Assembly: GCA_021818995.1 (NCBI GenBank)
Contig: JAKASP010000001.1
Location: forward strand, 93,381-157,380
Origin: Microcaldota archaeon
GTDB lineage: Archaea; Micrarchaeota; Micrarchaeia; Micrarchaeales; CABMGC01
Direction: 5' to 3'
DNA: 64,000 nt
Shown here: positions 1 through 64,000 of the stretch, piece by piece
How positions within the stretch are numbered: position 1 is the first letter of the stretch
Layout of the letters: each line of letters begins with the position of its first letter
Made by a program: the position numbers and the translations under genes
The notes under the pieces: model-generated
What the model was told of the DNA's origin: nothing
The model's database searches: none
The model's input: only the letters and a program-made list of their open reading frames with translations

Positions 1-81
1 CGCTGCGATTACAAGAACAGCCCCAATCCCGAGCATACTATCTGAACTCGACACTTTAATGCCCAGAAACTCCAATTCCAT
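1..81 (-). CDS. N-terminal fragment of a membrane protein, cut by the window edge
   Basis: Read on the minus strand from ATG at 81, 27 codons are open to the window edge. Residues 17-27 turn strongly hydrophobic (LGIGAVLVIAA), which looks like the start of a membrane segment after a short charged N-terminus. A TATA-like stretch (TTTAAAACTTAAAT, plus coordinates about 97-110) lies at the expected distance upstream. Family unknown. It points away from the palindrome cluster and integrase and probably belongs to the same integrated element. Confidence 0.4.
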   Translation of the reverse strand, partial: MELEFLGIKVSSSDSMLGIGAVLVIAA

Positions 82-184
82 GTTTCTCTACCGCAATTTA
101 AGTTTTAAAGCTATTCAGTTTGGCATAAAGCTTAGGCAAGCCATTCAATTCGACGCATTCCCACACTTTGTTCTTGAGTGCTCA

Positions 185-407
185 GGCTCGCTTGGGCGAG
201 CCTTCGCTATCTTGCAAGCGCATAGAAGCCCAATCACAGCGAGCACGCCTGCCCAATCGACGCCGAAGGCGTCTTGGGGGGCAGGCGTGCGAGCATTCAC
301 TCTCCATACTGATAGTATGGAGTTTCTCTGCTCGCCTGATTATCAAGTCAACTTCTCCACGCTCCGAGCCCTTCGGGCTCGGCCAGAGGAAAGCGTGGAG
401 CTTGATA
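185..407. repeat. Cluster of perfect and nested palindromes upstream of the integrase
   Basis: The 374 bases between the partial gene and the integrase hold no convincing gene but at least four strong inverted repeats. They are: 185-191/196-202 (7 bp, TTGG loop); 243-254/279-290 (12 bp) enclosing 259-264/268-273 (6 bp, GAA loop); 302-310/314-322 (9 bp, GAT loop); and a nested set 341-347/401-407, 355-363/392-400 and 364-371/375-382, whose tip reads C-TTCG-G, a UUCG tetraloop if transcribed rightwards. The stems are GC-rich in an otherwise AT-rich stretch. Possible roles are recombinase or replication-initiator recognition sites or a structured RNA; the sequence alone does not decide. Confidence 0.75.
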
Positions 408-455
408 GATGATGATATGGTGTTCGAAACGACGCAATCTCAAGAGGTGTCCATT

Positions 456-1271
456 ATGATAAACGAGGACACCAAACTTGATGAGCTTGAGCACGTCAAA
501 AAAGAGTTGCAAGCCCTTCTACCTCTACTTAGCAAATGGAGAGTTGAAGAACTTCAACAGATAATCTCTCACCATTACACGACGAAGTGGAAACACAGAA
601 AGTTTAGGAAATATGGAAGCTTGAGCAAGGCATTCAGCCAAGAGGAACTCGACAAGTTTTTTGCAGTAATCAAAGAAGATCGCTTTAGATTGCTGTATTC
701 CTATCAAGCTTATTGTGGATTGCGAGTAGGCGAAGTTTGTCAGCTCAACGTCAAGGACTTCGATTTTAACATAAGAGAATTGAGAGTAAAGACAGAGAAG
801 GCGCACACACTCGACACTCTGCGAGTGCCCCAATTCCTGTTTGAGCAAACTTTAGAATATATCAGAGAGCACACAATAGAAATCGACAAGGCGCAAGGCT
901 ATTTGTTTTACGTCGATAAGAGGCACAGCCGAACCGACAAGCCATACATAGACTTGAACTACATAAGAAACACATTCCGCTATTACATCTCGCTCGCTGG
1001 CTTGAACGAGGTTTATGATGAGTCAGAGGAGAGCGTGCAGGGCAGGACAAAAAGAAGCCTGCACAGATTGACCACGCACAGCTTGAGGCACTATGCAATA
1101 ACGAAATTCAATCGGGCTGTCGGGGGCGACATTATGCTGACGAAGGCATTCGCTCGGCATAGAGAGATTTCTTCGACGCAAGTTTATGTGCATACATCAA
1201 GAGAGGAGTTATATTCGGCGATTGAACATGCGTTTGCTATAGACAAGCCAATTATGAAGGAGATGGTGTAA
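456..1271 (+). CDS. Tyrosine recombinase/integrase, XerC/D-like
   Basis: 271-residue DNA breakage-rejoining enzyme. The full catalytic set is visible: Arg90 (GLRVGE), a Lys at about 112-115, His208-x-x-Arg211 (HSLRHY), His235 and the nucleophile Tyr244 (TQVYVH). The start was placed at ATG 456 because GAGGTG (444-449) sits 6 bases upstream; the frame stays open further upstream only across the palindromes. The short N-terminal part (about 55 residues before the catalytic fold) is smaller than a usual SAM-like core-binding domain. Its position about 0.8 kb from the 3' end of tRNA-Trp suggests the integrase of an element inserted at that tRNA. A chromosomal XerA acting on a dif-like site is the alternative. 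Confidence 0.88.
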   Translation: MINEDTKLDELEHVKKELQALLPLLSKWRVEELQQIISHHYTTKWKHRKFRKYGSLSKAFSQEELDKFFAVIKEDRFRLLYSYQAYCGLRVGEVCQLNVKDFDFNIRELRVKTEKAHTLDTLRVPQFLFEQTLEYIREHTIEIDKAQGYLFYVDKRHSRTDKPYIDLNYIRNTFRYYISLAGLNEVYDESEESVQGRTKRSLHRLTTHSLRHYAITKFNRAVGGDIMLTKAFARHREISSTQVYVHTSREELYSAIEHAFAIDKPIMKEMV

Positions 1272-1312
1272 TCAGAGGAAGACATAAAAAATCTATTTCA
1301 GAAGATGAAGAT

Positions 1313-1729
1313 ATGAAAGCACAAAGAGGAGGAGGCGGAGGATTCATTTTACTTGTGATAATAGTATTAGTGGTGGCTTCCTTATCTCTTGCAAGTTTTC
1401 AAACAAAACAAGTTTTAACTATCTCTCTTGTTAAGAACAATACCTTTTACGCTGGAGGGAATTCATGGAACGTAGAAGTAAGCACTGAAAACGTTACATA
1501 TCTGCAATTTCTTAATTATTCTACAAAACCGCCCTCAATCAATGATGGAACTATTTCAGTATTAATTCAGATACAAAATTCTTCGATGCTTCTGTTCAAT
1601 AAGACCTATTATGTTAGCACATTGAGGGCTTACGAAATACACACATACCAGCCTGTGATTGCGGGTTCTTACCTTAACATCAGCATTCCCTCTTCTGCTT
1701 TCCAAAGGTCGATTCAAATTGGCAAATAA
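1313..1729 (+). CDS. Small membrane-anchored extracellular protein, unknown
   Basis: 138 residues. A Gly-rich N-terminus (residues 6-10) runs into one hydrophobic helix at about 11-28 (ILLVIIVLVVASLSLASF). The rest is Asn/Thr/Ser-rich with several N-x-S/T sequons, as in archaeal surface proteins anchored by an N-terminal helix. No family is recognised. It follows the integrase by 41 bases in the same direction, so it may be cargo of the same element. Base composition is AT-rich, unlike the core genome to the right. Confidence 0.6.
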   Translation: MKAQRGGGGGFILLVIIVLVVASLSLASFQTKQVLTISLVKNNTFYAGGNSWNVEVSTENVTYLQFLNYSTKPPSINDGTISVLIQIQNSSMLLFNKTYYVSTLRAYEIHTYQPVIAGSYLNISIPSSAFQRSIQIGK

Positions 1730-2072
1730 TCGAGAATTATATTTAGAAAAAAGATTTCGTTATTGGGAGATTTTGGTGATAATGCACTCTTTTGTAGGCA
1801 CCGTTCTAATAGAGATAACGAATGTTAGCAGCCAGCTTGTTCTGCCATATGTGCTTTTAGTGGCAATGTTCTTTCTGAATTTGCTATTTCTTGGATTTGC
1901 CTATGATTGGAAATACAATACGTTTAGGAAAGCTCCGTATCCTTCTTTAGAAATTATGTTTGGTGTTTCAATATCGACAATTTACGGTTTTATTTTCCTC
2001 AAATTCGGACTTCTGGGCATAATTGGGCTTATCCCCGCAGGGATGTTTCTGCTTGGGGTTGCTGGGATTTGA
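1719..2072 (+). CDS. Small polytopic membrane protein, unknown
   Basis: About 117 residues from TTG 1719, or 96 from ATG 1782; the start is uncertain because no clear ribosome site is seen. Three hydrophobic segments are visible: around the ATG at 1782, at codons for LPYVLLVAMFFLNLLFLGF, and near the C-terminus (FGLLGIIGLIPAGMFLLGV). The stop codon (2070-2072) lies inside the T-loop of the oppositely oriented tRNA-Trp gene, so the reading frame appears to have been joined to the tRNA end, as expected at an element-chromosome junction. Function unknown. Confidence 0.45.
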   Translation: MANNRELYLEKRFRYWEILVIMHSFVGTVLIEITNVSSQLVLPYVLLVAMFFLNLLFLGFAYDWKYNTFRKAPYPSLEIMFGVSISTIYGFIFLKFGLLGIIGLIPAGMFLLGVAGI

Positions 2073-2191
2073 ACCCAGACATGCAGGTTACGCCCATCAC
2101 TTGGATCAACGCTCCAAATCTAAGTCATCGCCGAAGCTCTAAATTTTCAACATCTGGAGCCTGCCGCGCTGCCAGGTTACGCCACAACCCC
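2055..2191 (-). tRNA. tRNA-Trp (anticodon CCA) with a 65-nt intron
   Basis: The acceptor stem GGGGTTG pairs with CAACCCC (2185-2191 with 2055-2061). The T arm is CTGGG-TTCAAAT-CCCAG and the anticodon stem GCAGG/CCTGC. The anticodon loop reads CTCCAGA after removal of plus positions 2089-2153, which places the intron at the usual 37/38 site. Anticodon CCA is at 2155-2157. The terminal CCA is not encoded, consistent with the CCA-adding enzyme at 41,495. The 3' end faces the integrase-bearing element to the left. RtcB (50,840) would join the exons. Confidence 0.93.
2089..2153 (-). ncRNA. tRNA-Trp intron with box C/D-like guide elements (predicted Cm34 guide)
   Basis: On the minus strand the intron contains GCGATGA (box C-like, plus 2125-2131), TTGA (D'-like, 2106-2109), GTGATGG (C'-like, 2094-2100) and another TTGA near its 5' end (2147-2150). 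The guide next to D' contains TGGAGC, complementary to GCTCCA of the tRNA anticodon loop; the base five positions upstream of D' pairs with C34. Euryarchaeal pre-tRNA-Trp introns are known to guide 2'-O-methylation of C34, so this fits a known arrangement. The boxes are imperfect, the C-to-D' spacing (15 nt) is longer than usual, and a full C/D order appears only if the intron is circular. Confidence 0.6.
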
Positions 2192-2248
2192 TTGCACGTA
2201 GAGCATAAGATATTAATCTTAAAATACCGAGCAGTAGAGCTGGTCCTG

Positions 2249-2854
2249 ATGATAAAGTGCATAATATTCGACCTAGGCGGAGTTGTCGTGGACTACTCTG
2301 ACAAGCGCGACTACGCTCCATACCTCTCGCGCCTGAGCGGGGTCGCGATGCGCGAGGTTGTGAAGATCTTCGACAGCAATGAGCTGAACCTGCTTGAGAC
2401 AGGGAAGATGAGCCAGTCGCGGTTTACCGGCTTCATCGCTAAGCGGCTTTCCATACCGAAGAGCAAGGTCATGTTCGTGCAGAAGAGGAGGAGCAGGGCG
2501 CGGCTCGACATGGGCGTGGTGGACATAGCAAGAAGGGCATCGCGCCACTATGCCGTCGCATATCTCACAAACGAGTCCAAGGGCAGGTATGCGGACGTGC
2601 GAAGGATGCTCAGGTCTCTGGACAAGACCTTCAGGCACAGGTTCGCATCGTGCTATCTCGGCCTTTCGAAGCCCGGAGCCGCGGTATATGTGCACGTGCT
2701 TTCGACGATGGGGCTCAGAGCAGGGGAGGCGCTCTTCATAGACAACTCAGCGGACAATGTTGCCGGGGCCAGGAGGGTAGGCATAAAGTCTATATTGTTT
2801 ACAAACGCTAAGGATTTGGAGAAGGAGCTGAAGAGGATGGGAATAAGGTTGTGA
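2249..2854 (+). CDS. HAD-superfamily hydrolase
   Basis: 201 residues. HAD motifs appear in order: motif I FDLGG with nucleophile Asp8, motif II Thr107 (YLTNES), motif III Lys141 (LSKPG) and motif IV Asp165 (FIDNSADN). The second Asp of motif I is Gly, as in dehalogenase/epoxide-hydrolase-like HADs, so a general phosphatase role is less certain. The start is ATG 2249; any longer version would run back into tRNA-Trp. It ends one base before the ProRS start, so the two are probably cotranscribed. Confidence 0.82.
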   Translation: MIKCIIFDLGGVVVDYSDKRDYAPYLSRLSGVAMREVVKIFDSNELNLLETGKMSQSRFTGFIAKRLSIPKSKVMFVQKRRSRARLDMGVVDIARRASRHYAVAYLTNESKGRYADVRRMLRSLDKTFRHRFASCYLGLSKPGAAVYVHVLSTMGLRAGEALFIDNSADNVAGARRVGIKSILFTNAKDLEKELKRMGIRL

Positions 2855-2855
2855 G

Positions 2856-4316
2856 ATGGCGAAGGAAGAGGTTGAGAAGAAGGGAATAACGGTCAAGAAG
2901 GCCGAGAACTTCTCCGAGTGGTACACCCAGGTCATAGAGAAGACCGAGTTCGTGGGCTACACCTCTGTTTCCGGAGGGCTTGCGTTCAGGCCGGACGGCT
3001 ATTTTGTCTGGGAGACGGTGCAGCGCGCGATTGATTCAGAGTTCAAAAGGATTGGAATAAGCAACGTCTACTTCCCGATGCTCATCCCGGAGCACCTGCT
3101 GGAAAAGGAGAAGGAGCACGTGGCGGGGTTCGCTCCCGAGGTCGCTTGGGTCACGCACGCGGGCAAATCAAAGCTCGAGGAGCGGCTAGCGGTGAGACCC
3201 ACTTCAGAGACGATAATGTACGAGAGCTTCGCCAAGTGGGTAAGGTCGTGGAGGGACCTGCCACTGCGCACCAACCAGTGGAACTCTGTCATTAGATGGG
3301 AGTTCAAGCACCCGACGCCTCTGCTGCGAAGCAGGGAGTTCCTGTGGAACGAAGGGCACACAGTATTTGCGTCGCGCAAGGAAGCAGATGCGGAACGCGA
3401 TCAGATACTCGGCATATACGAGAAGGCGCTGAAGGACTATATGGCACTGCCGGGAATACCGGGCATGAAGACCGATTCCGAAAAGTTTGCGGGAGCCGAG
3501 GCGAGCTACAGCATAGAGCACCTGGTCCCTGACGGCTGGGCGATACAGGGGCCTGACTTCCACAGCGACGGGCAGAAATTCGCAAAAGCGTTCGGCATAG
3601 AGTTCATAAACAAGGAAGGAAAGAAGGAGTTCGCGTACCAGAACACATTCGCGTTCACCACAAGAGAGCTGGGAACGATGATCATGATTCACGGAGACGA
3701 CAAGGGCCTGATACTTCCGCCTCCCGTTGCGAGGATACAGGCGGTGATAGTGCCGATCTACACGGATGCAAACAAGGAAAGCGTGATCAAGACGGCGCGG
3801 GAGCTGGCGAAGAAGCTGCAAGGTTCGGTCAGGGCGTACGTTGATGACAACGATGCCTACTCTCCGGGCTGGAAGTTCAACAACTGGGAACTGCTCGGAG
3901 TTCCGCTCAGGCTGGAGATAGGCGAAAGGGACATCAAGGCCGACAAGGTCGTCGCGGTGAGGAGAGACACATCTGAGAAACGCGACGTTAAAATGAAGGA
4001 GATCGAGAAGGAGGTCGCCTCCCTGCTTGGCGAGATACACGAGAATCTCTACAGGCGCGCTAAGAAGTTCATGGACGAGAACACGCACGAGGTCAATACG
4101 TACGCCGAGCTGAAGAAGGTGGTCGAAGGCAAGCACGGGGGTATCGCGCAGGGCGGATGGTGCGGCGACGCCGAATGCGAGGCCAAGGCGAAGGAAGAGA
4201 TAGGAGCGAAGATAACGAACATGCCCTTCGACGCGCAGCACAAGGCAAAGGGAAGGAAGTGCGTAGTGTGCGGCAATGCCGCGAAGTTCATGGCGAATTT
4301 CGCAAGATCTTATTGA
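2856..4316 (+). CDS. proS: Prolyl-tRNA synthetase, archaeal/eukaryotic type
   Basis: 486 residues, normal length for the short ThrRS-like class of ProRS without an insertion editing domain. It begins FSEWYTQVIEKTEF and has the class II core (motif 2 region WNSVIRWEFKHPTP, RSREFLWNEGHT; motif 3 GLILPPPVARIQ), followed by the anticodon-binding domain. The C-terminal domain has zinc-type cysteines (GWCGDAEC and CVVCG) and ends in Tyr, both typical of this type. It charges tRNA-Pro (one is at 19,708). It starts one base after the HAD gene. Confidence 0.97.
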   Translation: MAKEEVEKKGITVKKAENFSEWYTQVIEKTEFVGYTSVSGGLAFRPDGYFVWETVQRAIDSEFKRIGISNVYFPMLIPEHLLEKEKEHVAGFAPEVAWVTHAGKSKLEERLAVRPTSETIMYESFAKWVRSWRDLPLRTNQWNSVIRWEFKHPTPLLRSREFLWNEGHTVFASRKEADAERDQILGIYEKALKDYMALPGIPGMKTDSEKFAGAEASYSIEHLVPDGWAIQGPDFHSDGQKFAKAFGIEFINKEGKKEFAYQNTFAFTTRELGTMIMIHGDDKGLILPPPVARIQAVIVPIYTDANKESVIKTARELAKKLQGSVRAYVDDNDAYSPGWKFNNWELLGVPLRLEIGERDIKADKVVAVRRDTSEKRDVKMKEIEKEVASLLGEIHENLYRRAKKFMDENTHEVNTYAELKKVVEGKHGGIAQGGWCGDAECEAKAKEEIGAKITNMPFDAQHKAKGRKCVVCGNAAKFMANFARSY

Positions 4317-4372
4317 AGCATCAGACACGAAGTTTATTCATCACAGATCAGAAATACCTCGTGTCATCACGA
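4317..4372 (-). ncRNA. Box C/D guide sRNA
   Basis: On the minus strand the order is exact: box C GTGATGA (plus 4364-4370), 12-nt guide (4352-4363), box D' CTGA (4348-4351), 3-nt spacer, box C' GTGATGA (4338-4344), 13-nt guide (4325-4337), box D CTGA (4321-4324). This is the canonical compact archaeal 2'-O-methylation guide. It fills the gap between the ends of proS and the EamA transporter. Target sites (complementary to CACGAGGTATTT and ATAAACTTCGTGT) were not identified. Its methyltransferase partner, fibrillarin, is encoded at 53,150. Confidence 0.9.
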
Positions 4373-4386
4373 TACTATTCCTCACT

Positions 4387-5262
4387 TCAGATATTTAACG
4401 TTAGCAGGTAGGCGAAGAAGACGAGCATGAGGGCAAGCGCCAGCTTCTTTACTATGCCCTTCTCGTTGAAGAGCGAGCCTGCGAAGACGACTGTTATGAC
4501 CACGTAGAAAGTGTTCCTGAGCGGCTGCGCTAGGCTTACCGGAGCCACGGTCAAAGCCACGAAGTACGTGGCCCTGTAGCCGAGCGTTAGTATCGCCTGG
4601 GCAACGAGAGGCAGCTTGTACATCTTCAAGCTGCTCACTATCTCCTTCACGCCGCCGTACCTCACGGTTATGAGTATGGTGTAGCTCGCGGACATGAAGA
4701 TGCCCGTGAGTATAAGGAAGGTGTACGGGTTCATGCTGATGAGCAGGTACCTGCTGATTATCGTGCCGACGGCCGAAAGTACGGAATAGAAGACTATCAT
4801 GTACCTGTACTTGTTGCTGTCGAATCCTGGCGCCGCGGACTTCTTCACCCTGAAGACGAGCATGTACGTTGCTAGTATCATCGCAGCTATCACTATGTAC
4901 TGGAACGGGCTGAGCACCTCGCCGAGGAATGGGAATGCGAGGAGGACCACGAAGAGCGTGGGCAGGCTGCTGAAGGCAGGAGACGCTATCGATATCTCGC
5001 CGTGCTTGAACACCCTTGCCGAGAGAAGGAAGACGTAGGCGTTGAGCGCGCCGAGAGCTATGAGAATTGCGAGCTGCTGCGCGCTCACGTCAAAGTTTGC
5101 CCAGGGCAGGAAGACGAGCGAGAAGAGGGTGACGAGAGGTGCGAGCGCGGAGCTGAAAGCCGTCGCGTGCTCTATCTTGAGGGAGAACTTCTCGACTATC
5201 GTAGCTACTCCCATCAGTACAGAGGAGAGCAGGACGAGAAGGTACCAGTAGATCGTGTGCAC
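4387..5262 (-). CDS. EamA/DMT-family transporter
   Basis: 291 residues with about ten hydrophobic helices in two related halves, the usual build of drug/metabolite transporters. The loop FSLKIEHATAFSSALAPL and the repeated pattern of Pro/Gly in the helices (PLVTLFSLVFLPW, FSSLPTLFVVLLAFPFLGE) fit EamA domains. The substrate cannot be told. GTG start at 5262, 12 bases after the end of the SIMPL-domain gene, so the two form an operon. A second, longer EamA protein is at 46,611. Confidence 0.82.
   Translation of the reverse strand: MHTIYWYLLVLLSSVLMGVATIVEKFSLKIEHATAFSSALAPLVTLFSLVFLPWANFDVSAQQLAILIALGALNAYVFLLSARVFKHGEISIASPAFSSLPTLFVVLLAFPFLGEVLSPFQYIVIAAMILATYMLVFRVKKSAAPGFDSNKYRYMIVFYSVLSAVGTIISRYLLISMNPYTFLILTGIFMSASYTILITVRYGGVKEIVSSLKMYKLPLVAQAILTLGYRATYFVALTVAPVSLAQPLRNTFYVVITVVFAGSLFNEKGIVKKLALALMLVFFAYLLTLNI
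4390..4399 (-). promoter_or_regulatory. TATA box for the C/D sRNA
   Basis: Minus-strand GTTAAATAT is centred about 25 bases upstream of box C of the guide RNA. It lies inside the last codons of the upstream transporter gene, so the sRNA probably has its own promoter. Confidence 0.5.
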
Positions 5263-5274
5263 ACCGTGCAGCGG

Positions 5275-6042
5275 TCAGCGCTGCATGCTGAATACAACGT
5301 ATATGTTTTTAGTTACCGTTGCCGTGCCCGCGAAGAAGGTCTGGTTGCTCGCGGCGTTGGCCGCGGAGAAGACGCCGTACGGATAGTAGATGTAGCCGTT
5401 CTGAACCGTTATGTTCTGCACGTGCAGAATAGCTCCGCTAGAGAGCGCGGTCGCCTGGCTTGTAGCGTTCTGGATGGCGAGCGTGAGCGCCTGCTGGCTT
5501 AGGCTGGTCTGCTGCTGCGCGGACAGCTTTGCTGACGCGTCGCTTATGCTGACTCCGCCTATCCTGCTGATCCCGGAGATTGCTGCGCTGGCGCTCGACG
5601 CCTGCGGCAGTGTTATGAGCAATGATTCGATCGCCGAATAGAACCTGCGTTGCGAGGGACAGATTGTGGTTGTGCTCGGGTATATGGGATAGTAGATTGG
5701 AGTGCAGTTGCTAGCAGGATAGACATTGTAAGACTGGGTCTGTATAGCGCTCGCGTTACCGTTGAGGAACGGCAGCAAGGTGGTGTTTAGCGCCGCGGCT
5801 ATGGCGCTTAGGTTCGAGACTGCGCTTGCGGCGTTAGCGCCTGTTGCGTTAAGAACAACATAGATCTGGGCCTCGCTTGGTACAGCGCTTACCGAACCGC
5901 TTGCTGATACGCTTATCAGCGAAAGGTGCTGCGGCGCTCCCTGCAGTATCGCATAGCCGACGAAAGCGAGTGCGAGCGATATGAGTATCGGGAAGATTAG
6001 GAATCGCGCGCTTGGGCCCACGTCAACTTCTGTCCTTGCCAT
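5275..6042 (-). CDS. SIMPL-domain (DUF541) membrane-anchored protein
   Basis: 255 residues. One N-terminal membrane helix at about 14-34 (LIFPILISLALAFVGYAIL), then the start of a SIMPL fold (ISVSASGSVSAVPSEAQIYV), and a C-terminal strand-rich part. The family includes bacterial YggE and is usually exported; its molecular role is poorly known. Ala/Ser/Thr-rich with several N-x-S/T sites, consistent with an outward-facing domain. Cotranscribed with the downstream EamA transporter. Confidence 0.75.
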   Translation of the reverse strand: MARTEVDVGPSARFLIFPILISLALAFVGYAILQGAPQHLSLISVSASGSVSAVPSEAQIYVVLNATGANAASAVSNLSAIAAALNTTLLPFLNGNASAIQTQSYNVYPASNCTPIYYPIYPSTTTICPSQRRFYSAIESLLITLPQASSASAAISGISRIGGVSISDASAKLSAQQQTSLSQQALTLAIQNATSQATALSSGAILHVQNITVQNGYIYYPYGVFSAANAASNQTFFAGTATVTKNIYVVFSMQR

Positions 6043-6080
6043 TCTATCATGTGCTATACGCAGCCAACATTTTAAAGAGC

Positions 6081-6153
6081 TAGCCCCGATCGGATTCGAA
6101 CCGGTGTTCGCGGGTCCAAAGCCCGCTGTCCTTGGCCACTAGACGACGGGGCT
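6081..6153 (-). tRNA. tRNA-Gln (anticodon TTG)
   Basis: The acceptor AGCCCCG pairs with CGGGGCT (6147-6153 with 6082-6088). The anticodon stem GCGGG/CCCGC encloses loop CTTTGGA; anticodon TTG is at 6117-6119. The T arm has one C-A mismatch. Intronless, no encoded CCA. The only Glx synthetase in the window is a GluRS, so Gln-tRNA is probably made by transamidation. Confidence 0.92.
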
Positions 6154-6207
6154 GCACGTGGTATAATGGCTCTTTTATTATTAACGTTTTGTTGCCAAAT
6201 GTAAACG

Positions 6208-6939
6208 ATGACCGTCAAGCTGTACTGGAAGGACGCGTACCTGAAGGAGTTCGACTCTGTAGTGGAACGCGTTGACGGCAATAGGGTGGTGCTGAAGGAG
6301 ACCGCTTTCTACCCTACCGGCGGCGGGGTGCTGAACGACACCGGCACGCTGACTGTGAACGGGATCGGCTGCAGGGTCGCTGACGTGAGCAAGGAAGACG
6401 ACGTCATATTCCACCATGTCGAAGGCATACCTCAGATCAAAGCAGGAGATTCGGTGCACGGAGCCATAGATTGGGAGAGGAGGTATTCGCTGATGCGATA
6501 CCACACGGCCGTTCACCTGATGGACGGCATAGTGGAGAAGAGGTACCAGAACGGTGGCATAACCGGCGGCACCATCTTTCCGGACAGGGCGAGGATGGAC
6601 TTCGCGATGGAGAACCTGAACAGGGAGCTGGCGCAGAAGATAGTAGACGAGACGAACTCTGCGGCAAGCGAGGGGCACAAGGTGTCATCGAAGATAATAA
6701 GCCGCGACGAAGCTCTCTCCATGCCGAACCTTGCCAGGACAGAGCCGGGCAGGCAGCTGATAATGAGCATGCCCGAGGTGAGAATCGTCGAGATAGAGGG
6801 CGTAGACGTGCAGTCCGACGGCGGCCTGCATGTCGCGAACACGAATGAGATAGGCAGACTTGCGCTCTCCAAGTTCGAGAACAAGGGGAAACACAGCAAA
6901 AGGATCGAGATTACGCTTGGTGGATCGAATGAGAATTGA
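6208..6939 (+). CDS. alaX: Alanyl-tRNA editing protein AlaX
   Basis: 243 residues, a free-standing relative of the AlaRS editing domain that removes Ser (or Gly) from mischarged tRNA-Ala. The N-terminal part has the AlaX-M-type Gly-rich motif (YPTGGGVLNDTG). The zinc-site motif HTAVH gives His99 and His103; the second zinc motif reads SDGGLH, so His208 is present but the usual Cys is Asp204. The start is ATG 6208, opposite tRNA-Gln. It overlaps the next gene by 11 bases. Confidence 0.85.
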   Translation: MTVKLYWKDAYLKEFDSVVERVDGNRVVLKETAFYPTGGGVLNDTGTLTVNGIGCRVADVSKEDDVIFHHVEGIPQIKAGDSVHGAIDWERRYSLMRYHTAVHLMDGIVEKRYQNGGITGGTIFPDRARMDFAMENLNRELAQKIVDETNSAASEGHKVSSKIISRDEALSMPNLARTEPGRQLIMSMPEVRIVEIEGVDVQSDGGLHVANTNEIGRLALSKFENKGKHSKRIEITLGGSNEN

Positions 6940-7195
6940 GAAAAAGGTTTGGCCGGAGTACTTCCAGAAGGTGTCCTCGGGAGAGAAGAATTTTGAGTTC
7001 AGGCTCGCGGATTTTGAGTGCAGTTCGGGTGACGTGCTGGTCCTGAAGGAGTACGACCCGAAAACGAAGAGTTACACCGGGAGGAGCGTGGAGAGGAAGG
7101 TAACCTACGTGACCAAAATTGATGCGGAGAAGTTCTATGCGAAGGATGCGATAGCGAAGTACGGTTTGCAGATAATTTCTTTCAGACCGGACTAG
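6929..7195 (+). CDS. DUF3850/ASCH-like PUA-fold protein
   Basis: 88 residues from ATG 6929, inside the end of alaX. The pattern KKVWPEYFQKVSSGEKNFEFRLAD, followed by GDVLVLKEYDP, matches DUF3850 (ASCH/PUA-like), a likely RNA-binding fold. The coupling to an AlaX editing gene suggests a translation-related role, but that is inference. Its stop codon overlaps the stop of the convergent IscU gene at 7192-7195. Confidence 0.72.
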   Translation: MRIEKKVWPEYFQKVSSGEKNFEFRLADFECSSGDVLVLKEYDPKTKSYTGRSVERKVTYVTKIDAEKFYAKDAIAKYGLQIISFRPD

Positions 7196-7596
7196 AGTTC
7201 TTTCGTTGCAGTGTCCACGGGCTTGTGCTCGAATTCGAACGCGGCCTTCTTCAGCGCCCTAAGCGAGAGCGTCGCGCAGTGCATCCTCACGGGTCCCGGA
7301 TCTATGTTGATTATCTTCAGCAGGTCCTTGTAGCTCATCTTCTCAAGCTGCGCTAGCGTCTTCCCCTTCAGCTCGTCTGTCAGCATGCTCGCGCTGCCCA
7401 TCGAGATCACGCACCCGCTCCCTTCGAAGCTCACGTCCTCTATCGTGCCGCCGTTGAGCTTCAGGTACACGGTTATGACGTCGCCGCACGAGACGTTCTC
7501 CTCGCCCATGCTGATGCTCGCGTCATCCATCGCGTGCTTGTTGCTAGGGTGCTCGTAATGGTATATGAGCTGCTCCGCGTACATGTCCAAGGACAT
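7192..7596 (-). CDS. iscU: Iron-sulfur cluster scaffold, IscU/SufU type
   Basis: 134 residues. The three scaffold cysteines are present: Cys37 (VSCGD), Cys62 (GSGCVIS) and Cys107 (RMHCATL), with Asp39 beside the first. The full-length NifU-like N domain is the whole protein. The start was taken at 7596 because AGGTGG lies 6 bases upstream; an ATG at 7602 overlaps the UppP stop (ATGA) and would add two residues. Clusters built here would supply LipA, the Rieske protein and other Fe-S proteins. No cysteine desulfurase is adjacent. Confidence 0.88.
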   Translation of the reverse strand: MSLDMYAEQLIYHYEHPSNKHAMDDASISMGEENVSCGDVITVYLKLNGGTIEDVSFEGSGCVISMGSASMLTDELKGKTLAQLEKMSYKDLLKIINIDPGPVRMHCATLSLRALKKAAFEFEHKPVDTATKEL

Positions 7597-7598
7597 TT

Positions 7599-8453
7599 TC
7601 ATCCACCTATTCCCGTGACTATGCTTATGAGCCCGCTCGCTATTGCGATTACTCCAAGCGCCGCAGTGAGATAAACGATTTTCGACCTGCCCGCGACCTT
7701 GATCAGGAAGTCTATCAGGAAGAGGCTGACCACTATCGACACGATTATCGCGACGCCAAGGCCTGCGATGCCGATGCTCGCTATCGCGGTTGAGACGTTG
7801 ACGTTTGTGGCCACGAGCGTGAGCCCGAATGCTGCGACGGATGCGAAGATGCCGGTTATGAACGAGAGCCTGAAGGCCTCGTCCGCTTCTACGTTCATGA
7901 TTAGCATAGTGCTTGTCGTTATCCCGGACCTGCTGACCCCTGGCAGCGCGGCTATGCCCTGCGCTATCCCGATCAGCACGTAGTCCCATATCCCAAGGTT
8001 TGCAAGCTTCTTCGTGTTAGCCATCTTCGCCTGCCTTCTCGAATATCTTATGAGGAGAGCATCGCCTATCAGTATCACGCCTATGACAAGCATCGGTATG
8101 CCTATCGAGAAGCCGGTTATAGAGTCGGCAAAGAGGTAGAGGGGCGCGCCGATTATTCCAGTCATTACTATAGTAACTACAACAAACGCGAGCAGCCTCC
8201 TGGCGTGCGCATCCCTAGATCCGAGCAGCACGTTCACCAAGGCAGCGAGCTCCCTCCTGAAGTAGATGACCGCTGCTATGACCGTGCCTATCTCCATGAA
8301 GAGGCCGAACGTGTACGCCTGCTGGAAGCTGAGGCCTAGGAGATAGTTCGAGGCCACGAGCACCTGGGTCTTGCTGCTTATCGGCAGCCACTCGCTTATT
8401 CCCTGCACTATGCCTATGATTGCGCCTATCAGCAGCTGGTAGAGTGAGGTCAT
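7599..8453 (-). CDS. uppP: Undecaprenyl-diphosphatase-like membrane phosphatase (UppP/BacA family)
   Basis: 284 residues, polytopic. Both family signatures are seen: GIVQGISEWLPISSKTQ near the N-terminus and ALPGVSRSGITTSTM in the second half. It dephosphorylates a polyprenyl diphosphate at the membrane; in archaea this would recycle the dolichol-type carrier used for glycan transfer. It overlaps or abuts iscU. A TATA element lies upstream, divergent from the PIN gene. Confidence 0.9.
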   Translation of the reverse strand: MTSLYQLLIGAIIGIVQGISEWLPISSKTQVLVASNYLLGLSFQQAYTFGLFMEIGTVIAAVIYFRRELAALVNVLLGSRDAHARRLLAFVVVTIVMTGIIGAPLYLFADSITGFSIGIPMLVIGVILIGDALLIRYSRRQAKMANTKKLANLGIWDYVLIGIAQGIAALPGVSRSGITTSTMLIMNVEADEAFRLSFITGIFASVAAFGLTLVATNVNVSTAIASIGIAGLGVAIIVSIVVSLFLIDFLIKVAGRSKIVYLTAALGVIAIASGLISIVTGIGG

Positions 8454-8478
8454 TGAAACATACCACTCTGGTTGTTAT

Positions 8479-8489
8479 ACTTATAAAAT
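8479..8489. promoter_or_regulatory. Divergent TATA region between uppP and the PIN-domain gene
   Basis: ACTTATAAAAT lies about 25 bases before the PIN ATG (8512), which would give a leaderless transcript. The same AT stretch read in reverse can serve uppP. A second TATA-like sequence at 8499-8506 is too close to the ATG to be the main box. Confidence 0.45.
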
Positions 8490-8511
8490 AGGGCACGCTT
8501 TTATAATACGC

Positions 8512-8880
8512 ATGCAGTCGATAATTGTTGACACGAGCGCGATAGTCTTCGCGGCCGAGAACGGCGTGGACATCTTCGCTACGATAGAGCAGAGGCTGCC
8601 GGGCTGCACCATGGTCGTGTCCACAGGCATAATAGAGGAGCTTGAGAGGATCTCGGGCTCTGCGCTTGCGAGCAAGAAGGCTGCGCGGCTCGCCCTCGAG
8701 ATGATGGATGCGCACAAGATAAAGGTGCTGAAGGGCGGGAACGAGGTAGACGCGTGGATAGTGAAGGAGAGCTCTGCTAGGAAGTGGAGCGTCTGCACCA
8801 ACGACATAGGCCTGAAGAAGGAGCTCAAGAAGAGGAAAGTCGAGGTTCTGAGCGCCTCAAGCAATGGGATTTTAAGATAG
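8512..8880 (+). CDS. PIN-domain ribonuclease
   Basis: 122 residues. Acidic residues fit the PIN active site: Asp7 (IIVDTS), Glu42/Glu43, Asp80 and Asp98 (CTNDIGLKKEL). The end motif TNDIGLKKELKKRKVEVL is typical of the archaeal single-domain PIN proteins related to Fcf1/Nob1-type RNA processing factors. No antitoxin gene is adjacent and it lies next to rpo7, so an rRNA-processing role is more likely than a VapC toxin. That choice is inference. Confidence 0.8.
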   Translation: MQSIIVDTSAIVFAAENGVDIFATIEQRLPGCTMVVSTGIIEELERISGSALASKKAARLALEMMDAHKIKVLKGGNEVDAWIVKESSARKWSVCTNDIGLKKELKKRKVEVLSASSNGILR

Positions 8881-8919
8881 TACCTACCAATATCTCATGT
8901 TCAATCCTCAGGTGAGAGT

Positions 8920-9495
8920 CTGTACTACACATACACGATAAAAGACTCGGTCAGCGTGCCGCCGAAGTACATCGGAGAGGACATAAGCAAGGCGACCACC
9001 GAGATACTGCGCACAAAGTACGAGCGAACGCTCGACAAGGAGATGGGCGTAATGCTTGTGGTGCACAACGTCAGGGACATAAGCGATGGCTACATCCTTC
9101 CTGCGGACCCTAACATACATCACGACGTCACTTTCGACGTACTCACGTTCAAGCTGGAGGTGGACGAGGTGGTGCTCGGCGAGGTATCCGAGCTCGCGGA
9201 CTTCGGTCTATTCGTAAGGCTTGGACCTATAGACGGGCTGGTGCACCTCTCGCAGATAACGAGCGACTTCATAACGTTCGACAGGAAGGCCGGGGTGTTC
9301 GTGTCGAAGAACACGAAGCGCACGGTCAAGAAGGGAGACATGGTTTACGCCAAGGTCTCGACGATAAGCATAAGGAACACGATACAGGACGCGAAGATAG
9401 CCCTGACGATGAGGCCCGAGGGCTTCGGAAAGCCCGAGTGGGTCAAGGAAGAGAAGATCAGGGAGATAAGGCAGAAGAGGAAGAAGGGAAGGTGA
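8920..9495 (+). CDS. rpo7: RNA polymerase subunit Rpo7 (E'), probable CTG start
   Basis: About 191 residues. The N-terminal RNP-like domain is YYTYTIKDSVSVPPKYIGEDI, followed by the S1/OB domain (GEVSELADFGLFVRLGPIDGLVHLSQI). Alignment by eye to the family puts the first residue at codon 8920, which is CTG. AGGTGA (8910-8915) lies at ribosome-site distance upstream, and no ATG, GTG or TTG exists in frame before GTG 8956, which would remove the first beta strand. Forms the stalk with Rpo4 and binds emerging RNA. Spt4 follows 4 bases later. Confidence 0.93.
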   Translation: MYYTYTIKDSVSVPPKYIGEDISKATTEILRTKYERTLDKEMGVMLVVHNVRDISDGYILPADPNIHHDVTFDVLTFKLEVDEVVLGEVSELADFGLFVRLGPIDGLVHLSQITSDFITFDRKAGVFVSKNTKRTVKKGDMVYAKVSTISIRNTIQDAKIALTMRPEGFGKPEWVKEEKIREIRQKRKKGR

Positions 9496-9499
9496 GAAG

Positions 9500-9691
9500 A
9501 TGGCAGAGAAGGCTTGCAGGACCGATAGGCTGATAATCTCTCAGGGGGACACGTGCCCGATATGCGGACAGAGCAACCTAACTAGCAAGTGGTCCGGTTA
9601 CATGGTCATACTGAATGTCGAGAAATCAGAACTCGCGAAGAAGATGGGGCTTAAGATAAACGGCTCGTACGCGCTGCACCTGAACGACTAG
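9500..9691 (+). CDS. spt4: Transcription elongation factor Spt4 (RpoE'')
   Basis: 63 residues, normal size. It starts MAEKACR, followed by CPICG and the strand-rich WSGYMVILN part; it partners with Spt5/NusG. Of the usual two Cys pairs, Cys6, Cys19 and Cys22 are present, but position 9 is Asp instead of Cys, so the zinc site is incomplete. In operon with rpo7, as is common in archaea. Its stop overlaps the stop of the convergent FKBP gene in a CTAG. Confidence 0.88.
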   Translation: MAEKACRTDRLIISQGDTCPICGQSNLTSKWSGYMVILNVEKSELAKKMGLKINGSYALHLND

Positions 9692-10386
9692 CTCTCCTTC
9701 TTCTCCAGCGGCTTTGTCCTGGAGAACTCCTCCTCAACAGTAAGCTTCACGGTCTTGTCCATGTACCTCATGACCGCATTAACGAAGTCGCTCTTGTTTA
9801 TCAGGTACTTGCTGTCCTTCTCTGTCTTCTCTCCGAAGACCACCTTGATGTTGCCGTTCGAGATCGAGACCGAATCTGGTGCGAGGTTGTACACCTGCGC
9901 CACGGCCTTGACCCTCTCCTCGTCCTTGTCTATCTTCTCTATAACCTTTATCTCATAGAGCATTTTCTCGCCGGCGAGCGGGTGGTTCGCGTCTACGATG
10001 ACCCTGCCTGAGTTGACGCTCTTTATCGTCGCCACTGCGCCGTCTATGTCTAGCTGCATTCCAGGCTGCGGCTCAATGTCGCGCTTCTTGAAGTCAGATA
10101 GCGACATGACCTTCACGAGCGTTGCGTTCCTGTCGCCGAACGCGTCCCTAGGGTCTAGCTCGACCTTCTTGGTCTCGCCGACGCTCATGCCCTTGACCGC
10201 CGCCTCCACTCCCTTTATCGCGTTGCCCTTTCCTATGACTATCAGCTGCGGCTCGTACTTGACCTCGTCGTCAACGTCGCCGTTCTGCTCGGCCACCTTC
10301 TTCAATGTGGTGTATATGAGCTTGTTGTCGGCCACGCGCCAGGCGCTGTAGTCGACCTTCACAAAATCTCCGTCGTTAAAAGGCAT
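9688..10386 (-). CDS. FKBP-type peptidyl-prolyl isomerase, SlyD-like, with extra C-terminal domain
   Basis: 232 residues. The FKBP core is split by an insert-in-flap domain, as in archaeal and SlyD proteins: LIVIGKGNAIKGVEAAVKGMSVGETKKVELDPRDAFG in sequence, then DANHPLAGEKMLYEIKVIE. Residues after about 160 form an extra charged C-terminal domain seen in long archaeal FKBPs. No signal peptide, so a cytosolic folding helper. A TATA-like stretch in 10387-10443 serves this gene and/or its divergent neighbour. Confidence 0.87.
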   Translation of the reverse strand: MPFNDGDFVKVDYSAWRVADNKLIYTTLKKVAEQNGDVDDEVKYEPQLIVIGKGNAIKGVEAAVKGMSVGETKKVELDPRDAFGDRNATLVKVMSLSDFKKRDIEPQPGMQLDIDGAVATIKSVNSGRVIVDANHPLAGEKMLYEIKVIEKIDKDEERVKAVAQVYNLAPDSVSISNGNIKVVFGEKTEKDSKYLINKSDFVNAVMRYMDKTVKLTVEEEFSRTKPLEKKES

Positions 10387-10443
10387 AGGCTCAGCTTGTT
10401 AGATTTTTAAGTATTGCATGTGTAGTTAATAAAGGTTTTCGCT

Positions 10444-11070
10444 TTGGAGAGAAAAAAACTCATAGAGCTCATAGGCTCGGTCTTCGTGGCCCTGATCTTC
10501 CTCAGCTCGTACGCGGCCTTCGGCAACATATCGCAGAGCGGGAGCAACGCCACAACAACGGCATCGACGCCGCAGACCTTCTACGGCAGCGCGATAGGCA
10601 ATGCGACGATAACGTCGTACAGCAACGCGATGAGCATAAACATCACGTGCAAGAACGTCAGCTCGGTATCGGGACCCCTCAATAGCGCGCTCACGAACCT
10701 GGAGAAGAACGGCTCCGTAAGCACATTCAGCTCGTTCCAGGCGTCGCAGATCGCTGTAGACGCTGGCAGCCTGAGCACGTATCCGCTCTTCCTGCAGCTC
10801 GCGGGCGACGCGGGCCAGGGCGAGTCATGCACAGCGTTCACCACGTCAGCTAACATCAATCTGCCAAGCAGGATGTCCTTCCACATACCCCCGCAGCCAG
10901 GAATCACCAACGGGCAGAACATAACCATAACGATACCGTCAAGCTTGCAGACGGGCTCCATCGCCATAACGCTCGAGCGCAACATGAGCACCAAGCTCAG
11001 GGTGCAGGTTGACGCGGCAATAGCGGTAAACGGAAGCATATACGGCGGACTGAGGGTAGCGCAGGTGTAG
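10444..11070 (+). CDS. Membrane-anchored extracellular protein, unknown
   Basis: 208 residues from TTG 10444. One N-terminal helix at about 8-25 (LIGSVFVALIFLSSYAAF), then a Thr/Ser/Asn/Ala-rich outer part with many N-x-S/T sites. Cys69 and Cys129 could form a disulfide. No family recognised. It ends one base before gltX, so it may share its transcript. Several proteins in this window share this layout (5275, 17206, 56616). Confidence 0.6.
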   Translation: MERKKLIELIGSVFVALIFLSSYAAFGNISQSGSNATTTASTPQTFYGSAIGNATITSYSNAMSINITCKNVSSVSGPLNSALTNLEKNGSVSTFSSFQASQIAVDAGSLSTYPLFLQLAGDAGQGESCTAFTTSANINLPSRMSFHIPPQPGITNGQNITITIPSSLQTGSIAITLERNMSTKLRVQVDAAIAVNGSIYGGLRVAQV

Positions 11071-11071
11071 C

Positions 11072-12796
11072 ATGCTGGCCAACAAGATAAGGGATGAGGC
11101 AAGGAAGTTCGCGCTCAAGAACGCGCAGGACTACGGCAAGGCGGATCCCGGCGCTGTGCTAAGCAAGGTGCTCGCGGCCGAGCCCCGGCTCAGGCAGAGC
11201 ATAAAGGAGCTGTCGCTGCTCGTCAACGAGGTAGTGCAGGAAGTCAACAAGATGAGCGAGGCGCAGGTGCAGAAGGAGTTCGACACCCATGCCAAGGAGT
11301 TCGAGAAGAGGGAGAGGGAGACGCAGGAGAGGAACGCGAACCCGAAGATGGAGCTCGACGGAGCAGTCGCAGGCAAGTTCGCGACTCGGTTCCCGCCGGA
11401 ACCGAACGGCTACCTCCAGCTCGGCCACGCGAAGATAGCCTGGCTTGAGAGGGAGTTCGCCGACAAGTACAAGGGAACTGTAGCCCTTTACTTCGACGAC
11501 ACAAATCCCGAGAACGAGAAGCAGGAGTTCGTTGAGGAGATAAAGAAGGACCTGGAGTGGCTCGGAATAAAGTTCGAGCGCGAATATTACGCGAGCGACC
11601 ACATGGGGAAGATATACGAATATGCGGGAAAGCTCACGGAGCACGGCGACGCATACGTCTGCATGTGCGACAGCGAGAAGATGAAGAAGATGAGGTTCGC
11701 TGGCGAGGAGTGCGAGCACAGGAAGCAGTCCAAGGCCGAGAACGTGAAGCTGCTCAGGAAGATGCTAGACAGGGGGTTCAAGGACGGCGAGGCCGCGCTC
11801 AGGCTGAAGCTTGACATGAAAGCCGAGAACACGACGATGCGAGACCCGGTCATACTCAGGATAATAACGCACGAGCACTACAGGCAGGGCAAGAAGTACG
11901 CGGCGTGGCCCACCTACGACTTCAACACGCCGATCGTTGACTCGCTGGAGGGCATAACCGACGCTATACGCTCAAAGGAGTACGAGCTGCGCGACGAGCT
12001 GGACATGAAGATACTGGACCTGCTCGGCCTGAGGAAGCCGAGGATAAGGAGCATCGCGAGGCTGGAGGTGAAGGACAACATAACCTCGAAGAGGAAGACG
12101 AACGCGCTGATAGAGGAGGGCAAGCTCTCAGGCTACGACGACCCGAGGCTCGTGACGATAGCCGCACTCAGGAGGCGGGGCGTGCAGCCGCAGGCGATCA
12201 AGAAGTTCGTGCTGAGGTTCGGCATGAGCAAGACCAACAGCGAGGTCAGCATAGACATGCTGCTCGCAGAGAACAGGCAGGTGATAGACGGCATAGCGCG
12301 CAGGCTCTTCCTTGTGCAGGAGCCCACAGAGGTTAGGATAGGCGGCATGCCGAAGGAGCGCAAGGCAGTCAAGCTGAACCTCCATCCGACGAACGAGATG
12401 GGGCAGAGGGAGAGCAGCGTATCTGACGCGCTGCTGATAAGCGGGAGCGACGCGAAGACGCTTAAACCAGGATCCGTCTTCAGGCTGAAGGACCTCTTCA
12501 ACGTCAAGGTCGAGAAGGCTGGCAAGAAGGAGATAGAGGCAAAGTTCCTTGGAAACGAGAGCGTAGATGCCCCGAAGTTCCAGTGGGTGGACTCTAAGAG
12601 AAAGGTAAGGTGCGAGCTCGTGATGGTGGGCCCGCTGCTTGTCGGCGAGAAGTTCAACGATAAGAGCCTAATCAAGATGGAGGCGTACGCTGAGGAGTTC
12701 GTCAACTCGCTCGAGAAGGACGAGATCGTGCAGTTCGAGCGCGTTGGGTTTTATAAGCTTGACGATGTCAAGCAGAAGACATTCATTGCACTCTGA
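11072..12796 (+). CDS. gltX: Glutamyl-tRNA synthetase, archaeal type
   Basis: 574 residues. The class I signature is FPPEPNGYLQLGHAK (107-121, HIGH equivalent); the KMSKS equivalent is in NITSKRKTN at about 335-345. The roughly 100-residue helical N-terminal extension and the beta-barrel C-terminal half are those of archaeal GluRS/GlnRS-type enzymes. No separate GlnRS is seen, so it is probably non-discriminating and also loads tRNA-Gln with Glu. It starts one base after the preceding gene. Confidence 0.95.
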   Translation: MLANKIRDEARKFALKNAQDYGKADPGAVLSKVLAAEPRLRQSIKELSLLVNEVVQEVNKMSEAQVQKEFDTHAKEFEKRERETQERNANPKMELDGAVAGKFATRFPPEPNGYLQLGHAKIAWLEREFADKYKGTVALYFDDTNPENEKQEFVEEIKKDLEWLGIKFEREYYASDHMGKIYEYAGKLTEHGDAYVCMCDSEKMKKMRFAGEECEHRKQSKAENVKLLRKMLDRGFKDGEAALRLKLDMKAENTTMRDPVILRIITHEHYRQGKKYAAWPTYDFNTPIVDSLEGITDAIRSKEYELRDELDMKILDLLGLRKPRIRSIARLEVKDNITSKRKTNALIEEGKLSGYDDPRLVTIAALRRRGVQPQAIKKFVLRFGMSKTNSEVSIDMLLAENRQVIDGIARRLFLVQEPTEVRIGGMPKERKAVKLNLHPTNEMGQRESSVSDALLISGSDAKTLKPGSVFRLKDLFNVKVEKAGKKEIEAKFLGNESVDAPKFQWVDSKRKVRCELVMVGPLLVGEKFNDKSLIKMEAYAEEFVNSLEKDEIVQFERVGFYKLDDVKQKTFIAL

Positions 12797-12807
12797 GGCG
12801 ACAAGCA

Positions 12808-13467
12808 TTGAATAACAAAGAGGTAGACGCTAGCAGGCTCAACACGCACGACGAGCCGCGCGCGGGCTTCTCAACAATAGAGGCGAGCGCTGTCAAAAAG
12901 ATAGTGCGCGAGAGCTGGGAGTCAAAGCTGAAGGAGAGGGGCACGACACTCGACATACTCAACGAGCACGCCGAGTTCATGACCAGAGAGTTCAGCGCAC
13001 TCGATTACGAGACCCTCTGCATGCAGAACATAGCGGCTAGGGCGAAGCACATGTCCAAGGGCGAGCTGCTCGCGTACACGAACGCGATAGAGGCGCTGGC
13101 CATCGGATACAAGGAGAGGTTCGGGGCAGACCTCGGGAGCCTGCTCATCGCTGGCATAACCTTGGTTGCGAAGGACTTCAAGACAGTGAGCAAGCATCTC
13201 GACTACTTCCTAGCGCACGTGTCTGAGAGCGCGAAGGCGTACGAGACCGCTATCGGGCGCGAGGTGAAGCGCGTGGAGCGGCTGGATTCCCGGCTAAGGA
13301 GCAAGAATTCCGGAATACTCAGGTTCTTCAGGAAGAAGGAGATAGCAGAACTTAACGCCAGGATAAGGTCGAGGCAGGCGAGGATCTCCAGGCTCTCGGC
13401 AAAGAAGGCGAGGTACGCGAAGCTCGGGGACGATACGCGCTCCAGGGCAGATCCCAGGAAGCGCTGA
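12808..13467 (+). CDS. Hypothetical helical protein with a C-terminal coiled coil
   Basis: 219 residues from TTG 12808. Almost entirely helical and charged. The C-terminal third is a long Arg/Lys/Glu coiled coil with repeated RxxxLxxR spacing (about 145-205) and a basic tail. No membrane segment, no known domain. It follows gltX by 11 bases, so it is probably in the same operon. Function unknown. Confidence 0.65.
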   Translation: MNNKEVDASRLNTHDEPRAGFSTIEASAVKKIVRESWESKLKERGTTLDILNEHAEFMTREFSALDYETLCMQNIAARAKHMSKGELLAYTNAIEALAIGYKERFGADLGSLLIAGITLVAKDFKTVSKHLDYFLAHVSESAKAYETAIGREVKRVERLDSRLRSKNSGILRFFRKKEIAELNARIRSRQARISRLSAKKARYAKLGDDTRSRADPRKR

Positions 13468-13508
13468 CCCCTGTCTAGTTTTATAAGCCTGAAAAGAGCA
13501 GTGGTTGC

Positions 13509-14624
13509 ATGGCTGACAAGAAGGTCCTGGAGCAGAAGCTGGAGGAGCTGCAGAAGGACTACTCGAAGACCAAGTACAACAAGGCCACGAACACGTACCT
13601 CGGCCTGCTGAGGCACAAGATGGCCCTGATAAGGAAGACGCTCTCGGAGAGGAAGAAGAGGAAGGGCACAGGCTTCGCTGTCAAGAAGACCGGAGACGCG
13701 ACAGTGGTGATGGTCGGCTTCCCCAACGCGGGCAAGTCCTCGCTGCTCGGCAGGCTGACCGAGGCCGAGTCAAAGGTAGCGGATTACGCTTTCACAACAC
13801 TTGACGTCATCCCAGGCATGCTCGAGTACGAAGGGGCGAGCATACAGCTGCTAGACGTGCCAGGGCTGATAGAGGGCGCGCACGCTGGCAAGGGCGCGGG
13901 AACGCAGATAGCGAGCGTGATGCGCGTCGCTGACCTTCTGCTCTTCGTGGTGGACGCGACCGAGCCTGAGCAGATACACAAGCTGATAGAGGAGCTGTCG
14001 CTTCTTGACATAAAGGTGAACAGGGAGAAGCCGAGGGTGCTGGTCGAGGCCAGGAAGGGCGGAGGTGTCGATGTTGAGTCGAACAGGCACAAGGTTCCAG
14101 GCAAGAAGGAGATAGAGGCTGTTCTCCACGAGATAGGCACGTACAACTGCAAGGTAATCTTCTACAACGACATGGACATCGATGAGCTCATAGCCGTGCT
14201 TGTCGACAATGCGGTGTACACGCGGGGCATAATAGCGCTGAACAAGATAGACCTGCTCGCCGATTCGAAGACCGATCAGGTCAGGAGAGAGCTCGAGGCC
14301 AAGACGCGCATGCGCGTCGTGCCTGTAAGCGCAGAGCACGGATCGAACATCGACAGGCTGAAGGAGGCGATCTTCGCGAACCTGAGCCTGATGCGCATCT
14401 ACCTGAAGCCCAAGGACGGCGAGGCCGATTACGCTAAGCCGTTCGTGCTGAAGGATGGCGGCTCTGTCTCTGACCTCGCGAAGGGCCTGCACTCCAAGGC
14501 CGCGAAGAACCTGAAGTGCGCGTTCGTCACAGGAAGGAGCGCTAGGTTCGCAAACCAGAAAGTGGGAGGCGAGCACGTGCTGCGCGACGGCGACGTCGTT
14601 ACTCTGGTCTACGACAAGTTCTAA
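13509..14624 (+). CDS. DRG-family GTPase (Obg/DRG1-like) with TGS domain
   Basis: 371 residues. N-terminal helical DRG region (1-60), then G1 GFPNAGKSS (70-78), G3 DVPGLIEGAHAGKG, a DRG insertion, and G4 NKIDLL at about 245. The C-terminal TGS domain starts around 300. The family is conserved from archaea to humans and acts with translating ribosomes. A TATA-like sequence (TTTATAAG) at 13480-13488 precedes it. It was not cut or fused. Confidence 0.93.
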   Translation: MADKKVLEQKLEELQKDYSKTKYNKATNTYLGLLRHKMALIRKTLSERKKRKGTGFAVKKTGDATVVMVGFPNAGKSSLLGRLTEAESKVADYAFTTLDVIPGMLEYEGASIQLLDVPGLIEGAHAGKGAGTQIASVMRVADLLLFVVDATEPEQIHKLIEELSLLDIKVNREKPRVLVEARKGGGVDVESNRHKVPGKKEIEAVLHEIGTYNCKVIFYNDMDIDELIAVLVDNAVYTRGIIALNKIDLLADSKTDQVRRELEAKTRMRVVPVSAEHGSNIDRLKEAIFANLSLMRIYLKPKDGEADYAKPFVLKDGGSVSDLAKGLHSKAAKNLKCAFVTGRSARFANQKVGGEHVLRDGDVVTLVYDKF

Positions 14625-14664
14625 GCCAGGGAAGTTATTATAAAAACAATCGAAGGATAGTATC

Positions 14665-15375
14665 ATGGCACGCAGGCCCTATTTCATAAGAGTCTCATCG
14701 CAAAAGGGCGGAGTCGGCAAGACGGTCGTATCTGTGAACCTGGCCGCGGCGCTCGCCATAAGGGGCAAGAAGGTGCTGCTCGCCGATGCGGATTTCTCGA
14801 ACCCATGCGTGGGCATACACCTCAGGTTTGAGAAGGTGGAAACTGGGATCATGGAGGTGCTGGAGGGCGATGCGAAGATAGAGGAGGCGATAGTCAAGTA
14901 CTTCCCTGCTGGTCTGAGCGTGCTGCCCGGCTCGCTCATGGACCTGCCCGGCTCGCTGACGGACGAGAAGATAAAGCGGGTGGGGGGGCCGCTGCAGCAG
15001 ATGGACTACGACTTCGTGATATTCGACACGGCCCCGGGCATACTCTCGGATGCGGTGCTCAAGTACTACGACGAGGCGCTGCTCGTGATAACTCCGGACC
15101 TGCCCTCGCTTACATCCGTGATCAGGCTTGCGGAGATCTACAAGAAGAACGGGGTAAAGAGCAACTTCGTAGTGAACAGGGTCGCTGGCGAGAAGCACGA
15201 GATAAGCGTAGAGCAGATAGAGGACGGGCTGGAGAAGCGGGCGCTGGGCGTGCTTCCGGAGGACAGGGAGGTTTCTGTGAGCGTTGCGAAGCAGATCCCG
15301 ATATTCATCGCTAACGAGGACGCGCCGTTCTCGCAGGCGATAGCCAGGCTCGCGGACCACTACCTGCACGTGTGA
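14665..15375 (+). CDS. MinD/ParA-family ATPase
   Basis: 236 residues. Deviant Walker A KGGVGKT (14-20), switch-type ADADFSNP (about 43-50), Walker B VIFDTAPG and VVNRV. The C-terminus has no clear amphipathic membrane-binding helix, unlike bacterial MinD. Archaeal MinD homologues position surface structures or act in scaffold roles; the exact task here is unknown. A TATA-like element (TTATTATAAAAA) precedes it at 14634-14646. Confidence 0.87.
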   Translation: MARRPYFIRVSSQKGGVGKTVVSVNLAAALAIRGKKVLLADADFSNPCVGIHLRFEKVETGIMEVLEGDAKIEEAIVKYFPAGLSVLPGSLMDLPGSLTDEKIKRVGGPLQQMDYDFVIFDTAPGILSDAVLKYYDEALLVITPDLPSLTSVIRLAEIYKKNGVKSNFVVNRVAGEKHEISVEQIEDGLEKRALGVLPEDREVSVSVAKQIPIFIANEDAPFSQAIARLADHYLHV

Positions 15376-15422
15376 GCGCTGCAGAATCCGCACGAAATCT
15401 ATAAATAAAGAAAGCTCTTAGC

Positions 15423-15842
15423 ATGAAGCAGGGAGGAGTGGTGGAAGCGGTTCAGGAGAAGCTTCGTGACGCTGACGGAAGGCGCGGAATTAGGGAGACG
15501 CTTGCTGGAGCGCTACGCGTTGACAGGCTGAAGGAGAGCCCGTGGACCCAGATACTACACTCTCCGCTCAGGTATGCGCTCGGGATGTCTGCCGTGGCCT
15601 TCGGCGAGGGCTTCGCTAGATACTTCAACCACACAGTCCTCTTCCCTGCGTTCCCGAATGTGCTTGACTCAGTGGGCATGGTTTCCATAGGCGCGTTCCT
15701 GCTGATCGACGTTGTTCGCGACGTGAAGAGGCGCACGGAAGTCAAGAACGAGGCGATGCTTCTGCTCAGGCGCGCCGCGAAGCACCCGCAGCAATCGAAG
15801 CTTGACCCGTTCGTACGGGGCGGGCGCGACAAAGGAGACTGA
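15423..15842 (+). CDS. Hypothetical protein with two weak membrane segments
   Basis: 139 residues. The basic N-terminal part is followed by moderately hydrophobic stretches at about 50-60 (YALGMSAVAFGEGFARYF) and 82-99 (VGMVSIGAFLLIDVV), then a basic tail (RRAAKHPQQSK). No family recognised. TATAAATAAAG at 15400-15411 is a promoter-like sequence just upstream. Confidence 0.55.
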   Translation: MKQGGVVEAVQEKLRDADGRRGIRETLAGALRVDRLKESPWTQILHSPLRYALGMSAVAFGEGFARYFNHTVLFPAFPNVLDSVGMVSIGAFLLIDVVRDVKRRTEVKNEAMLLLRRAAKHPQQSKLDPFVRGGRDKGD

Positions 15843-15902
15843 AAACAGGGCGTTAGCAACACTATAAGTATGTGGAAGTCCAATGCATATGCAGGCGAAC
15901 CA

Positions 15903-16097
15903 ATGACAATGGAGAAAAACACCGGCATCTTCGTACTTCTCATGAAGAACACGAACAAGATGGAGCTCGACAAGTCGATAATGTCAAAGCTGGGGCTGAG
16001 CAAGATAGGCTACGTGCTGAACAAGGACTACCTGATGACAAGGCGGGAGGACCTGAAGGGCGCGATCAGGGAGCTGAAGGGCTGGCACCTAATCTGA
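15903..16097 (+). CDS. Small conserved-looking cytosolic protein, unknown
   Basis: 64 residues from ATG 15903 (75 from ATG 15870). Strand-helix pattern TGIFVLLMKN - DKSIMSKLGLSKIGYVLNKDYLMTRREDLKGAIRELKGW suggests a compact alpha/beta or winged-helix-like fold. No motif identifies it. Confidence 0.5.
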   Translation: MTMEKNTGIFVLLMKNTNKMELDKSIMSKLGLSKIGYVLNKDYLMTRREDLKGAIRELKGWHLI

Positions 16098-16159
16098 GGA
16101 GTGCCGCATAATATTGTCTCTTAAACTCTGCGTTTCTAAGTAATATTGAATGTGATAGA

Positions 16160-16351
16160 ATGAAGGGAAAAGTAAAGATGTTCAATGCCGCACGCGGCTT
16201 TGGATTCATCACTGGAGATGACGGAAAGGACGTATACGTGCACACCTCGGCGATTGCAGGGGGCGCTGCGCTCGCTGTCGGAGACGAGGTAGAGTACGAG
16301 GTCGAAGAGGGTGAACGCGGACCGCGCGCAAAGAACGTCAAGAAGCTCTGA
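16160..16351 (+). CDS. cspA: Cold-shock domain protein
   Basis: 63 residues, one complete cold-shock OB fold. RNP1 GFGFIT is at 13-18 and RNP2 VYVHTS at 25-30, the RNA/ssDNA-binding surface. The family is mainly bacterial and scattered in archaea, so transfer is plausible. A monocistronic unit. Confidence 0.93.
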   Translation: MKGKVKMFNAARGFGFITGDDGKDVYVHTSAIAGGAALAVGDEVEYEVEEGERGPRAKNVKKL

Positions 16352-16420
16352 GATCGCTAAACCTACCAAGTAGTTATAGCAGCTAGCCGCGGCTGGAAGA
16401 GGAACGCTAAAAGTGATAAG

Positions 16421-16906
16421 ATGACTAAACCTATAAGGGAACTGACCATAACGCGCACGTTCGATGCGCCACGTGAGATTGTCTGGAAGGCGTGGACCGA
16501 CCAGAAGACTGTGCAGAGGTGGTGGGGGCCGAGGGGCGTCAGCAACCCGACATGCGTCTGGGAGGCCAGGCCGAACGGCAGGATAGAGATAGTGATGCTG
16601 GCTGGCAAGGAACTGGGCCCTGCTGCAGGCCAGAGATGGCCGATGAACGGCGTGTTCAGGGAGGTGAAGCCGATGAGCAGGCTCGCCTTCACATCGAATG
16701 CGATAGACGACAGGCAGGAGGCGCTGCTGGAGAACGAGGTCACGGTAGACTTCACGGACGAGAACGGCAAGACTAAGATGGTACTGCGCGTTGCGGTCAT
16801 GAAGGCTGTAGCCGGCAAGACGGAGATGATGCTCCAGGGCATGGAGATGGGCTGGAACCAGCAGATAGACAAGCTGGGCGAGGCTGTAGAAGGGAAGAGG
16901 GCATGA
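16421..16906 (+). CDS. SRPBCC/AHSA1-family protein
   Basis: 161 residues. ITRTFDAPREIVWKAWTDQKTVQRWWGP is the classic N-terminal signature of START-like AHSA1 proteins, and MLQGMEMGWNQQIDKLGEAV the C-terminal helix. They bind hydrophobic ligands or act in stress responses; the ligand is unknown. It overlaps the DUF4287 gene by ATGA. This combination is common in bacteria. Confidence 0.85.
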   Translation: MTKPIRELTITRTFDAPREIVWKAWTDQKTVQRWWGPRGVSNPTCVWEARPNGRIEIVMLAGKELGPAAGQRWPMNGVFREVKPMSRLAFTSNAIDDRQEALLENEVTVDFTDENGKTKMVLRVAVMKAVAGKTEMMLQGMEMGWNQQIDKLGEAVEGKRA

Positions 16907-17133
16907 CGTACAAGGCGTACATTGACAACGTAAGGAAGCAGACTGGCAAGGGCCCGGAGTACTACGCTGCCGAGGCGAAGAAGAAAGGACTGAGCAAGTA
17001 CAGCGAGCTGCTCAGGTGGCTGAAGGCGGACTGCGGCCTCGGACACGGGCACGCGAACGCCATCATCCTGTACATACGGAACCCCGAGATGGCCAAGAGG
17101 AAGATCTCCGAAGACGCCAAGAAGCAGAAATGA
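16903..17133 (+). CDS. DUF4287 protein
   Basis: 76 residues. TYKAYIDNVRKQTGKGPEYY and GLGHGHANAIILYIRNPE match DUF4287, a small helical domain of unknown function. It is translationally coupled to the AHSA1 gene (ATGA at 16903). Confidence 0.8.
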   Translation: MTYKAYIDNVRKQTGKGPEYYAAEAKKKGLSKYSELLRWLKADCGLGHGHANAIILYIRNPEMAKRKISEDAKKQK

Positions 17134-17163
17134 TGCCTGGATTGAAACTGCCGGATAACAGAG

Positions 17164-17173
17164 TTATATAAAC
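17164..17173 (+). promoter_or_regulatory. TATA box of the DUF4382 gene
   Basis: TTATATAAAC lies 33-42 bases before the GTG start at 17206, and the gene also has a GGGGG ribosome site at 17197-17201. Confidence 0.55.
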
Positions 17174-17205
17174 GTTTTCTTGCAAATATTCTGCAAGGGG
17201 GTATA

Positions 17206-18372
17206 GTGGCAAACAATGGACTACTGTTAGGTGCGGGCGTACTGGTTGTGATCATAATAATAGCGGCCGTGGCGCTGCTCGGAACTGCTCCGAGCACCAA
17301 CACAACTACGGTTCCCTACCAGAGCCAGAGTTTCGCGGCTCCTGTGATGATAACAGACCCTGCGCAGGTCCCCGCAGGCACATCCGCACTGGTCTTCACC
17401 TATTCTAACGTCCAGATCAACGTAACGGGCCCTGGAGGGCCTCACTGGGTCAACGCAACCGGCAGCGGCAGCGTGAACCTGATAGCGATAATAAACAAGA
17501 CGCAGGTCATGGGATACGCTAACGTGAACGGAAGCGTGCAGATAACGCAGGTCAGGCTGCTCGTGAACTCTGTGCAGATAACGGTCAACAATACAGTGTA
17601 CGTTGTGCCAGTCGCGTACGCGCAGCTCACTCTTCCGATAAGCGGAAATGCAAACGCGAACGCAGGCTCCGGAGTTCTGATCGACTATGCGCCTACTGTA
17701 TCGCCCGCCTTTAACGGCAACGCGACCGCGTTCGTCAGGGTGCCGTCGGGAAGGGCGGTAGTTACAGGCAACATAAACAGCTCGACAAGCACCAACGTCG
17801 GCGGCGTCTTCCAGATAAGTACAAGCGCGAGGGCTTCGCTCGCTGCGGTAACCCCGACTCTCGTGATAAGCAACGCCTCGTTCTCAGCATCGGGCAACTC
17901 CACAAGCGTATCTGTCACGGTCAAGAACAACGGGAACCAGAGCGTGACCCTTAGCAACCTCGTGCTCTACGGGGCGCAGAACGTCAACACCACAGCGTCG
18001 TTCAACGCGAGCGTGGGCGCCAACATGGCGGCCATGGTGAGGGAGAGCATAATCGCAGGCAGGGCTGTCGCAGGCCTGCTGAACGCCAACGTGATGGCGC
18101 TTGTGAGCGTGGGGCTGAACATGCGCGCGTTCGCGATGCAGAACTTCGCGATAAGCTCCGGAGGCTCGCTGAACCTGGTCACCAACTATACCGCATCGCA
18201 GACTACCGGCGCCACGGTGGCCCCGGGATCGAGCGTTACCTTGACGTACAGCGGAGTGGCGCAGTACAACTCAGGCACGTTCACCACAACGCCGGTTTCC
18301 GGATCGCAGTACAGGATACTGGTCGGAAGCAAGACCGGAGCTAGCGCGTACGGAACAGTGACGGCCACGTAG
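17206..18372 (+). CDS. DUF4382-like membrane-anchored surface protein
   Basis: 388 residues from GTG 17206. One N-terminal helix at 5-27 (LLLGAGVLVVIIIIAAVALL), then a Thr/Pro linker. The first outer domain resembles DUF4382 (VFTYSNVQINV, VNLIAIINKTQVMGYANV, ITQVRLLV). The second half is another beta-rich repeat-like region. N-x-S/T sites are frequent, so it is probably glycosylated outside the cell. Role unknown, perhaps adhesion or envelope. Confidence 0.68.
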   Translation: MANNGLLLGAGVLVVIIIIAAVALLGTAPSTNTTTVPYQSQSFAAPVMITDPAQVPAGTSALVFTYSNVQINVTGPGGPHWVNATGSGSVNLIAIINKTQVMGYANVNGSVQITQVRLLVNSVQITVNNTVYVVPVAYAQLTLPISGNANANAGSGVLIDYAPTVSPAFNGNATAFVRVPSGRAVVTGNINSSTSTNVGGVFQISTSARASLAAVTPTLVISNASFSASGNSTSVSVTVKNNGNQSVTLSNLVLYGAQNVNTTASFNASVGANMAAMVRESIIAGRAVAGLLNANVMALVSVGLNMRAFAMQNFAISSGGSLNLVTNYTASQTTGATVAPGSSVTLTYSGVAQYNSGTFTTTPVSGSQYRILVGSKTGASAYGTVTAT

Positions 18373-18413
18373 TATGAGCCGGGATTAGCGTTGGTGCAAG
18401 CGCTGAAGCGGGG

Positions 18414-18677
18414 TCACTTCCACTGCTCCCAGTCCTTGGCCCTCCAGCTCTTCATCTGCTTCATGTAGGGCGCCCACCACAGTATCCAGAGTATGCTTAT
18501 CAGCGCGCACGCGGCTATGAGCACGGCTATGACCACTATTATCTTCTGGAAGATGCTGAAGCCATTAGCGTAGAAAGCTACGAAGAGCAGCGAGCCTATC
18601 AGCGCTATCGAGCCGATCAGCACCGTGGCTATTATCTTGCCGACCATCTTCTTGAACATCTTTCCTGGCTGCTCCAT
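18414..18677 (-). CDS. Small two-helix membrane protein
   Basis: 87 residues. Two hydrophobic helices at about 12-35 and 40-68 are followed by a Trp/Lys-rich cytosolic tail (WWAPYMKQMKSWRAKDWEQWK). No family recognised. It stands alone between the DUF4382 gene and tspO, which is read in the same direction 48 bases upstream. Confidence 0.6.
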   Translation of the reverse strand: MEQPGKMFKKMVGKIIATVLIGSIALIGSLLFVAFYANGFSIFQKIIVVIAVLIAACALISILWILWWAPYMKQMKSWRAKDWEQWK

Positions 18678-18725
18678 GATACCATACGCATGCGCAGCCG
18701 TAAAACACTTTCCGTTGCGCGCCTC

Positions 18726-19202
18726 TCAGTTGAGCATCCATATGGAGAAGTTCAGCAAGGTGGCGAACGCGACCCAGAGCAGGTAGGGGATCAGCAGGTA
18801 GGCCGCTGACCTGGAGACCCTGCGGAACTCCGCGATTGTGAGCAGTATAGCCAGGAACAGGAGCACTATGTCGACCAGGCCGTAGAGCGGGGAGTGCAGG
18901 CCGAAGAAGAGGAAGGACCAGAAGACGTTGAGCGCTAGCTGGAGGTCGAAGGCCTGTAGCGCTACGCGCGCCCTCTTGTTCTTCTTTCTCGCCTCCCAGA
19001 CCAGATACAGCGCTATTCCGATGAGCGCGAAGAGTACGGTCCAGACCGGTGCGAAGACCCAGTTCGGGGGATTGAACGCCGGCTTGACCAGGCCTGCGTA
19101 CCAGGTGCCGATCGCCGGCAGGGTGAAGAGCGTGCCTATGTTCCCTATCAGCTCCACTATGACTATCGCTGCAATAAGCCCTATGGCCTGTTTCGCATTC
19201 AT
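18726..19202 (-). CDS. tspO: TspO/MBR-family membrane protein
   Basis: 158 residues, five hydrophobic helices. Family marks: [25 protein letters not shown] and the conserved [10 protein letters not shown] and [17 protein letters not shown]. It binds porphyrins or sterol-like ligands in the membrane; the role in archaea is unclear. It overlaps the DUF1801 gene by ATGA at 19199-19202. Confidence 0.92.
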
Positions 19203-19624
19203 GCCTTGCCCACTGCCTTCTTCACGAGCGCTGCGATCTTAGCCTCTTCGGAAGCGGTCAGCTTCTTCACAGCGTAGGAGATGGGCCACATGTTGCCCTC
19301 GTCTAGGTTCGCCTTGTCGCTGAAGCCCAGGGTCGCGTACCTGGCCTTGAACTTGCTCGCGTCCTGGAAGAAGCAGATGACCTTGTCGCCCTTCGTGTAT
19401 GCAGGCATCCCGTACCAGGTCCTCATCGTAAGCTGCGGCGCGCTGGCCTTGATTATGGAGTGTATGCGTTTGGCCATGGTGCGGTCCGGTTCAGGCATCT
19501 TGGCTATCTTCGCAAGTATGGCGCCCTCGCCCTCCGTTCCGGACCTTCGCTCCTCGAGGGTCTCCTTCATCGCCTCTATCTCCTCGCGGGTCAGCCCTGC
19601 GGACTTCGCGTTTGACTTCTTCAT
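19199..19624 (-). CDS. DUF1801-family protein
   Basis: 141 residues. [35 protein letters not shown] is the DUF1801 core (YdhG/YdeI-like, frataxin-like fold). Function unknown. It is translationally coupled to tspO. A second, different DUF1801 protein sits between the lipoate ligase genes at 31545. Confidence 0.8.
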
Positions 19625-19707
19625 CTTATCCCACTCGTTCTATGCGCATCAGTACGGCGCTAAAAGATATATTCCTTACTCGCCCCTCCGCATGCCATGG
19701 TCATTAT

Positions 19708-19780
19708 CGGGGAGTTTGGGATTTGAACCCAAGTCATGTCCGCCCGAGGGACATAGCCTACCAAGCTAGCAGAACTCCCC
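19708..19780 (-). tRNA. tRNA-Pro (anticodon CGG)
   Basis: The acceptor GGGGAGT pairs with ACTCCCC (19774-19780 with 19709-19715). The anticodon stem TGTCC/GGACA holds loop CTCGGGC with anticodon CGG. T arm TTGGG-TTCAAAT-CCCAA. No intron and no encoded CCA. Confidence 0.92.
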
Positions 19781-19834
19781 TTGATTTGAATCTTAGCACA
19801 AAAAAGTTAAATAGGTGAGAAGAAAGTCGGTTGT

Positions 19835-20122
19835 ATGGAGAAGGCAAGGTCTAGGTCCGGACTGGAAGAGTACTTGAAACATTACGGTTACGATCCGGGG
19901 CCGTTGGGACCCATCAACTACGGAGAGCACGTACCTCCAGATCTGCTTGATTTTTGCGCCGAAGGAGTGTTGAAGATGGAGGCGCTGTCGAAGCACAAGA
20001 GGCATATTGAAGAATGCGAGACCTGCCGGAGAAACTTTGAAGCGATTTTCCGCGTGCCTTACGGCGAAGGTCCTGGAAAAAAGAGCATACCTGAAAGAGG
20101 TTTGCCTGCTAGAAGGGTTTGA
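19835..20122 (+). CDS. Small protein with a zf-HC2-like HxxxCxxC motif
   Basis: 95 residues. The middle reads LLDFCAEG..., then HKRHIEECETCRRNFE, the H-x3-C-x2-C pattern of anti-sigma-type zinc domains; archaea lack sigma factors, so this may be only a zinc knuckle. Basic C-terminus. Its last 14 bases overlap the end of the convergent NUDIX gene. The upstream TATA region is shared with the end of tRNA-Pro. Confidence 0.6.
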   Translation: MEKARSRSGLEEYLKHYGYDPGPLGPINYGEHVPPDLLDFCAEGVLKMEALSKHKRHIEECETCRRNFEAIFRVPYGEGPGKKSIPERGLPARRV

Positions 20123-20582
20123 TTAGAGCCTTTCTTATAACCTTCAGGATGAACTTGGGATCGGCGAAGACGTTCGTGTATAGGCGCCCGTTCTCTATGT
20201 CCGAGAGGCTGGCCCACCTGTACGCGGTGTTCTCGATGTTCTTCCTCACTGCTTTGGTCCTGGACCTGAATAGGTATAGGGTGTTGTAGAACTTCCTCTC
20301 GTGCTTCTCGTCTATCTTCAGCACCTCCGCGTATCTCCCTGCGAGTTCCAGATCTGCCCTTGCGATTCCTGCCTCCTCGAACACCTCCCTGTAAGCTGTC
20401 TCGTCCTCGCTCTCCCCCTCTTCCCTGTGTCCAGCCACGAAGGTCCAGACCCCTGGGTAGACTATGAAGGGCAGCCAGAGCCTCTTCATCACCAACACCT
20501 TATTGGAATTGAGTATTATGGCTGTTATTCCCTGCATCCTGACCAGTTTGAACCCAGGGTATGCTTTCCGTTCGGACATCAT
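20109..20582 (-). CDS. NUDIX hydrolase
   Basis: 157 residues. The Nudix box is complete: GHREEGESEDETAYREVFEEAGI spans about residues 51-73 (G-x5-E-x7-R-E-x2-E-E-x-G). Flanking WTFVAGH and the C-terminal helix are normal. Substrate (nucleoside diphosphate derivative) unknown. It may start at the second Met (20579). Confidence 0.87.
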   Translation of the reverse strand: MMSERKAYPGFKLVRMQGITAIILNSNKVLVMKRLWLPFIVYPGVWTFVAGHREEGESEDETAYREVFEEAGIARADLELAGRYAEVLKIDEKHERKFYNTLYLFRSRTKAVRKNIENTAYRWASLSDIENGRLYTNVFADPKFILKVIRKALIKPF

Positions 20583-20611
20583 AAATATTTATCATGAAAA
20601 CGTTATAAGAG

Positions 20612-21832
20612 GTGGCGATAGTGTTCGAGGCAGAGCAGCTTTCGGTCAGGCGTACGCCGATCGCTTACCTCAACATGAGGAACCCGCAGCTGCTCAAGTA
20701 CTACTATAAGTTCAAGACACTGAGCCTGATAGACAAGGAGGAGATAAGCGGGTCAAGCCCGCCGGACATCTTCATAGGCAGGATAGGCTATCCGAACGTC
20801 TACGTGGGGCCGCTGGTTCCGCCCATACTTGGCGACACGAGCGAGATGGGAATGCCGGAGACCTGGGTGAACAAGACCATACCGGAGATAGTAGAGGCGA
20901 GGAGCATGCTCGTCAGGGGCATGCTGAAGGAGAACATACACAACGTGGAGAGCGGCAGGGTGAGCGGCATGCTCCAGGAGCTGGCCATAGCTGACAGGTA
21001 CGCGGGAGTGGACATGAAGCTGACGCACAGGCCCAACCTCACGGTCAAGTTCGACGAGAACAGCCAGCCTTTTGGGCCAAGCGCGCCGCTCAGGGAGATG
21101 GCGATAGGGAACACGAAGGCGAACAGGCAGATGGAGAAGGCGTACTTCGACACCGCTATGGGCGCGGCGACGGGCATGGTGGAGCTCTACGAGAAGGGGG
21201 TGGAGGTGTCAAGGATACAGAAGATCCTGGCCGCGGGCGGGCTGGGACTGAAGAACAACAGGAAGTTCGTGCCCACAAGGTGGAGCATAACGGCAGTGGA
21301 CGACACGCTGGGCAAGTACAAGCTGAAGGAGGTGAAGCAGAGCGACAGCATAGAGCAGATAACGGTCTTCGAGGACGTTGCATTGGACAACAGGTGGCTC
21401 GTGCTCCTCTTCCCAGGAGCCTGGAGCTACGAGCTGGTTGAGGCGTGGTACCCGAACACGATCTGGAACCAGGACACGAAGAACATAGCCATATTCTCGA
21501 GCAGCGAGTTCTTCGCAGGCAGGAAGACCTACGCAGAGATAGGTGGGTGCTATTACGCGGCGAGGCTGGCCACGTCAGAGTACCTTGACAAGATAGGAAA
21601 GCAGGCGAGGGCGGTGATACTGAGGGAGACGCATCCTGGCTACATCATGCCCGTAGGCGTGTGGAACGTGCGCGAGCACGTCCGCGCAGCGCTGAAGAAG
21701 GAGCCGCTGCACTTTGACTCTCTGCAGAGCACGCTGAACTTCGTTGGAGTAAAGATGGCGATACCTGTGAACGAGTGGATAAAGAACAGCGCGGTGCTGA
21801 GAGACATAATTCATCAGCGCGTTTTGGCGTAG
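20612..21832 (+). CDS. nreA: NreA-like archaeal DNA repair protein
   Basis: 406 residues from GTG 20612 in a GAGGTG context. The signature FIGRIGYPNVYVGPLVPP (about 53-70) and SWELVEAWYP-like segment mark the Nre family (DUF650/DUF651), which works with PCNA in archaeal DNA repair. The N-terminal Cys zinc pair of some Nre proteins is absent, as is an obvious C-terminal PIP box. Last core gene before the AT-rich defence island. Confidence 0.88.
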   Translation: MAIVFEAEQLSVRRTPIAYLNMRNPQLLKYYYKFKTLSLIDKEEISGSSPPDIFIGRIGYPNVYVGPLVPPILGDTSEMGMPETWVNKTIPEIVEARSMLVRGMLKENIHNVESGRVSGMLQELAIADRYAGVDMKLTHRPNLTVKFDENSQPFGPSAPLREMAIGNTKANRQMEKAYFDTAMGAATGMVELYEKGVEVSRIQKILAAGGLGLKNNRKFVPTRWSITAVDDTLGKYKLKEVKQSDSIEQITVFEDVALDNRWLVLLFPGAWSYELVEAWYPNTIWNQDTKNIAIFSSSEFFAGRKTYAEIGGCYYAARLATSEYLDKIGKQARAVILRETHPGYIMPVGVWNVREHVRAALKKEPLHFDSLQSTLNFVGVKMAIPVNEWIKNSAVLRDIIHQRVLA

Positions 21833-22057
21833 ACACCCTCTCTGTCGCAAATATAGAAGAATATAAGAGAAGAAAAGGAGAGTAAGATTTATAACAAAGT
21901 TGGGGAAATTGGCTGATTGAAATGATACTAAAGTATATAAACTCATACTTACATAAAAGAATTACGCAAAATGCGTTCTGGCAACGCTATACAAGAAGCC
22001 AACTGCTTCTGGGTGACATTTCAATGTTAGCGAAGCCAATGCAATGTGGTGCTTAAT
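21833..22057. other. AT-rich leader at the left edge of the defence island
   Basis: 225 bases without a gene. It contains TATA-like sequences (TATATAAAC near 21938, TTTATAAC near 21890) and two short hairpins: 21964-21968/21972-21976 (ACGCA/TGCGT) and 21994-21999/22005-22010 (AGAAGC/GCTTCT). These lie upstream of the methyltransferase start and could be regulatory; no known operator is recognised. Confidence 0.4.
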
Positions 22058-23155
22058 ATGACAAAGAATAGCTCCAAATTTAAAGTTATGGACCTGTTTT
22101 CTGGAGCCGGAGGCTTGAGCTTTGGCTTTCAAAAAGCAGGATTTGAAATTTCTGTCGCAATCGACAACGATCCAAATCTGATAGTAACTCACCAGAAGAA
22201 CTTCCCTGACGCCGCAGGGGTAACCCAAAACCTATTTGCTTTTGGGCCGGAATCTTTTTCAAAAGCATTCGGATTCGGAAAGGGGGATTTAGAAGGGATA
22301 ATAGGCGGCCCACCGTGCCAGGGATTTTCGCTTGCAGGTCCAAGGAATTTCTATGATGAAAGGAACAGACTATACGTGTCTTTCATCGAGTATGTCAAAT
22401 TCTTCAGACCCAGTTTTTTCCTTATAGAAAATGTTCCCGGGCTCGCTGGCTTATTCAATGGCCAGGTAAGAAACAGGATAGTAACAGAATTCACGCGGAT
22501 GGGCTATAAAGTAAATTCCAAGATCTTACTTGCATCTGACTACGGGGTGCCTCAAGATAGAAGGCGAATCTTTTTTGTGGGTATGATAGAGGAAATGTTT
22601 AGTTTTCCAGATCCAACATATGTTTCCCTTCAGAACAAACAGAAAAGAATAGCATCCAAAAAGGAAAAAGTAACTGTGAGGGATGCGATAAATGACTTAC
22701 CTCTGTTGAAAAATGAACTCGGAGCCGAGGAAATGCCGTATCCAACGGGTCCTAAAAGCGATTATCAGAAAATGATCAGGGTGAACTCAGATATGATCCA
22801 CAATCATGTTGCAACCAAACATACAGAACAAACAACGAAGATAATCTCATTAGTTCCTCAAGGAAAGAATTACAAAAGTCTACCTAGAGCTTTGCAAAAA
22901 GTCAGAAATTTCCATGTGGCCTGGACAAGGCTTCACTACGATAAACCCTCCCCGACTATCGATACGGGCCACCGGCATCACTTCCATCCGGAAGCAAACA
23001 GAGTGTTGACGGTCAGAGAATCGGCACGAATTCAATCGTTTCCTGATACATTTATATTCTATGGAAGTAAGACATCACAGTACAAGCAAGTCGGAAATGC
23101 TGTTCCGCCGTTGCTTGCCCAAGTAATTGCTGAGGAAATAAAGAGGAGGTTGTGA
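22058..23155 (+). CDS. DNA (cytosine-5) methyltransferase, first copy
   Basis: 365 residues from ATG 22058. Motifs in order: I DLFSGAGG (12-19), IV GGPPCQGFS with catalytic Cys87, VI ENV (124-126), VIII QDRRRIFFVG (164-173), then a target-recognition region at about 180-310 and IX/X RESARIQSFPD and KQVGNAVPP. It methylates cytosine in a specific site to protect host DNA. The downstream endonuclease continues in the same frame after a single TGA. Composition is clearly more AT-rich than the neighbours to the left. Confidence 0.95.
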   Translation: MTKNSSKFKVMDLFSGAGGLSFGFQKAGFEISVAIDNDPNLIVTHQKNFPDAAGVTQNLFAFGPESFSKAFGFGKGDLEGIIGGPPCQGFSLAGPRNFYDERNRLYVSFIEYVKFFRPSFFLIENVPGLAGLFNGQVRNRIVTEFTRMGYKVNSKILLASDYGVPQDRRRIFFVGMIEEMFSFPDPTYVSLQNKQKRIASKKEKVTVRDAINDLPLLKNELGAEEMPYPTGPKSDYQKMIRVNSDMIHNHVATKHTEQTTKIISLVPQGKNYKSLPRALQKVRNFHVAWTRLHYDKPSPTIDTGHRHHFHPEANRVLTVRESARIQSFPDTFIFYGSKTSQYKQVGNAVPPLLAQVIAEEIKRRL

Positions 23156-23239
23156 CCTACGACGAGATATAGCATTCCACACGAATATGACTTCAGACTC
23201 CACCACATACGACCCAGATTTAAGGGGAATGTAGAAAGG

Positions 23240-24589
23240 GTGCTACTGTTTTTGTCGAATGAAATTGTAAATCTTCCAGAGCTTCCCAAAGCCGAGTTCA
23301 TAAGACGCCTCAATCAATCCATAAAGCTCTTTCCAGGAAACGCTTCAAAGAAACTCAAAACTATTAATAACTGGAGAACTGAAATATCGGCTCTTTTTGC
23401 GCTGGTAACTTACGATCCAAAAAGCGATCTGATGGCTCCTGGTGCAGTAGCCCAGAAACTTGCAAAAACCCAAGATCTCGTACAGTTTTTTAAGATATTT
23501 CTTTACTCGTTCCAGTATCACGGCGGACACCTTAAACCCCAAGAAACTAAGAAATACATAGAAAAGGGCATAAGATTCAAACCTGCAAAATACATCCTGC
23601 AATTGCTTATTGAATCAGAGAAAAATGATGGCAAGCGTGCATACATCAATAAGGCAGAGGCGACGTATTGTATTTTCAACGATTTACGAGTCACAGCGAG
23701 TGGTAGGAGCGTTAAGAAGACATTACAACTTATAGTAGATAATAGAAAGAGAGAGCTTGCATATGATTGGGCCGGAGACAAAATACGCTATGCCGGAGAC
23801 ATCTTAGACTATCTTGTACTGGGCAACCTGTTGAAAAGAAATGGTGACAAGTACTATCTCAACAAGGCAGAGTTTGAAGCAATAACGACGTTCATAAGGA
23901 GCAAAGAATGGTATTCTGGATATGATCGCTTTTATGCGAAGAAATTTTCTGTGCAGAATTTGAGATCGGTACAGAATGAGTGGTTTAACTATGCAAATCA
24001 AATCGCAAAAAGGATTTCGTTCGAGACCGACGTTCTATCACTTATCGGACAAGAACAAAAGACTCTTGTTTCTCCGAAAATCATAACTCCGGAGGCAATT
24101 GTCGAAATGCTCCAGAAAGTGGAAGCAAGAGTCGAAGTCAAGACCAAGGAGATAGGAGATAAAGGCGAAGGTCTTGTATACGGCCATGAGTGCATGAGGC
24201 TCAAGTTGGGCGGAAGGTCAAACTTGATAGCAAAAGTCGTATGCATACCGAACCAATTCAGCATGGGCTTTGATATCCGCTCATTTGAACTCGACTCTCA
24301 GGCAACAAACAGGTTTATCGAAGTAAAAACCTCAATAAGCAATGTTGCAATAGAGTTCAATCAGTTTCACTTAACAGATAATGAGTGGAACGCCGCGCAG
24401 ACCCTAAAGGAAAGATATTACGTTTATCGTTTGGCGATAAACAGGAAAGGCATTACACTTTTCGTCATAAGAGACCCAGTAGATATGTATAAGAAAAGTT
24501 TATTGGTAATAACACTATCAAACGGTGCAGAAGTAAAATTCTCTGATAAATCGGGAAAGTATGAAAAGTTGATGTTATGGGAAAAATAA
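23240..24589 (+). CDS. Restriction endonuclease with DUF3883 (PD-(D/E)xK-like) domain; true start uncertain
   Basis: 449 residues from GTG 23240. The C-terminal part (about 300-430) is a DUF3883 nuclease-like domain with Asp345 (GFDIRSF) and Glu361-x-Lys363 (RFIEVKTS). The rest is helical and probably recognises DNA. Neighbouring methyltransferases make it the restriction enzyme of the system. The frame is open back to the methyltransferase TGA at 23153, and these 28 codons look coding (for example IPHEYDFRLHHIRPRFKGN), but contain no ATG, GTG or TTG. The stop overlaps the next start by 13 bases. Confidence 0.78.
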   Translation: MLLFLSNEIVNLPELPKAEFIRRLNQSIKLFPGNASKKLKTINNWRTEISALFALVTYDPKSDLMAPGAVAQKLAKTQDLVQFFKIFLYSFQYHGGHLKPQETKKYIEKGIRFKPAKYILQLLIESEKNDGKRAYINKAEATYCIFNDLRVTASGRSVKKTLQLIVDNRKRELAYDWAGDKIRYAGDILDYLVLGNLLKRNGDKYYLNKAEFEAITTFIRSKEWYSGYDRFYAKKFSVQNLRSVQNEWFNYANQIAKRISFETDVLSLIGQEQKTLVSPKIITPEAIVEMLQKVEARVEVKTKEIGDKGEGLVYGHECMRLKLGGRSNLIAKVVCIPNQFSMGFDIRSFELDSQATNRFIEVKTSISNVAIEFNQFHLTDNEWNAAQTLKERYYVYRLAINRKGITLFVIRDPVDMYKKSLLVITLSNGAEVKFSDKSGKYEKLMLWEK

Positions 24590-25608
24590 AGGTCGCTTCA
24601 ATCTTTTGTGGAATCGGGGGAACTGATGTTGGGATGACAGGTGGCTTTCATTTTCTGGGTAAATTTTATCCAAAATTACCTGTAGAGATAGTATATGCAA
24701 ATGATAACTATGTTGAGGCATGCAATATTTTCGAATCTAATTTCAAGCTCGATTGCGATCGAAGAGACATTAGGGGTGTGTTACCAGACGAAATACCAGA
24801 CCACGATGTACTTACTGCCGGATTTCCTTGCCAATCATTTTCGATAGTCGCTCAAAACCCACCCCGGCTGGGATATACGTCGGTGGAAGGAAAACTTTTC
24901 TTTGAAATAGTCAGAATCCTTAAAGACAAACAGCCGAAAGCATTTATTGCAGAGAACGTTAAGGGCATTCTTTCTGCCAATAAAGGGCAGGCACTTCCGC
25001 TGATCCTGCAAGAACTAACCGATGCCGGTTACAACGTAACGTATAGGCTACTTAATGCGGCGGAATGGGGCGTGCCTCAAAAGAGAGAGAGAGTATTCAT
25101 CATAGGAATAAGAAAGGACATAAAGGCAGAACTTAATTTTCCAGTGCTGAAAAAGATAAAGAAGGTGATTCCACTAAAGAAAGTGATATTGAAAAGTTCC
25201 GAGGTGGAAAGCAGGTACTTCTTCAGTAAAAGAGCGGTAGACGGACTAATCAAATCCAGTCCTATTATGAATAAGGGCAGGGCACAGAACATTAATGGAC
25301 CGTGCTCAACGGTTACCTCGCACCTCTCCAAAGTCAGTTTGAACAGCGTAGATCCCGTACTGAAGGTTGGCAAAAGATACAGGAGGTTCACTCCAAGAGA
25401 AGTAGCTAGAATCCAGTCCTTCCCGGAAAGCTTCAAGCTTGTAGGAAGCGATTTTCACCAGTATAAAGGAATTGGAAATGCGATACCGCCCGTATTAATG
25501 TGGTACGTTGGCAAAGAAGTCATTGAGGTCATAAAGGAAGCCGGAAGAGCAAAAGCTAAAGCTGATTCACGCTATGCTCCCATACCCGTATTACTCTCCA
25601 ACCAGTAG
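24577..25608 (+). CDS. DNA (cytosine-5) methyltransferase, second copy
   Basis: 343 residues. Motif I FCGIGG (10-15), IV GFPCQSFS with Cys85, VI ENV (126-128), VIII PQKRERVFIIG (167-177), IX ARIQSFP and X KGIGNAIPP. It differs clearly from the first copy, so the two are not recent duplicates. A pair may be needed if the site is asymmetric and each strand has its own methylase, which is inference. Its 3' end overlaps the convergent vsr gene by 53 bases. Confidence 0.95.
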   Translation: MGKIKVASIFCGIGGTDVGMTGGFHFLGKFYPKLPVEIVYANDNYVEACNIFESNFKLDCDRRDIRGVLPDEIPDHDVLTAGFPCQSFSIVAQNPPRLGYTSVEGKLFFEIVRILKDKQPKAFIAENVKGILSANKGQALPLILQELTDAGYNVTYRLLNAAEWGVPQKRERVFIIGIRKDIKAELNFPVLKKIKKVIPLKKVILKSSEVESRYFFSKRAVDGLIKSSPIMNKGRAQNINGPCSTVTSHLSKVSLNSVDPVLKVGKRYRRFTPREVARIQSFPESFKLVGSDFHQYKGIGNAIPPVLMWYVGKEVIEVIKEAGRAKAKADSRYAPIPVLLSNQ

Positions 25609-25912
25609 ATCTTAAGTGTTTGTTTACTTGTCTGTCTCTTTCCATATTCTTCCTTATTTTCGGGATCCAATAACTTTTGCGAGATTTTGGAGCTGTGTAG
25701 TGCTCTAGACATCCGTGCCAGAAGCAGCCGTCAATGAAGATTACTATTTTCGCTTTTTTGTTTGCAAAATCAGGGTTGCCATATATTCCATTTGGTTGAT
25801 GCGCAAAGCCTAAAATTCTGAGAGGTTTTTTAAGTTTAAGTTCAGGAATTGTATGAGATCTTTTTATTCTAGACATGTTGTAGCTTCTTTGTTTGGCAGT
25901 CAGAACGTCCAT
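25556..25912 (-). CDS. vsr: Very-short-patch repair endonuclease Vsr
   Basis: 118 residues, somewhat short at the C-terminus. Family motifs: MSRIKRSHTIPE (13-24), GNPDFAN with Asp48, and FIDGCFWHGCLEH with Asp61, His66 and His71. It nicks next to T:G mismatches that arise when 5-methylcytosine deaminates, so it fits beside two C5 methylases. The end overlaps the second methylase gene on the other strand. Confidence 0.93.
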   Translation of the reverse strand: MDVLTAKQRSYNMSRIKRSHTIPELKLKKPLRILGFAHQPNGIYGNPDFANKKAKIVIFIDGCFWHGCLEHYTAPKSRKSYWIPKIRKNMERDRQVNKHLRSTGWRVIRVWEHSVNQL

Positions 25913-25915
25913 GCA

Positions 25916-26485
25916 CTAAAGCCCCACATTTTCTACTGTTTGAGCCGGCATAGGATGATTTTCTAGCCATAGTTTAAATTCTGATATGAAATTTTCCGCG
26001 CCTTTATATAGTTCGTAACAGTCTTCAAGGCTCTTGTCAAGGCTGCCGGACAAGTACCCTTTGTGTAATATCTGATTTCTGGTCATGAACAGCTGCATAA
26101 ATGAGACGGCATCATCTTGCAAGGATGTGTTATTTTGTATCTCAGAGAAACAGGCATCTTTAAAAGTTTCGCCCCATTTACCGAGGAATCTTTTAATTCC
26201 TGGATAAGATAACTGCCGTTTATCAATATCAAGCAGCCTAAACAACCCTCTTTCTAGAATTTCGGTATTCACTAACTCAGGAACTGCGGCGCTTTTAGAC
26301 TGTGCTCCGATAAACTCTTTTATTATGCTTTTTAGCTGCACTTCGATTTGACTTTCGCCACTTATAATTAGCATCTTTTTTATATTGTCCTCAAGATAAA
26401 TAGAGAATGACGGTTCTGTTTTTTGTACGTTAGATAGTACTTTGCTAAAGAAATCGTACAGATCATCGATATTTTCTAGAGGCAT
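25916..26485 (-). CDS. HEPN-like protein beside DUF262
   Basis: 189 residues, mostly helical. TRNQILHKG gives the HEPN motif Arg136-Asn137-x3-His141, the catalytic site of HEPN ribonucleases. Size and context resemble MAE_28990-type HEPN proteins, often next to DUF262 genes. It could be the RNase effector of a defence pair. It lies 3 bases before vsr and 22 bases after the DUF262 gene, all in one direction. Confidence 0.62.
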   Translation of the reverse strand: MPLENIDDLYDFFSKVLSNVQKTEPSFSIYLEDNIKKMLIISGESQIEVQLKSIIKEFIGAQSKSAAVPELVNTEILERGLFRLLDIDKRQLSYPGIKRFLGKWGETFKDACFSEIQNNTSLQDDAVSFMQLFMTRNQILHKGYLSGSLDKSLEDCYELYKGAENFISEFKLWLENHPMPAQTVENVGL

Positions 26486-26507
26486 ACTCTCGCTCTACTG
26501 AAAGAGT

Positions 26508-27677
26508 TCAGATAAGTAATTCTGAAGCTCTTCTAAGCCGCGTTTGCACATTTTTGATATCGGTTGTGCCGGTGGTGCTTGCTTGCTGGAACTCACCATC
26601 ATTTTTTAAGTTTTGCAGTTTCCTTGCATCCATATCGTGTACTTCTAGGTTTCTTTTCTTGAAAGCTTCGTTGCAAGCGGCAAAAAATACGGCTTCATAA
26701 ATGGAGATGCTGAAACGGTTAGATAATGCTGAGTTGAATGGTTTTGCTGGTAATTTTGAAGCTTTGTCTACGAAGGTCTCGAATAGTTGCTTAAGATATG
26801 TGATATCTTCTTTTTTATAATCTTTAGAAAACTGAGCGAATTTATTTAAGAATGCAATCATGGATTTCTTCTTATACTCTTCTGATTTGGCTAACATTGC
26901 AAATCCTCGAAGTAGAATTTCAACGTCTCTCATTCGCAGATCCGGCTGCTCCGAAGTCAATTTTCTCCAATTTTCATTTAGATTAATTTCTGAAAGCATA
27001 TGCAAAAACGGAGAATCAAATAAGCTCATTCGGATCTCTTGCGGAGTTAAGTTTACCCCTCCTGTGTTTAACCTGTAAAATATTTCATATATAGCTGACT
27101 CATTTGGAGGTTCTATCTGTCTTACAATTATGCTTCTTATAGTTCTGAGATCGAAAGTTTTCTTGTCGTTTGTTTCTAGAGTTGAATAATTTTTGCCATT
27201 TAATCTGCTCTGGTAGAGGTTTGATTCCAACCTTAGATTGAAATCAATAAAATACTCATTATTTGCAAATATCTCTTCGGGTATTTTGCCGTGTTTATCG
27301 AATATGCCTCTTAGTTCTATTCTTTTTTCGTCTCTCGGAAATCGCTTAGAAATGAAATAATAAATGCTTAAAAGGCGCTGTTGGCCGTCTATAACAGAAA
27401 ATTTATCTTTCTCGTTTTCATAAAGGAATATTTGAGGTATGGGAATTCCTATGATAATTGATTCTATCAATTTTGATGCTCTTTTGATATCCCAAACAAA
27501 ATTTCTTTGAAATTCGGCTATATCTATGTTGCCTTCTGTAATGAAGTTGAAAAAGGTTGCTGTATTAAAATCGTTTGCAGAAACGTTGAGTTTAAAATTA
27601 GGTGGGTAAAGATCCTCTTCTTCCTCTTCTGTTTTAATATCTTCTTTATCTATCCATTCAGAATTTTCTTCTGTCAT
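26508..27677 (-). CDS. DUF262 (ParB/Srx-like) protein
   Basis: 389 residues. After an acidic N-terminus (about 1-25), the DUF262 core reads AEFQRNFVWDIKRASKLIESIIIGIPIPQIFL, then VIDGQQRLLS (95-104). Domains of this type form the GmrS part of modification-dependent GmrSD and occur in many other defence systems; they hydrolyse NTP and cut or sense DNA. No DUF1524 nuclease (GmrD) is fused, so the partner is probably the HEPN protein. AT-rich. Confidence 0.83.
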   Translation of the reverse strand: MTEENSEWIDKEDIKTEEEEEDLYPPNFKLNVSANDFNTATFFNFITEGNIDIAEFQRNFVWDIKRASKLIESIIIGIPIPQIFLYENEKDKFSVIDGQQRLLSIYYFISKRFPRDEKRIELRGIFDKHGKIPEEIFANNEYFIDFNLRLESNLYQSRLNGKNYSTLETNDKKTFDLRTIRSIIVRQIEPPNESAIYEIFYRLNTGGVNLTPQEIRMSLFDSPFLHMLSEINLNENWRKLTSEQPDLRMRDVEILLRGFAMLAKSEEYKKKSMIAFLNKFAQFSKDYKKEDITYLKQLFETFVDKASKLPAKPFNSALSNRFSISIYEAVFFAACNEAFKKRNLEVHDMDARKLQNLKNDGEFQQASTTGTTDIKNVQTRLRRASELLI

Positions 27678-27700
27678 GAATAAGATATGTCACTCAACAA

Positions 27701-27847
27701 TTAAGAAAGTTTGTAATCAGGTCCATAACTGCTTTGGCATGCGTGTAATGCCTCACATGCCTCCCCCTGCACAATCTCCAGGGTGCTTCCCTTGATGTAC
27801 CCGTTGAATATAGAGGCGTACTTTACCAGCGCTTCTTTCCATAGCAA
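27701..27847 (-). CDS. Possible small protein or gene remnant at the island edge
   Basis: 48 codons from TTG 27847. The composition is host-like and the sequence reads as a plausible helical protein (for example EALVKYASIFNGY), unlike the AT-rich island to its left. No family recognised, no clear ribosome site. It could be a real short gene, the tail of a gene broken when the island entered, or chance. Confidence 0.25.
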   Translation of the reverse strand: MLWKEALVKYASIFNGYIKGSTLEIVQGEACEALHACQSSYGPDYKLS

Positions 27848-27875
27848 ACAAAAGCCTTTTCTTCCCTATATCTCC

Positions 27876-28742
27876 ATGCTTCCGGACTGGCTTGCCATCA
27901 AGCCCGCCAACACAGAGAAGTACGGCGAGATAAAGGATACTATAAACAACCTCGGCCTGCACACGGTCTGCGTCGAGGCGCACTGTCCCAACATAACCGA
28001 GTGCTGGAGCGCGGGCACAGCCACGTTCATGATACTCGGCGGCACCTGCACCAGGGGCTGCAGATTCTGCGCTGTAAAGAAGAGCGCAATCGGCGAGGGC
28101 ATAGACATGCTGGAACCCACTAAGCTTGCCGCGGTAATCAAGAAGTGGGGCCTTGACTACGTGGTCCTCACCTCCGTATGCAGGGACGACCTGCCAGATC
28201 AGGGCTCCGGCCACTTCGCGGCCTGCGTCAGGGAGATCAAGAAAGTACGCGCAAACACACTTGTAGAGGTACTGATACCTGACTTCAGGGGCGACGTCTC
28301 GTGCCTGCAGCGGATCGTAGACGCGAAGCCTGACGTGATAGGGCACAACATAGAGACTGTAGAGCAGCTTTCGCCACAAATCAGGGACAGGAGGGCTAAT
28401 TATTGGCAGTCGCTGAAGGTTTTGCAGACCTCCAAGCAGCTTGACAGGCGCATCTACACAAAGTCGGCCATGATGCTTGGCGTGGGCGAGACAGAGGAGG
28501 AGATAATCAAGGCGCTGCAGGACCTGCGCGCCAACGGCGTGGACTTCGTTGCCATAGGCCAGTACCTCAGGCCCTCGCAGCACCACTACGAGGTGAAAGA
28601 ATACGTGACCCCTGAGAAGTTCGAGCGCCTCAGGAAGAAGGCCCTTGAGCTTGGCTTCCTCTACGTGGCCGCAGGGCCGTTCGTCAGGAGCTCGTACAAG
28701 GCAGGGGAGTACTTCATTAAGACTCTTATGAAGAACAGATGA
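27876..28742 (+). CDS. lipA: Lipoyl synthase
   Basis: 288 residues from ATG 27876. The auxiliary cluster motif is Cys32, Cys37, Cys43 (CVEAHCPNITEC) and the radical-SAM motif Cys58-x3-Cys62-x2-Cys65. ExxLGHNIET-like and the C-terminal RSSYKAGE (Arg-Ser-Ser) are family marks. It inserts two sulfurs into octanoyl groups on the E2 protein encoded at 33929. No LipB or octanoyltransferase was seen. Separated from the other lipoate genes by a small AT-rich insertion and two genes. Confidence 0.95.
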   Translation: MLPDWLAIKPANTEKYGEIKDTINNLGLHTVCVEAHCPNITECWSAGTATFMILGGTCTRGCRFCAVKKSAIGEGIDMLEPTKLAAVIKKWGLDYVVLTSVCRDDLPDQGSGHFAACVREIKKVRANTLVEVLIPDFRGDVSCLQRIVDAKPDVIGHNIETVEQLSPQIRDRRANYWQSLKVLQTSKQLDRRIYTKSAMMLGVGETEEEIIKALQDLRANGVDFVAIGQYLRPSQHHYEVKEYVTPEKFERLRKKALELGFLYVAAGPFVRSSYKAGEYFIKTLMKNR

Positions 28743-28808
28743 GCACGCAGCTTGGATAGGGAATCATTAATACAAGAACTATTTCTTGAACTAGTTTTGT
28801 CGATAAAC

Positions 28809-29528
28809 TTATTGAAGAACTACATGATCTGTATGTGTGTAAGGTCTGTATTCTAAATCTGAATAAGTGATCACAACATCTATTCCAGTGGCTATTTCAA
28901 CTCTATCAATATCATCTAGATAAAATTGTGGAGTTTTAAAACCAGATTCTATACTACCCAGATGTTGTTCGAGATTTTGTTCAATCGGAGAATTTTGAAC
29001 CTGTTGGTTAGTTTGAAACTGCATGTTTTTCCTGTACCATTTTATCTGAATTAAAACATTCAAAGCTTTGCCTCCTGAATTTTCAACAAACCACTCGTAC
29101 CTATCGATTAAACCAAGGAACTTTGTTTCTATTTTACGAAAGTTGAGTTTCGGTTTGAGACGCTCTATTGTTTGGAAGCGTTCCGCCCGGTCTTGAACGT
29201 TTTGTTTTGCTAATGTATCTGAAATCTCTTGAAGTTTTGATGTGGTAGCATCAAGTTTCTCTGCTACATTTCCAATGTTCTGATTAAATGATTTTATCTC
29301 GTCTTGGCTTGACTGATATATTCGTTCGTTACTTGTGGCCATGATTAAAGCCAGAACATATATTGTTAGAAGTAGTGTCGTTATTTGCAGATAAAATTGT
29401 TCAAAGGCAGAGTTGCTGTATAAAAAGACAAACAAATTTGTTATTAAATAGAGAGATAGAAAACCTGCAAGAGCGAACCAACCGTTCTTGATGGTTAAAT
29501 TTTTGTACAGTCTGTCAAAATAGCTCAT
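28809..29528 (-). CDS. Two-helix membrane protein with a coiled coil, unknown
   Basis: 239 residues from ATG 29528. Two membrane helices at about 17-38 and 45-67, a coiled coil (about 78-120, NQNIGNVAEKLDATTSKLQEISDTL) and a C-terminal beta-rich domain (about 125-239). The layout resembles small DUF-type envelope or phage-exclusion proteins, but no family is recognised. AT-rich like the defence island, so probably acquired. Confidence 0.55.
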   Translation of the reverse strand: MSYFDRLYKNLTIKNGWFALAGFLSLYLITNLFVFLYSNSAFEQFYLQITTLLLTIYVLALIMATSNERIYQSSQDEIKSFNQNIGNVAEKLDATTSKLQEISDTLAKQNVQDRAERFQTIERLKPKLNFRKIETKFLGLIDRYEWFVENSGGKALNVLIQIKWYRKNMQFQTNQQVQNSPIEQNLEQHLGSIESGFKTPQFYLDDIDRVEIATGIDVVITYSDLEYRPYTHTDHVVLQ

Positions 29529-29643
29529 TAAAACACATTCCCTTCTGCCAAATTGAGTAATCATTCTTAGTTTGACAAGCCTTATTAACAAATAAGTATT
29601 ATTGTTTCTAGCTCTAGCAATCTATTTTGGCGAATGCGGTGAT

Positions 29644-30528
29644 ATGAAAGTCAGCATTGCAGGAATGCGTGATTTACGCCTAGCAGCCACGCCTAGGGGT
29701 CTGTACTCAGACAAGAGACGAAATGGCCGTATACTCGTGATCGGCGGCAGTTCTCGGTTCCACGGAGCTCCTGTCCTTGTCTCCAACGCCGCTTATCTTA
29801 CCCTTGCCGCGATGCGCACCGGAACTGGCTACGCGATAACCTGCGTGCCCAAGAGCATCGTCTCACCTGTGCGTAAACTTTCACCTAACCTGATAGTCAG
29901 GCCGCTGAGCGGCGAGAATCTGAACAGCAGGGACCTGCAGGAGCTGAAGGGCGAGGCGCAGCGTGCAGACTGCATAGTCATTGGCCCGGGGCTGGGCAGG
30001 TCCAGGGCCACGATCAGGACCATAGCCAGGCTGATCTCTTACTGTCTGAAGCTCGAGAAGAGACTGCTGATAGACGCCGATGCCATACTCGCTGTTGGCT
30101 CAGTGCACAGGAAGCTGGGCAAGAACGTGCTGATAACTCCCAACGACTCCGAGTTCCACAGGCTGAGCAAGGCAGAGCTCGTGGACAGGGAGGCGCGCAT
30201 AGAGGCTGCGAAGAAGCTTGCGATCAGACTGAACGCCAACGTCCTGCTCAAGGGCCACGTTACGATAATCAGCGACGGCAAACGCGTCAAACTCGTCGAG
30301 TCAAGGACAGCTACGCTTGCCACGATGGGCACAGGTGACGTGCTCTCTGGCATAATAGGCGGCTACATGACCCGCAACGGCAACGCGTTCGTGTCAGCGG
30401 TTGCCGGAGCCTACCTGCAGGCCAGGATAGGAGACCTGCTCTACAAGGAGAAGGGCTACCATGCGATTGCGACCGATGTACTTGACTATATTCCTAAGAT
30501 TCTGAAGAAATTCGACAGGACTGCCTGA
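29644..30528 (+). CDS. nnrD: ADP-dependent NAD(P)H-hydrate dehydratase
   Basis: 294 residues from ATG 29644 (GGTGAT 2 bases upstream). Ribokinase-like fold: VIGGSSRFHGAPVLVSNAA, VIGPGLGRS, LIDADAI, ITPNDSEF, VLLKGHVTII and ATMGTGDVLSGII with the catalytic Asp in GTGD. It repairs hydrated NADH/NADPH. The NnrE epimerase half, often fused, is not present here. Confidence 0.9.
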   Translation: MKVSIAGMRDLRLAATPRGLYSDKRRNGRILVIGGSSRFHGAPVLVSNAAYLTLAAMRTGTGYAITCVPKSIVSPVRKLSPNLIVRPLSGENLNSRDLQELKGEAQRADCIVIGPGLGRSRATIRTIARLISYCLKLEKRLLIDADAILAVGSVHRKLGKNVLITPNDSEFHRLSKAELVDREARIEAAKKLAIRLNANVLLKGHVTIISDGKRVKLVESRTATLATMGTGDVLSGIIGGYMTRNGNAFVSAVAGAYLQARIGDLLYKEKGYHAIATDVLDYIPKILKKFDRTA

Positions 30529-30574
30529 ACGAGCCTGTTTAAGCGTTGCCATGCCAATGTGAGCGGCGATAAAT

Positions 30575-30796
30575 ATGGAAAAGGGATACGCATTCCTCTG
30601 GAACTGGCTGGACACAAGAAGCGCATACTTCTGGGGAGTTGGAGTTGGGCTGATAATTGCCTGGGTAACAAGCGGCATAGCCTATTTGAAGAGCTATCAG
30701 TCTCCGGTGCTACTAGACTTGGTTATACTTGAGTTTGTTGTAAGCGTGATAATGATGGCGGTGGCATTTCTCATAAATACCAAAAGAAGAAAGTAG
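30575..30796 (+). CDS. Small two-helix membrane protein
   Basis: 73 residues, two hydrophobic helices at about 16-35 and 44-66 with a basic C-terminus (NTKRRK). No family recognised. It stands between nnrD and the convergent lplA. Confidence 0.5.
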   Translation: MEKGYAFLWNWLDTRSAYFWGVGVGLIIAWVTSGIAYLKSYQSPVLLDLVILEFVVSVIMMAVAFLINTKRRK

Positions 30797-30801
30797 AAAG
30801 A

Positions 30802-31548
30802 CTACCTGCTGAAGTTCCACGCATCTGTGGCGTAAACTGTTCTCGCAAGTTCGCTCGCCCTGCTCTCCTCCTCTCCGCTCAGGCTGCCTTGCTTGTACTC
30901 CTTGCCCTTGGTGAATCCCTTCAGCAGCGCCTCATACGTCTCCTCTATAGATGCGCTCGAATACTTCGATACCGATGTCACCCTCTCCTCAACGCTCTTT
31001 ATCATCTTGTCAGAGATCTTCTCTGCGCTCACGTTCAGCAACGAGAACATGCGCTTGACATCGGTGCTGTAGAGCACCGTTCCGTGCTGCAGGAGCACGC
31101 CCTGCTTCCTTGTCTGCGCATTTCCTGATATCTTCCTGCCCTGCACGAGTATGTCGTTTATCGGGACGAAGGTTGCCTCAATGCCAAGAGTCTTCAAGCC
31201 TGCGATTATCCAGTCGCAGATGAAAGCATAGCTTTCTCTTATTCCGTGGGGAAAAAGTGACTCAGGAGCTATGACGCTGTATGTTATCTCGCCGTCAAGG
31301 TCGTGATATACGGCGCCGCCACCAGTTATGCGCCTTATGTAATTGACGCCGAGCTCTCTGCACTTTGCCGTGTTCACTTCCTTCTCCATGCTCTGGAAGG
31401 TGCCTATGGAGACTGCGCTGGGCTTCCACCTGTAGAACCTTATCGTTGGCTCAGCCTTTCCGTCCCTCACGTGCTCCAGTATGGCCTCATCTGTGCCCAT
31501 GTTCGTGTACGCGTCGTGTATCTCCAATGGGATTACTCGCCACTTCAT
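30802..31548 (-). CDS. lplA: Lipoate-protein ligase A, catalytic N-terminal subunit
   Basis: 248 residues. RRITGGGAVYHD (lipoate site) and GRKISGNAQTRK with the catalytic Lys are present. It lacks the C-terminal accessory domain, which is a separate protein (LplB at 31910), as in Thermoplasma. It attaches lipoate (or octanoate) to the lipoyl domain of E2. ATGA overlap with the preceding DUF1801 gene at 31545-31548. Confidence 0.9.
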   Translation of the reverse strand: MKWRVIPLEIHDAYTNMGTDEAILEHVRDGKAEPTIRFYRWKPSAVSIGTFQSMEKEVNTAKCRELGVNYIRRITGGGAVYHDLDGEITYSVIAPESLFPHGIRESYAFICDWIIAGLKTLGIEATFVPINDILVQGRKISGNAQTRKQGVLLQHGTVLYSTDVKRMFSLLNVSAEKISDKMIKSVEERVTSVSKYSSASIEETYEALLKGFTKGKEYKQGSLSGEEESRASELARTVYATDAWNFSR

Positions 31549-31913
31549 CTGTATCCGTCCTCAGTGTTCTTTTTCATTCTTGCCTTGACGAGCCTCTTTA
31601 TGAGCCGGACAGGAATCTTTTTGTCCAAAGGAAGGTGTATTGCTGATTTTGTAGTAGTGTAACCTGCAAGTTCCTTCCTGTGCTCCGCAATGATTGGCGG
31701 TCGCAGGTAGAGGCCGATGTGCGTCTTCATGAGGCCGAACCATGCCACATTGCCCCTGTCGTAGCCTGGCATCCCGTAGCCTATGCTTTCCGCGGCATCA
31801 GGCGCCACCTCCCTTATCGCGGCCCTCACCTCCCTGAGCTTACCCTGAGCGCTCTTGGGCGCTCTTGCGATGTATGCGTCTACGCTCTTTGGTCCGTTCT
31901 TCATGCTCTTCAT
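31545..31913 (-). CDS. DUF1801-family protein inserted between lplB and lplA
   Basis: 122 residues. ESIGYGMPGYDRGNVAWFGLMKTHIGLYLRP is the DUF1801 core. ATGA overlaps on both sides (31910-31913 with lplB, 31545-31548 with lplA) show the three are one translational unit. DUF1801 has a frataxin-like fold, which may hint at a metal or metabolite role. The function is unknown; a link to lipoylation is suggested by position only. Confidence 0.8.
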   Translation of the reverse strand: MKSMKNGPKSVDAYIARAPKSAQGKLREVRAAIREVAPDAAESIGYGMPGYDRGNVAWFGLMKTHIGLYLRPPIIAEHRKELAGYTTTKSAIHLPLDKKIPVRLIKRLVKARMKKNTEDGYR

Positions 31914-32194
31914 TTCTTCACCGCCATCCTTATCGTCTCCGCGATCGCGTCAGGAGTTACGCCTATCAGCTCCGCGTTGTTCATCGCGAGTACCTTCGCT
32001 ATCTTGCCGGATATCTCGTCCTTCTTCGCCCTTGGGCTCGTTCCTACTAATGCCTTCTCTATCCTTGGCAGCGTCTCCTCCGGATGTAGGAAGAAATCGC
32101 CAAGGATTTGCACGCTTCTTATCTTTGGCCCGTAGACCAATCTAACGCTGACCATCTTTCCCCCTGGAACCTTCTGCTCTGCGAAGCCCTCCAC
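31910..32194 (-). CDS. lplB: LplB, accessory subunit of lipoate-protein ligase
   Basis: 94 residues from GTG 32194. KVPGGKMVSVRLVYG and VQILGDFFLHPEE match the C-terminal domain of bacterial lipoate ligase, a separate subunit in Thermoplasma needed for lipoate adenylation. It is the first gene of an overlapping lplB-DUF1801-lplA chain. Confidence 0.9.
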   Translation of the reverse strand: MEGFAEQKVPGGKMVSVRLVYGPKIRSVQILGDFFLHPEETLPRIEKALVGTSPRAKKDEISGKIAKVLAMNNAELIGVTPDAIAETIRMAVKK

Positions 32195-32244
32195 GTATGA
32201 ACTATCCGCAAAAGGTATTTAAGAATTAGGCGAGCATTCCGTGC

Positions 32245-32562
32245 ATGGCATTGCAGAAACTTGGGATAAACAGGAAGGACCTGAAGGAGGACTCGCCCAC
32301 TGGGGCTGAGGCCGGCGGGAAGAAGCTTGCCGTTGTGCTGCACAAGGGCAAGGTCTTCGCCATATACGCTGTCTGCACGCACGAAGGCGGCCCGCTTGAG
32401 GAGGGTTCCATGGATGGCGACGAGATAATCTGCCCTTGGCACTCCGGCGCATACAACATAATGACCGGCAAAGCGGACGAGAATACGAACTGGGTCCACG
32501 ACACGCCTGTGTACAAAATAGTTGAGGACAAGGCGAGCGGAGACCTCTCTGTTGAGCTTTAG
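32245..32562 (+). CDS. Rieske-type [2Fe-2S] ferredoxin
   Basis: 105 residues. Cluster ligands Cys44-x-His46 (CTHEGG) and Cys63-x2-His66 (CPWHSG). No membrane helix, so it is a soluble Rieske ferredoxin like those of dioxygenase or nitrite reductase systems. It lies between lplB and the lpd gene, converging on the latter with 2 bases between stops. Redox partner unknown. Confidence 0.93.
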   Translation: MALQKLGINRKDLKEDSPTGAEAGGKKLAVVLHKGKVFAIYAVCTHEGGPLEEGSMDGDEIICPWHSGAYNIMTGKADENTNWVHDTPVYKIVEDKASGDLSVEL

Positions 32563-32564
32563 TC

Positions 32565-33926
32565 CTACTTTCCGTAGAAGTAGTGTATCGACCTGCCGAG
32601 CGCAGCCTCCGCTGCCTCCTGCAGCGCCTCGCTGTACGTAGGATGCGGGTGTATCGAGTCTGCGATGTCCTCAAGTGTCGCGCCCATCTCTATCGCCACC
32701 ACAGCCTCCGCGATTATATCGCCTGCATCGTCAGATACTATCTCCACACCCTTCACTATATTGTCAACATCAGCGGCTATCTTCACGAAGCCGTTGGTCG
32801 CATTCAGGGCTATCGCCCTTCCCAGCGCTGTTAGCGGGAACTTTGTGACCTTTATTCCCTCTCCCTCGAGCGTGCCTGCTATCGCGATCTCGGGATCCGA
32901 GAAGATGACAGCTGGAACCACTAGGTTGTCGTAGCTCGCGTTCTGCCCTGCGGCAACCTCCGCAGCCACTATGCCCTGACGCATCGCCTTGTGCGCGAGC
33001 ATAGGCTCGCCTATCACGTCGCCTATCGCGAGTATGTTCGGATCTGTCGTCCTGAGCGCGTTGTCGACTTTGATGAACCCCCTATCGTCTAGCTTCGCCT
33101 CCGTGCTCCCTATCTCCAGGCCGTCTGTGAACGGCGAGAGGCCCACGGCCACGACTATCAGCTCCGCATCGATCTTCTCTCCGCTGCTGAGCGTGACAGA
33201 CGACGCGTCATGCGACGCCGGGGTCGCGCCGGTGTAGATCTTCACGCCCAGTTCCGCCATCTTCTTCTTCACGAGCTCTACGGCATCGCGGTCGAACTTG
33301 GAGAGCACATCAGACCTTGCGACTATGCTCACCTTTGTCCCGAACTTGGCGTACAGGGTGCCTATCTCGACCGAGACGTAGCCTGCGCCGATTATCGCCA
33401 TGCTCTTCGGTATGTGGTCGAGCATGAGCGCCTTCTTGTAGTCTATTATGTTGCCCCCGAACTCGAAGCCCTTCAGCACAGTTGGCTCTGAGCCAGTCGC
33501 TATTATCGCCTTCTTGAAGTCTATGCTCGATCCTCCGCCTATCTGCAGGGAGGTCGAGGACATGAAAACAGCTGTTCCCTTCACCACTTCAACGCCGTTG
33601 GACTTGCACAGGAAGGCGACGCCGTCCTCCAGCTTCTTCGACGCGTTCATGCGCCAGTTGTAGAGCTCGCTTCCGTTTATGCTCACGTTCCCCGCATGTA
33701 TGCCGAAGTTCTGCGCGTGCTGTATCTCGTAGAACATGTCCGCGACCTTGATCATCGTCTTCGAGGGTATGCAGGCGTAGTTTAGGCAGTGGCCGCCGAG
33801 CTTCTCCTTCTCGATCAGCGCCACGCTCTTGCCCAGCTGCGCAGCGTGTATCGCGGCGAAGTAGCCGCCCACTCCTCCGCCTATGACCGCTATGTCAACA
33901 GCTTCAGGAAGAGAGCCCATTACCAT
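32565..33926 (-). CDS. lpdA: Dihydrolipoyl dehydrogenase, E3
   Basis: 453 residues. FAD-binding GGGVGG (16-21); redox disulfide in GGHCLNYACIPSK (Cys47, Cys52); NAD-binding GAGYVSVEIG; FAD-contact ILAIGDV; C-terminal base HPHPTYSE with His428 and Glu433. Last gene of the E1alpha-E1beta-E2-E3 operon, reoxidising the lipoyl arm with NAD. It starts 2 bases after E2. Confidence 0.96.
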   Translation of the reverse strand: MVMGSLPEAVDIAVIGGGVGGYFAAIHAAQLGKSVALIEKEKLGGHCLNYACIPSKTMIKVADMFYEIQHAQNFGIHAGNVSINGSELYNWRMNASKKLEDGVAFLCKSNGVEVVKGTAVFMSSTSLQIGGGSSIDFKKAIIATGSEPTVLKGFEFGGNIIDYKKALMLDHIPKSMAIIGAGYVSVEIGTLYAKFGTKVSIVARSDVLSKFDRDAVELVKKKMAELGVKIYTGATPASHDASSVTLSSGEKIDAELIVVAVGLSPFTDGLEIGSTEAKLDDRGFIKVDNALRTTDPNILAIGDVIGEPMLAHKAMRQGIVAAEVAAGQNASYDNLVVPAVIFSDPEIAIAGTLEGEGIKVTKFPLTALGRAIALNATNGFVKIAADVDNIVKGVEIVSDDAGDIIAEAVVAIEMGATLEDIADSIHPHPTYSEALQEAAEAALGRSIHYFYGK

Positions 33927-33928
33927 TG

Positions 33929-35152
33929 CTAACCCAGCTTTTTGAGGAAGTCGCCGTCCTCCAGGTATTTCATTATCGCGTTCGCGAACTTCACAGCCTC
34001 TGCGCCGTCCACTACCCTGTGGTCGAAGCTGAGCGAGATCGGGAGCACCTTGCCTGCCGTCACCGCCCCACCCTTCACCACCGGCATGTCCTTTATCATG
34101 TGTATCCCGAGTATCGCCACCTCCGGGTAGTTTATCATCGGCACCGAGAGGAAGCCGCCGCCCAGGCTGCCTATGTTCGTGATCGTGAAGGTGCTGTCGC
34201 GCATCTCGTCTATGGTTATCGTCTCATCGAGTATCTTCTTGTGAAGCTCCTGCACCTCATTGGCTATGTCCATCACGCCCTTCTTGTCCGCGTTCTTTAT
34301 GACCACTACCTTGAGCCCGTCCTTCGCCTCTGCTGCGAACCCGATGTTGTAATACTTCTTTACTATTATCTCCTGCTTCTCGTGGTCGTAGCTAGCGTTG
34401 AAGTGCGGGTTCTCCTTGAGCGCCTGTATCACGGCCTTCGTTATGTACGGAAGGAATGTCAGCTTGACGCCCTGCTTCTCGGCGTCCGGCTTCTTAGCTG
34501 CCACTATGCCGACCAGCTGCGTCGCGTCGAGCATGTCCATGTGCACCGCCCTCGGTATCGTCCACGATAGTTCCATGTTCTTCGCTATCGCCTTCCTTGT
34601 CATAGACATCGGCTCCCTCGCCACCTCGCCGCCGTGCTGCTGCTCGAGCTCCTCGGAGAACTTCGGAAGCGGCCTTGACTGGAGTTCTGCTCCGTGCGCC
34701 ATTCCGCGAATATCATTCTCGAGTATGCGTCCGTTAGGGCCGGTTCCAGATATCTTGCTGAGATCAACGTTGAGGTCGTGTGCCAGTTTCCTGACAGACG
34801 GCGTGGCCATCGGCTCCTTTGCCGGAGGAACGGCCTTCTGCGGCTGCGCTATGGCTTGCTTCTGTACCGGTTTTGCTGTGGGCTGCGCCGCCTGCTGCGC
34901 GGGGGCCGCCTTGAGCTCATCCGGCGTCCCAATCTGCGCAACAAGATCTCCGACATGAACTGTCGTGTTCTCCTGCGCTGCTATCTTAAGAGTGCCTGAT
35001 ATCGGTGCTGGCACGTTGACCACTGCCTTGTCTGTCTCAACCTGAACCACAGACTGGTCCTCCTTCACCTGGTCCCCGTCCTTGACAAGCCACTTCCTGA
35101 TGTGGCCCTCGGTTATGCCTTCGCCGACGTCCACGAATCTTATCTCCTTCAT
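33929..35152 (-). CDS. Dihydrolipoyl acyltransferase, E2
   Basis: 407 residues. One lipoyl domain (1-75) with Lys42 in VETDKA, an Ala/Pro/Lys linker (82-113), a peripheral-subunit-binding domain (117-150) and the catalytic domain with His378 and Asp382 in SFDHRVVDG. It moves the acyl group from E1 to CoA; acetyl-, branched-chain or other acyl substrate cannot be told. The lipoate is supplied by LipA or LplA/B nearby. Confidence 0.95.
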   Translation of the reverse strand: MKEIRFVDVGEGITEGHIRKWLVKDGDQVKEDQSVVQVETDKAVVNVPAPISGTLKIAAQENTTVHVGDLVAQIGTPDELKAAPAQQAAQPTAKPVQKQAIAQPQKAVPPAKEPMATPSVRKLAHDLNVDLSKISGTGPNGRILENDIRGMAHGAELQSRPLPKFSEELEQQHGGEVAREPMSMTRKAIAKNMELSWTIPRAVHMDMLDATQLVGIVAAKKPDAEKQGVKLTFLPYITKAVIQALKENPHFNASYDHEKQEIIVKKYYNIGFAAEAKDGLKVVVIKNADKKGVMDIANEVQELHKKILDETITIDEMRDSTFTITNIGSLGGGFLSVPMINYPEVAILGIHMIKDMPVVKGGAVTAGKVLPISLSFDHRVVDGAEAVKFANAIMKYLEDGDFLKKLG

Positions 35153-35156
35153 TTGG

Positions 35157-36131
35157 TCATTCCTTCATTATCTTGTCGATCGCTTCCGCGACCTTCTTCT
35201 CTGTCGGAACATAAAACCTTTCGTATCCAGGGTCAGGATATGGGAAACTTGGCGATGCCACGCGCATTATCGGGGCCTCGAGGTCATATATCGCCTTCTC
35301 TGCCACCCTCGCCGCTATCTCGGCTCCCACGCCGAAGCTGAGCGGCGCCTCGTGGACTATCAGAAGCCTTGTCGTCTTCTTCACGCTCGCGAGTATCGTT
35401 GCCTCGTCCAGAGGGTTTATCGTGCGCAGGTCTATTATCTCGGCGTCGGTCTTCTTGCTCTCGATCACGTTCTTGACTACCGGCACCATCGTGCCGTAGG
35501 TGACGATCGTCAGCTTGCCTCCCTCCTTCACCACGTTCGCCTTGCCTATGGGCACATCGTAAGCGCCATCGGGCACCTCCTCCTTGAAGAGCCTGTATAG
35601 TTTGGTTGGCTCAAGGAAGAGCACTGGATCCTCGAGCTTCGAGGCCGCGATCAGCAGGCCTTTCGCATCGTACGGCCCAGATGGCTCGACGACTATGAGC
35701 CCGCCGATATGCGCGTAGAGCGCCTCGGGGCTCTCGGAGTGGTGCTCCAGCGCCCTCACCCCGCCGCTGACCGGTGTCCTGACGATCATGGGAATCTTGA
35801 GCGTGGACCTTGTCCTCATCCTGTACCTAGCCGCGTGGCTGACCAGCTGGTCAAAGCCAAGGTACATGAAGCCAGCGAACTGTATCTCGGGTATGGGATG
35901 CATGCCGGCCATGGCCATGCCTATTGATGCGCCTATTATCCCTGATTCCGCGAGCGGAGTGTCCATCACCCTGTCCTCGCCGAACTTCGCCTGCAGGCCG
36001 TCGGTCACCCTGAAGACGCCGCCGTCCTTGCCTATGTCCTCTCCGAGCAGCACGCTCTTGCTGTCCTGCTTGAGTATCGTTGCCAGTGCGTCGTTCAGCG
36101 CCGATACCATGTTCATCTGCATAATCGTCAT
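35157..36131 (-). CDS. 2-oxoacid dehydrogenase E1 beta subunit
   Basis: 324 residues. GEDIGKDGGVFRVTDGL, TPLAESGIIGASIGMAMAG and the C-terminal transketolase domain (VLFLEPTKLYR, VTYGTMV) are typical. With E1alpha it decarboxylates 2-oxoacids using thiamine diphosphate. Stops 5 bases before E2 and starts just after the E1alpha stop. Confidence 0.95.
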   Translation of the reverse strand: MTIMQMNMVSALNDALATILKQDSKSVLLGEDIGKDGGVFRVTDGLQAKFGEDRVMDTPLAESGIIGASIGMAMAGMHPIPEIQFAGFMYLGFDQLVSHAARYRMRTRSTLKIPMIVRTPVSGGVRALEHHSESPEALYAHIGGLIVVEPSGPYDAKGLLIAASKLEDPVLFLEPTKLYRLFKEEVPDGAYDVPIGKANVVKEGGKLTIVTYGTMVPVVKNVIESKKTDAEIIDLRTINPLDEATILASVKKTTRLLIVHEAPLSFGVGAEIAARVAEKAIYDLEAPIMRVASPSFPYPDPGYERFYVPTEKKVAEAIDKIMKE

Positions 36132-37205
36132 CTATTGCCAGAAGTCCGCAGCAACTCCCGCGTCGAGCTCCTCCTTAAGCGTCTCTGGAATGAAGCTGTA
36201 TACGTTCTCGAACATGCTCTTTGGATCCGGCTTGAACTGCTCGGCCTTCTCTACAGCTGCGTCTATGAGCTTGAGCTGCTCGTCAGCGGTCTGCTTCTCC
36301 ATCTCGTCGTTCCAGAATCCCTTCTTCGTGAGGTACGCCTTCACCCTTGCTATCGGGTCCTTGAGCTTCCATGCCGCTACCTCCTCGTCGCTCCTGTACT
36401 TCGTAGGGTCGTCCGCGGTCGTGTGCATGCTCATCCTGTAGGTCACGCACTCTATCAGCGTCGGTCCAATCTTGGCATTAGCTATTGCCTCGCTAGTGGC
36501 CTTGTATACCGCAATCAGGTCGTTGCCGTCAACCTGCACGCCCTTTATCCCAGCAGCTATGGCCTTCTGTGCGAGCGTCTGCGCTGCGGTCTGCTTGCTC
36601 CTCGGCACAGAGATCGCCCACTGGTTGTTCTCTATTATCACGACCACCGGCGCCTTCCAGACTCCTGCGAAGTTTAGAGCTTCGTAGAAGTCGCCCTCCG
36701 ATGTTCCGCCATCGCCAACGTACGTGACAACAGCAGCGTCCTTGTTCATGTGCTTGAGCGCGAACGCGATTCCGGTCGCGTGCGGCAGCTGCGTTGCCAC
36801 CGGAACGCAGACCGCTGTGCCGTTGAAGTTCTCCGGTATCTTGCCGCCGTCCTCGTATCCCTTCCAGTAGATGAAGAAGTTGTCGAGCGGAAAGTTCCTG
36901 ACTAGGAAGACGCCGTGCTGCCTGAAGTTAGGCACAAAGACGTCCTGGTTCCTGAGCGCGAACGCGCTCCCTATCTGCGTAGCCTCCTCGCCGATGAGCG
37001 GGGCGTATGTTGCTGCCCTTCCCTGCCTCTGCAGGCTGAGCATCTTAGCGTCAAGCGCGCGCGCGAAGAGCATGTACTTGTACATCTCCACGATCTTCTG
37101 GTCGGTAAGGTCCTTTGGGAAGTTCGCCTGGTCGACGTTCCCCTGCTCGTCCATAACCTGCAGGTTGTCTATCGCTCCCTCGAACACTCTCTTTATCAGA
37201 AACAC
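36132..37205 (-). CDS. 2-oxoacid dehydrogenase E1 alpha subunit
   Basis: 357 residues from GTG 37205. The thiamine diphosphate motif runs from GDG (164-166) to NNQ (193-195), in VGDGGTSEGDFYEALNFAG...ENNQWAIS. The phosphorylation loop-like end (YRSDEEV) is normal. First gene of the operon; a TATA-like ATATCTCTTTTATTG lies upstream on the minus strand. The divergent prenyl synthase gene starts 72 bases away. Confidence 0.95.
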   Translation of the reverse strand: MFLIKRVFEGAIDNLQVMDEQGNVDQANFPKDLTDQKIVEMYKYMLFARALDAKMLSLQRQGRAATYAPLIGEEATQIGSAFALRNQDVFVPNFRQHGVFLVRNFPLDNFFIYWKGYEDGGKIPENFNGTAVCVPVATQLPHATGIAFALKHMNKDAAVVTYVGDGGTSEGDFYEALNFAGVWKAPVVVIIENNQWAISVPRSKQTAAQTLAQKAIAAGIKGVQVDGNDLIAVYKATSEAIANAKIGPTLIECVTYRMSMHTTADDPTKYRSDEEVAAWKLKDPIARVKAYLTKKGFWNDEMEKQTADEQLKLIDAAVEKAEQFKPDPKSMFENVYSFIPETLKEELDAGVAADFWQ

Positions 37206-37277
37206 ACCCCATTACACGTTGCAATAAAAGAGATATATTCGTTTCCGTGGACAACATACCTTATTGGAGGCAGTGCG

Positions 37278-38237
37278 GTGAGGGGGATTGCGCTTGTAAG
37301 GGGCAGCGGAGGTTACACGCTCCAGCTTGAGAAGGCGCGCTTGCAGGCACACAGCTTTTCATTCTCGTCCTCTCTGCCGCTCGCGAACTCTGTGAGAAAG
37401 GGGATAGGCAGGGTGCTTTCCAGGCTCTCCTCTTTCGGATACTCGGATTTCTCGGAGAAGGAGCTCTTCATTCCAGCGGTCTACACGCTTCGCAAGCCTG
37501 GAAAGATGCTCAGGCCAGCACTGGTCTTCCTCGGAGCGCGCATAATCGGCAGGGAAACTAACGATTTCGTCGATATGGCCGCGGCCGCTGAGCTGCTGCA
37601 TACGGCCTCGCTTGTCCATGATGACATAATCGACAGGGACACGGTAAGGAGGGGCATGCCTGCCCTTCATTCGAGGTACGGGCACGAGACAGCGCTGCTT
37701 GCTGGCGACGCGCTGATCGCAAAGGCGGTGTCGCTCGCCGCAAAGTATGGGCCGAGGGTCGTCAAGACAGTCGCTGACGCATCGCTCGACATGTGCGCGG
37801 GCGAGCTGATCGACTACACGTTCCAGAGAGAGCAGAGGATGCCAAGCGTGAGGGAGTATCTGAGGATCGCGCGTCTGAAGAACGGGGTGTTCATGGGCAC
37901 GTGCTCAAGTGTCGCTGCTACATACGCGCGAAGCAGGAAGGCGAGCAAGCTCTACGCTTTCGGGCTCAACCTCGGCGTCGCCTTCCAGATAAGGGACGAC
38001 ATAATAGAGATGATCGATATGGGAGAACGCGTCAGGAATGGAGGCGCGGCGAAGCGCTCGCCGAATCTTGTCAGCATATTCGAGCGCCAGTTCGGGATAG
38101 GGACTGAGGAGGCGCTGGGCAAAGCCGTAGGGCTCAACAACTATTTCGCTGACAGGGCGCTGGGCTTCGTGAAAGGCGAAAAAGCTGGAGCTGAGCTCGC
38201 TTCTTACATCGACTTCGTCAGGATAAGGAATCAATAG
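37278..38237 (+). CDS. Trans-polyprenyl diphosphate synthase
   Basis: 319 residues from GTG 37278 (GGAGG 7 bases upstream). KPGKMLRP (73-80), first Asp motif DDIID (115-119) and second Asp motif FQIRDDIIE. The residue five before the first motif is Ala110, not a bulky aromatic, so the product is longer than FPP. It could be GGPP for lipids or a longer quinone tail; the convergent MenA/UbiE genes favour the second but do not prove it. Confidence 0.88.
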   Translation: MRGIALVRGSGGYTLQLEKARLQAHSFSFSSSLPLANSVRKGIGRVLSRLSSFGYSDFSEKELFIPAVYTLRKPGKMLRPALVFLGARIIGRETNDFVDMAAAAELLHTASLVHDDIIDRDTVRRGMPALHSRYGHETALLAGDALIAKAVSLAAKYGPRVVKTVADASLDMCAGELIDYTFQREQRMPSVREYLRIARLKNGVFMGTCSSVAATYARSRKASKLYAFGLNLGVAFQIRDDIIEMIDMGERVRNGGAAKRSPNLVSIFERQFGIGTEEALGKAVGLNNYFADRALGFVKGEKAGAELASYIDFVRIRNQ

Positions 38238-38921
38238 TTACTTCTCTGCCACAAGCAGGTAAGCAATGCCAGAAGGCAGGGACCTTATCCTTATCCTCTT
38301 GAACCCGGTCGCCTTCGCGCTCTTGACCAGCGCGTGCTTGTCGAACTCGCTTATGCTTTCAACCAGCCAGGTGTAAGCCCTGTCAGAAAAGATGCTCGCG
38401 AACCTTATGAAATACGAGTAGAGATGGAACTTGGTCCTCTGCCACGGGTCGTCCGGCATCGCCATCTCCAGTATCACGAGCCTGCCTCCGTGCTTGAGTA
38501 TCCTGTGCGACTCTGCGAGGAACCTCTCCACGCTGTCGAAGTTCCTGAGCGAGAAGCCGGTTGTTATCACGTCGAACGTTCCGCCCTTGAACCCTGTCTT
38601 GAGCGAATCTCCGATCCTGAAGTCTATCTTCCTTCCAGAATCCCTTGCCTTCCCAACTGCAAGGTCGAGCATCTCCTTTACGAAGTCTGTTCCAATTATC
38701 CTGACGCTCTTGCCCCTGGCTTTTGCCAGGTCATACACTGCGAACGCGAGGTCGCCGGTCCCAGTGGCCGAGTCAAGGACTGTGAAGCTTCTCTTGTTCA
38801 GCATCGCCTCCCTTGCCGCCTCTTCTCTCCACTTCCTGTCCACTCCCATGCTGAGGAAGTGGTTCATGAAGTCATACTTGCCAGCGATCCTTACGAACCT
38901 CTCCTTCACCTCCCTGCTCAT
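38238..38921 (-). CDS. UbiE/MenG-type quinone C-methyltransferase
   Basis: 227 residues. KYDFMNHFLSMGVDRKWR (15-32) is the UbiE/COQ5 signature, followed by the SAM site LDSATGTGDLAF (49-60), GFSLRNF and ILEMAMP. It methylates the quinone ring after prenylation. It starts on the last base of the CPBP stop (TGATG), so the three are one operon. No headgroup synthesis genes lie in the window. Confidence 0.9.
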   Translation of the reverse strand: MSREVKERFVRIAGKYDFMNHFLSMGVDRKWREEAAREAMLNKRSFTVLDSATGTGDLAFAVYDLAKARGKSVRIIGTDFVKEMLDLAVGKARDSGRKIDFRIGDSLKTGFKGGTFDVITTGFSLRNFDSVERFLAESHRILKHGGRLVILEMAMPDDPWQRTKFHLYSYFIRFASIFSDRAYTWLVESISEFDKHALVKSAKATGFKRIRIRSLPSGIAYLLVAEK

Positions 38922-39541
38922 CAGACCACCGGAATGAAGATGACAATCGCCTCTATCCAGAGCACGTGCGTGACTATCGAGGCTAGCACGCCCGCCTTGT
39001 GGGCCACGATACCGGCTACAAGGCCAACGACGAGCGCAGCAACAACGAGTATCGGGTTCAGGGTGGAGATGTGCACGAAGGCATAGTATGCTGTTGACGC
39101 GATCCACGGCGCCTTTGCAAACCTCTCGAGATTTGCCTCGGCGTAGCCCTGCACTCCGCCTCGCCAGTAGATCTCCTCGAAGATTCCGATCACGGCCAGG
39201 AGGATTATGGTGAGCGTGCCCTTGCCCTGCGTGCCGTAGATCGAGGCGTACACGTTCGAGACGTACGAGCCCAGGCCGAGCGCGGTTGTAAGCATGCCGC
39301 CAGCCACGAAGATCAGGTAGAGCACTATGGCAGAGGCGGCCCCGAAGGCAAGGACAGCTAGCTTGCTGCTGCCCCGCGTCCACCTCACGTTCTTCCTGTA
39401 GAACAGAAGTGTAAGCGCGGCAAGAATCGCGGTAGACACCGCGAGCGCGAAGATGAACTCGCTCTGCAGCACCACGAAGGAGATCGGCCAGAGTACGAGC
39501 GGAAGGCCAAGGTACACTATATCCAGAAGGCTTAGCTTCAT
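38921..39541 (-). CDS. CPBP-family intramembrane metalloprotease
   Basis: 206 residues, about seven hydrophobic helices. Active-site motifs: EEIYWRG with Glu122, Glu123, Arg127; FVHIS with His157; and His192 (THVLW). The family includes CAAX prenyl proteases and bacteriocin-self-immunity proteins. Its place between a prenyltransferase and a methyltransferase is unusual; the role is unknown. Confidence 0.85.
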   Translation of the reverse strand: MKLSLLDIVYLGLPLVLWPISFVVLQSEFIFALAVSTAILAALTLLFYRKNVRWTRGSSKLAVLAFGAASAIVLYLIFVAGGMLTTALGLGSYVSNVYASIYGTQGKGTLTIILLAVIGIFEEIYWRGGVQGYAEANLERFAKAPWIASTAYYAFVHISTLNPILVVAALVVGLVAGIVAHKAGVLASIVTHVLWIEAIVIFIPVV

Positions 39542-39549
39542 TCCAACAC

Positions 39550-40443
39550 TCAGAGGCTGTACGCCACGACCAGGATAAGCAGGTAGACGAATATGTTTGC
39601 TACGTTCGTTGCCATAAACCTCTCATAGCTCTGCGGGTTCCTGTAGTGGAGCATGCCGACTGCCACGTAGCTCGCTGCAGGCAGGGTCAGCAGCGCGAGC
39701 AGGAAGAACGGATTGAGCAGAGACCTCGCCACTCCGAATATCACGAGCGCGTACGTTACAGCCATAAGGCTCATGTAATACGCGGAGAGCTTCCTGTTGT
39801 TGTTCAGTATGATGACCGCGTGCCTCCTGCCGAACTTCTTGTCTATCTCTGCATCCGGCACCTCGTTCGCCAGGAGGGCTATGCCCCCGAGCATCCCCGC
39901 GGGTATTATTGTGAGAAGCGCTGGAGCGATTCCAGAGAAGGAGCCGTGAGCGACCACGTAGCTGCCAACTCCCACCAGCGCGAACGCGAACATCACGAAA
40001 GGCTCCGGAAGGAGGGGGAACTTGGTAATGTACTTAGTATATGCGAAGATCGCCACTGCCCCTACGGCGATCAGCACGAAGATCCACAGGCTTACCGCGA
40101 ATGCGAGGTAGAGGCCTATGAGTCCACCGATGACCGCTGATGCGACCGCCATGTAGAGAACGTGCCTGTGCTTTACCGCACCGCTTGAGACGAGCCTGCT
40201 GCCACCGCTGAATCTGGTCTTCGTGCTCTCCTTGTCTATGCCCGATGAGTAATCGTGGTAGTCGTTGACCAGGTTCACTGACATCTGCGCCAGCACAGCG
40301 CCAACGACAACCAGGAAGGAGTTGGCGTAGCTTATCGTGCCGTAGCTTGCCGCAGCAGCTATTCCGACAAGCGATATGAAGAACGCGAGCAGGAGCGTGG
40401 GCTCGAGCGCCTCGGATACGTAGTCCTGGAACCTCGGTTTCAT
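39550..40443 (-). CDS. UbiA-superfamily prenyltransferase, MenA-like
   Basis: 297 residues from ATG 40443, about nine helices. First Asp-rich motif NLVNDYHDYSSGID (57-70), second NEVPDAEIDKKFGRR. SGGSRLVSSG is as in MenA (1,4-dihydroxy-2-naphthoate prenyltransferase). It would attach the polyprenyl tail to a quinone precursor. First gene of the MenA-CPBP-UbiE operon; tRNA-Ala lies just upstream. Confidence 0.87.
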   Translation of the reverse strand: MKPRFQDYVSEALEPTLLLAFFISLVGIAAAASYGTISYANSFLVVVGAVLAQMSVNLVNDYHDYSSGIDKESTKTRFSGGSRLVSSGAVKHRHVLYMAVASAVIGGLIGLYLAFAVSLWIFVLIAVGAVAIFAYTKYITKFPLLPEPFVMFAFALVGVGSYVVAHGSFSGIAPALLTIIPAGMLGGIALLANEVPDAEIDKKFGRRHAVIILNNNRKLSAYYMSLMAVTYALVIFGVARSLLNPFFLLALLTLPAASYVAVGMLHYRNPQSYERFMATNVANIFVYLLILVVAYSL

Positions 40444-40488
40444 GCTCTTAACTATCAACCCACGTTTATATTGGTTTTGAAGAATGAG

Positions 40489-40560
40489 TGGACCCTGCGG
40501 GATTCGCACCCGCGACCTTTTCGTTGCGAACGAAACGCGCTACTGCTGCGCTAAGGGCCC
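40489..40560 (-). tRNA. tRNA-Ala (anticodon CGC)
   Basis: The acceptor GGGCCCT pairs with AGGGTCC (40554-40560 with 40490-40496), with the G3:U70 pair that marks tRNA-Ala. The anticodon stem TTTCG/CGAAA holds TTCGCAA, anticodon CGC. No intron, no encoded CCA. Confidence 0.93.
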
Positions 40561-40598
40561 ATACGTTAAATCCGTCGCTGCAGTATTTATCCTTTACC

Positions 40599-41417
40599 TT
40601 ATCTCTTCTGCGCCAGGAGGATGCCGGCAGCCCCGTTCAGGTAATCCTTGACCTTGTCCAGGTTCATGACGTCGTTTCCGTACTCCTCGCCCAGCTTGTC
40701 GCGGAGGCCTCCCTCTGCGTCTATCGAGAAATCAGTGCTGCCGAGGGCTCCCCTCAGCCACAGAGTCTTCTCCTTGACGTTCGACCCGGTAAACCCGCCT
40801 GCGATCACCATCCTGGAGCGCACGCCTCCGTTTCTGAAGGTTTCGTACGTCGAGACTACGCCTTCCTGATCAAACTCTACTCCCTTGCCGTGCGATGAGT
40901 CGAGCAGTATGTAGTCTACATCCTTGTACTCTTTGGCCAGTTTTTCCGCGACCTGCGCATCTGTCATCTCGCCGGTCACGGCCTTGGACATCTGGAGCGT
41001 TATCTTCATCCCGTGGAACCTGTTCTTGAGCTCCCACATCTGGTGCTCCGTGGGCCAGACCCTGTTTATCTGTATGCCGCCGACCAGGTCAGCCTTGTAG
41101 ATGCCATCATACTTCAACAGGGCCGTCAGCTCATCCACCAGTCTCTCTGGCTCCTTGGTGTAGTAGTGTATTGTCGGGAACGTGTCCCTCCTCACAGCGC
41201 TGAGTATAGGAGCAAGCATGTCCATGTGCGGCACTCTCCTGTTCCCCTCGCTGAACCCGTACTTCAGGCTCTTGTACGACGCCTGGAGGCCGATCATCGG
41301 CACGTGCTCGCTTCCCATCGAGAAGCCGGCGTTGCGCGCTAGAGAGGCCACGCTCTTCGCCTCCTCCACTGATGCGACGCCGCTCACCCCAACATAGTTC
41401 TTGCTGGTTTGCGGCAT
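40599..41417 (-). CDS. TIM-barrel protein resembling phosphoribosylanthranilate isomerase
   Basis: 272 residues. Beta/alpha-barrel pattern with end motifs VDYILLDSSHGKGVEFD, MVIAGGFTGSNV and FSIDAEGGLRDK, similar in order to TrpF (LLDS, GG-phosphate loop, D-x-SSG-x-E). No other tryptophan genes are nearby and the catalytic Cys at the N-terminus is not clear. It may be an orphan barrel with another substrate. Confidence 0.5.
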   Translation of the reverse strand: MPQTSKNYVGVSGVASVEEAKSVASLARNAGFSMGSEHVPMIGLQASYKSLKYGFSEGNRRVPHMDMLAPILSAVRRDTFPTIHYYTKEPERLVDELTALLKYDGIYKADLVGGIQINRVWPTEHQMWELKNRFHGMKITLQMSKAVTGEMTDAQVAEKLAKEYKDVDYILLDSSHGKGVEFDQEGVVSTYETFRNGGVRSRMVIAGGFTGSNVKEKTLWLRGALGSTDFSIDAEGGLRDKLGEEYGNDVMNLDKVKDYLNGAAGILLAQKR

Positions 41418-41494
41418 ATCCCAACACCCGTTTTGCAGCGTATAAGGAGTGCTTTATGCTATTTAAGCTTGCTTATTTTATTAGATGTGTTTGC

Positions 41495-42880
41495 ATGAAG
41501 CCGGGCGCGGAGAAGGCCGCAAGGGCGGTCTTCGTGAGGGAGCTGAAGGAGATAAAGCCGACGAAGCAGGAGCTTGAGGAATCTGTATACAGCATAAACA
41601 AGCTCACATCTGCGCTCAAGAAAGTCGTTCCTAAGGACGTGGAGATCCGGGTCGTGGGGTCTGTTGTGCGCGGCACGCAGCTTCGCGGCGAATCGGACGT
41701 TGATGTCTTCCTCCTCTTTCCAAAGAAGTACAAGAGGGAGAGGATAACCAAGGAGGGCCTTGACTACGCGAAGCGCATAGTAAAGGAGAAGGGCGACACC
41801 TACGAGGTAAAGTACGCTGAACATCCGTACGCGAGGCTCTACCTGGGCTCGCTCGGCGTTCGCGCAGACATAGTTCCCGCGTTCAACATAGACAACATAG
41901 AGGACATGAGCACCGCAGTGGACAGGTCGCCGATGCATGCGGACTTCATGAGCAAGCATCTCAGCACTGGTCAGCGAGACGACGTCCGCCTGCTCAAGCA
42001 CCTGCTCAAGGTCCAGGGGCTCTACGGCGCAGAGGTTATCACAAGCGGGTTCTCCGGTTATCTTTGCGAACTGCTCGTGTACCATTACGGCTCGCTAACA
42101 GCGCTGCTCGAAAAGGCCGCGGACTTCCCGCTGCCCATACTCCTCGATCCGAAGAGCAAGGCCTCGCTCAACGACCCCTCGCTAGTGAAGAGGTTCAACT
42201 CGCAGTTCATAGTGATAGACCCGATAGACAGGAACAGGAACGTAGCCGCTGGAGTGTCGCTCGAGACTCTTGCGAGGTTCGTGATGCTCTGCAGGGCGTT
42301 CACCAGGAAGCCGGACATAGGCTTCTTCTACGGAAGGGGCTTCGATTCCGGGAAGGCGCAGGGCCTGCTTGCGAATTTCATCAAGAAGACCGGGCTTGAC
42401 ATGTACGTGATAGAAACGAAAGTTCCTGACAAGAGCGAGGACATCGTCTGGCCGCAGCTTCGCAAAGTAACGGAGCTTGTGGAAGGGCTTGCGCAGAGGT
42501 CCGGTTTCAGCATTTATCTCTCCATGTCGATAATCGTCGGCAGGAAGGGGCTGATGGTCTTCTTCTCGCCGAAGGAGATAATGAAGACGCGCATGCAGAA
42601 GGGGCCCAGCGTATTCATAAGGAAGGCGCAGGAGGCGTTCGTGAAGGCGCACAGCGGCTCGATCGCGATGACCCTGCGGGGCGACACGATCTACGCCCTG
42701 GAGAAGAACGCGCACGAGGACATCGGGCAGTTCATGAAGAGCGCGGCCTCGGGAAAGATAGTCGGGAAGAGGAAGGACGTCGATGTGCGCGGCTCGCGCC
42801 TCTTTGTCAACAGCCTGCCAAAGGAGTACGCCGATGCCGTCTACGCGGAGCTTAACGAGAAGGCGCCGCAGATCTCATAG
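41495..42880 (+). CDS. cca: CCA-adding enzyme, class I (archaeal)
   Basis: 461 residues from ATG 41495. Nucleotidyltransferase motif GSVVRGTQLRGESDVDVFLLF with Gly55-Ser56 and Asp68/Asp70, third carboxylate in VRADIVPAF. The archaeal class I head, neck, body and tail regions follow. It adds CCA to all tRNAs seen here. Its end overlaps the convergent AK6 gene by 6 bases. TATA-like TATTTAAGC at 41459-41467. Confidence 0.95.
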   Translation: MKPGAEKAARAVFVRELKEIKPTKQELEESVYSINKLTSALKKVVPKDVEIRVVGSVVRGTQLRGESDVDVFLLFPKKYKRERITKEGLDYAKRIVKEKGDTYEVKYAEHPYARLYLGSLGVRADIVPAFNIDNIEDMSTAVDRSPMHADFMSKHLSTGQRDDVRLLKHLLKVQGLYGAEVITSGFSGYLCELLVYHYGSLTALLEKAADFPLPILLDPKSKASLNDPSLVKRFNSQFIVIDPIDRNRNVAAGVSLETLARFVMLCRAFTRKPDIGFFYGRGFDSGKAQGLLANFIKKTGLDMYVIETKVPDKSEDIVWPQLRKVTELVEGLAQRSGFSIYLSMSIIVGRKGLMVFFSPKEIMKTRMQKGPSVFIRKAQEAFVKAHSGSIAMTLRGDTIYALEKNAHEDIGQFMKSAASGKIVGKRKDVDVRGSRLFVNSLPKEYADAVYAELNEKAPQIS

Positions 42881-43444
42881 TGCTATCTCCTTCCTGTGCC
42901 TCAGGAGTTTGTCGAACTCCGGAAGCAGATCTATCTCCTTGGCTTTGGGTTTTTTGCCTGAGATGAGCGCTAGCGCGTAGCTTTCCAACTTGCTGTCACC
43001 GGAAAAGGCCTCGAGCACAGTAGCATAGTTCCTCTCCGCGCGTATGCCGCAGTAGTCCGTGGCTTCTGAGACTATGTTCGCCTTGATCTTGCCGTTGGAG
43101 TAGCCGCGATCCTGCATCCTCTTTGCCAGCGTGGCAAGATGTTCCCTTAGTACCAGCGCGCTCGCGCCCCTTATCTTCAGGTCGCAGAGCAGGTGGCTCT
43201 CGATTATCACGTGGCTCTTCCTGCTCGACCTTGCCATGCGCTCTAGCTCGTTCTGCAGTCTCTTCATCTGCACTATCTTGGCGCCGTCCTTAGAGTAGGA
43301 GGTGAAAAACCTTTTCCTGTTAACGACGTCGGTTGCGTGTATAACCTCCGTGTCCCCGATCCTCTTCGCCAGGAGGTTTGAGAATGAGGTCTTTCCCGTG
43401 CCCGGAACCCCGGTTATGACGAGTATGCGCTTGCGTGGTTTCAT
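42875..43444 (-). CDS. Adenylate kinase-like protein, AK6/Fap7 type
   Basis: 189 residues. Walker A TGVPGTGKTS (11-20), then ESHLLCDL and RMQDRGYSNGKIKANIVSEATD, the AK6/hCINAP pattern, which acts in small-subunit rRNA maturation and nucleotide balance. It has a longer C-terminus than the usual about 175 residues. It overlaps the upstream gene by ATGA. Confidence 0.85.
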   Translation of the reverse strand: MKPRKRILVITGVPGTGKTSFSNLLAKRIGDTEVIHATDVVNRKRFFTSYSKDGAKIVQMKRLQNELERMARSSRKSHVIIESHLLCDLKIRGASALVLREHLATLAKRMQDRGYSNGKIKANIVSEATDYCGIRAERNYATVLEAFSGDSKLESYALALISGKKPKAKEIDLLPEFDKLLRHRKEIAL

Positions 43445-44043
43445 TTGGCTGCCCTGGTCTCTATGTCGCTGAGCATGTCGTTGATGAGCGTCCTGCTGTT
43501 CTCGATGCTGAGCACGGGGCTTGCAGGCGGGTTTATCGTAAGCACGTGGTTCTTGGCGCCGGAGAAGATCCAGGAGCCGAGCGTGTACTGCTTGTACGTT
43601 GCCGACACGTCAGCCACGTAGTTCGATGCGTTGACAAGCTTGCCTACGAAGGCCTCGAGGCCGTCATCGTACTTCTCTATGACTATGCTCTCCTCTTTGT
43701 CCGGTACGCGCGATACGAAGAGCGGCTTGATGTACGGCACTCTCGCTGCCGCTGCCTTTGTCGTTATTACCGAGTCTATCTCCCTGTACTGCGCTGTTGC
43801 GCTCTCCATCTCGGATTCGAGCTTAGTCTGCTCGTCCTTGAGGTTGTCGAGAAGCGCGTTGAAGTACGCGTCTGCATCGGACCTTATCCCTGTCAGCGTC
43901 GTGCCCAGGTCCTTCTTCGTCAGGTACCTGTTCGGGTTCATCAGCAGGCTCCTGAGCGATATTCCGCGGCTCTTGCTGACCGTCTCGTCAAGGTCTGATA
44001 CGAAGCCGTCGGTCTGTTCGTCCCACGGGATCTGCTTGGCCAT
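43441..44043 (-). CDS. Hypothetical protein with a central coiled coil
   Basis: 200 residues. Polar N-terminal domain (1-55), a coiled coil at about 60-95 (NALLDNLKDEQTKLESEMESATAQYREIDSV) and a beta-rich C-terminal half. No signal peptide or known motif. Overlaps the AK6 gene (ATGA). Divergent promoters with the DUF357 gene at 44044-44111 show two TATA-like boxes. Confidence 0.6.
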   Translation of the reverse strand: MAKQIPWDEQTDGFVSDLDETVSKSRGISLRSLLMNPNRYLTKKDLGTTLTGIRSDADAYFNALLDNLKDEQTKLESEMESATAQYREIDSVITTKAAAARVPYIKPLFVSRVPDKEESIVIEKYDDGLEAFVGKLVNASNYVADVSATYKQYTLGSWIFSGAKNHVLTINPPASPVLSIENSRTLINDMLSDIETRAAK

Positions 44044-44111
44044 TTTTGCACCGAGATAATCAGCAGCATAGATATAAAATAAGAAAGATATAAACCTTTT
44101 GAGTTGCTTTT

Positions 44112-44348
44112 GTGGAGGAAATTGCCGACAGGATTGCCAAGGACATAAGGAAGTTCAACGAGAACGTGAAGATACTGGATGAGCACAAGCTCGGGCCGAA
44201 GGAGATAGAGGTGATGAGACTGGCGAAGAACTACTGCGACGACGCTGGCTCGTGGCTGGAGAAGAAGGACTACTACACCGCGTTCGCGAGCATCTCTTAT
44301 GCGCACGGCCTCCTGGACACGCTCCTCAAGCTCAACAGCGAAGAATGA
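44112..44348 (+). CDS. DUF357 protein
   Basis: 78 residues from GTG 44112. Two long helices ending in AKNYCDDAGSWLEKKDYYTAFASISYAHGLLDTLL, the DUF357 signature, restricted to archaea; function unknown. Trm1 follows 4 bases later, so the two are cotranscribed. Confidence 0.82.
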   Translation: MEEIADRIAKDIRKFNENVKILDEHKLGPKEIEVMRLAKNYCDDAGSWLEKKDYYTAFASISYAHGLLDTLLKLNSEE

Positions 44349-44352
44349 TCTA

Positions 44353-45447
44353 ATGCGCACAGTCAGGGAAGGCGCCGCAACCCTCAAGGTCGGCAACGGA
44401 GTGTTCTACAACCCAAGGATGAGCAAGCTCAGGGACATATCCGTGATCTTCCTGAAGGCTTCGGGCCTGAGGAAGGCGCGGCTTCTCGACACGACCGCGG
44501 CAACTGGCGTGCGCGGCATAAGATACAAGCTCGAATCACGTGTCGGAGAGGTGACGATGCTTGACATCAACGACTCTGCGTACAGGAATGCGAGATCGAA
44601 CGCAAGGCTCAACAGGATAAGCGCGAGGGTGATGGGCAAAAGCCTGCAGGAGTTCGCGGGTTCGGCGCACGAGGCTTTTGACATAATCGACATAGACCCC
44701 TTCGGCAGCCCTGCGCCGATGGTGCACGACGCCCTCAAGGTATCGCACAACGGCACGCTGCTGATGGTCACGGCCACAGACACTGCCACGCTCTGCGGCG
44801 CCGAGGCATCTGCGTGCCTGCGGATCTACGGCTCGAAGCCGATACACAACGAGCTCTGCCACGAGTCGAGCGTGCGCATACTGCTCTCGTTCATCGCGCG
44901 CGAAGCGGCGCAGTTCAACTTCGGGATAGTGCCTCTGCTGAGCATAGCGGATATGCACTACGTGAGGGTATTCCTCTCTCTTGAGAGGGGCGCGAAGGCC
45001 GCCGCAGAATCTGCTGACACTTCGGGATTCCTCTCCTACTGCGACAGATGCCACAACTTCTCGTTCAAGAAGGGCATCGCGGCGATTGCCGGCACGAAGT
45101 GCGGCAACTGCAAGGCGAAGATGCGCGTTTATGGGCCGATGTGGCTAGGCGACACGCGGGACAAGGCGCTCGTCTCGAAGATGCTCAAGATCTCGGGTTC
45201 GTACCCGCGCGAAAGTCGGGGGCTTTTAGAGACGATAAACGGCGAGCTCGACATCCCCTTCTTCTACTCGATACCCAAGATGACATCGCGGCTCGGGCTC
45301 GGATCTATATCTCCGGACCTTGTGGCCAAGGCGCTGGGCAAGACGCACAGCGTCAGCAGGACCCACTTCGAGAAGGACTCGCTGAAGACCACGGCAAGCG
45401 TCTCGCTGGTGGCTGGCGCTGTAAAGAGATTGGGTGGAAAGAAATAG
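44353..45447 (+). CDS. trm1: tRNA (guanine26-N2)-dimethyltransferase
   Basis: 364 residues from ATG 44353. REGAATLKVGNGVFYNPRM at the N-terminus, SAM site LLDTTAATGVRGIRY (44-58), catalytic DIDPFGSP (113-120), Zn ribbon CDRC...CGNC in the C-terminal half. It makes m2,2G26 in tRNA. Confidence 0.95.
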   Translation: MRTVREGAATLKVGNGVFYNPRMSKLRDISVIFLKASGLRKARLLDTTAATGVRGIRYKLESRVGEVTMLDINDSAYRNARSNARLNRISARVMGKSLQEFAGSAHEAFDIIDIDPFGSPAPMVHDALKVSHNGTLLMVTATDTATLCGAEASACLRIYGSKPIHNELCHESSVRILLSFIAREAAQFNFGIVPLLSIADMHYVRVFLSLERGAKAAAESADTSGFLSYCDRCHNFSFKKGIAAIAGTKCGNCKAKMRVYGPMWLGDTRDKALVSKMLKISGSYPRESRGLLETINGELDIPFFYSIPKMTSRLGLGSISPDLVAKALGKTHSVSRTHFEKDSLKTTASVSLVAGAVKRLGGKK

Positions 45448-45565
45448 GAAAGGAGGCAGCGGTTGGGTGGGTTTGGAAAAAGTAAACGCAACCTCCTACG
45501 AGATAATATGTGAATATTGAGATTTAAATAGCCTCCACTTTTTTTAAATTTACCGCTTACTTTTA

Positions 45566-45579
45566 CGTATTTTGCAAAT
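45566..45579 (+). promoter_or_regulatory. Probable operator of the Lrp-type regulator
   Basis: CGTATTTTGCAAAT lies 16-29 bases upstream of the TATA box of the regulator gene (start 45624) and contains the palindrome ATTTTGCAAAT. A 13/14 identical copy lies upstream of the neighbouring transporter (47930-47943). The 176-base gap here also holds an AGGAGG...CCTCCT inverted repeat (about 45450-45494) after trm1, possibly a terminator. Confidence 0.5.
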
Positions 45580-45594
45580 CTCTCCCTCGAAAGG

Positions 45595-45602
45595 TTTAAA
45601 TT
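45595..45602 (+). promoter_or_regulatory. TATA box of the Lrp-type regulator gene
   Basis: TTTAAATT is centred about 25 bases before the GTG at 45624, which predicts a leaderless mRNA. Confidence 0.5.
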
Positions 45603-45623
45603 GATTCAATCTGAGGCATAAGC

Positions 45624-46625
45624 GTGGAACTCAACAGGCAGGACAAGGCCCTGCTCCAGGAGCTGTGCACCGACTCCAGGGTGAAGACCCTCGCGCTCGC
45701 GAGCAAGCTGCAGTCGTCGAGGTACAAGATCTCCAAGCGGGTCGAGGAGCTGGAGAAGCAGCTCGACATCTACTACACCCTGGACCTTGACTACAAGAAG
45801 CTCGGTTTCAGCACGGTGCACGTCACGTACATCAACTTCATCAAGAAGCCGAGCGAGCGGGCGCTTGAGGAGATACTTGGCAAGATAACTGCTGTGCAAT
45901 TGGCCATCCTTACCAAGGGCGACTTCGAGCTTGTCTGCTTCATCATCACAAAGACGCCGATAGAGTATTCGCAGGTGGAGATCGCGCTGCAGGTCCTTCT
46001 GCAGGCCTACGGGGCGAGCGTGAGGTCGAACGAGGTCACGCTTATGCGCCACGGCTTCATACCGTTGAGCAACGGCCTGATAGAGAAGACGGAGATAGAC
46101 GATACGTACAAGAAGATACTGCTTGCGCTTAACACAAACTCGAGGAGCAAGCTGAGCGACGTCAGCAAGAGCACAGGGATAAGCGAGGACCTGATCCGGT
46201 ACCATCTTGCGAAGATGGAGCGGGAGGGCATCATAAAGAGATACACCGCTATCGTCAGGAACACGAACACCAAGTTCACGGTGATCTATTTTGCAAACTT
46301 CTCGGTTACGGAGAACCTGCAGGGCAGGGTGGACAAGGAAAGGCGGGATACGATCTTCGCCAACGACGAGCGCAGCGTAATCAACGACTTCCAGATGATG
46401 TTCGTCACCACAGGCGCCGAGCAGACATTCAACCTCGCAACCTACATGGACAAGAACTACGGCATGGAGCACAGCGTGCACGCGCACAACAGGATTTATG
46501 CGGCTGACAAGCCGGAGGTGAAGTATGCGTCCGTGGTCAAGACAATAAAGGGCGTGCTGCCTTTCAGGAACATAGACGTCAGGGCGCACTACGACGGCAC
46601 GAACTTCCCGCTAGAGTTCTCTTGA
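45624..46625 (+). CDS. Transcription regulator with two Lrp/AsnC-type units
   Basis: 333 residues from GTG 45624. The first winged helix-turn-helix is at about 5-50 (DKALLQELCTDSRVKTLALASKLQSSRYKISKRVEELE) and the second at about 165-215 (ILLALNTNSRSKLSDVSKSTGISEDLIRYHLAKMEREGII). Each is followed by a RAM-like alpha/beta region. Such double Lrp proteins are archaeal. It probably regulates itself and the EamA transporter that overlaps its 3' end by 15 bases. Confidence 0.8.
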   Translation: MELNRQDKALLQELCTDSRVKTLALASKLQSSRYKISKRVEELEKQLDIYYTLDLDYKKLGFSTVHVTYINFIKKPSERALEEILGKITAVQLAILTKGDFELVCFIITKTPIEYSQVEIALQVLLQAYGASVRSNEVTLMRHGFIPLSNGLIEKTEIDDTYKKILLALNTNSRSKLSDVSKSTGISEDLIRYHLAKMEREGIIKRYTAIVRNTNTKFTVIYFANFSVTENLQGRVDKERRDTIFANDERSVINDFQMMFVTTGAEQTFNLATYMDKNYGMEHSVHAHNRIYAADKPEVKYASVVKTIKGVLPFRNIDVRAHYDGTNFPLEFS

Positions 46626-47864
46626 GCCGCTGATGTGGCCCTTGAACTCGGCGAACTTTTCCTCGACTGCGAGCGGCTTCCCTATTCCTATGAACACGGT
46701 CTTGTTCTCGTCTGTGCCGAGTATGTCTTTTATGAAGTCTATCTCCGCCTTGGCCACCTCCTTGTGCGGCCTCTTGTCGGTAAACACAAAGCAGTCCTCG
46801 CCAGAGTAGCTGAGCTCGCTGGGCTTTACCGCCTTCCCGAAGTCCTTCGTGTCAACGAAGAAAGCCAGAGCCCTGCTCTCGCCCTTTATCCCGTTGTATA
46901 TTATCTCGCTCTTGCTGTTGACGAAGGCGCTGGTCACGTCGAATATCGTCATGTCCCTGTTCTTCGAGATGTAGTTGGAGCTCTTCGGCTGCATCTGCTG
47001 GATCAGTATTCCGAAGGCCACACCGGCCGCAACCACCAGGTAGTAGGGCTCTATCGGGGTGTTGAGGAAGAACGCGCTGAGCAGCATCGTGAAGAATGGG
47101 CTTGCGATAAGGACGTTGCTCGCTACCGATGTCTTGACCCTCCTGAATGAGCCGACGAAGAGGAACCCGAGCAGCACGTTCTGCACCGCGCCGAGTATCA
47201 GCACCGCAAGCGCGGTATTCATCGTGAATCCTGAGAAGGCGATCGATCCTGAGAAGAACGCCAATGGCACGAACACCGCCAGTGCCACCACGTTGTAGGC
47301 GAATACCGAGCTCGTCAGCTCGTAGTTGTACCTCTTCGAGACGCCGGATCCGAAGGCGTCGAAGAAGGCGCCGAGCAGCAGTAGCAGGACGAACGGCAGG
47401 TACTGGACCGGTATGCTTATCGCAGTGCCCCCGATCAGCGTGACTGCGAGGCTTGAGAACCCTACGATGACTCCGAGCGTGTCATACTTCGTCATGCGCT
47501 CGTGCATCAGGACCGGGGCCATCAGTATCAGCATGAGCGGCCATGACCTGTAGATGACTGCGACAAGATCTGCGTTCACGTAGTGCGTGACGTAGCTGAA
47601 GATCAGCGAGAGGGCAACGTAGAGCAGCAACGAGAACGAGAGTATCGCGTAGAGCCCGCTCCTTGTAGTGAAGTAGGTCTTTACCTGATTTAGAGTGCCC
47701 TTTGCGTACGCGATTGCGAAAGATATTATCGTGCCTGCTATCGATACGAGCAGCATAAGCGCGATAGGGTTTATGCCGTTGCCCAGCACGTATGCTATCG
47801 GCGTTATCGCCGTAACCATGAGTGCGCTGAACAGCAGCACGTATCCGTAAAGCTTCATGTCCAT
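46611..47864 (-). CDS. EamA-like transporter with a soluble C-terminal domain
   Basis: 417 residues. Ten hydrophobic helices (1-300) of the DMT/EamA type. Residues about 305-417 are soluble, with an alternating alpha/beta pattern (MTIFDVTSAFVNSKSEIIYNGIKGESRALAFFVDT), not found in standard EamA proteins. Substrate unknown. The TATA-like TTTTAAAG (47888-47895) and the operator copy (47908-47943) are upstream. Confidence 0.75.
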   Translation of the reverse strand: MDMKLYGYVLLFSALMVTAITPIAYVLGNGINPIALMLLVSIAGTIISFAIAYAKGTLNQVKTYFTTRSGLYAILSFSLLLYVALSLIFSYVTHYVNADLVAVIYRSWPLMLILMAPVLMHERMTKYDTLGVIVGFSSLAVTLIGGTAISIPVQYLPFVLLLLLGAFFDAFGSGVSKRYNYELTSSVFAYNVVALAVFVPLAFFSGSIAFSGFTMNTALAVLILGAVQNVLLGFLFVGSFRRVKTSVASNVLIASPFFTMLLSAFFLNTPIEPYYLVVAAGVAFGILIQQMQPKSSNYISKNRDMTIFDVTSAFVNSKSEIIYNGIKGESRALAFFVDTKDFGKAVKPSELSYSGEDCFVFTDKRPHKEVAKAEIDFIKDILGTDENKTVFIGIGKPLAVEEKFAEFKGHISGSREL

Positions 47865-47907
47865 GATCCATCATTAGACGCTAGGGGTTTTAAAGTATTC
47901 CAAAATT

Positions 47908-47943
47908 AGCAAAATATCTGTATAAATTTCGTATTTTGTAAAT
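47908..47943. promoter_or_regulatory. Probable Lrp-type operator upstream of the EamA transporter
   Basis: CGTATTTTGTAAAT (47930-47943) differs by one base from the site at 45566. AGCAAAATATC (47908-47918) is a partial copy in the opposite direction. Both lie upstream of the transporter's TATA box on the minus strand, in the gap after the arcC stop. Confidence 0.45.
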
Positions 47944-47946
47944 GCA

Positions 47947-48813
47947 CTACTTTGTGACCTGCGTGCCGCTGCGCGACGCGAAGACGGCATCGGCTTTCAT
48001 GAGGCTGCCTATGGCCGCGCGTTTCCCTGTTGCGCTGACGAACTCTACGCATGCTCGCACTTTCGGCAGCATGCTGCCAGCCTCGAAGTGCTCGTGCACT
48101 GCTAGCCTACGCAACGCGCTTGCGGTCGTGCGCCGCAGAAGGTGTGAGCGCTTCGTATGGTAGCCGAGGAAGACTCCGTCGACATCCGTGAGTATGAGCA
48201 AGCGGTCTGCCTTGATCCTTATCGCGAGCAGCGCCGAGGCAAGGTCCTTGTCTATAACAGCATCCGCGTATGCGAGCCTGCCGCCCTTCTCTATAACAGC
48301 TATTCCGCCGCCACCTGCGGCTATTGCTATCCGCCCGCTTTCCAACACTTTCTTGATCTCGCCGAGTTCCACTATCCTAACGGGTCTCGGCGAGGGCACA
48401 ACGCGCCTGTAGCCCTTCAGCAGCCTCTTCATCACGAATCCACGCCTTGCCAGTTTCTCAGCCTCTGCTCTTCCATAGAATTCGCCTATCGGCTTCGTGG
48501 GATTGACGAACTCGGCATCGTCCCCGTCCACGACCACCCTTGTGAAGATCACCTTGGCTCCGGTGCCTGTCCTTTTGTCGACGTGAATCAGGCTCTTCCT
48601 TATCTCGCTGCCGATCTCGGCCTGCGTCACCCGGGTCAGCGCCGCGAGGCTCTTCTTCCCGCGCATTGCAAGCCTGCCGACCTGCGGCCCGTTGCCGTGC
48701 GTTATGACTATCTCGTTGCCCCTTGCCGCGAGCTGCGCAATGCTTGCGGAAAGCTTATTAAGCACCTTGCCGCTTTTCAGCGCATTTCCTCCGACGGCAA
48801 CCACGTACCTCAT
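47947..48813 (-). CDS. arcC: Carbamate kinase-like amino-acid kinase
   Basis: 288 residues. VVAVGGNAL (4-12), THGNGPQVG, NPTKPIGEFY, VVPSPRP, IAAGGGGIAV, VIDKDLASALLA, LTDVDGVF and GSMLPKV are in family order. It would interconvert carbamoyl phosphate and ATP. No arginine deiminase or ornithine carbamoyltransferase is adjacent. The following 159-base gap (48814-48972) holds only an AT-rich promoter-like region. Confidence 0.9.
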   Translation of the reverse strand: MRYVVAVGGNALKSGKVLNKLSASIAQLAARGNEIVITHGNGPQVGRLAMRGKKSLAALTRVTQAEIGSEIRKSLIHVDKRTGTGAKVIFTRVVVDGDDAEFVNPTKPIGEFYGRAEAEKLARRGFVMKRLLKGYRRVVPSPRPVRIVELGEIKKVLESGRIAIAAGGGGIAVIEKGGRLAYADAVIDKDLASALLAIRIKADRLLILTDVDGVFLGYHTKRSHLLRRTTASALRRLAVHEHFEAGSMLPKVRACVEFVSATGKRAAIGSLMKADAVFASRSGTQVTK

Positions 48814-48972
48814 AAAAATTCATCGACGACAAGCGTGTATGATATATGATTGTCATATTAAAACATAATTAATAAATACCAGGACAAGCATAAACACAAG
48901 TACAGGGGAAGACGGAACCCAAAAGAACGGCATGTGGGTGTCGGAAGGGTGGGAAACATTCAGGTGGGGAGA

Positions 48973-49338
48973 ATGGACAAAATAGAAGTAGAGGGAGTGC
49001 CAGCTTTCGCGCGCAAAACTGCTGCGAGCGATGGAGCTGAGTACGCGGCCGAAGTGGCGGAGGACAAGGACCTCGTATACCTGATAGAAAACACGTGCAT
49101 ACACTGCAACAGACTGATGAGCAAGAGCGAGGTCAAGATACTGCCGCCGAGCTACATACAGGAACGCGACCAATACGTGAGCGGAGGGGTGGTGAAGCGC
49201 AGGCTTATGTGCCTGCAGTGCTACAACACACTGAGGTCCACGACAAGGGAGAAGGTCAGGTTCGATAGGTTCAGGAGCAGGAACAGGATGCAGCTCGTAA
49301 GGACCGCGATAGTCAGGATGCTGGGCAGCGAGCAGTAG
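48973..49338 (+). CDS. Small zinc-ribbon-like protein, unknown
   Basis: 121 residues from ATG 48973, with AGGTGGGG just upstream. Cys pairs CIHC and CLQC (about residues 42-45 and 81-84) suggest one zinc site; the C-terminus is basic (RFDRFRSRNRMQLVR). Could bind nucleic acid. Not recognised. Confidence 0.6.
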   Translation: MDKIEVEGVPAFARKTAASDGAEYAAEVAEDKDLVYLIENTCIHCNRLMSKSEVKILPPSYIQERDQYVSGGVVKRRLMCLQCYNTLRSTTREKVRFDRFRSRNRMQLVRTAIVRMLGSEQ

Positions 49339-49404
49339 GCCTAGCGGCAAACCGCGAGGCAGAGCTAGACTGCGTACCGACTAATTTTCAGAAAATTTGT
49401 TTGA

Positions 49405-49830
49405 TCAGTGGCGTGCGAGAGCCATCAGTTTCGATTCCAGCTCTTCGAAGGAGGTAGAATTGTCGCATTCCGCAACCCACGGATGGAAAAGATTTTTCTC
49501 GAGCACGAGCGTGTATACGGGCATCTTCCTCTCGTGGTACGCGTAGAAGACCTCCATCGGTGCTCCGAACGTGTATCCCATGTTGAGTATAGCCACAACG
49601 CCGTCTGTTCTGTCGATCAGCCGCAGATCATTGTCACGTATCTCGAGCGCTTGAGACTTGTCTTTTATCCCAGGCACGGCCTCGCCCCTATCGATAGCGA
49701 GTATGTCGGGCCTTGGCACGTCGTAAAACGGGTTCAGCAGGCTCACGCCGGATCTCTTTTCAACGCCGAGTTCCCACTCCCTTATCTCTTTTCTTTTGTC
49801 AAGAGGATGAGCCAGATAAAGTTCGGCCAT
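49405..49830 (-). CDS. Nucleoside 2-deoxyribosyltransferase-like protein
   Basis: 141 residues from ATG 49830. AELYLAHPLDKRKEIREWELGVEK and LRLIDRTDGVVAIL...MGYTFGAPMEVFYAYHERKMPVY follow the NDT/DUF4406 pattern, in which a Rossmann-like fold binds nucleosides. Substrate unknown. It follows the C39-like gene 13 bases downstream. Confidence 0.65.
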   Translation of the reverse strand: MAELYLAHPLDKRKEIREWELGVEKRSGVSLLNPFYDVPRPDILAIDRGEAVPGIKDKSQALEIRDNDLRLIDRTDGVVAILNMGYTFGAPMEVFYAYHERKMPVYTLVLEKNLFHPWVAECDNSTSFEELESKLMALARH

Positions 49831-49843
49831 CTGATCCCTGGCG

Positions 49844-50593
49844 CTACTTCTTGCCGTTCTTCGAATGTACGGCAACCATGTGGTAGTTGTCCTCGAAGCC
49901 AAGAGCCGACTTGAAAGCGTTCGTGTCGAGGGTTATCGTGCTGTCCGAGTAGGGATCGTTGATGTAGAAAGTGTCCTTGTCGTATCCCTTGACCACGACC
50001 CAGTGCGGCATCGAATCAAGGTATGAGTTCACTATGCGCGCGTCTATCAGAACGATGGGTATGTGTCCTGAGGAAAGCGCCTTCTTTATCGAGGTCAGAG
50101 AGACCACGCCGTGGTCCTCCTCTACGCCGGCGTTCTCAGATTTCTGCTTTATCTCGTTGAACGAGGCGGTGAGTGTGTCGAGGTTCACGTTCTCATAAAC
50201 AGCCATCTTCCTCTCATAGCCCTCGTTCTTGGTGTTGCTGACTATGCCGACGTTTGCTCCCCTCTTCGCAAGAGCGTAGGCGAGCCCGTACTTGCTTCCG
50301 TACCAGACGCTGCCGTTTACAGCTTCCTGCCAGATCTCGTACTCGCTCTCCCTCTTGAACTTGAAGCTCGGTGTTATGAACTTTAGAACCATCATCGCGC
50401 ACGCTGCAGAGCTTGTGAAGTCCTCGGTCTGCGGGTAGTGCGGTATGTCGAGAAGAACCTTGTCCTTCAGCCTTGCCTTCTTCAGCTTGCCTATGACAGA
50501 CTGCCTCGGGGCGCTGCGCTTTGCAGACCTGTGCCTCTGGGACTTGGCTCTGCTCGCCTTCGCCTTTCTTGATTTGGTTCTCGTCTTTGCCAT
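49844..50593 (-). CDS. C39-like (Peptidase_C39_2) protein with basic N-terminal tail
   Basis: 249 residues from ATG 50593 (GGTGG 5-6 bases upstream). Residues 1-40 are very basic (Lys/Arg/Ser/Ala-rich). The papain-like domain has IPHYPQTEDFTSSAACAMMVL (catalytic Cys in SAACAMM), PHWVVVKGYDKD (His) and INDPY (Asp). No signal peptide, so it is not a bacteriocin exporter. Substrate unknown. Confidence 0.72.
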   Translation of the reverse strand: MAKTRTKSRKAKASRAKSQRHRSAKRSAPRQSVIGKLKKARLKDKVLLDIPHYPQTEDFTSSAACAMMVLKFITPSFKFKRESEYEIWQEAVNGSVWYGSKYGLAYALAKRGANVGIVSNTKNEGYERKMAVYENVNLDTLTASFNEIKQKSENAGVEEDHGVVSLTSIKKALSSGHIPIVLIDARIVNSYLDSMPHWVVVKGYDKDTFYINDPYSDSTITLDTNAFKSALGFEDNYHMVAVHSKNGKK

Positions 50594-50629
50594 GTTATCC
50601 ACCCTAAGTGCCCTATAATCGCAAAGAGG

Positions 50630-50715
50630 TGCAGGGGGAGAGATTTGAACTCACGCAGGCCTATGGCCAACAGATCTTGAGTCTGCCGCGTTTGACCAAG
50701 CTCCGCCACCCCTGC
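50630..50715 (-). tRNA. tRNA-Leu (anticodon CAA)
   Basis: Acceptor GCAGGGG with CCCCTGC (50709-50715 with 50631-50637). Anticodon stem CAGA/TCTG holds CTCAAGA, anticodon CAA. A long variable arm (TTGGCCATAGGCCTGCG) confirms class II. No intron. Confidence 0.92.
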
Positions 50716-50839
50716 ACCTTATTGATTGTCAGGGATAACTTAAAATGCTTACAACCATATTGTATTTAGGTTATATTTAAACGTTGATGTTAAAAACGAC
50801 GATAAAATATAGCGCGAAAAGCCGTTTTCGGGCCTATTT

Positions 50840-52279
50840 ATGGACTTTGAAAAGCTGAGCGATGTCAGGTTCAGGCTGAAGAAGGACGAGTCAAAGGGAA
50901 TGCGCACCGGCGTGGTGGTCTACGCAACGGAGAGCATGCTGGAGAAGATAAGGAGCGACAGGACTATCCAGCAAGCGGTCAACGCGACTACGCTGCCTGG
51001 ACTGGTCGGCGACGTGCTCGTGATGCCTGACGGGCACGAGGGCTACGGGTTTCCTGTTGGAGGGGTTGCGGCGTTCGATGCGAACGATGGCATAATCTCT
51101 CCTGGAGCAGTGGGCTACGACATCAACTGCGGGGTCAGGCTGATAAAGACGAATCTCACTGACAAGGAGGTGAGGCCGAAGATAGGCAAACTACTTGACG
51201 CGCTCTTCAAGAACGTGCCGACGGGCGTGGGAAGCAAGCTCAAGACCGGCTTCTCCGAATCTGACCTGAAGAAGATAGCAGAAGAGGGTGCCGGATACGC
51301 GATAGGAAAGGGATTCGGGTGGAACGAGGACGTAGAGAAGATAGAGGAGAACGGAACGATACTGGACGCTGACTTCTCCAAGGTCAGCAAGGAGGCAAAA
51401 TCAAGGGGGCTGGAGCAGTTGGGCACTCTCGGCGCCGGAAACCACTTCCTTGAAGTGCAGAAAGTTGACAGGATTTTTGACGAGCGCATCGCGAAGGAGT
51501 TCGGGCTCAGCAGGAACCAGGTAGTGGTCATGGTCCACTGCGGATCGCGAGGGTTCGGGCACCAGATATGCAGCGACTACCTGCGCATACTGACAGAATA
51601 TCAGGCGAAGAACAACATACAGCTCATCGACCGCGAGCTGAGCTACGCGAAGATCGGTAGCAGGGAAGCGGACAACTATCTCGGAGCGATGAACAGCGCA
51701 GTGAACTACGCGTTCGCGAACAGGCAGATGATAATGCACAACATAAGGAGGAGCTTTGAGGAGACTTTTGGCAAGAGCGCGGAGGAACTTGAGATGCATC
51801 TGCTCTACGACGTGGCGCACAACATAGCGAAGCTGGAGGAGCACACGGTCGAGGGCAGGAGAAGGGCCGTTTACGTGCACAGAAAGGGCGCGACCCGTGC
51901 TTTTCCTAGGAACAGCGAGGGCATACCCAAAGAGTACAAGGGGATAGGCCAACCTGTGATAATACCAGGAAGCATGGGAACCAGCAGCTACATACTCTGC
52001 GGCGAAGAAGGCTCGATGAAGGAGACGTTCGGCACTACGTGTCACGGTTCAGGCAGGCTGATGTCAAGGCACCAAGCGCTGCGCGAGATACCTGCAGAAA
52101 AGACTTTCGAGTCCTTGAAGAGCAAGGGAATAGAGATTCGCGTAAGGACAAGGAAGCTAATCAGTGAGGAGGCAGAATGGGTATACAAGAACGTCGATGA
52201 GGTTGTGGGGGTCGTTGAGAAGGCAGGCATATCGAAAATCGTGTCAAAGAATGTGCCGATGGGAGTAGTGAAGGGCTGA
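50840..52279 (+). CDS. rtcB: RNA 3'-phosphate ligase RtcB
   Basis: 479 residues, single-domain without an intein. MPDGHEGYGFPVGGVAAF, GYDINCGVRL with metal ligand Cys97, GNHFLEVQ, HCGSRGFGHQI, YDVAHN, and the nucleotidylated His402 in HGSGR. It joins tRNA exons (and circularises introns) after splicing, matching the intron of tRNA-Trp here. A TATA-like TTATATTTAAAC precedes it at 50770-50781. Confidence 0.96.
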   Translation: MDFEKLSDVRFRLKKDESKGMRTGVVVYATESMLEKIRSDRTIQQAVNATTLPGLVGDVLVMPDGHEGYGFPVGGVAAFDANDGIISPGAVGYDINCGVRLIKTNLTDKEVRPKIGKLLDALFKNVPTGVGSKLKTGFSESDLKKIAEEGAGYAIGKGFGWNEDVEKIEENGTILDADFSKVSKEAKSRGLEQLGTLGAGNHFLEVQKVDRIFDERIAKEFGLSRNQVVVMVHCGSRGFGHQICSDYLRILTEYQAKNNIQLIDRELSYAKIGSREADNYLGAMNSAVNYAFANRQMIMHNIRRSFEETFGKSAEELEMHLLYDVAHNIAKLEEHTVEGRRRAVYVHRKGATRAFPRNSEGIPKEYKGIGQPVIIPGSMGTSSYILCGEEGSMKETFGTTCHGSGRLMSRHQALREIPAEKTFESLKSKGIEIRVRTRKLISEEAEWVYKNVDEVVGVVEKAGISKIVSKNVPMGVVKG

Positions 52280-52282
52280 TGC

Positions 52283-53101
52283 CTACATCTTCGACGCTTC
52301 CTGCGTAAGTTTTATCCTGTACAGCAGCTCCTGCGACATGGAAACCTCGGAGATCGTGCCGAGTTTTTGGAGTATCGCCTCGGCCTCGGCTAGTTTGCCG
52401 TGCTTTGCAAGGTATTTTGCGAGATAGTAGTAGGCGTTTATCTCCCCGTTCTCGAGCGCCTTGCCCAGGCTCGCATCAGCCTGCTTCGTGTTCTTCTCTG
52501 CGCTGTAGACCAGCAGCGCGTATTCGGATACCGCGCCGTTCTTGTCAAGTATCTGTATGCTCCTGAGCGTGGACGCCGCGTCAACCAGCTTCTGCAGCCT
52601 TATCTCGGACATGAACTTTACGAAGACGAGCTCGGGATCGACCTGCATGTTGCCCTGCAGCTCCGTGCCTATGACCTTTATCGCCTTGAAGAAGTACTCC
52701 TTCCACTTCATAGTAAGGTCGAGACTCTCCCTTATGTTTCCCGCGTTCTGCTCCATGAAGCCCATAAGGTTGTAATCCTTGCTCTGGAACTTCGCTGTTG
52801 AGGCGTTGCGGTAGAGCACTCCGAGCAGGTAGAGCATCATCGGATCGTTGTTGCCCTTTGCAAGCTGCTCCGCGGACTTGAGCGCCGCGGCCCAATCGCC
52901 GGACTCGACCTGCGCCATAATCGGCGCGAACTGCGACTCTGCTGTCTGGCCTCCCTGCGAGAGGTTTACCGGCTGCTCGCAGAAGTTGCAGAACGTGAGC
53001 CTGCCGCTCGACGAGTAGGTGCTTGCGCCGCAGTGCGGGCATCTCTGCTCCACGAGCCTGTAGCCAGAGAGAAGCCTAAGGTACCTCTTGCCGTCAAGCA
53101 T
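52283..53101 (-). CDS. Zinc-ribbon protein with TPR-like helical repeats
   Basis: 272 residues. N-terminal zinc ribbon CPHC...CNFC (about 21-41), then helical repeats of TPR type (about 55-270, for example AALKSAEQLAKGNNDPMMLYLLGVLY, and ENGEINAYYYLAKYLAKHGKLAEAEAIL). Probably a scaffold binding protein or nucleic acid. Next to fibrillarin, 48 bases apart, same direction. Confidence 0.6.
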   Translation of the reverse strand: MLDGKRYLRLLSGYRLVEQRCPHCGASTYSSSGRLTFCNFCEQPVNLSQGGQTAESQFAPIMAQVESGDWAAALKSAEQLAKGNNDPMMLYLLGVLYRNASTAKFQSKDYNLMGFMEQNAGNIRESLDLTMKWKEYFFKAIKVIGTELQGNMQVDPELVFVKFMSEIRLQKLVDAASTLRSIQILDKNGAVSEYALLVYSAEKNTKQADASLGKALENGEINAYYYLAKYLAKHGKLAEAEAILQKLGTISEVSMSQELLYRIKLTQEASKM

Positions 53102-53149
53102 CCAATTCCCATTTCCCTTCTCTTTTAAGGTTTAAAGCAGTTTTGCCGC

Positions 53150-53809
53150 TCATCTCTTCCTTAGCACCAAGAACAGGTGCATCTTCGTGTACGGCGTTAT
53201 GTCTATCTTCTCGAGCACCTCGAACTCCTGCGCGATCCCCTCAATGAATTCCTTGAATACGCGCTCCGGGCTCTTTGTCACGTCTATGCTCTGCGACTTC
53301 ACGGCGACGTACGCGTAGCCGCCCTGGCTTATCAGCGCGCTGTTCCTCGCGAGTATGTCCGCCTGGTCCGGGGCAGCTATGTCCTGGTAGAGCACGTCGC
53401 AGATCCCGGTGTCGCCAGAGTACGAGTCCACGTCCCGCGCGTCCTTGAGCATCGGAAGCATGTTCGGCCTCGATTCGCACGCCTTGACAAGGTCGCGCAC
53501 GCTCCTTTCCGATATCTCTATGCAGTAGACGATGCCCTGCTTGCCCACTATGTCGCTCACGTGGCTGGCTGTCGTTCCGGTCGCGGCACCGAGGTAGAGC
53601 ACCTTCGACCCCTGCTTTATCTCCATGTGCTTCATGCCCTTCATTATAGCAGCCGCGAGCTTGCTCCTGTACGGGGTCCAGAGCCTGTACTGCTTGCCCT
53701 CGATCTCGACCAGCTCCTCGCCGTACACCCTGTTGCCCTTGACCAGGTTCAGCGTGGCGAGCTTGCTCTCTATCTTGAAAACCCCACCGAAGATCTTCTT
53801 TGCCTCCAT
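53150..53809 (-). CDS. flpA: Fibrillarin, C/D RNP 2'-O-methyltransferase
   Basis: 219 residues. WTPYRSKLAAAIMKG (54-68), SAM site VLYLGAATGTTASHVSDI, catalytic Asp in LYQDIAAPDQ and Lys in YVAVKSQSIDVT. It methylates RNA sites selected by guides like those at 4317 and in the tRNA-Trp intron. Nop5, its usual neighbour, is not adjacent. Confidence 0.96.
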   Translation of the reverse strand: MEAKKIFGGVFKIESKLATLNLVKGNRVYGEELVEIEGKQYRLWTPYRSKLAAAIMKGMKHMEIKQGSKVLYLGAATGTTASHVSDIVGKQGIVYCIEISERSVRDLVKACESRPNMLPMLKDARDVDSYSGDTGICDVLYQDIAAPDQADILARNSALISQGGYAYVAVKSQSIDVTKSPERVFKEFIEGIAQEFEVLEKIDITPYTKMHLFLVLRKR

Positions 53810-53810
53810 C

Positions 53811-54263
53811 TCAGCGCCCCTTTGCGCCTGCCCTGAGTTTCTTGAAGAGCATCAAGGCCTCGAACTCCATGCCGGGCGCGAAATCCTTCCGCTTCCTCGT
53901 CTCGGCCTCCGTCAGGTAGATGAGCTTCTTCGCCCTCGGCTCCTTGTCGAAGAGGCAATAGAAACTGAGCACGACCTTGCCGTTCGGCAGTGTGAGCCCG
54001 AGGAAATACCTCAGCTGCTCCTTCCTTATCCTGAGCCTGCACTCCTCGAAGAACTCGCGCACAGCGCAGTCCTCTACCGAGAAGTACATGACATCGTGCA
54101 CCGGCCTGCCGTCCTTCCTCTCAAGCTTGCCTCCCGGAGCTACGAGAGTTCCTGGCAGGTACGAGTCGTTGGGGGCCCTTCTTACAAACCCTATCCTGTA
54201 CCTGCCCTTCGTGCGCACCACCGGCATGACGGTAACTGCGCACCTTATCTCCCTCTTCTCCAC
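53811..54263 (-). CDS. NUDIX-like hydrolase
   Basis: 150 residues from GTG 54263, with GGGGG 5 bases upstream. LPGTLVAPGGKLERKDGR...AVREFFEECRLRI is a Nudix box with a longer insertion between the Gly and REFFEE parts. Substrate unknown. The reading frame continues to TTG 54335, which was rejected because it overlaps the TATA box of the divergent kinase gene. Ends one base before fibrillarin. Confidence 0.72.
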   Translation of the reverse strand: MEKREIRCAVTVMPVVRTKGRYRIGFVRRAPNDSYLPGTLVAPGGKLERKDGRPVHDVMYFSVEDCAVREFFEECRLRIRKEQLRYFLGLTLPNGKVVLSFYCLFDKEPRAKKLIYLTEAETRKRKDFAPGMEFEALMLFKKLRAGAKGR

Positions 54264-54319
54264 AAATACCCCCAATCTCTTTGGTTTCGGTGCTGTTGTA
54301 AGTGATTGCGAGCTAAACG

Positions 54320-54328
54320 TATATAAAT
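54320..54328 (+). promoter_or_regulatory. TATA box of the histidine kinase gene
   Basis: TATATAAAT is centred about 35 bases before ATG 54359. It overlaps an in-frame TTG (54329), so the ATG is the likely start. Confidence 0.55.
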
Positions 54329-54358
54329 TTGGCAAACGTTCCGTATAATGCGACCGAA

Positions 54359-56608
54359 ATGCAGGAAACTGTGACCGTTGAGCAGCTCATTTCAGAGATC
54401 TTCACGATTGCAAAAGAGAGCAGCGGGAGCGCAGAGATGCTCAGCAGGTTCTCTGCGAAGGTGAAGGAAGCGGTGGGCATAGACTACATAATGATAAGCG
54501 ACGCCTACCAGGAGAAGGGCGAGCTGTCGGGCCTCGAGGAGTTCGCGATCAACACCGGAAAGCCCTATGTTGACAACAGGCTCAGCGGCTACTCCGCGTT
54601 TCCAGAGCTGATAAAGCACTACAACCTCGGCTTCAGGAGCTGCATGCTGCTGCCCGTGTCTGTGGAGGGAAAGCCTGTGATCGTGGCAACGTTCCTCTCG
54701 AGGCAGGAGGACAGGTTCGACACCTCGCTCTCTTCCAAGCTCACGCTCTCAACAGAGATACTCGCGTACTTGTCTGTTGCGAAGACCGAACGCGAGAGGA
54801 GCATAAGCCTTGCAAGGTATTTCGACGCCGCATTCAACACCTACGCGCCGCAGATGCTGATAGACAAGAGCGGGGCTATCGTTAAGGCGAACAAGAGCTC
54901 CGCGGGCCTGTTCGGCAAGACGCAGAAGGAGATGATTGGAAGGAACGTGAGCGAGTTCTTCAGCGTAGATGCCAACATGCTCTACTCGCTGCGCGACGGT
55001 TCAGCAGCGGAGGTGAGGGAGAACGGGGATGGCGGGAAGATCTACAAGGCGACGTGCGGCAAGATAAACGACCGTCTGACGCACCTTCTCCTCTACGACG
55101 TTACCGAGCTGAAGGAGCTGGAGGAGAAGGTCAGGCTCTCGGAGAGGAGCACGAGCGAGGCCTTCATGCTTCTGGCAAAGGACACGACGGTGCTCTGGTC
55201 AAGCCAGAACGTGGGCAAGATACTCAAGATGGACCGCGATGAGCTCGTGGGCAGGAGGCTGCTCGACCTCGCATATGAGGACAAAGAGTTCGCGGGCGAG
55301 ATAAGCGCACTGTCCGACACTCTCTCGAAACCGCTGCGCCTGAACGTTGGGAACGACGTGATAATAGACACGAAGGCCACGCTGATGAAGAACCAGTTCG
55401 GGGGCTTCTCGTGCGTGCTCACGCACAGCAACCTGGAGAAGTACGTCGCGACTATGCAGGGCGCGCTCGAGGGGCTGATCGGAGACGCAGGCGACGCGAT
55501 ATTCAACATAGATGCATTGGGCTACATCAAGTCCGTGAACAGGAGCGCGGAGAAACTGCTTAATTACGCGAACAGCGAACTGAACGGCAGCTCGCTAGTC
55601 TCGCTCTACGCCGACGAGGAGAGCCAGCAGAAGCTGAGTTCCTCGCTCTCCCTTGCGAGGAACAGCGGCGTAGTTGAGAATGTTTTTGTCAGCCTGAGGG
55701 CGAAGAACAGCGACGAGCCTCTGCCGTGCGAGCAGTCGATAAGGAGCATGGTCGACAGCGACAACAGCCCGGTGGGCTACATGATAACCACGCGCGAGCT
55801 AGCGACCAAGATGAAGCTCAGCCAGCTGGAAGAGGACGCGGAGGAGCTGGGAGACCAGCTGAAGAGCGAGAAGGCGGAGAGCGACCTCAAGACCCAGTTC
55901 TTCTACAACATAAGCCACGACCTCAAGACGCCGCTCACTAGCATCTACGGCTACGGGAAGCTGCTCATGGGGAGCAGCGAGGGCATGAGCGAGCAGAATA
56001 GGGAGTATGCCGGCATAATCGCCAACGAGGCTGACCGCCTGCTGCAGCTAATCAACCAGATACTCGACGTAGCCAAGCTCTCGTCGGGAAGGATAAAGCT
56101 GGACATGAAGGATGTCAGCTTCAACGAGCTTCTCAAGAACCCGGCCATAGGCTCTCTCGTTGAGTTCGCGGAGAAGAAGGGACTCACTTTCAACGTTGAA
56201 GTGGACTACAGCGTGCCCACGATACAGGCGGACCCGAACAGGCTGATACAGGTCCTAGTAAACCTGATCGGCAACGCGATAAAGTTCACGGAATCTGGGA
56301 GCATAAGCGTCAAGATATCGAGGGCCGGAAAGAAGAGCAAGTTCGTGCGCGTGGAGGTGACGGACACCGGCACGGGGATAAGCAAGGAGGACATGAAGAA
56401 GCTGTTCAAGAAGTTCTTCCAGCTGCAGAGGAAGGGGCTTACAGTCCAGGAGGGCTCTGGCACAGGCCTCGGGCTCTCGATAGCCAAGGAGATAGTGAAC
56501 CTGCACGGCGGAAAGATCGGCGTGAACTCCGAGCCCGGCAAGGGCAGCACCTTCTGGTTCACGCTGCCGATAGTCGCAAGGGCGAAGAAGGCGGCGGCTT
56601 CAAAATAG
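54359..56608 (+). CDS. Soluble PAS sensor histidine kinase
   Basis: 749 residues from ATG 54359. No membrane helix. N-terminal GAF-like domain (about 15-150), then PAS repeats (about 160-260, 265-360 and 370-480), a coiled coil, HisKA with phospho-His520 (NISHDLKTPLTS), and HATPase with N box NLIGNAIKFTES, G1 DTGTGIS and G2 GSGTGLGLSI. It senses an internal signal. The partner is probably the response regulator at 57708, 1.1 kb away. Confidence 0.92.
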   Translation: MQETVTVEQLISEIFTIAKESSGSAEMLSRFSAKVKEAVGIDYIMISDAYQEKGELSGLEEFAINTGKPYVDNRLSGYSAFPELIKHYNLGFRSCMLLPVSVEGKPVIVATFLSRQEDRFDTSLSSKLTLSTEILAYLSVAKTERERSISLARYFDAAFNTYAPQMLIDKSGAIVKANKSSAGLFGKTQKEMIGRNVSEFFSVDANMLYSLRDGSAAEVRENGDGGKIYKATCGKINDRLTHLLLYDVTELKELEEKVRLSERSTSEAFMLLAKDTTVLWSSQNVGKILKMDRDELVGRRLLDLAYEDKEFAGEISALSDTLSKPLRLNVGNDVIIDTKATLMKNQFGGFSCVLTHSNLEKYVATMQGALEGLIGDAGDAIFNIDALGYIKSVNRSAEKLLNYANSELNGSSLVSLYADEESQQKLSSSLSLARNSGVVENVFVSLRAKNSDEPLPCEQSIRSMVDSDNSPVGYMITTRELATKMKLSQLEEDAEELGDQLKSEKAESDLKTQFFYNISHDLKTPLTSIYGYGKLLMGSSEGMSEQNREYAGIIANEADRLLQLINQILDVAKLSSGRIKLDMKDVSFNELLKNPAIGSLVEFAEKKGLTFNVEVDYSVPTIQADPNRLIQVLVNLIGNAIKFTESGSISVKISRAGKKSKFVRVEVTDTGTGISKEDMKKLFKKFFQLQRKGLTVQEGSGTGLGLSIAKEIVNLHGGKIGVNSEPGKGSTFWFTLPIVARAKKAAASK

Positions 56609-56615
56609 CAAAGTA

Positions 56616-57623
56616 CTACGGAGGAGTGATGTAGGCACCGCAGTCGTTGAGTATCTTGCTCTGGAACGAGTAGGAGCTGTTAAGCGTCGAGTAGTTCAGG
56701 CCCGTGTAGAGTCCGGTGTAGGTCAGCGAGCTCAGGAAGTTGGACGATGACGTGTTTATTATAGCCAGGACGGCCTGTCCTGTGGTGTCTGGAGACGGCG
56801 AGATCGTTGAGTAGGTTATCAGCACGTTGTTCTTCGCCTGCAGCGTACTCTCGTTTATCGTTATGTCTGTAGGCGTGTGCGCGCTAATATTAGCAAAATC
56901 CACCGGTGCAGGAGGATGTTTGCTATAATAAGTGGCGTACGTCGAGTTGTAGACTCCTGAGGTGCAGCCCGCGTCCTTCTCGTAGAGAGTCCTGTAGCCC
57001 TTCATAAGTATGCCCGTTCCCGTCTTGTTCATGAGAGTGAGCGCCTGCTGGAATAGGAGCTGCGTCGAGTTCTGGGCCACGGTTGTCGTTGACGTGGAGA
57101 GCACGGAGGTCGTTGAGACGGTGAGCCCCAGTCCGCCGCTGCCGCTGCCTATGCTGCTGAGGCTTGACGGGTTGAGCAGCGTCACGCTCGGACTCGGCTT
57201 TATGCTGAGCGCAAGTATGAGGGGCGTTATTTCCACTGTTGCGCTTGAGTTGCTCTCTGTCAGGAGCCTGATGTTTATGTCTGCGGTCTGCGAGCCGTCG
57301 GTGCTTACGTTGAGGCTGGAGACCGGGGAGAGCGAGAACGAGACCACTGATCCGTAGAGCGCGGGCACGTGGGTTATGTAGAACGACGCCCCGCTGACAG
57401 ACGATGCGCGTAGCTCTAGGGCCGTGGTGCTCCCGTTGTATATGCGTATGAACTGGGTCTGGTTTGGCGAGAGCGTTATGCTCCTCGTGGCCGTTATTGT
57501 GATCACGCTGGGGACGAGCACCCCGTATACTATGTATATCACTATCAGCGCCGCCACTAGCGCGAGTATCTGCCTTCCGGAAAGCCGCCATGCTGGAAGA
57601 GTGAACTTTTTAGGTACCTGCAT
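56616..57623 (-). CDS. Membrane-anchored extracellular protein, unknown
   Basis: 335 residues. One N-terminal helix at about 15-34 (ILALVAALIVIYIVYGVLV), then Ser/Thr/Asn-rich with many N-x-S/T sites. The middle is beta-rich. Three Cys may form disulfides. No family recognised. It lies between the kinase and the regulator, but on the other strand. Confidence 0.58.
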   Translation of the reverse strand: MQVPKKFTLPAWRLSGRQILALVAALIVIYIVYGVLVPSVITITATRSITLSPNQTQFIRIYNGSTTALELRASSVSGASFYITHVPALYGSVVSFSLSPVSSLNVSTDGSQTADINIRLLTESNSSATVEITPLILALSIKPSPSVTLLNPSSLSSIGSGSGGLGLTVSTTSVLSTSTTTVAQNSTQLLFQQALTLMNKTGTGILMKGYRTLYEKDAGCTSGVYNSTYATYYSKHPPAPVDFANISAHTPTDITINESTLQAKNNVLITYSTISPSPDTTGQAVLAIINTSSSNFLSSLTYTGLYTGLNYSTLNSSYSFQSKILNDCGAYITPP

Positions 57624-57707
57624 CTACCACTGCCTCTGAAATCGGTTGCGACAACAAACAATATTATACTTTCGTTGCCCATTACTCTCGCGCGACCAGG
57701 GAATCAG

Positions 57708-58904
57708 ATGAAGGGCATAGAGGACGTCGAGTCCGACATCATGTCGTTGATAAACGACAAGCAGGAACTAACATACAACGAGCTCAAAGACTATGCGGGC
57801 TCGATGGAGATAGACAACGACACGCTCAAGCGCGCGCTCGCAGAGCTCGTGAAGGCGACAGCCATAGCATCAAGGAGCAGCGGGGGCATACCCACTTATT
57901 ACATGCTTCAGGAGCCGCAGCACATCAAGCGCATCTTCGTGATAGAGGACGACCAGAACATCAACAAGCTCATGGCCGTATCTCTCGGGAAGGGCTACGA
58001 CATAACCCAGATATACGACGGCAAGGAGGCGATAGAGAAGATAAAGTACCAGAAGCCGGACCTCGTCGTGCTTGATCTCATGCTCCCCGGGGCCGATGGC
58101 CTTGAGGTCTGCCAGACGATAAAGAAGGATACAAACCTCCGTGACATAACGGTCATAATAGTGAGCGCTATGGAGGCGAGCACGAACAGGTTCAAGGGCA
58201 TAAAGTACGGTGCCGACTACTACATCAAGAAACCCTTTGACCCCGACGAGCTCCGCAGCCTGGTCACCATCTTCCTAAAGAAGAAGGGAAAGAAGTTCGA
58301 CCCGCTCATAGATCTCCCGAACGAGGACCGAATATCGGACAGCGTCGAGAAGTCGCTCAAGGAAGCGGATTCTGGCTATGAGATTGGCAGGCTGCGCGTC
58401 GAGGGGCTCGCGAGCTTCGCGAGCAAGTTCGGCAACGACGCAGGCATAACTATACTCAGGCTTGTGTCGCAGCTGCTGCAGGACAAGGTTCGCGGCAAGG
58501 AAGTCGAGGGCACTTTCGTCGGCTTCCTGAACGGCGACGATTTCGTTCTTGCAGGCAACCAGAAGAACGTCGACAGGATAATCGAGAGCATAAAATCCGA
58601 GTTCCAGGCGGTGCTTCCTTTCATCTACCAGAGCGAGGGCTACAAGCCGATAGAGAAGGGGATAGACGACCTCTATGCGGTGCAGAACCCGACGCTGTCG
58701 CTGGGCTACACCGAGATAAAGCGCGAGACTCTGATGGCGAGACGCGCCGAGGTCATCAAGGAGAAGAGGAAGGAGGAGATAGGATCTTACACGTACGACG
58801 AGCTGCGACGTATGCTCGGAAGCGAGAACCTGGACATAACGATAACGAGGGACACGAACGGGGTTAAGCTCTCTGTAGGGAAACGAGTACAGAAGGAGGA
58901 TTAG
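57708..58904 (+). CDS. Response regulator: winged helix, receiver and degenerate GGDEF domain
   Basis: 398 residues from ATG 57708. N-terminal winged-helix-like region (1-65); receiver (75-190) with Glu80/Asp81/Asp82, phosphoacceptor Asp123, Ser153 and Lys174 or Lys175. Residues about 198-310 follow a GGDEF pattern: FDPLIDLPNEDR (GGDEF domains usually start D-x-L-T-G-L-P-N-R), a FASKFGNDAG stretch, and NGDDF (275-279) in place of GGDEF. The signature is altered, so cyclase activity is doubtful. Pairs with the kinase at 54359. Confidence 0.85.
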   Translation: MKGIEDVESDIMSLINDKQELTYNELKDYAGSMEIDNDTLKRALAELVKATAIASRSSGGIPTYYMLQEPQHIKRIFVIEDDQNINKLMAVSLGKGYDITQIYDGKEAIEKIKYQKPDLVVLDLMLPGADGLEVCQTIKKDTNLRDITVIIVSAMEASTNRFKGIKYGADYYIKKPFDPDELRSLVTIFLKKKGKKFDPLIDLPNEDRISDSVEKSLKEADSGYEIGRLRVEGLASFASKFGNDAGITILRLVSQLLQDKVRGKEVEGTFVGFLNGDDFVLAGNQKNVDRIIESIKSEFQAVLPFIYQSEGYKPIEKGIDDLYAVQNPTLSLGYTEIKRETLMARRAEVIKEKRKEEIGSYTYDELRRMLGSENLDITITRDTNGVKLSVGKRVQKED

Positions 58905-58907
58905 CCG

Positions 58908-59195
58908 CTATCTTTTGCGCTTCTTTTTTGCGTGCTTCACTTGGCGCTTGGCCGTGGCCCGCTTCGATTTCCTGCCCTTGCCGCTTTTGCCTCCGGACAT
59001 CTCCGACCTTGTGAACCTCTCCGACTCGAGCAGGTCGACAACGTGCGTCTCGTCCGCGGGCCTGCTCTCTCCTGCGCTGTCGAGGAGCGCCTGACTCTGC
59101 ATGCCGCCTATCTTAAGCAGCTCGTTCATCTTCTGAGCGCGCAGCAGGGCTTCTAGCCTCTTGCTGCTCGATGAACGACTCGGTCTTTTCGCCAT
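58908..59195 (-). CDS. Small basic protein, unknown
   Basis: 95 residues. A Ser/Arg-rich start, a helical centre (KRLEALLRAQKMNELLKIG) and a strongly basic Lys/Arg tail (about 70-95), suggesting nucleic-acid binding. It ends 3 bases after the convergent response regulator. Confidence 0.5.
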   Translation of the reverse strand: MAKRPSRSSSSKRLEALLRAQKMNELLKIGGMQSQALLDSAGESRPADETHVVDLLESERFTRSEMSGGKSGKGRKSKRATAKRQVKHAKKKRKR

Positions 59196-59265
59196 AGAAT
59201 CGGGATTAAGTATTTATGGCAGCAATATTTAAATGATAGATAGAGACGGTCTGTGGGGGCTGTTT

Positions 59266-59433
59266 ATGGCAGTTGAAAAATCGGGATTGTACTCGTGCCC
59301 CGTCTGCGGGCTCCACTACGATGACAAGAGGACCGCCGACGCGTGCTACGCCTGGTGCTCCAAGCACAGTTCGTGCAATCTCGAAGTTGCGAGACAGTCC
59401 GTGGAGGCCAGGAAGGCAGGAAGGAAAGGCTAG
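59266..59433 (+). CDS. Small Cys-rich zinc-finger-like protein
   Basis: 55 residues from ATG 59266. The earlier ATG 59233 is within a TATA-like TATTTAAAT (59226-59234) and was rejected. CPVC, then C, C and C at roughly 11, 14, 29, 33 and 39 suggest a zinc knuckle. It ends 9 bases before the helicase gene, so it is probably cotranscribed with it. Not recognised. Confidence 0.6.
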   Translation: MAVEKSGLYSCPVCGLHYDDKRTADACYAWCSKHSSCNLEVARQSVEARKAGRKG

Positions 59434-59442
59434 CGGTGCGCT

Positions 59443-62103
59443 ATGATAGAGTACTACAAGAAACCATTTAGCAGAGAGGAGAGCCTCGGCTCGCTAAACT
59501 TCTACATACGCGACTGGTTCGAGAAGAGGTACAAGAATCCGACCCCGCCGCAGCTCTACTCGTTCAAGCTTGTGCGCGAGCAGAAGAACCTGCTCATAAC
59601 TGCGCCGACCGGCAGCGGGAAGACATTCTCTGCTTTCATGGCCATACTGAGCGACCTGATGGACATGGCCGAGAAGGGCGCTCTTGAGGAGAAGATCTAC
59701 TGCGTCTACATCTCTCCGCTGCGCGCGCTGAACAACGACATCTACCGCAACCTGAACGAGCCCCTGGACGAGATATACAAGAAGCTGGGGGAGAGCGTCA
59801 AGAAGATAAGCGTGGCGATACGCACAGGAGACACGCCGCAGGCAGAGCGGCAGAAGATGCTCAGGAACCCGCCGAACATCCTTGTCACCACTCCCGAGAG
59901 CCTTGCGATACTGCTCAACGCGCAGAAGTTCTCCGAGAACCTGAAGAGCGTAAAGTACGTGGTCATCGATGAGATACACGAGCTCGCGAACAACAAGCGC
60001 GGAGTGCACCTCTCGCTCTCGCTCGAGAGGCTTGCGGACCTCGCCGGCAGGGACTTCACCCGGGTCGGGCTCGGGGCGACGCTCTATCCGCTGGAGACAG
60101 CCGCCGGGTTTCTTGTTGGCTACGGGGACGACGGCAAGGAGCGCGACTGCTACATAATAGACGCCACGTGGGACAAGAAGATGGACTACACCACAGTGTG
60201 CCCAGTCAGCGACATAGTAAACGCGGCCGACGAGAAGATCGACGAGTCGATATACAAGACGCTTAACGAAATAATAGAGAAGAACAAGACCACGCTCATC
60301 TTCACGAACACGAGGAGCGGCACCGAGCGGGTCATATACAACCTTATGCGCCGGTTCAAGTACGGAGAGGAGAACATAGCCGCACACCACGGCTCGCTCT
60401 CAAGGGAGCTGAGACTCGGAGTGGAGGAGATGCTGAAGAAAGGAAAGCTCAAGTGTGTGGTATCGTCCACGAGCCTCGAGCTGGGAATAGACATAGGGTA
60501 TATAGACAACGTGGTGCAGCTCGGCTCGCCGAAGAGCGTCACGCGTGCGATCCAGCGAATCGGCAGGAGTGGGCACAGGTTCTCTGACGTTGCGCGCGGG
60601 GAGATAGTTGCCATAAACCGCGACGACCTGGTCGAGTGCGCAGTGATGCTCGACTCTGCTAAGAAACGCAGGCTAGACTCGTTCACGATACCGAAGAACG
60701 CGCTGGATGTGCTCGCGCAGCACATTGTCGGCATGGCGCTCATGAAGAAGTGGAAGATCGACGACGCTTTCGCGCTCGTGAGGCGTGCCTACTCCTATCA
60801 CTCGCTCGACAAGAAGGACTTCATGATGCTCATAGAGTACCTGTCAGGCAGCTACGTGGGCCTCGAGAGCAGGCGCGTCTACGCGAAGATATGGTATGAC
60901 GCGAACGAGGCTGTGATAGGGAGGCGGGGCAGGTTGACCAAACTCATCTACTTCCTCAACATAGGCACGATACCGGACGAGGTCTCCGTGGACGTATACC
61001 AGGACAGGAAGCAGATAGGGAGCATACAGGAAGAGTTCCTGTCGAGACTCAAGCCCGGAGACATCTTCGTTCTCGGGGGCAAGCTGTACAAGTTCGACCA
61101 CTCCCGCGAGATGAAGGCGTTTGTCACCGGCACCGAGAGCAAGATCCCGACGATACCGCCGTGGTTCTCCGAGACGCTGCCGCTGACATACGAGCTGGCG
61201 CTAGAGATAGGGAGGTTCAGGCACGAGCTAGCCGACGCGATAGCCAAGGAACTTCGCGGAATCAAGGGCATAAGCAAGCTGCTCAAGGCGCGGAAGTTCA
61301 CCGGAGGCAAGGATGCGGAGGCGATACTCGACGCGATGCCCATGGACAAGAACACGCGCAGCTCGATAACCTCGTACTTCACCGAGCAGCTGCTCTTCGC
61401 GAAGCACGTGCCGAACGACAAGCTTGTGCTGATAGAGAAGACGAGCGACGAGAAGGGCGAGCGCAACTACCTGGTCTTCCACAGCCTCTACGGCAGGCGC
61501 GTGAACGACGCGCTCTCTAGGCTCTTCGCAATAGAGGCGAGCGACATGTTCGAGACCGATGTCGGCCTCATGATAAACGACAACGGTTTCGTGATAGTGA
61601 CCGATGCTGCCCTGAAGATCGGAAAGGAGGACATCTCAAGGCTTGTGTCGAACGTGGCGAACAGCGACGCGGCGCGCATAATAAGGGCCAACGTGAGGCG
61701 CACGGAGATGATGAAACGGAGGTTCAGGCATGCAGCGGTGAGGAGCTTCATGGTCCTAAGGAACTACAAGGGCAAGAAGATAAGCGTGAAGAGGCAGCAG
61801 ATAAACTCCGAACTGGTGCTCAAGGCTGCTGAGGAGATAAGCCCGGACTTCCCGGTCGTGAAGGAGACGTACAGGGAGATAATGGACGACGTTATGGACC
61901 TGCCTCGCGCGAGGGAGATACTGAAGAAGCTCAAGGAAGGAGAGATCGCATACGAGATAATAGAGACGCAAGTCCCTTCGCCTTTCTCGCACGTGATGGT
62001 GACCTTCGGCGAAGCTGACGTGGTCATGATGAAGGACAGACGCAAGCATCTTCGCGAGCTGCACAAGCACGTGATGCAGCAGATAAGCAAGAGGTATGGA
62101 TGA
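59443..62103 (+). CDS. Lhr-like superfamily 2 DNA/RNA helicase
   Basis: 886 residues. Walker A TAPTGSGKT (53-61), DEIHE, GLGATLYP (motif III), IFTNTRSGTE (IV), STSLELGIDIG (V), QRIGRSGHR (VI). After the two RecA domains come a winged helix and an Lhr-core C-terminal region (about 440-886). Archaeal Lhr proteins act in replication-coupled repair. It overlaps the phosphoesterase gene by ATGA at 62100. Confidence 0.93.
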   Translation: MIEYYKKPFSREESLGSLNFYIRDWFEKRYKNPTPPQLYSFKLVREQKNLLITAPTGSGKTFSAFMAILSDLMDMAEKGALEEKIYCVYISPLRALNNDIYRNLNEPLDEIYKKLGESVKKISVAIRTGDTPQAERQKMLRNPPNILVTTPESLAILLNAQKFSENLKSVKYVVIDEIHELANNKRGVHLSLSLERLADLAGRDFTRVGLGATLYPLETAAGFLVGYGDDGKERDCYIIDATWDKKMDYTTVCPVSDIVNAADEKIDESIYKTLNEIIEKNKTTLIFTNTRSGTERVIYNLMRRFKYGEENIAAHHGSLSRELRLGVEEMLKKGKLKCVVSSTSLELGIDIGYIDNVVQLGSPKSVTRAIQRIGRSGHRFSDVARGEIVAINRDDLVECAVMLDSAKKRRLDSFTIPKNALDVLAQHIVGMALMKKWKIDDAFALVRRAYSYHSLDKKDFMMLIEYLSGSYVGLESRRVYAKIWYDANEAVIGRRGRLTKLIYFLNIGTIPDEVSVDVYQDRKQIGSIQEEFLSRLKPGDIFVLGGKLYKFDHSREMKAFVTGTESKIPTIPPWFSETLPLTYELALEIGRFRHELADAIAKELRGIKGISKLLKARKFTGGKDAEAILDAMPMDKNTRSSITSYFTEQLLFAKHVPNDKLVLIEKTSDEKGERNYLVFHSLYGRRVNDALSRLFAIEASDMFETDVGLMINDNGFVIVTDAALKIGKEDISRLVSNVANSDAARIIRANVRRTEMMKRRFRHAAVRSFMVLRNYKGKKISVKRQQINSELVLKAAEEISPDFPVVKETYREIMDDVMDLPRAREILKKLKEGEIAYEIIETQVPSPFSHVMVTFGEADVVMMKDRRKHLRELHKHVMQQISKRYG

Positions 62104-62846
62104 TGAGGCTTACCAGCGACATCGAACTTGCGGACGGCCTGCCTCTCCTCTACATTAAATCTCTTGACGCGATCGTATGCTCGGACCTCCACCTCGGATA
62201 CGAAGGCGTGATGGCCAGCCGCGGGAGCTTCGTGCCCAAGCTCAACTTCAGGAAGATAAAGGAGACTATGATGAAGGCCGCGAAGGCCTTCGGTGCGAAG
62301 ACCGTGATTGTCGTAGGCGACATAAAGAACGAGTTCGCGGATGTGCACGTGGAGGAGTTCAACGAGTTCCGCGAGTTCATAGGCTTTTTGAGGAAGGAGC
62401 TTGGGATAGGCAAGATAATACTGATCAAGGGAAACCACGACAACTTCATAGACAGGTTCAGGCAGGCGCTCGGCTTCGAGATATTCGCGCAGGAGGCGCT
62501 GCTCGGCGACTATCTATTCTTCCACGGCGAGGAACTGCCGAAAAGCAAGGGCGGAAAGACCCTCGTGATGGGCCACCTGCATCCCGCGATAGCGGTGTAC
62601 AACAAGGTTGGCGTGAAGGAGAAGATTAAATGCTTCCTTTACGGACAGACGGCTGACGGAAGAAAGATAATAATCCTGCCTGCCATGAACTATTTTGCAG
62701 AAGGCGTGGACGTGAACCAGGAACATCTCGGGAAGATGGCGCCGATCTTCGACCGCATGCTCGATGTTGACGAGATGAAGGCGCTCTGCCTGGGCGAGGA
62801 CGAGATACTCGATTTCGGCAAGGTAGGAAAGCTGAGAAGCGTGTGA
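62100..62846 (+). CDS. Metallophosphoesterase
   Basis: 248 residues. Metal motifs: CSDLHLGYEG, VGDIKNEF, KGNHDN and MGHLHP. It belongs to the small archaeal calcineurin-like family often coded beside Lhr helicases. Substrate unknown, possibly DNA ends. Translationally coupled to the helicase (ATGA) and to RNase HI downstream. Confidence 0.9.
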   Translation: MMRLTSDIELADGLPLLYIKSLDAIVCSDLHLGYEGVMASRGSFVPKLNFRKIKETMMKAAKAFGAKTVIVVGDIKNEFADVHVEEFNEFREFIGFLRKELGIGKIILIKGNHDNFIDRFRQALGFEIFAQEALLGDYLFFHGEELPKSKGGKTLVMGHLHPAIAVYNKVGVKEKIKCFLYGQTADGRKIIILPAMNYFAEGVDVNQEHLGKMAPIFDRMLDVDEMKALCLGEDEILDFGKVGKLRSV

Positions 62847-62848
62847 CC

Positions 62849-63274
62849 ATGAAGCTCTATGTTTACACAGACGGCGCCTCTCGTGGCAATCCGGGTGAGA
62901 GCGCCTCCGGCTACATGATAATGGACACCTGGCACACGCCGCTCTACAGGCATGTGTTCTACAACGGCAGGTGCACTAACAACGTCGCCGAGTACAAGGC
63001 GATAATCGCCGCGCTCAAGAAGGCGCTCGGGATGGGCAAGGACGGTGTCGAGCTTGTGCTCGCCTCTGACAGCAGGCTGGTCATAAACCAGCTTGCCGGA
63101 AAGTACAAGGTGAAAGACAGGGAGTTGAAGAAGCTGAACGCCGCGGCTAGGTCGCTGCTCAAGAAGTTCCAGAAATACGAGCTGCTGAACGTTCCAAGGG
63201 AGAACAAGCACGTCGCCTCTGTCGACGCCGAGCTCAATTCCTTCCTCGATTCCGAGGTACAAGATAAAGTATAA
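62849..63274 (+). CDS. rnhA: Ribonuclease HI
   Basis: 141 residues from ATG 62849 (GTG 62843 overlaps the phosphoesterase stop). YTDGASRGNPG with catalytic Asp8, EYKAII with the Glu, and ASDSRLVINQ with the third Asp. Archaeal-bacterial type HI without a hybrid-binding domain. It removes RNA from RNA-DNA hybrids, as fits a helicase-nuclease operon. The TATA box of the next gene overlaps its stop. Confidence 0.92.
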   Translation: MKLYVYTDGASRGNPGESASGYMIMDTWHTPLYRHVFYNGRCTNNVAEYKAIIAALKKALGMGKDGVELVLASDSRLVINQLAGKYKVKDRELKKLNAAARSLLKKFQKYELLNVPRENKHVASVDAELNSFLDSEVQDKV

Positions 63275-63313
63275 ATACTCGGGAAAACAACAGGTTGTTG
63301 CACAGTGTTGTAA

Positions 63314-64000
63314 ATGGCGAGCAGCAAGGGGAAACCGGTCAATACGCCTCCAGCAGACGCGAAGGAGGTCTACGACCAAGCCGGCAAGCTCTTCGAAGAG
63401 AACAAGTTCGACGAAGCGATAGCTCTGTACACACAGGCAATTGAGAAGTATCCCGATTATTCGAGCGCGTACTTCAACCGCGCACTCTCGTACGCGCTGC
63501 AGAGCGAATATGAGAAGGCGACGAACGACGCGATGAAGGTCATGGAACTGGAGCCGAACGCTCCGGATGCACCTTACGTGATGGGCGTCATAAGCGAGTA
63601 TCAGCAGGACATGGACGGCGCTAAGGAGTGGTACGAGAAATCATTGAAGAACAACCCAGAGTACGCTCAGGCGAAGGACAGGCTGAAGATGCTCAAGGAG
63701 AAGATGAAGGGCGCACAGCCGGGCCTGAAGGCCAAGGGCGAGGAGGTCACGCAGACCGTGGTCGAGGAGGGCCAGATAAAGAAGGTGGCGTGGTTCACCT
63801 CCGACATTACCTTCAAGGACATAGTGGGCATGGAGAAACAGAAGCAGCTGATACACGACAACATAATACTTGCGATAACTAAACCGCAGCTGCTCCAGGC
63901 ATACGGCAAGAAGCTAGGCCTGGGAGTCATCTTCTACGGCCCGCCTGGAAACGGAAAGACGCTGCTGGTGCGCGCCATAGCGGGCGAGACCAAGGCCAAG
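63314..64000 (+). CDS. TPR-AAA+ ATPase fusion, cut by the window end
   Basis: 229 codons are visible from ATG 63314. TPR repeats run from about 15 to 125 (YDQAGKLFEENKFDEAIALYTQAIEKYPDY, then a second and a third unit). The AAA+ domain starts around FKDIVGMEKQKQLIHDNIILAITKPQLL, with Walker A YGPPGNGKT at about 212-220, of the classic Cdc48/Vps4-like clade. The rest is beyond 64000. TATA-like AGTATAAATAC is at 63269-63279. Confidence 0.85.
   Translation, partial: MASSKGKPVNTPPADAKEVYDQAGKLFEENKFDEAIALYTQAIEKYPDYSSAYFNRALSYALQSEYEKATNDAMKVMELEPNAPDAPYVMGVISEYQQDMDGAKEWYEKSLKNNPEYAQAKDRLKMLKEKMKGAQPGLKAKGEEVTQTVVEEGQIKKVAWFTSDITFKDIVGMEKQKQLIHDNIILAITKPQLLQAYGKKLGLGVIFYGPPGNGKTLLVRAIAGETKAK

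Follow-up and report, generated by a model that had tools for sequence, protein, structure and literature searches.

In euryarchaea such as Haloferax, the boxes of the guide RNA carried by the tRNA-Trp intron follow the unpermuted order C-D'-C'-D. This intronic box C/D guide, described from Haloferax volcanii and as sR50 of Pyrococcus, directs the formation of Cm34 and Um39 in its own pre-tRNA-Trp (PMC2584109, PMC7994747, PMC7714728, PMC9014305), and the tRNA-Trp guide for positions 34 and 39 has been stated to be always intronic (PMC2584109). The tRNA-Trp intron has been sequenced as a circle from both Haloferax (PMC7714728 Table 3) and Thermococcus kodakarensis (PMC9014305), and hence the novelty that a sequence-only reading of the present locus had attached to such a circle does not hold. 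Among DPANN archaea, Nanoarchaeum equitans offers further precedents, namely sRNA24, a permuted circular C/D sRNA in which box D lies upstream of box C and only the circle restores the usual order, and the intron of elongator tRNA-Met, which contains C/D boxes and has been described only as a potential guide (PMC3491384). Intronic Cm34 guides, circular tRNA-Trp introns and permuted circular C/D sRNAs are therefore already known. What appears new in the Micrarchaeota, as reported here, is a permuted intronic form conserved across the lineage and the substitution of a free-standing dual guide for it.

The window, by which we mean the whole analysed stretch of 64,000 nucleotides, comes from an assembly of 0.48 Mb that is 63% complete. 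On its minus strand, at 2054-2191, it encodes a pre-tRNA-Trp(CCA) with an intron at 37/38 (Rfam RF00005, 50.2 bits; matched in 56/59 relatives), a gene absent from the ARAGORN listing of the window. Read on that strand, the 5' exon (..GGCUCCAG; 2154-2191) contains the anticodon CCA at 2155-2157, with C34 at 2157, and ends with G37 (2154); it is followed by the intron AUGUUGAAAAUUUAGAGCUUCGGCGAUGACUUAGAUUUGGAGCGUUGAUCCAAGUGAUGGGCGUA and by the 3' exon (ACCUGC..; 2054-2088), which begins with A38 (2088) and has a C at position 39 (2087). Stem pairing, with the boundaries at G37 and A38, delimits an intron of 65 nt at 2089-2153 (-), the very interval given by the sequence-only reading. Minimum-free-energy folding of the window pre-tRNA gave a structure that was not significant (z -1.38) and is left out of the argument. 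Downstream of the tRNA gene lies a phage-type integrase gene (Pfam PF00589; window 168-1271), and an integrated element at the tRNA is possible.

Within the intron, all on the minus strand, the linear order is D (UAGA, 2138-2141), a hairpin (GC-UUCG-GC, 2130-2137), C (AUGACUU, 2122-2128), the guide UUUGGAGC (2111-2118), D' (UUGA, 2106-2109) and, after a short loop, C' (GUGAUGG, 2094-2100). The C-like, D'-like and C'-like boxes and the GCUCCA complement had been recognised from the window alone; the upstream D-like box, left unnamed there, faces box C across the two-pair, UUCG-capped hairpin, such that the two occupy the bulge and tandem G-A positions of a C/D kink-turn with the hairpin as its C-stem. 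The guide is the complement of tRNA-Trp G31-A38 and is contained in the 12 nt between box C and the D' UUGA; counting back from D' by the N+5 rule leads to G2114, opposite C34 (2157), the nucleotide first proposed as the target. Against the archaeal consensus, RUGAUGA for C and CUGA for D, these two boxes are degenerate in this copy, yet UGA in C and GA in D, which supply the sheared G-A pairs, are preserved. The first seven intron nucleotides (2147-2153; AUGUUUA/AUAUUUA in most introns of the order) are well conserved, and beyond the second of them (i2) belong to neither guide nor box; the AUGUUUA motif was considered as a C box and rejected, the bases of the G-A pairs being absent from it. 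When the window intron is shuffled 20,000 times, an 8-nt complement (Watson-Crick or G-U) of GCUCCAGA turns up in 339 of the shuffles, and the window copy by itself is thus only suggestive. Homologous introns were therefore collected.

BLAST matches were obtained in 56 of 59 relatives, some spanning only part of the gene, and an exon pattern was matched in 141 of the 164 genomes of the micrarchaeal order, yielding 121 distinct introns of 59-85 nt; where no tRNA-Trp was recovered, genomes of the order gave only other tRNAs (except G047) and were counted as incomplete rather than as losses. The introns were aligned by anchoring them on the anticodon complement, which none failed to have: a Watson-Crick complement to U33-A36 is present in 121/121, with the first intron nucleotide (i1) paired in 119 and i2, including G-U, in 116. 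A box C of the form RUGANNN precedes the N+5 site by exactly 12 nt in 117/121 introns and in none at adjacent offsets, a fixed-position test that replaces an earlier count in which the last RUGA was taken as box C and which gave a mixed 9/12-nt result. The degeneracy of the boxes, which the sequence-only reading had emphasised, is real in the window copy but local to it, for across the order box C is mostly AUGAUGA (53) or AUGAUUA (39; together 92/121), and the D-like box is NUGA in 113/117 introns. The stem closing the D box covaries: its third pair varies among introns between C-G, G-C, A-U, U-A, G-U and U-G, and its second changes from C-G to G-C and U-A. As a control, the partner was slid, and pairing at positions one and two dropped in almost all cases.

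The introns fall into two types, type A (n=36), the window's type, in which the guide is extended to GGAGC, and type B (n=85), with the guide CUGGAA. NUGA is found at N+5 in 27/36 type-A introns (shuffle mean 1.0) and 17/85 of type B (mean 1.7), and the relaxed NNGA in 31/36 (mean 2.6) and 43/85 (mean 4.9), respectively; D' thus lacks GA in 42/85 type-B introns and is eroded in about half of them. With one vote per sequence cluster, the NNGA peak at N+5 amounts to 9.7 of 15 clusters, with at most 1.6 at other positions, and the D'/C' loop measures 3-5 nt in 58 of the 74 introns carrying NNGA. Shared ancestry and uneven sampling affect the cross-genome tests; the pattern over the 121 homologous introns is far beyond chance. 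A guide for position 39 was also sought in the order's introns, including across the junction of a putative ring, and was rejected, as no more than 4/6 pairs form at N+5. The introns of L041, L042, L045 and L084 bear an extra hairpin directly after the 5' splice site (e.g., CAGGTTTGCAAACGTAAACCTG), accompanied in L041 by an altered guide base opposite i2.

The proteins of such a system are at hand. The window encodes fibrillarin, the 2'-O-methyltransferase of C/D RNPs (53150-53809 (-); Pfam PF01269, E 6.6e-77), whose relatives, 59-74% identical to it, carry the label Candidatus Micrarchaeota or, in one case, Marsarchaeota, and also the RtcB RNA ligase of exon joining and intron circularisation (50840-52279 (+); Pfam PF01139, E 2.2e-168), correctly named in the sequence-only reading. 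Fibrillarin, Nop5, L7Ae and RtcB are all present in genome G000, and the genomes of the relatives have fibrillarin in 57/59, Nop5 in 56/59, RtcB in 55/59 and L7Ae-family proteins in 29/30. The RtcB of L318 (G001 C3:439300-442200) and of eight other relatives, unlike that of the window, is interrupted within the conserved GYDINCGVR motif by some 500 in-frame aa, starting with CLHPGTRVY and ending with HNFIANGIVVSNC, which by its look is an intein.

Elsewhere in the class, many tRNA-Trp introns measure 12-38 nt and lack the guide. A search pattern combining box C, guide and box D recovered TGATGA-N4-CTGGAGC-N-CTGA in many such genomes: with one mismatch allowed, 39 of the 137 genomes that belong to the class but not to the order have a free-standing guide whose boxes are canonical and whose 12-nt spacing and N+5 geometry are those of the intron, close matches at the same threshold occur in 0/164 genomes of the order, and a reversed-pattern control gave no match. 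By the strict pattern, 98 genomes outside the order have neither form of the guide, partly because their tRNA-Trp was not read. This counterpart, not visible to the sequence-only reading, is found only where the tRNA-Trp intron read is guide-less, and in none of the genomes read do the two forms occur together.

The linear order of the free-standing sRNA is C - g39 - D' - C' - g34 - D, where g39 and g34 are guides to positions 39 and 34. The second, upstream guide, (G/A)CAGGU followed by 3 nt and CUGA with N+5 on C39, was seen in 12 of the 26 matches examined; in nine of ten examples it forms all six pairs with positions 38-43, ACAGGU going with CCUGU tRNAs and GCAGGU with CCUGC tRNAs. In G253 the sRNA begins about 30 nt after tRNA-Trp, and in six further genomes it lies within about 3 kb of it. 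Several copies of the free-standing C34 guide per genome are present in G183, G193, G220 and G296, while in L242-L246 (genus g72) the 5' nucleotides of the guide mismatch the intron and the second guide is not for position 39. The sRNA nucleotide opposite i1, with the pairs entered by hand from the search output, gives G-C in 11 cases, A-U in 4, U-A in 4 and a mismatch in 8 (n=27). None of 20,000 permutations reaches these 19/27 pairings, and with one genome per genus 12/15 are paired, a level attained in 30/20,000. Because the guide covaries with an intron nucleotide, the substrate of the sRNA would be the unspliced pre-tRNA-Trp, the guide substrate described for other archaea (PMC2584109).

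The order-wide complement, the 12-nt spacing, the D' box at N+5, the covariation, the proteins and the alternation with a free-standing guide constitute the comparison on which our case rests. On this sequence evidence, we consider it highly probable that the micrarchaeal pre-tRNA-Trp intron is a single-guide box C/D RNA for the 2'-O-methylation of C34, and the proposal of the sequence-only reading that the intron guides the modification of its own tRNA is to that extent borne out, the methylation itself being predicted. In the RNP that we infer, L7Ae would bind both the kink-turn formed by D, hairpin and C and the k-loop formed by D' and C', with Nop5 and fibrillarin joining it; the 12-nt segment from C to D' would pair with the anticodon loop of the unspliced pre-tRNA-Trp, comprising exon nucleotides together with i1 and i2, and fibrillarin would methylate the nucleotide opposite N+5, i.e., C34. 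This pairing would most likely take place in trans and before splicing, the guide being supplied by another pre-tRNA or an excised intron, after which EndA and RtcB would splice the exons and might circularise the intron. The boxes are indeed permuted, as first noted, but a circle is not needed for the C34 unit: D, C, guide, D' and C' are contiguous in the linear intron, and circularisation would close only the unused second guide strand, from C' to D.

The guide has to be reconciled with splicing. In archaeal tRNA introns, pairing with the anticodon loop is part of the bulge-helix-bulge, and relaxed motifs are tolerated by ARMAN-type endonucleases (PMC4033280, PMC12397907); the anticodon complement might on these grounds be a splicing structure unrelated to methylation. 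However, the helix of the bulge-helix-bulge is formed by a different element, namely the last six intron nucleotides (GAAGUA, GGCGUU and variants), which pair with C32-C35 at 3/4 positions in 121/121 introns (in the window, the 3' strand of this central helix is 2091-2094 (-)) and leave 3-nt bulges at both splice sites, placed for cuts after G37 and before A38. The mismatch and the weak outer helix of this motif fit the relaxed motifs of the ARMAN endonuclease, and the guide complement was rejected as the bulge-helix-bulge. Moreover, guide pairing would bury the 5' splice site, and splicing accounts neither for the constant 12-nt distance of box C and the D' box at N+5 nor for the location of the same guide outside the tRNA in sister families. 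We hence regard a role in splicing alone as very improbable. The two pairings nevertheless compete for the same exon bases, and the guide would therefore act in trans, or else before the bulge-helix-bulge forms. This competition, together with the coverage of i1 and i2, by which pairing requires unspliced RNA, and the argument from other archaea that methylation precedes splicing (PMC2584109), lends some appeal to a device operating mainly in cis, whereby the guide keeps the 5' splice site covered as long as C34 is unmethylated and only methylated pre-tRNA is spliced. Against it, methylation of the Haloferax pre-tRNA-Trp is guided in trans according to reviews (PMC7994747, PMC11408192), removal of the intron there has no effect on growth (PMC7714728), and the free-standing guides of the sister families necessarily act in trans; we hold such a timing device to be rather unlikely.

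It could also be argued that an ancestral guide worked and that the introns seen today are decaying relics, whose degenerate boxes no longer support methylation. The off-consensus C and D boxes of the window, the disappearance of the position-39 guide from the entire order and the type-B introns without GA in D' all point in this direction. Yet the guide itself is intact in every one of the 121 introns, the window copy retains the G-A pair bases and a D' UUGA at exactly N+5, and no genome of the order has a close free-standing substitute. Decay is thus improbable, a little more so than the timing device, and a functional single guide for C34 remains our preferred reading.

The intronic guide is also found in families f5, f7, f9, f15 and f25. 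In f7, f25 and some members of f15, the introns read g39 - D - hairpin - C - g34 - D' - C', and all g39 pairs form (6/6) in the five introns checked from these other families; some f5 and f15 introns have only g34 - D - hairpin - C. Eleven families include genomes carrying the guide as a separate gene, while others have it in the intron. Taking the box order of the free-standing micrarchaeal sRNAs as reference, the g39-bearing introns read as the sRNA circularly permuted, the box C that comes first in the sRNA standing at their 3' end, and closing them into a ring would restore the box order of the sRNA; by the same comparison, the introns of the order are of this permuted type with g39 lost. 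One possible, quite tentative scenario is that an ancestral dual guide moved repeatedly between a gene and the intron of its target via circular RNA, leaving permuted introns behind, and that in the order the ring, by now without its position-39 half, is the working guide. The moves between free gene and intron may have run in either direction.

In relation to the systems described before, the order's intron shares with the euryarchaeal guide the same tRNA, the 37/38 intron, the selection of C34 by N+5, a target that includes intron nucleotides and the same core proteins. It differs in length (65 nt in the window versus 103 nt) and in having only the position-34 guide. Further, compared with the euryarchaeal box order, its D-C-D'-C' arrangement has both D-C pairs closed by loops, so that it is the second guide strand, and not the terminal stem, that the tRNA body interrupts. 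The location of D upstream of C recalls sRNA24 of Nanoarchaeum; unlike that RNA, which is not in a tRNA intron, the permutation is conserved throughout the order and no circle is needed to make the guide unit contiguous. The tRNA-Met intron of Nanoarchaeum is comparable as a DPANN tRNA intron with C/D boxes, in a different tRNA. A further counterpart is the free-standing micrarchaeal sRNA, with the same C34 guide, 12-nt spacing and N+5 geometry, in contrast to which it is a part of its target, permuted and devoid of the position-39 guide that the sRNA, a separate gene of standard box order, usually has as well. As judged from these genomes, the Micrarchaeota break the rule that the tRNA-Trp guide is always intronic.

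A small RNA guide can therefore reside either inside or outside the RNA that it modifies, and the Micrarchaeota present a natural experiment on the retention of a guide within an intron and on its action in cis versus in trans. The permuted box order offers a direct test of C/D RNP assembly on a permuted RNA, and the alternation between intron and gene bears on how circular RNA might carry a guide into and out of genes.
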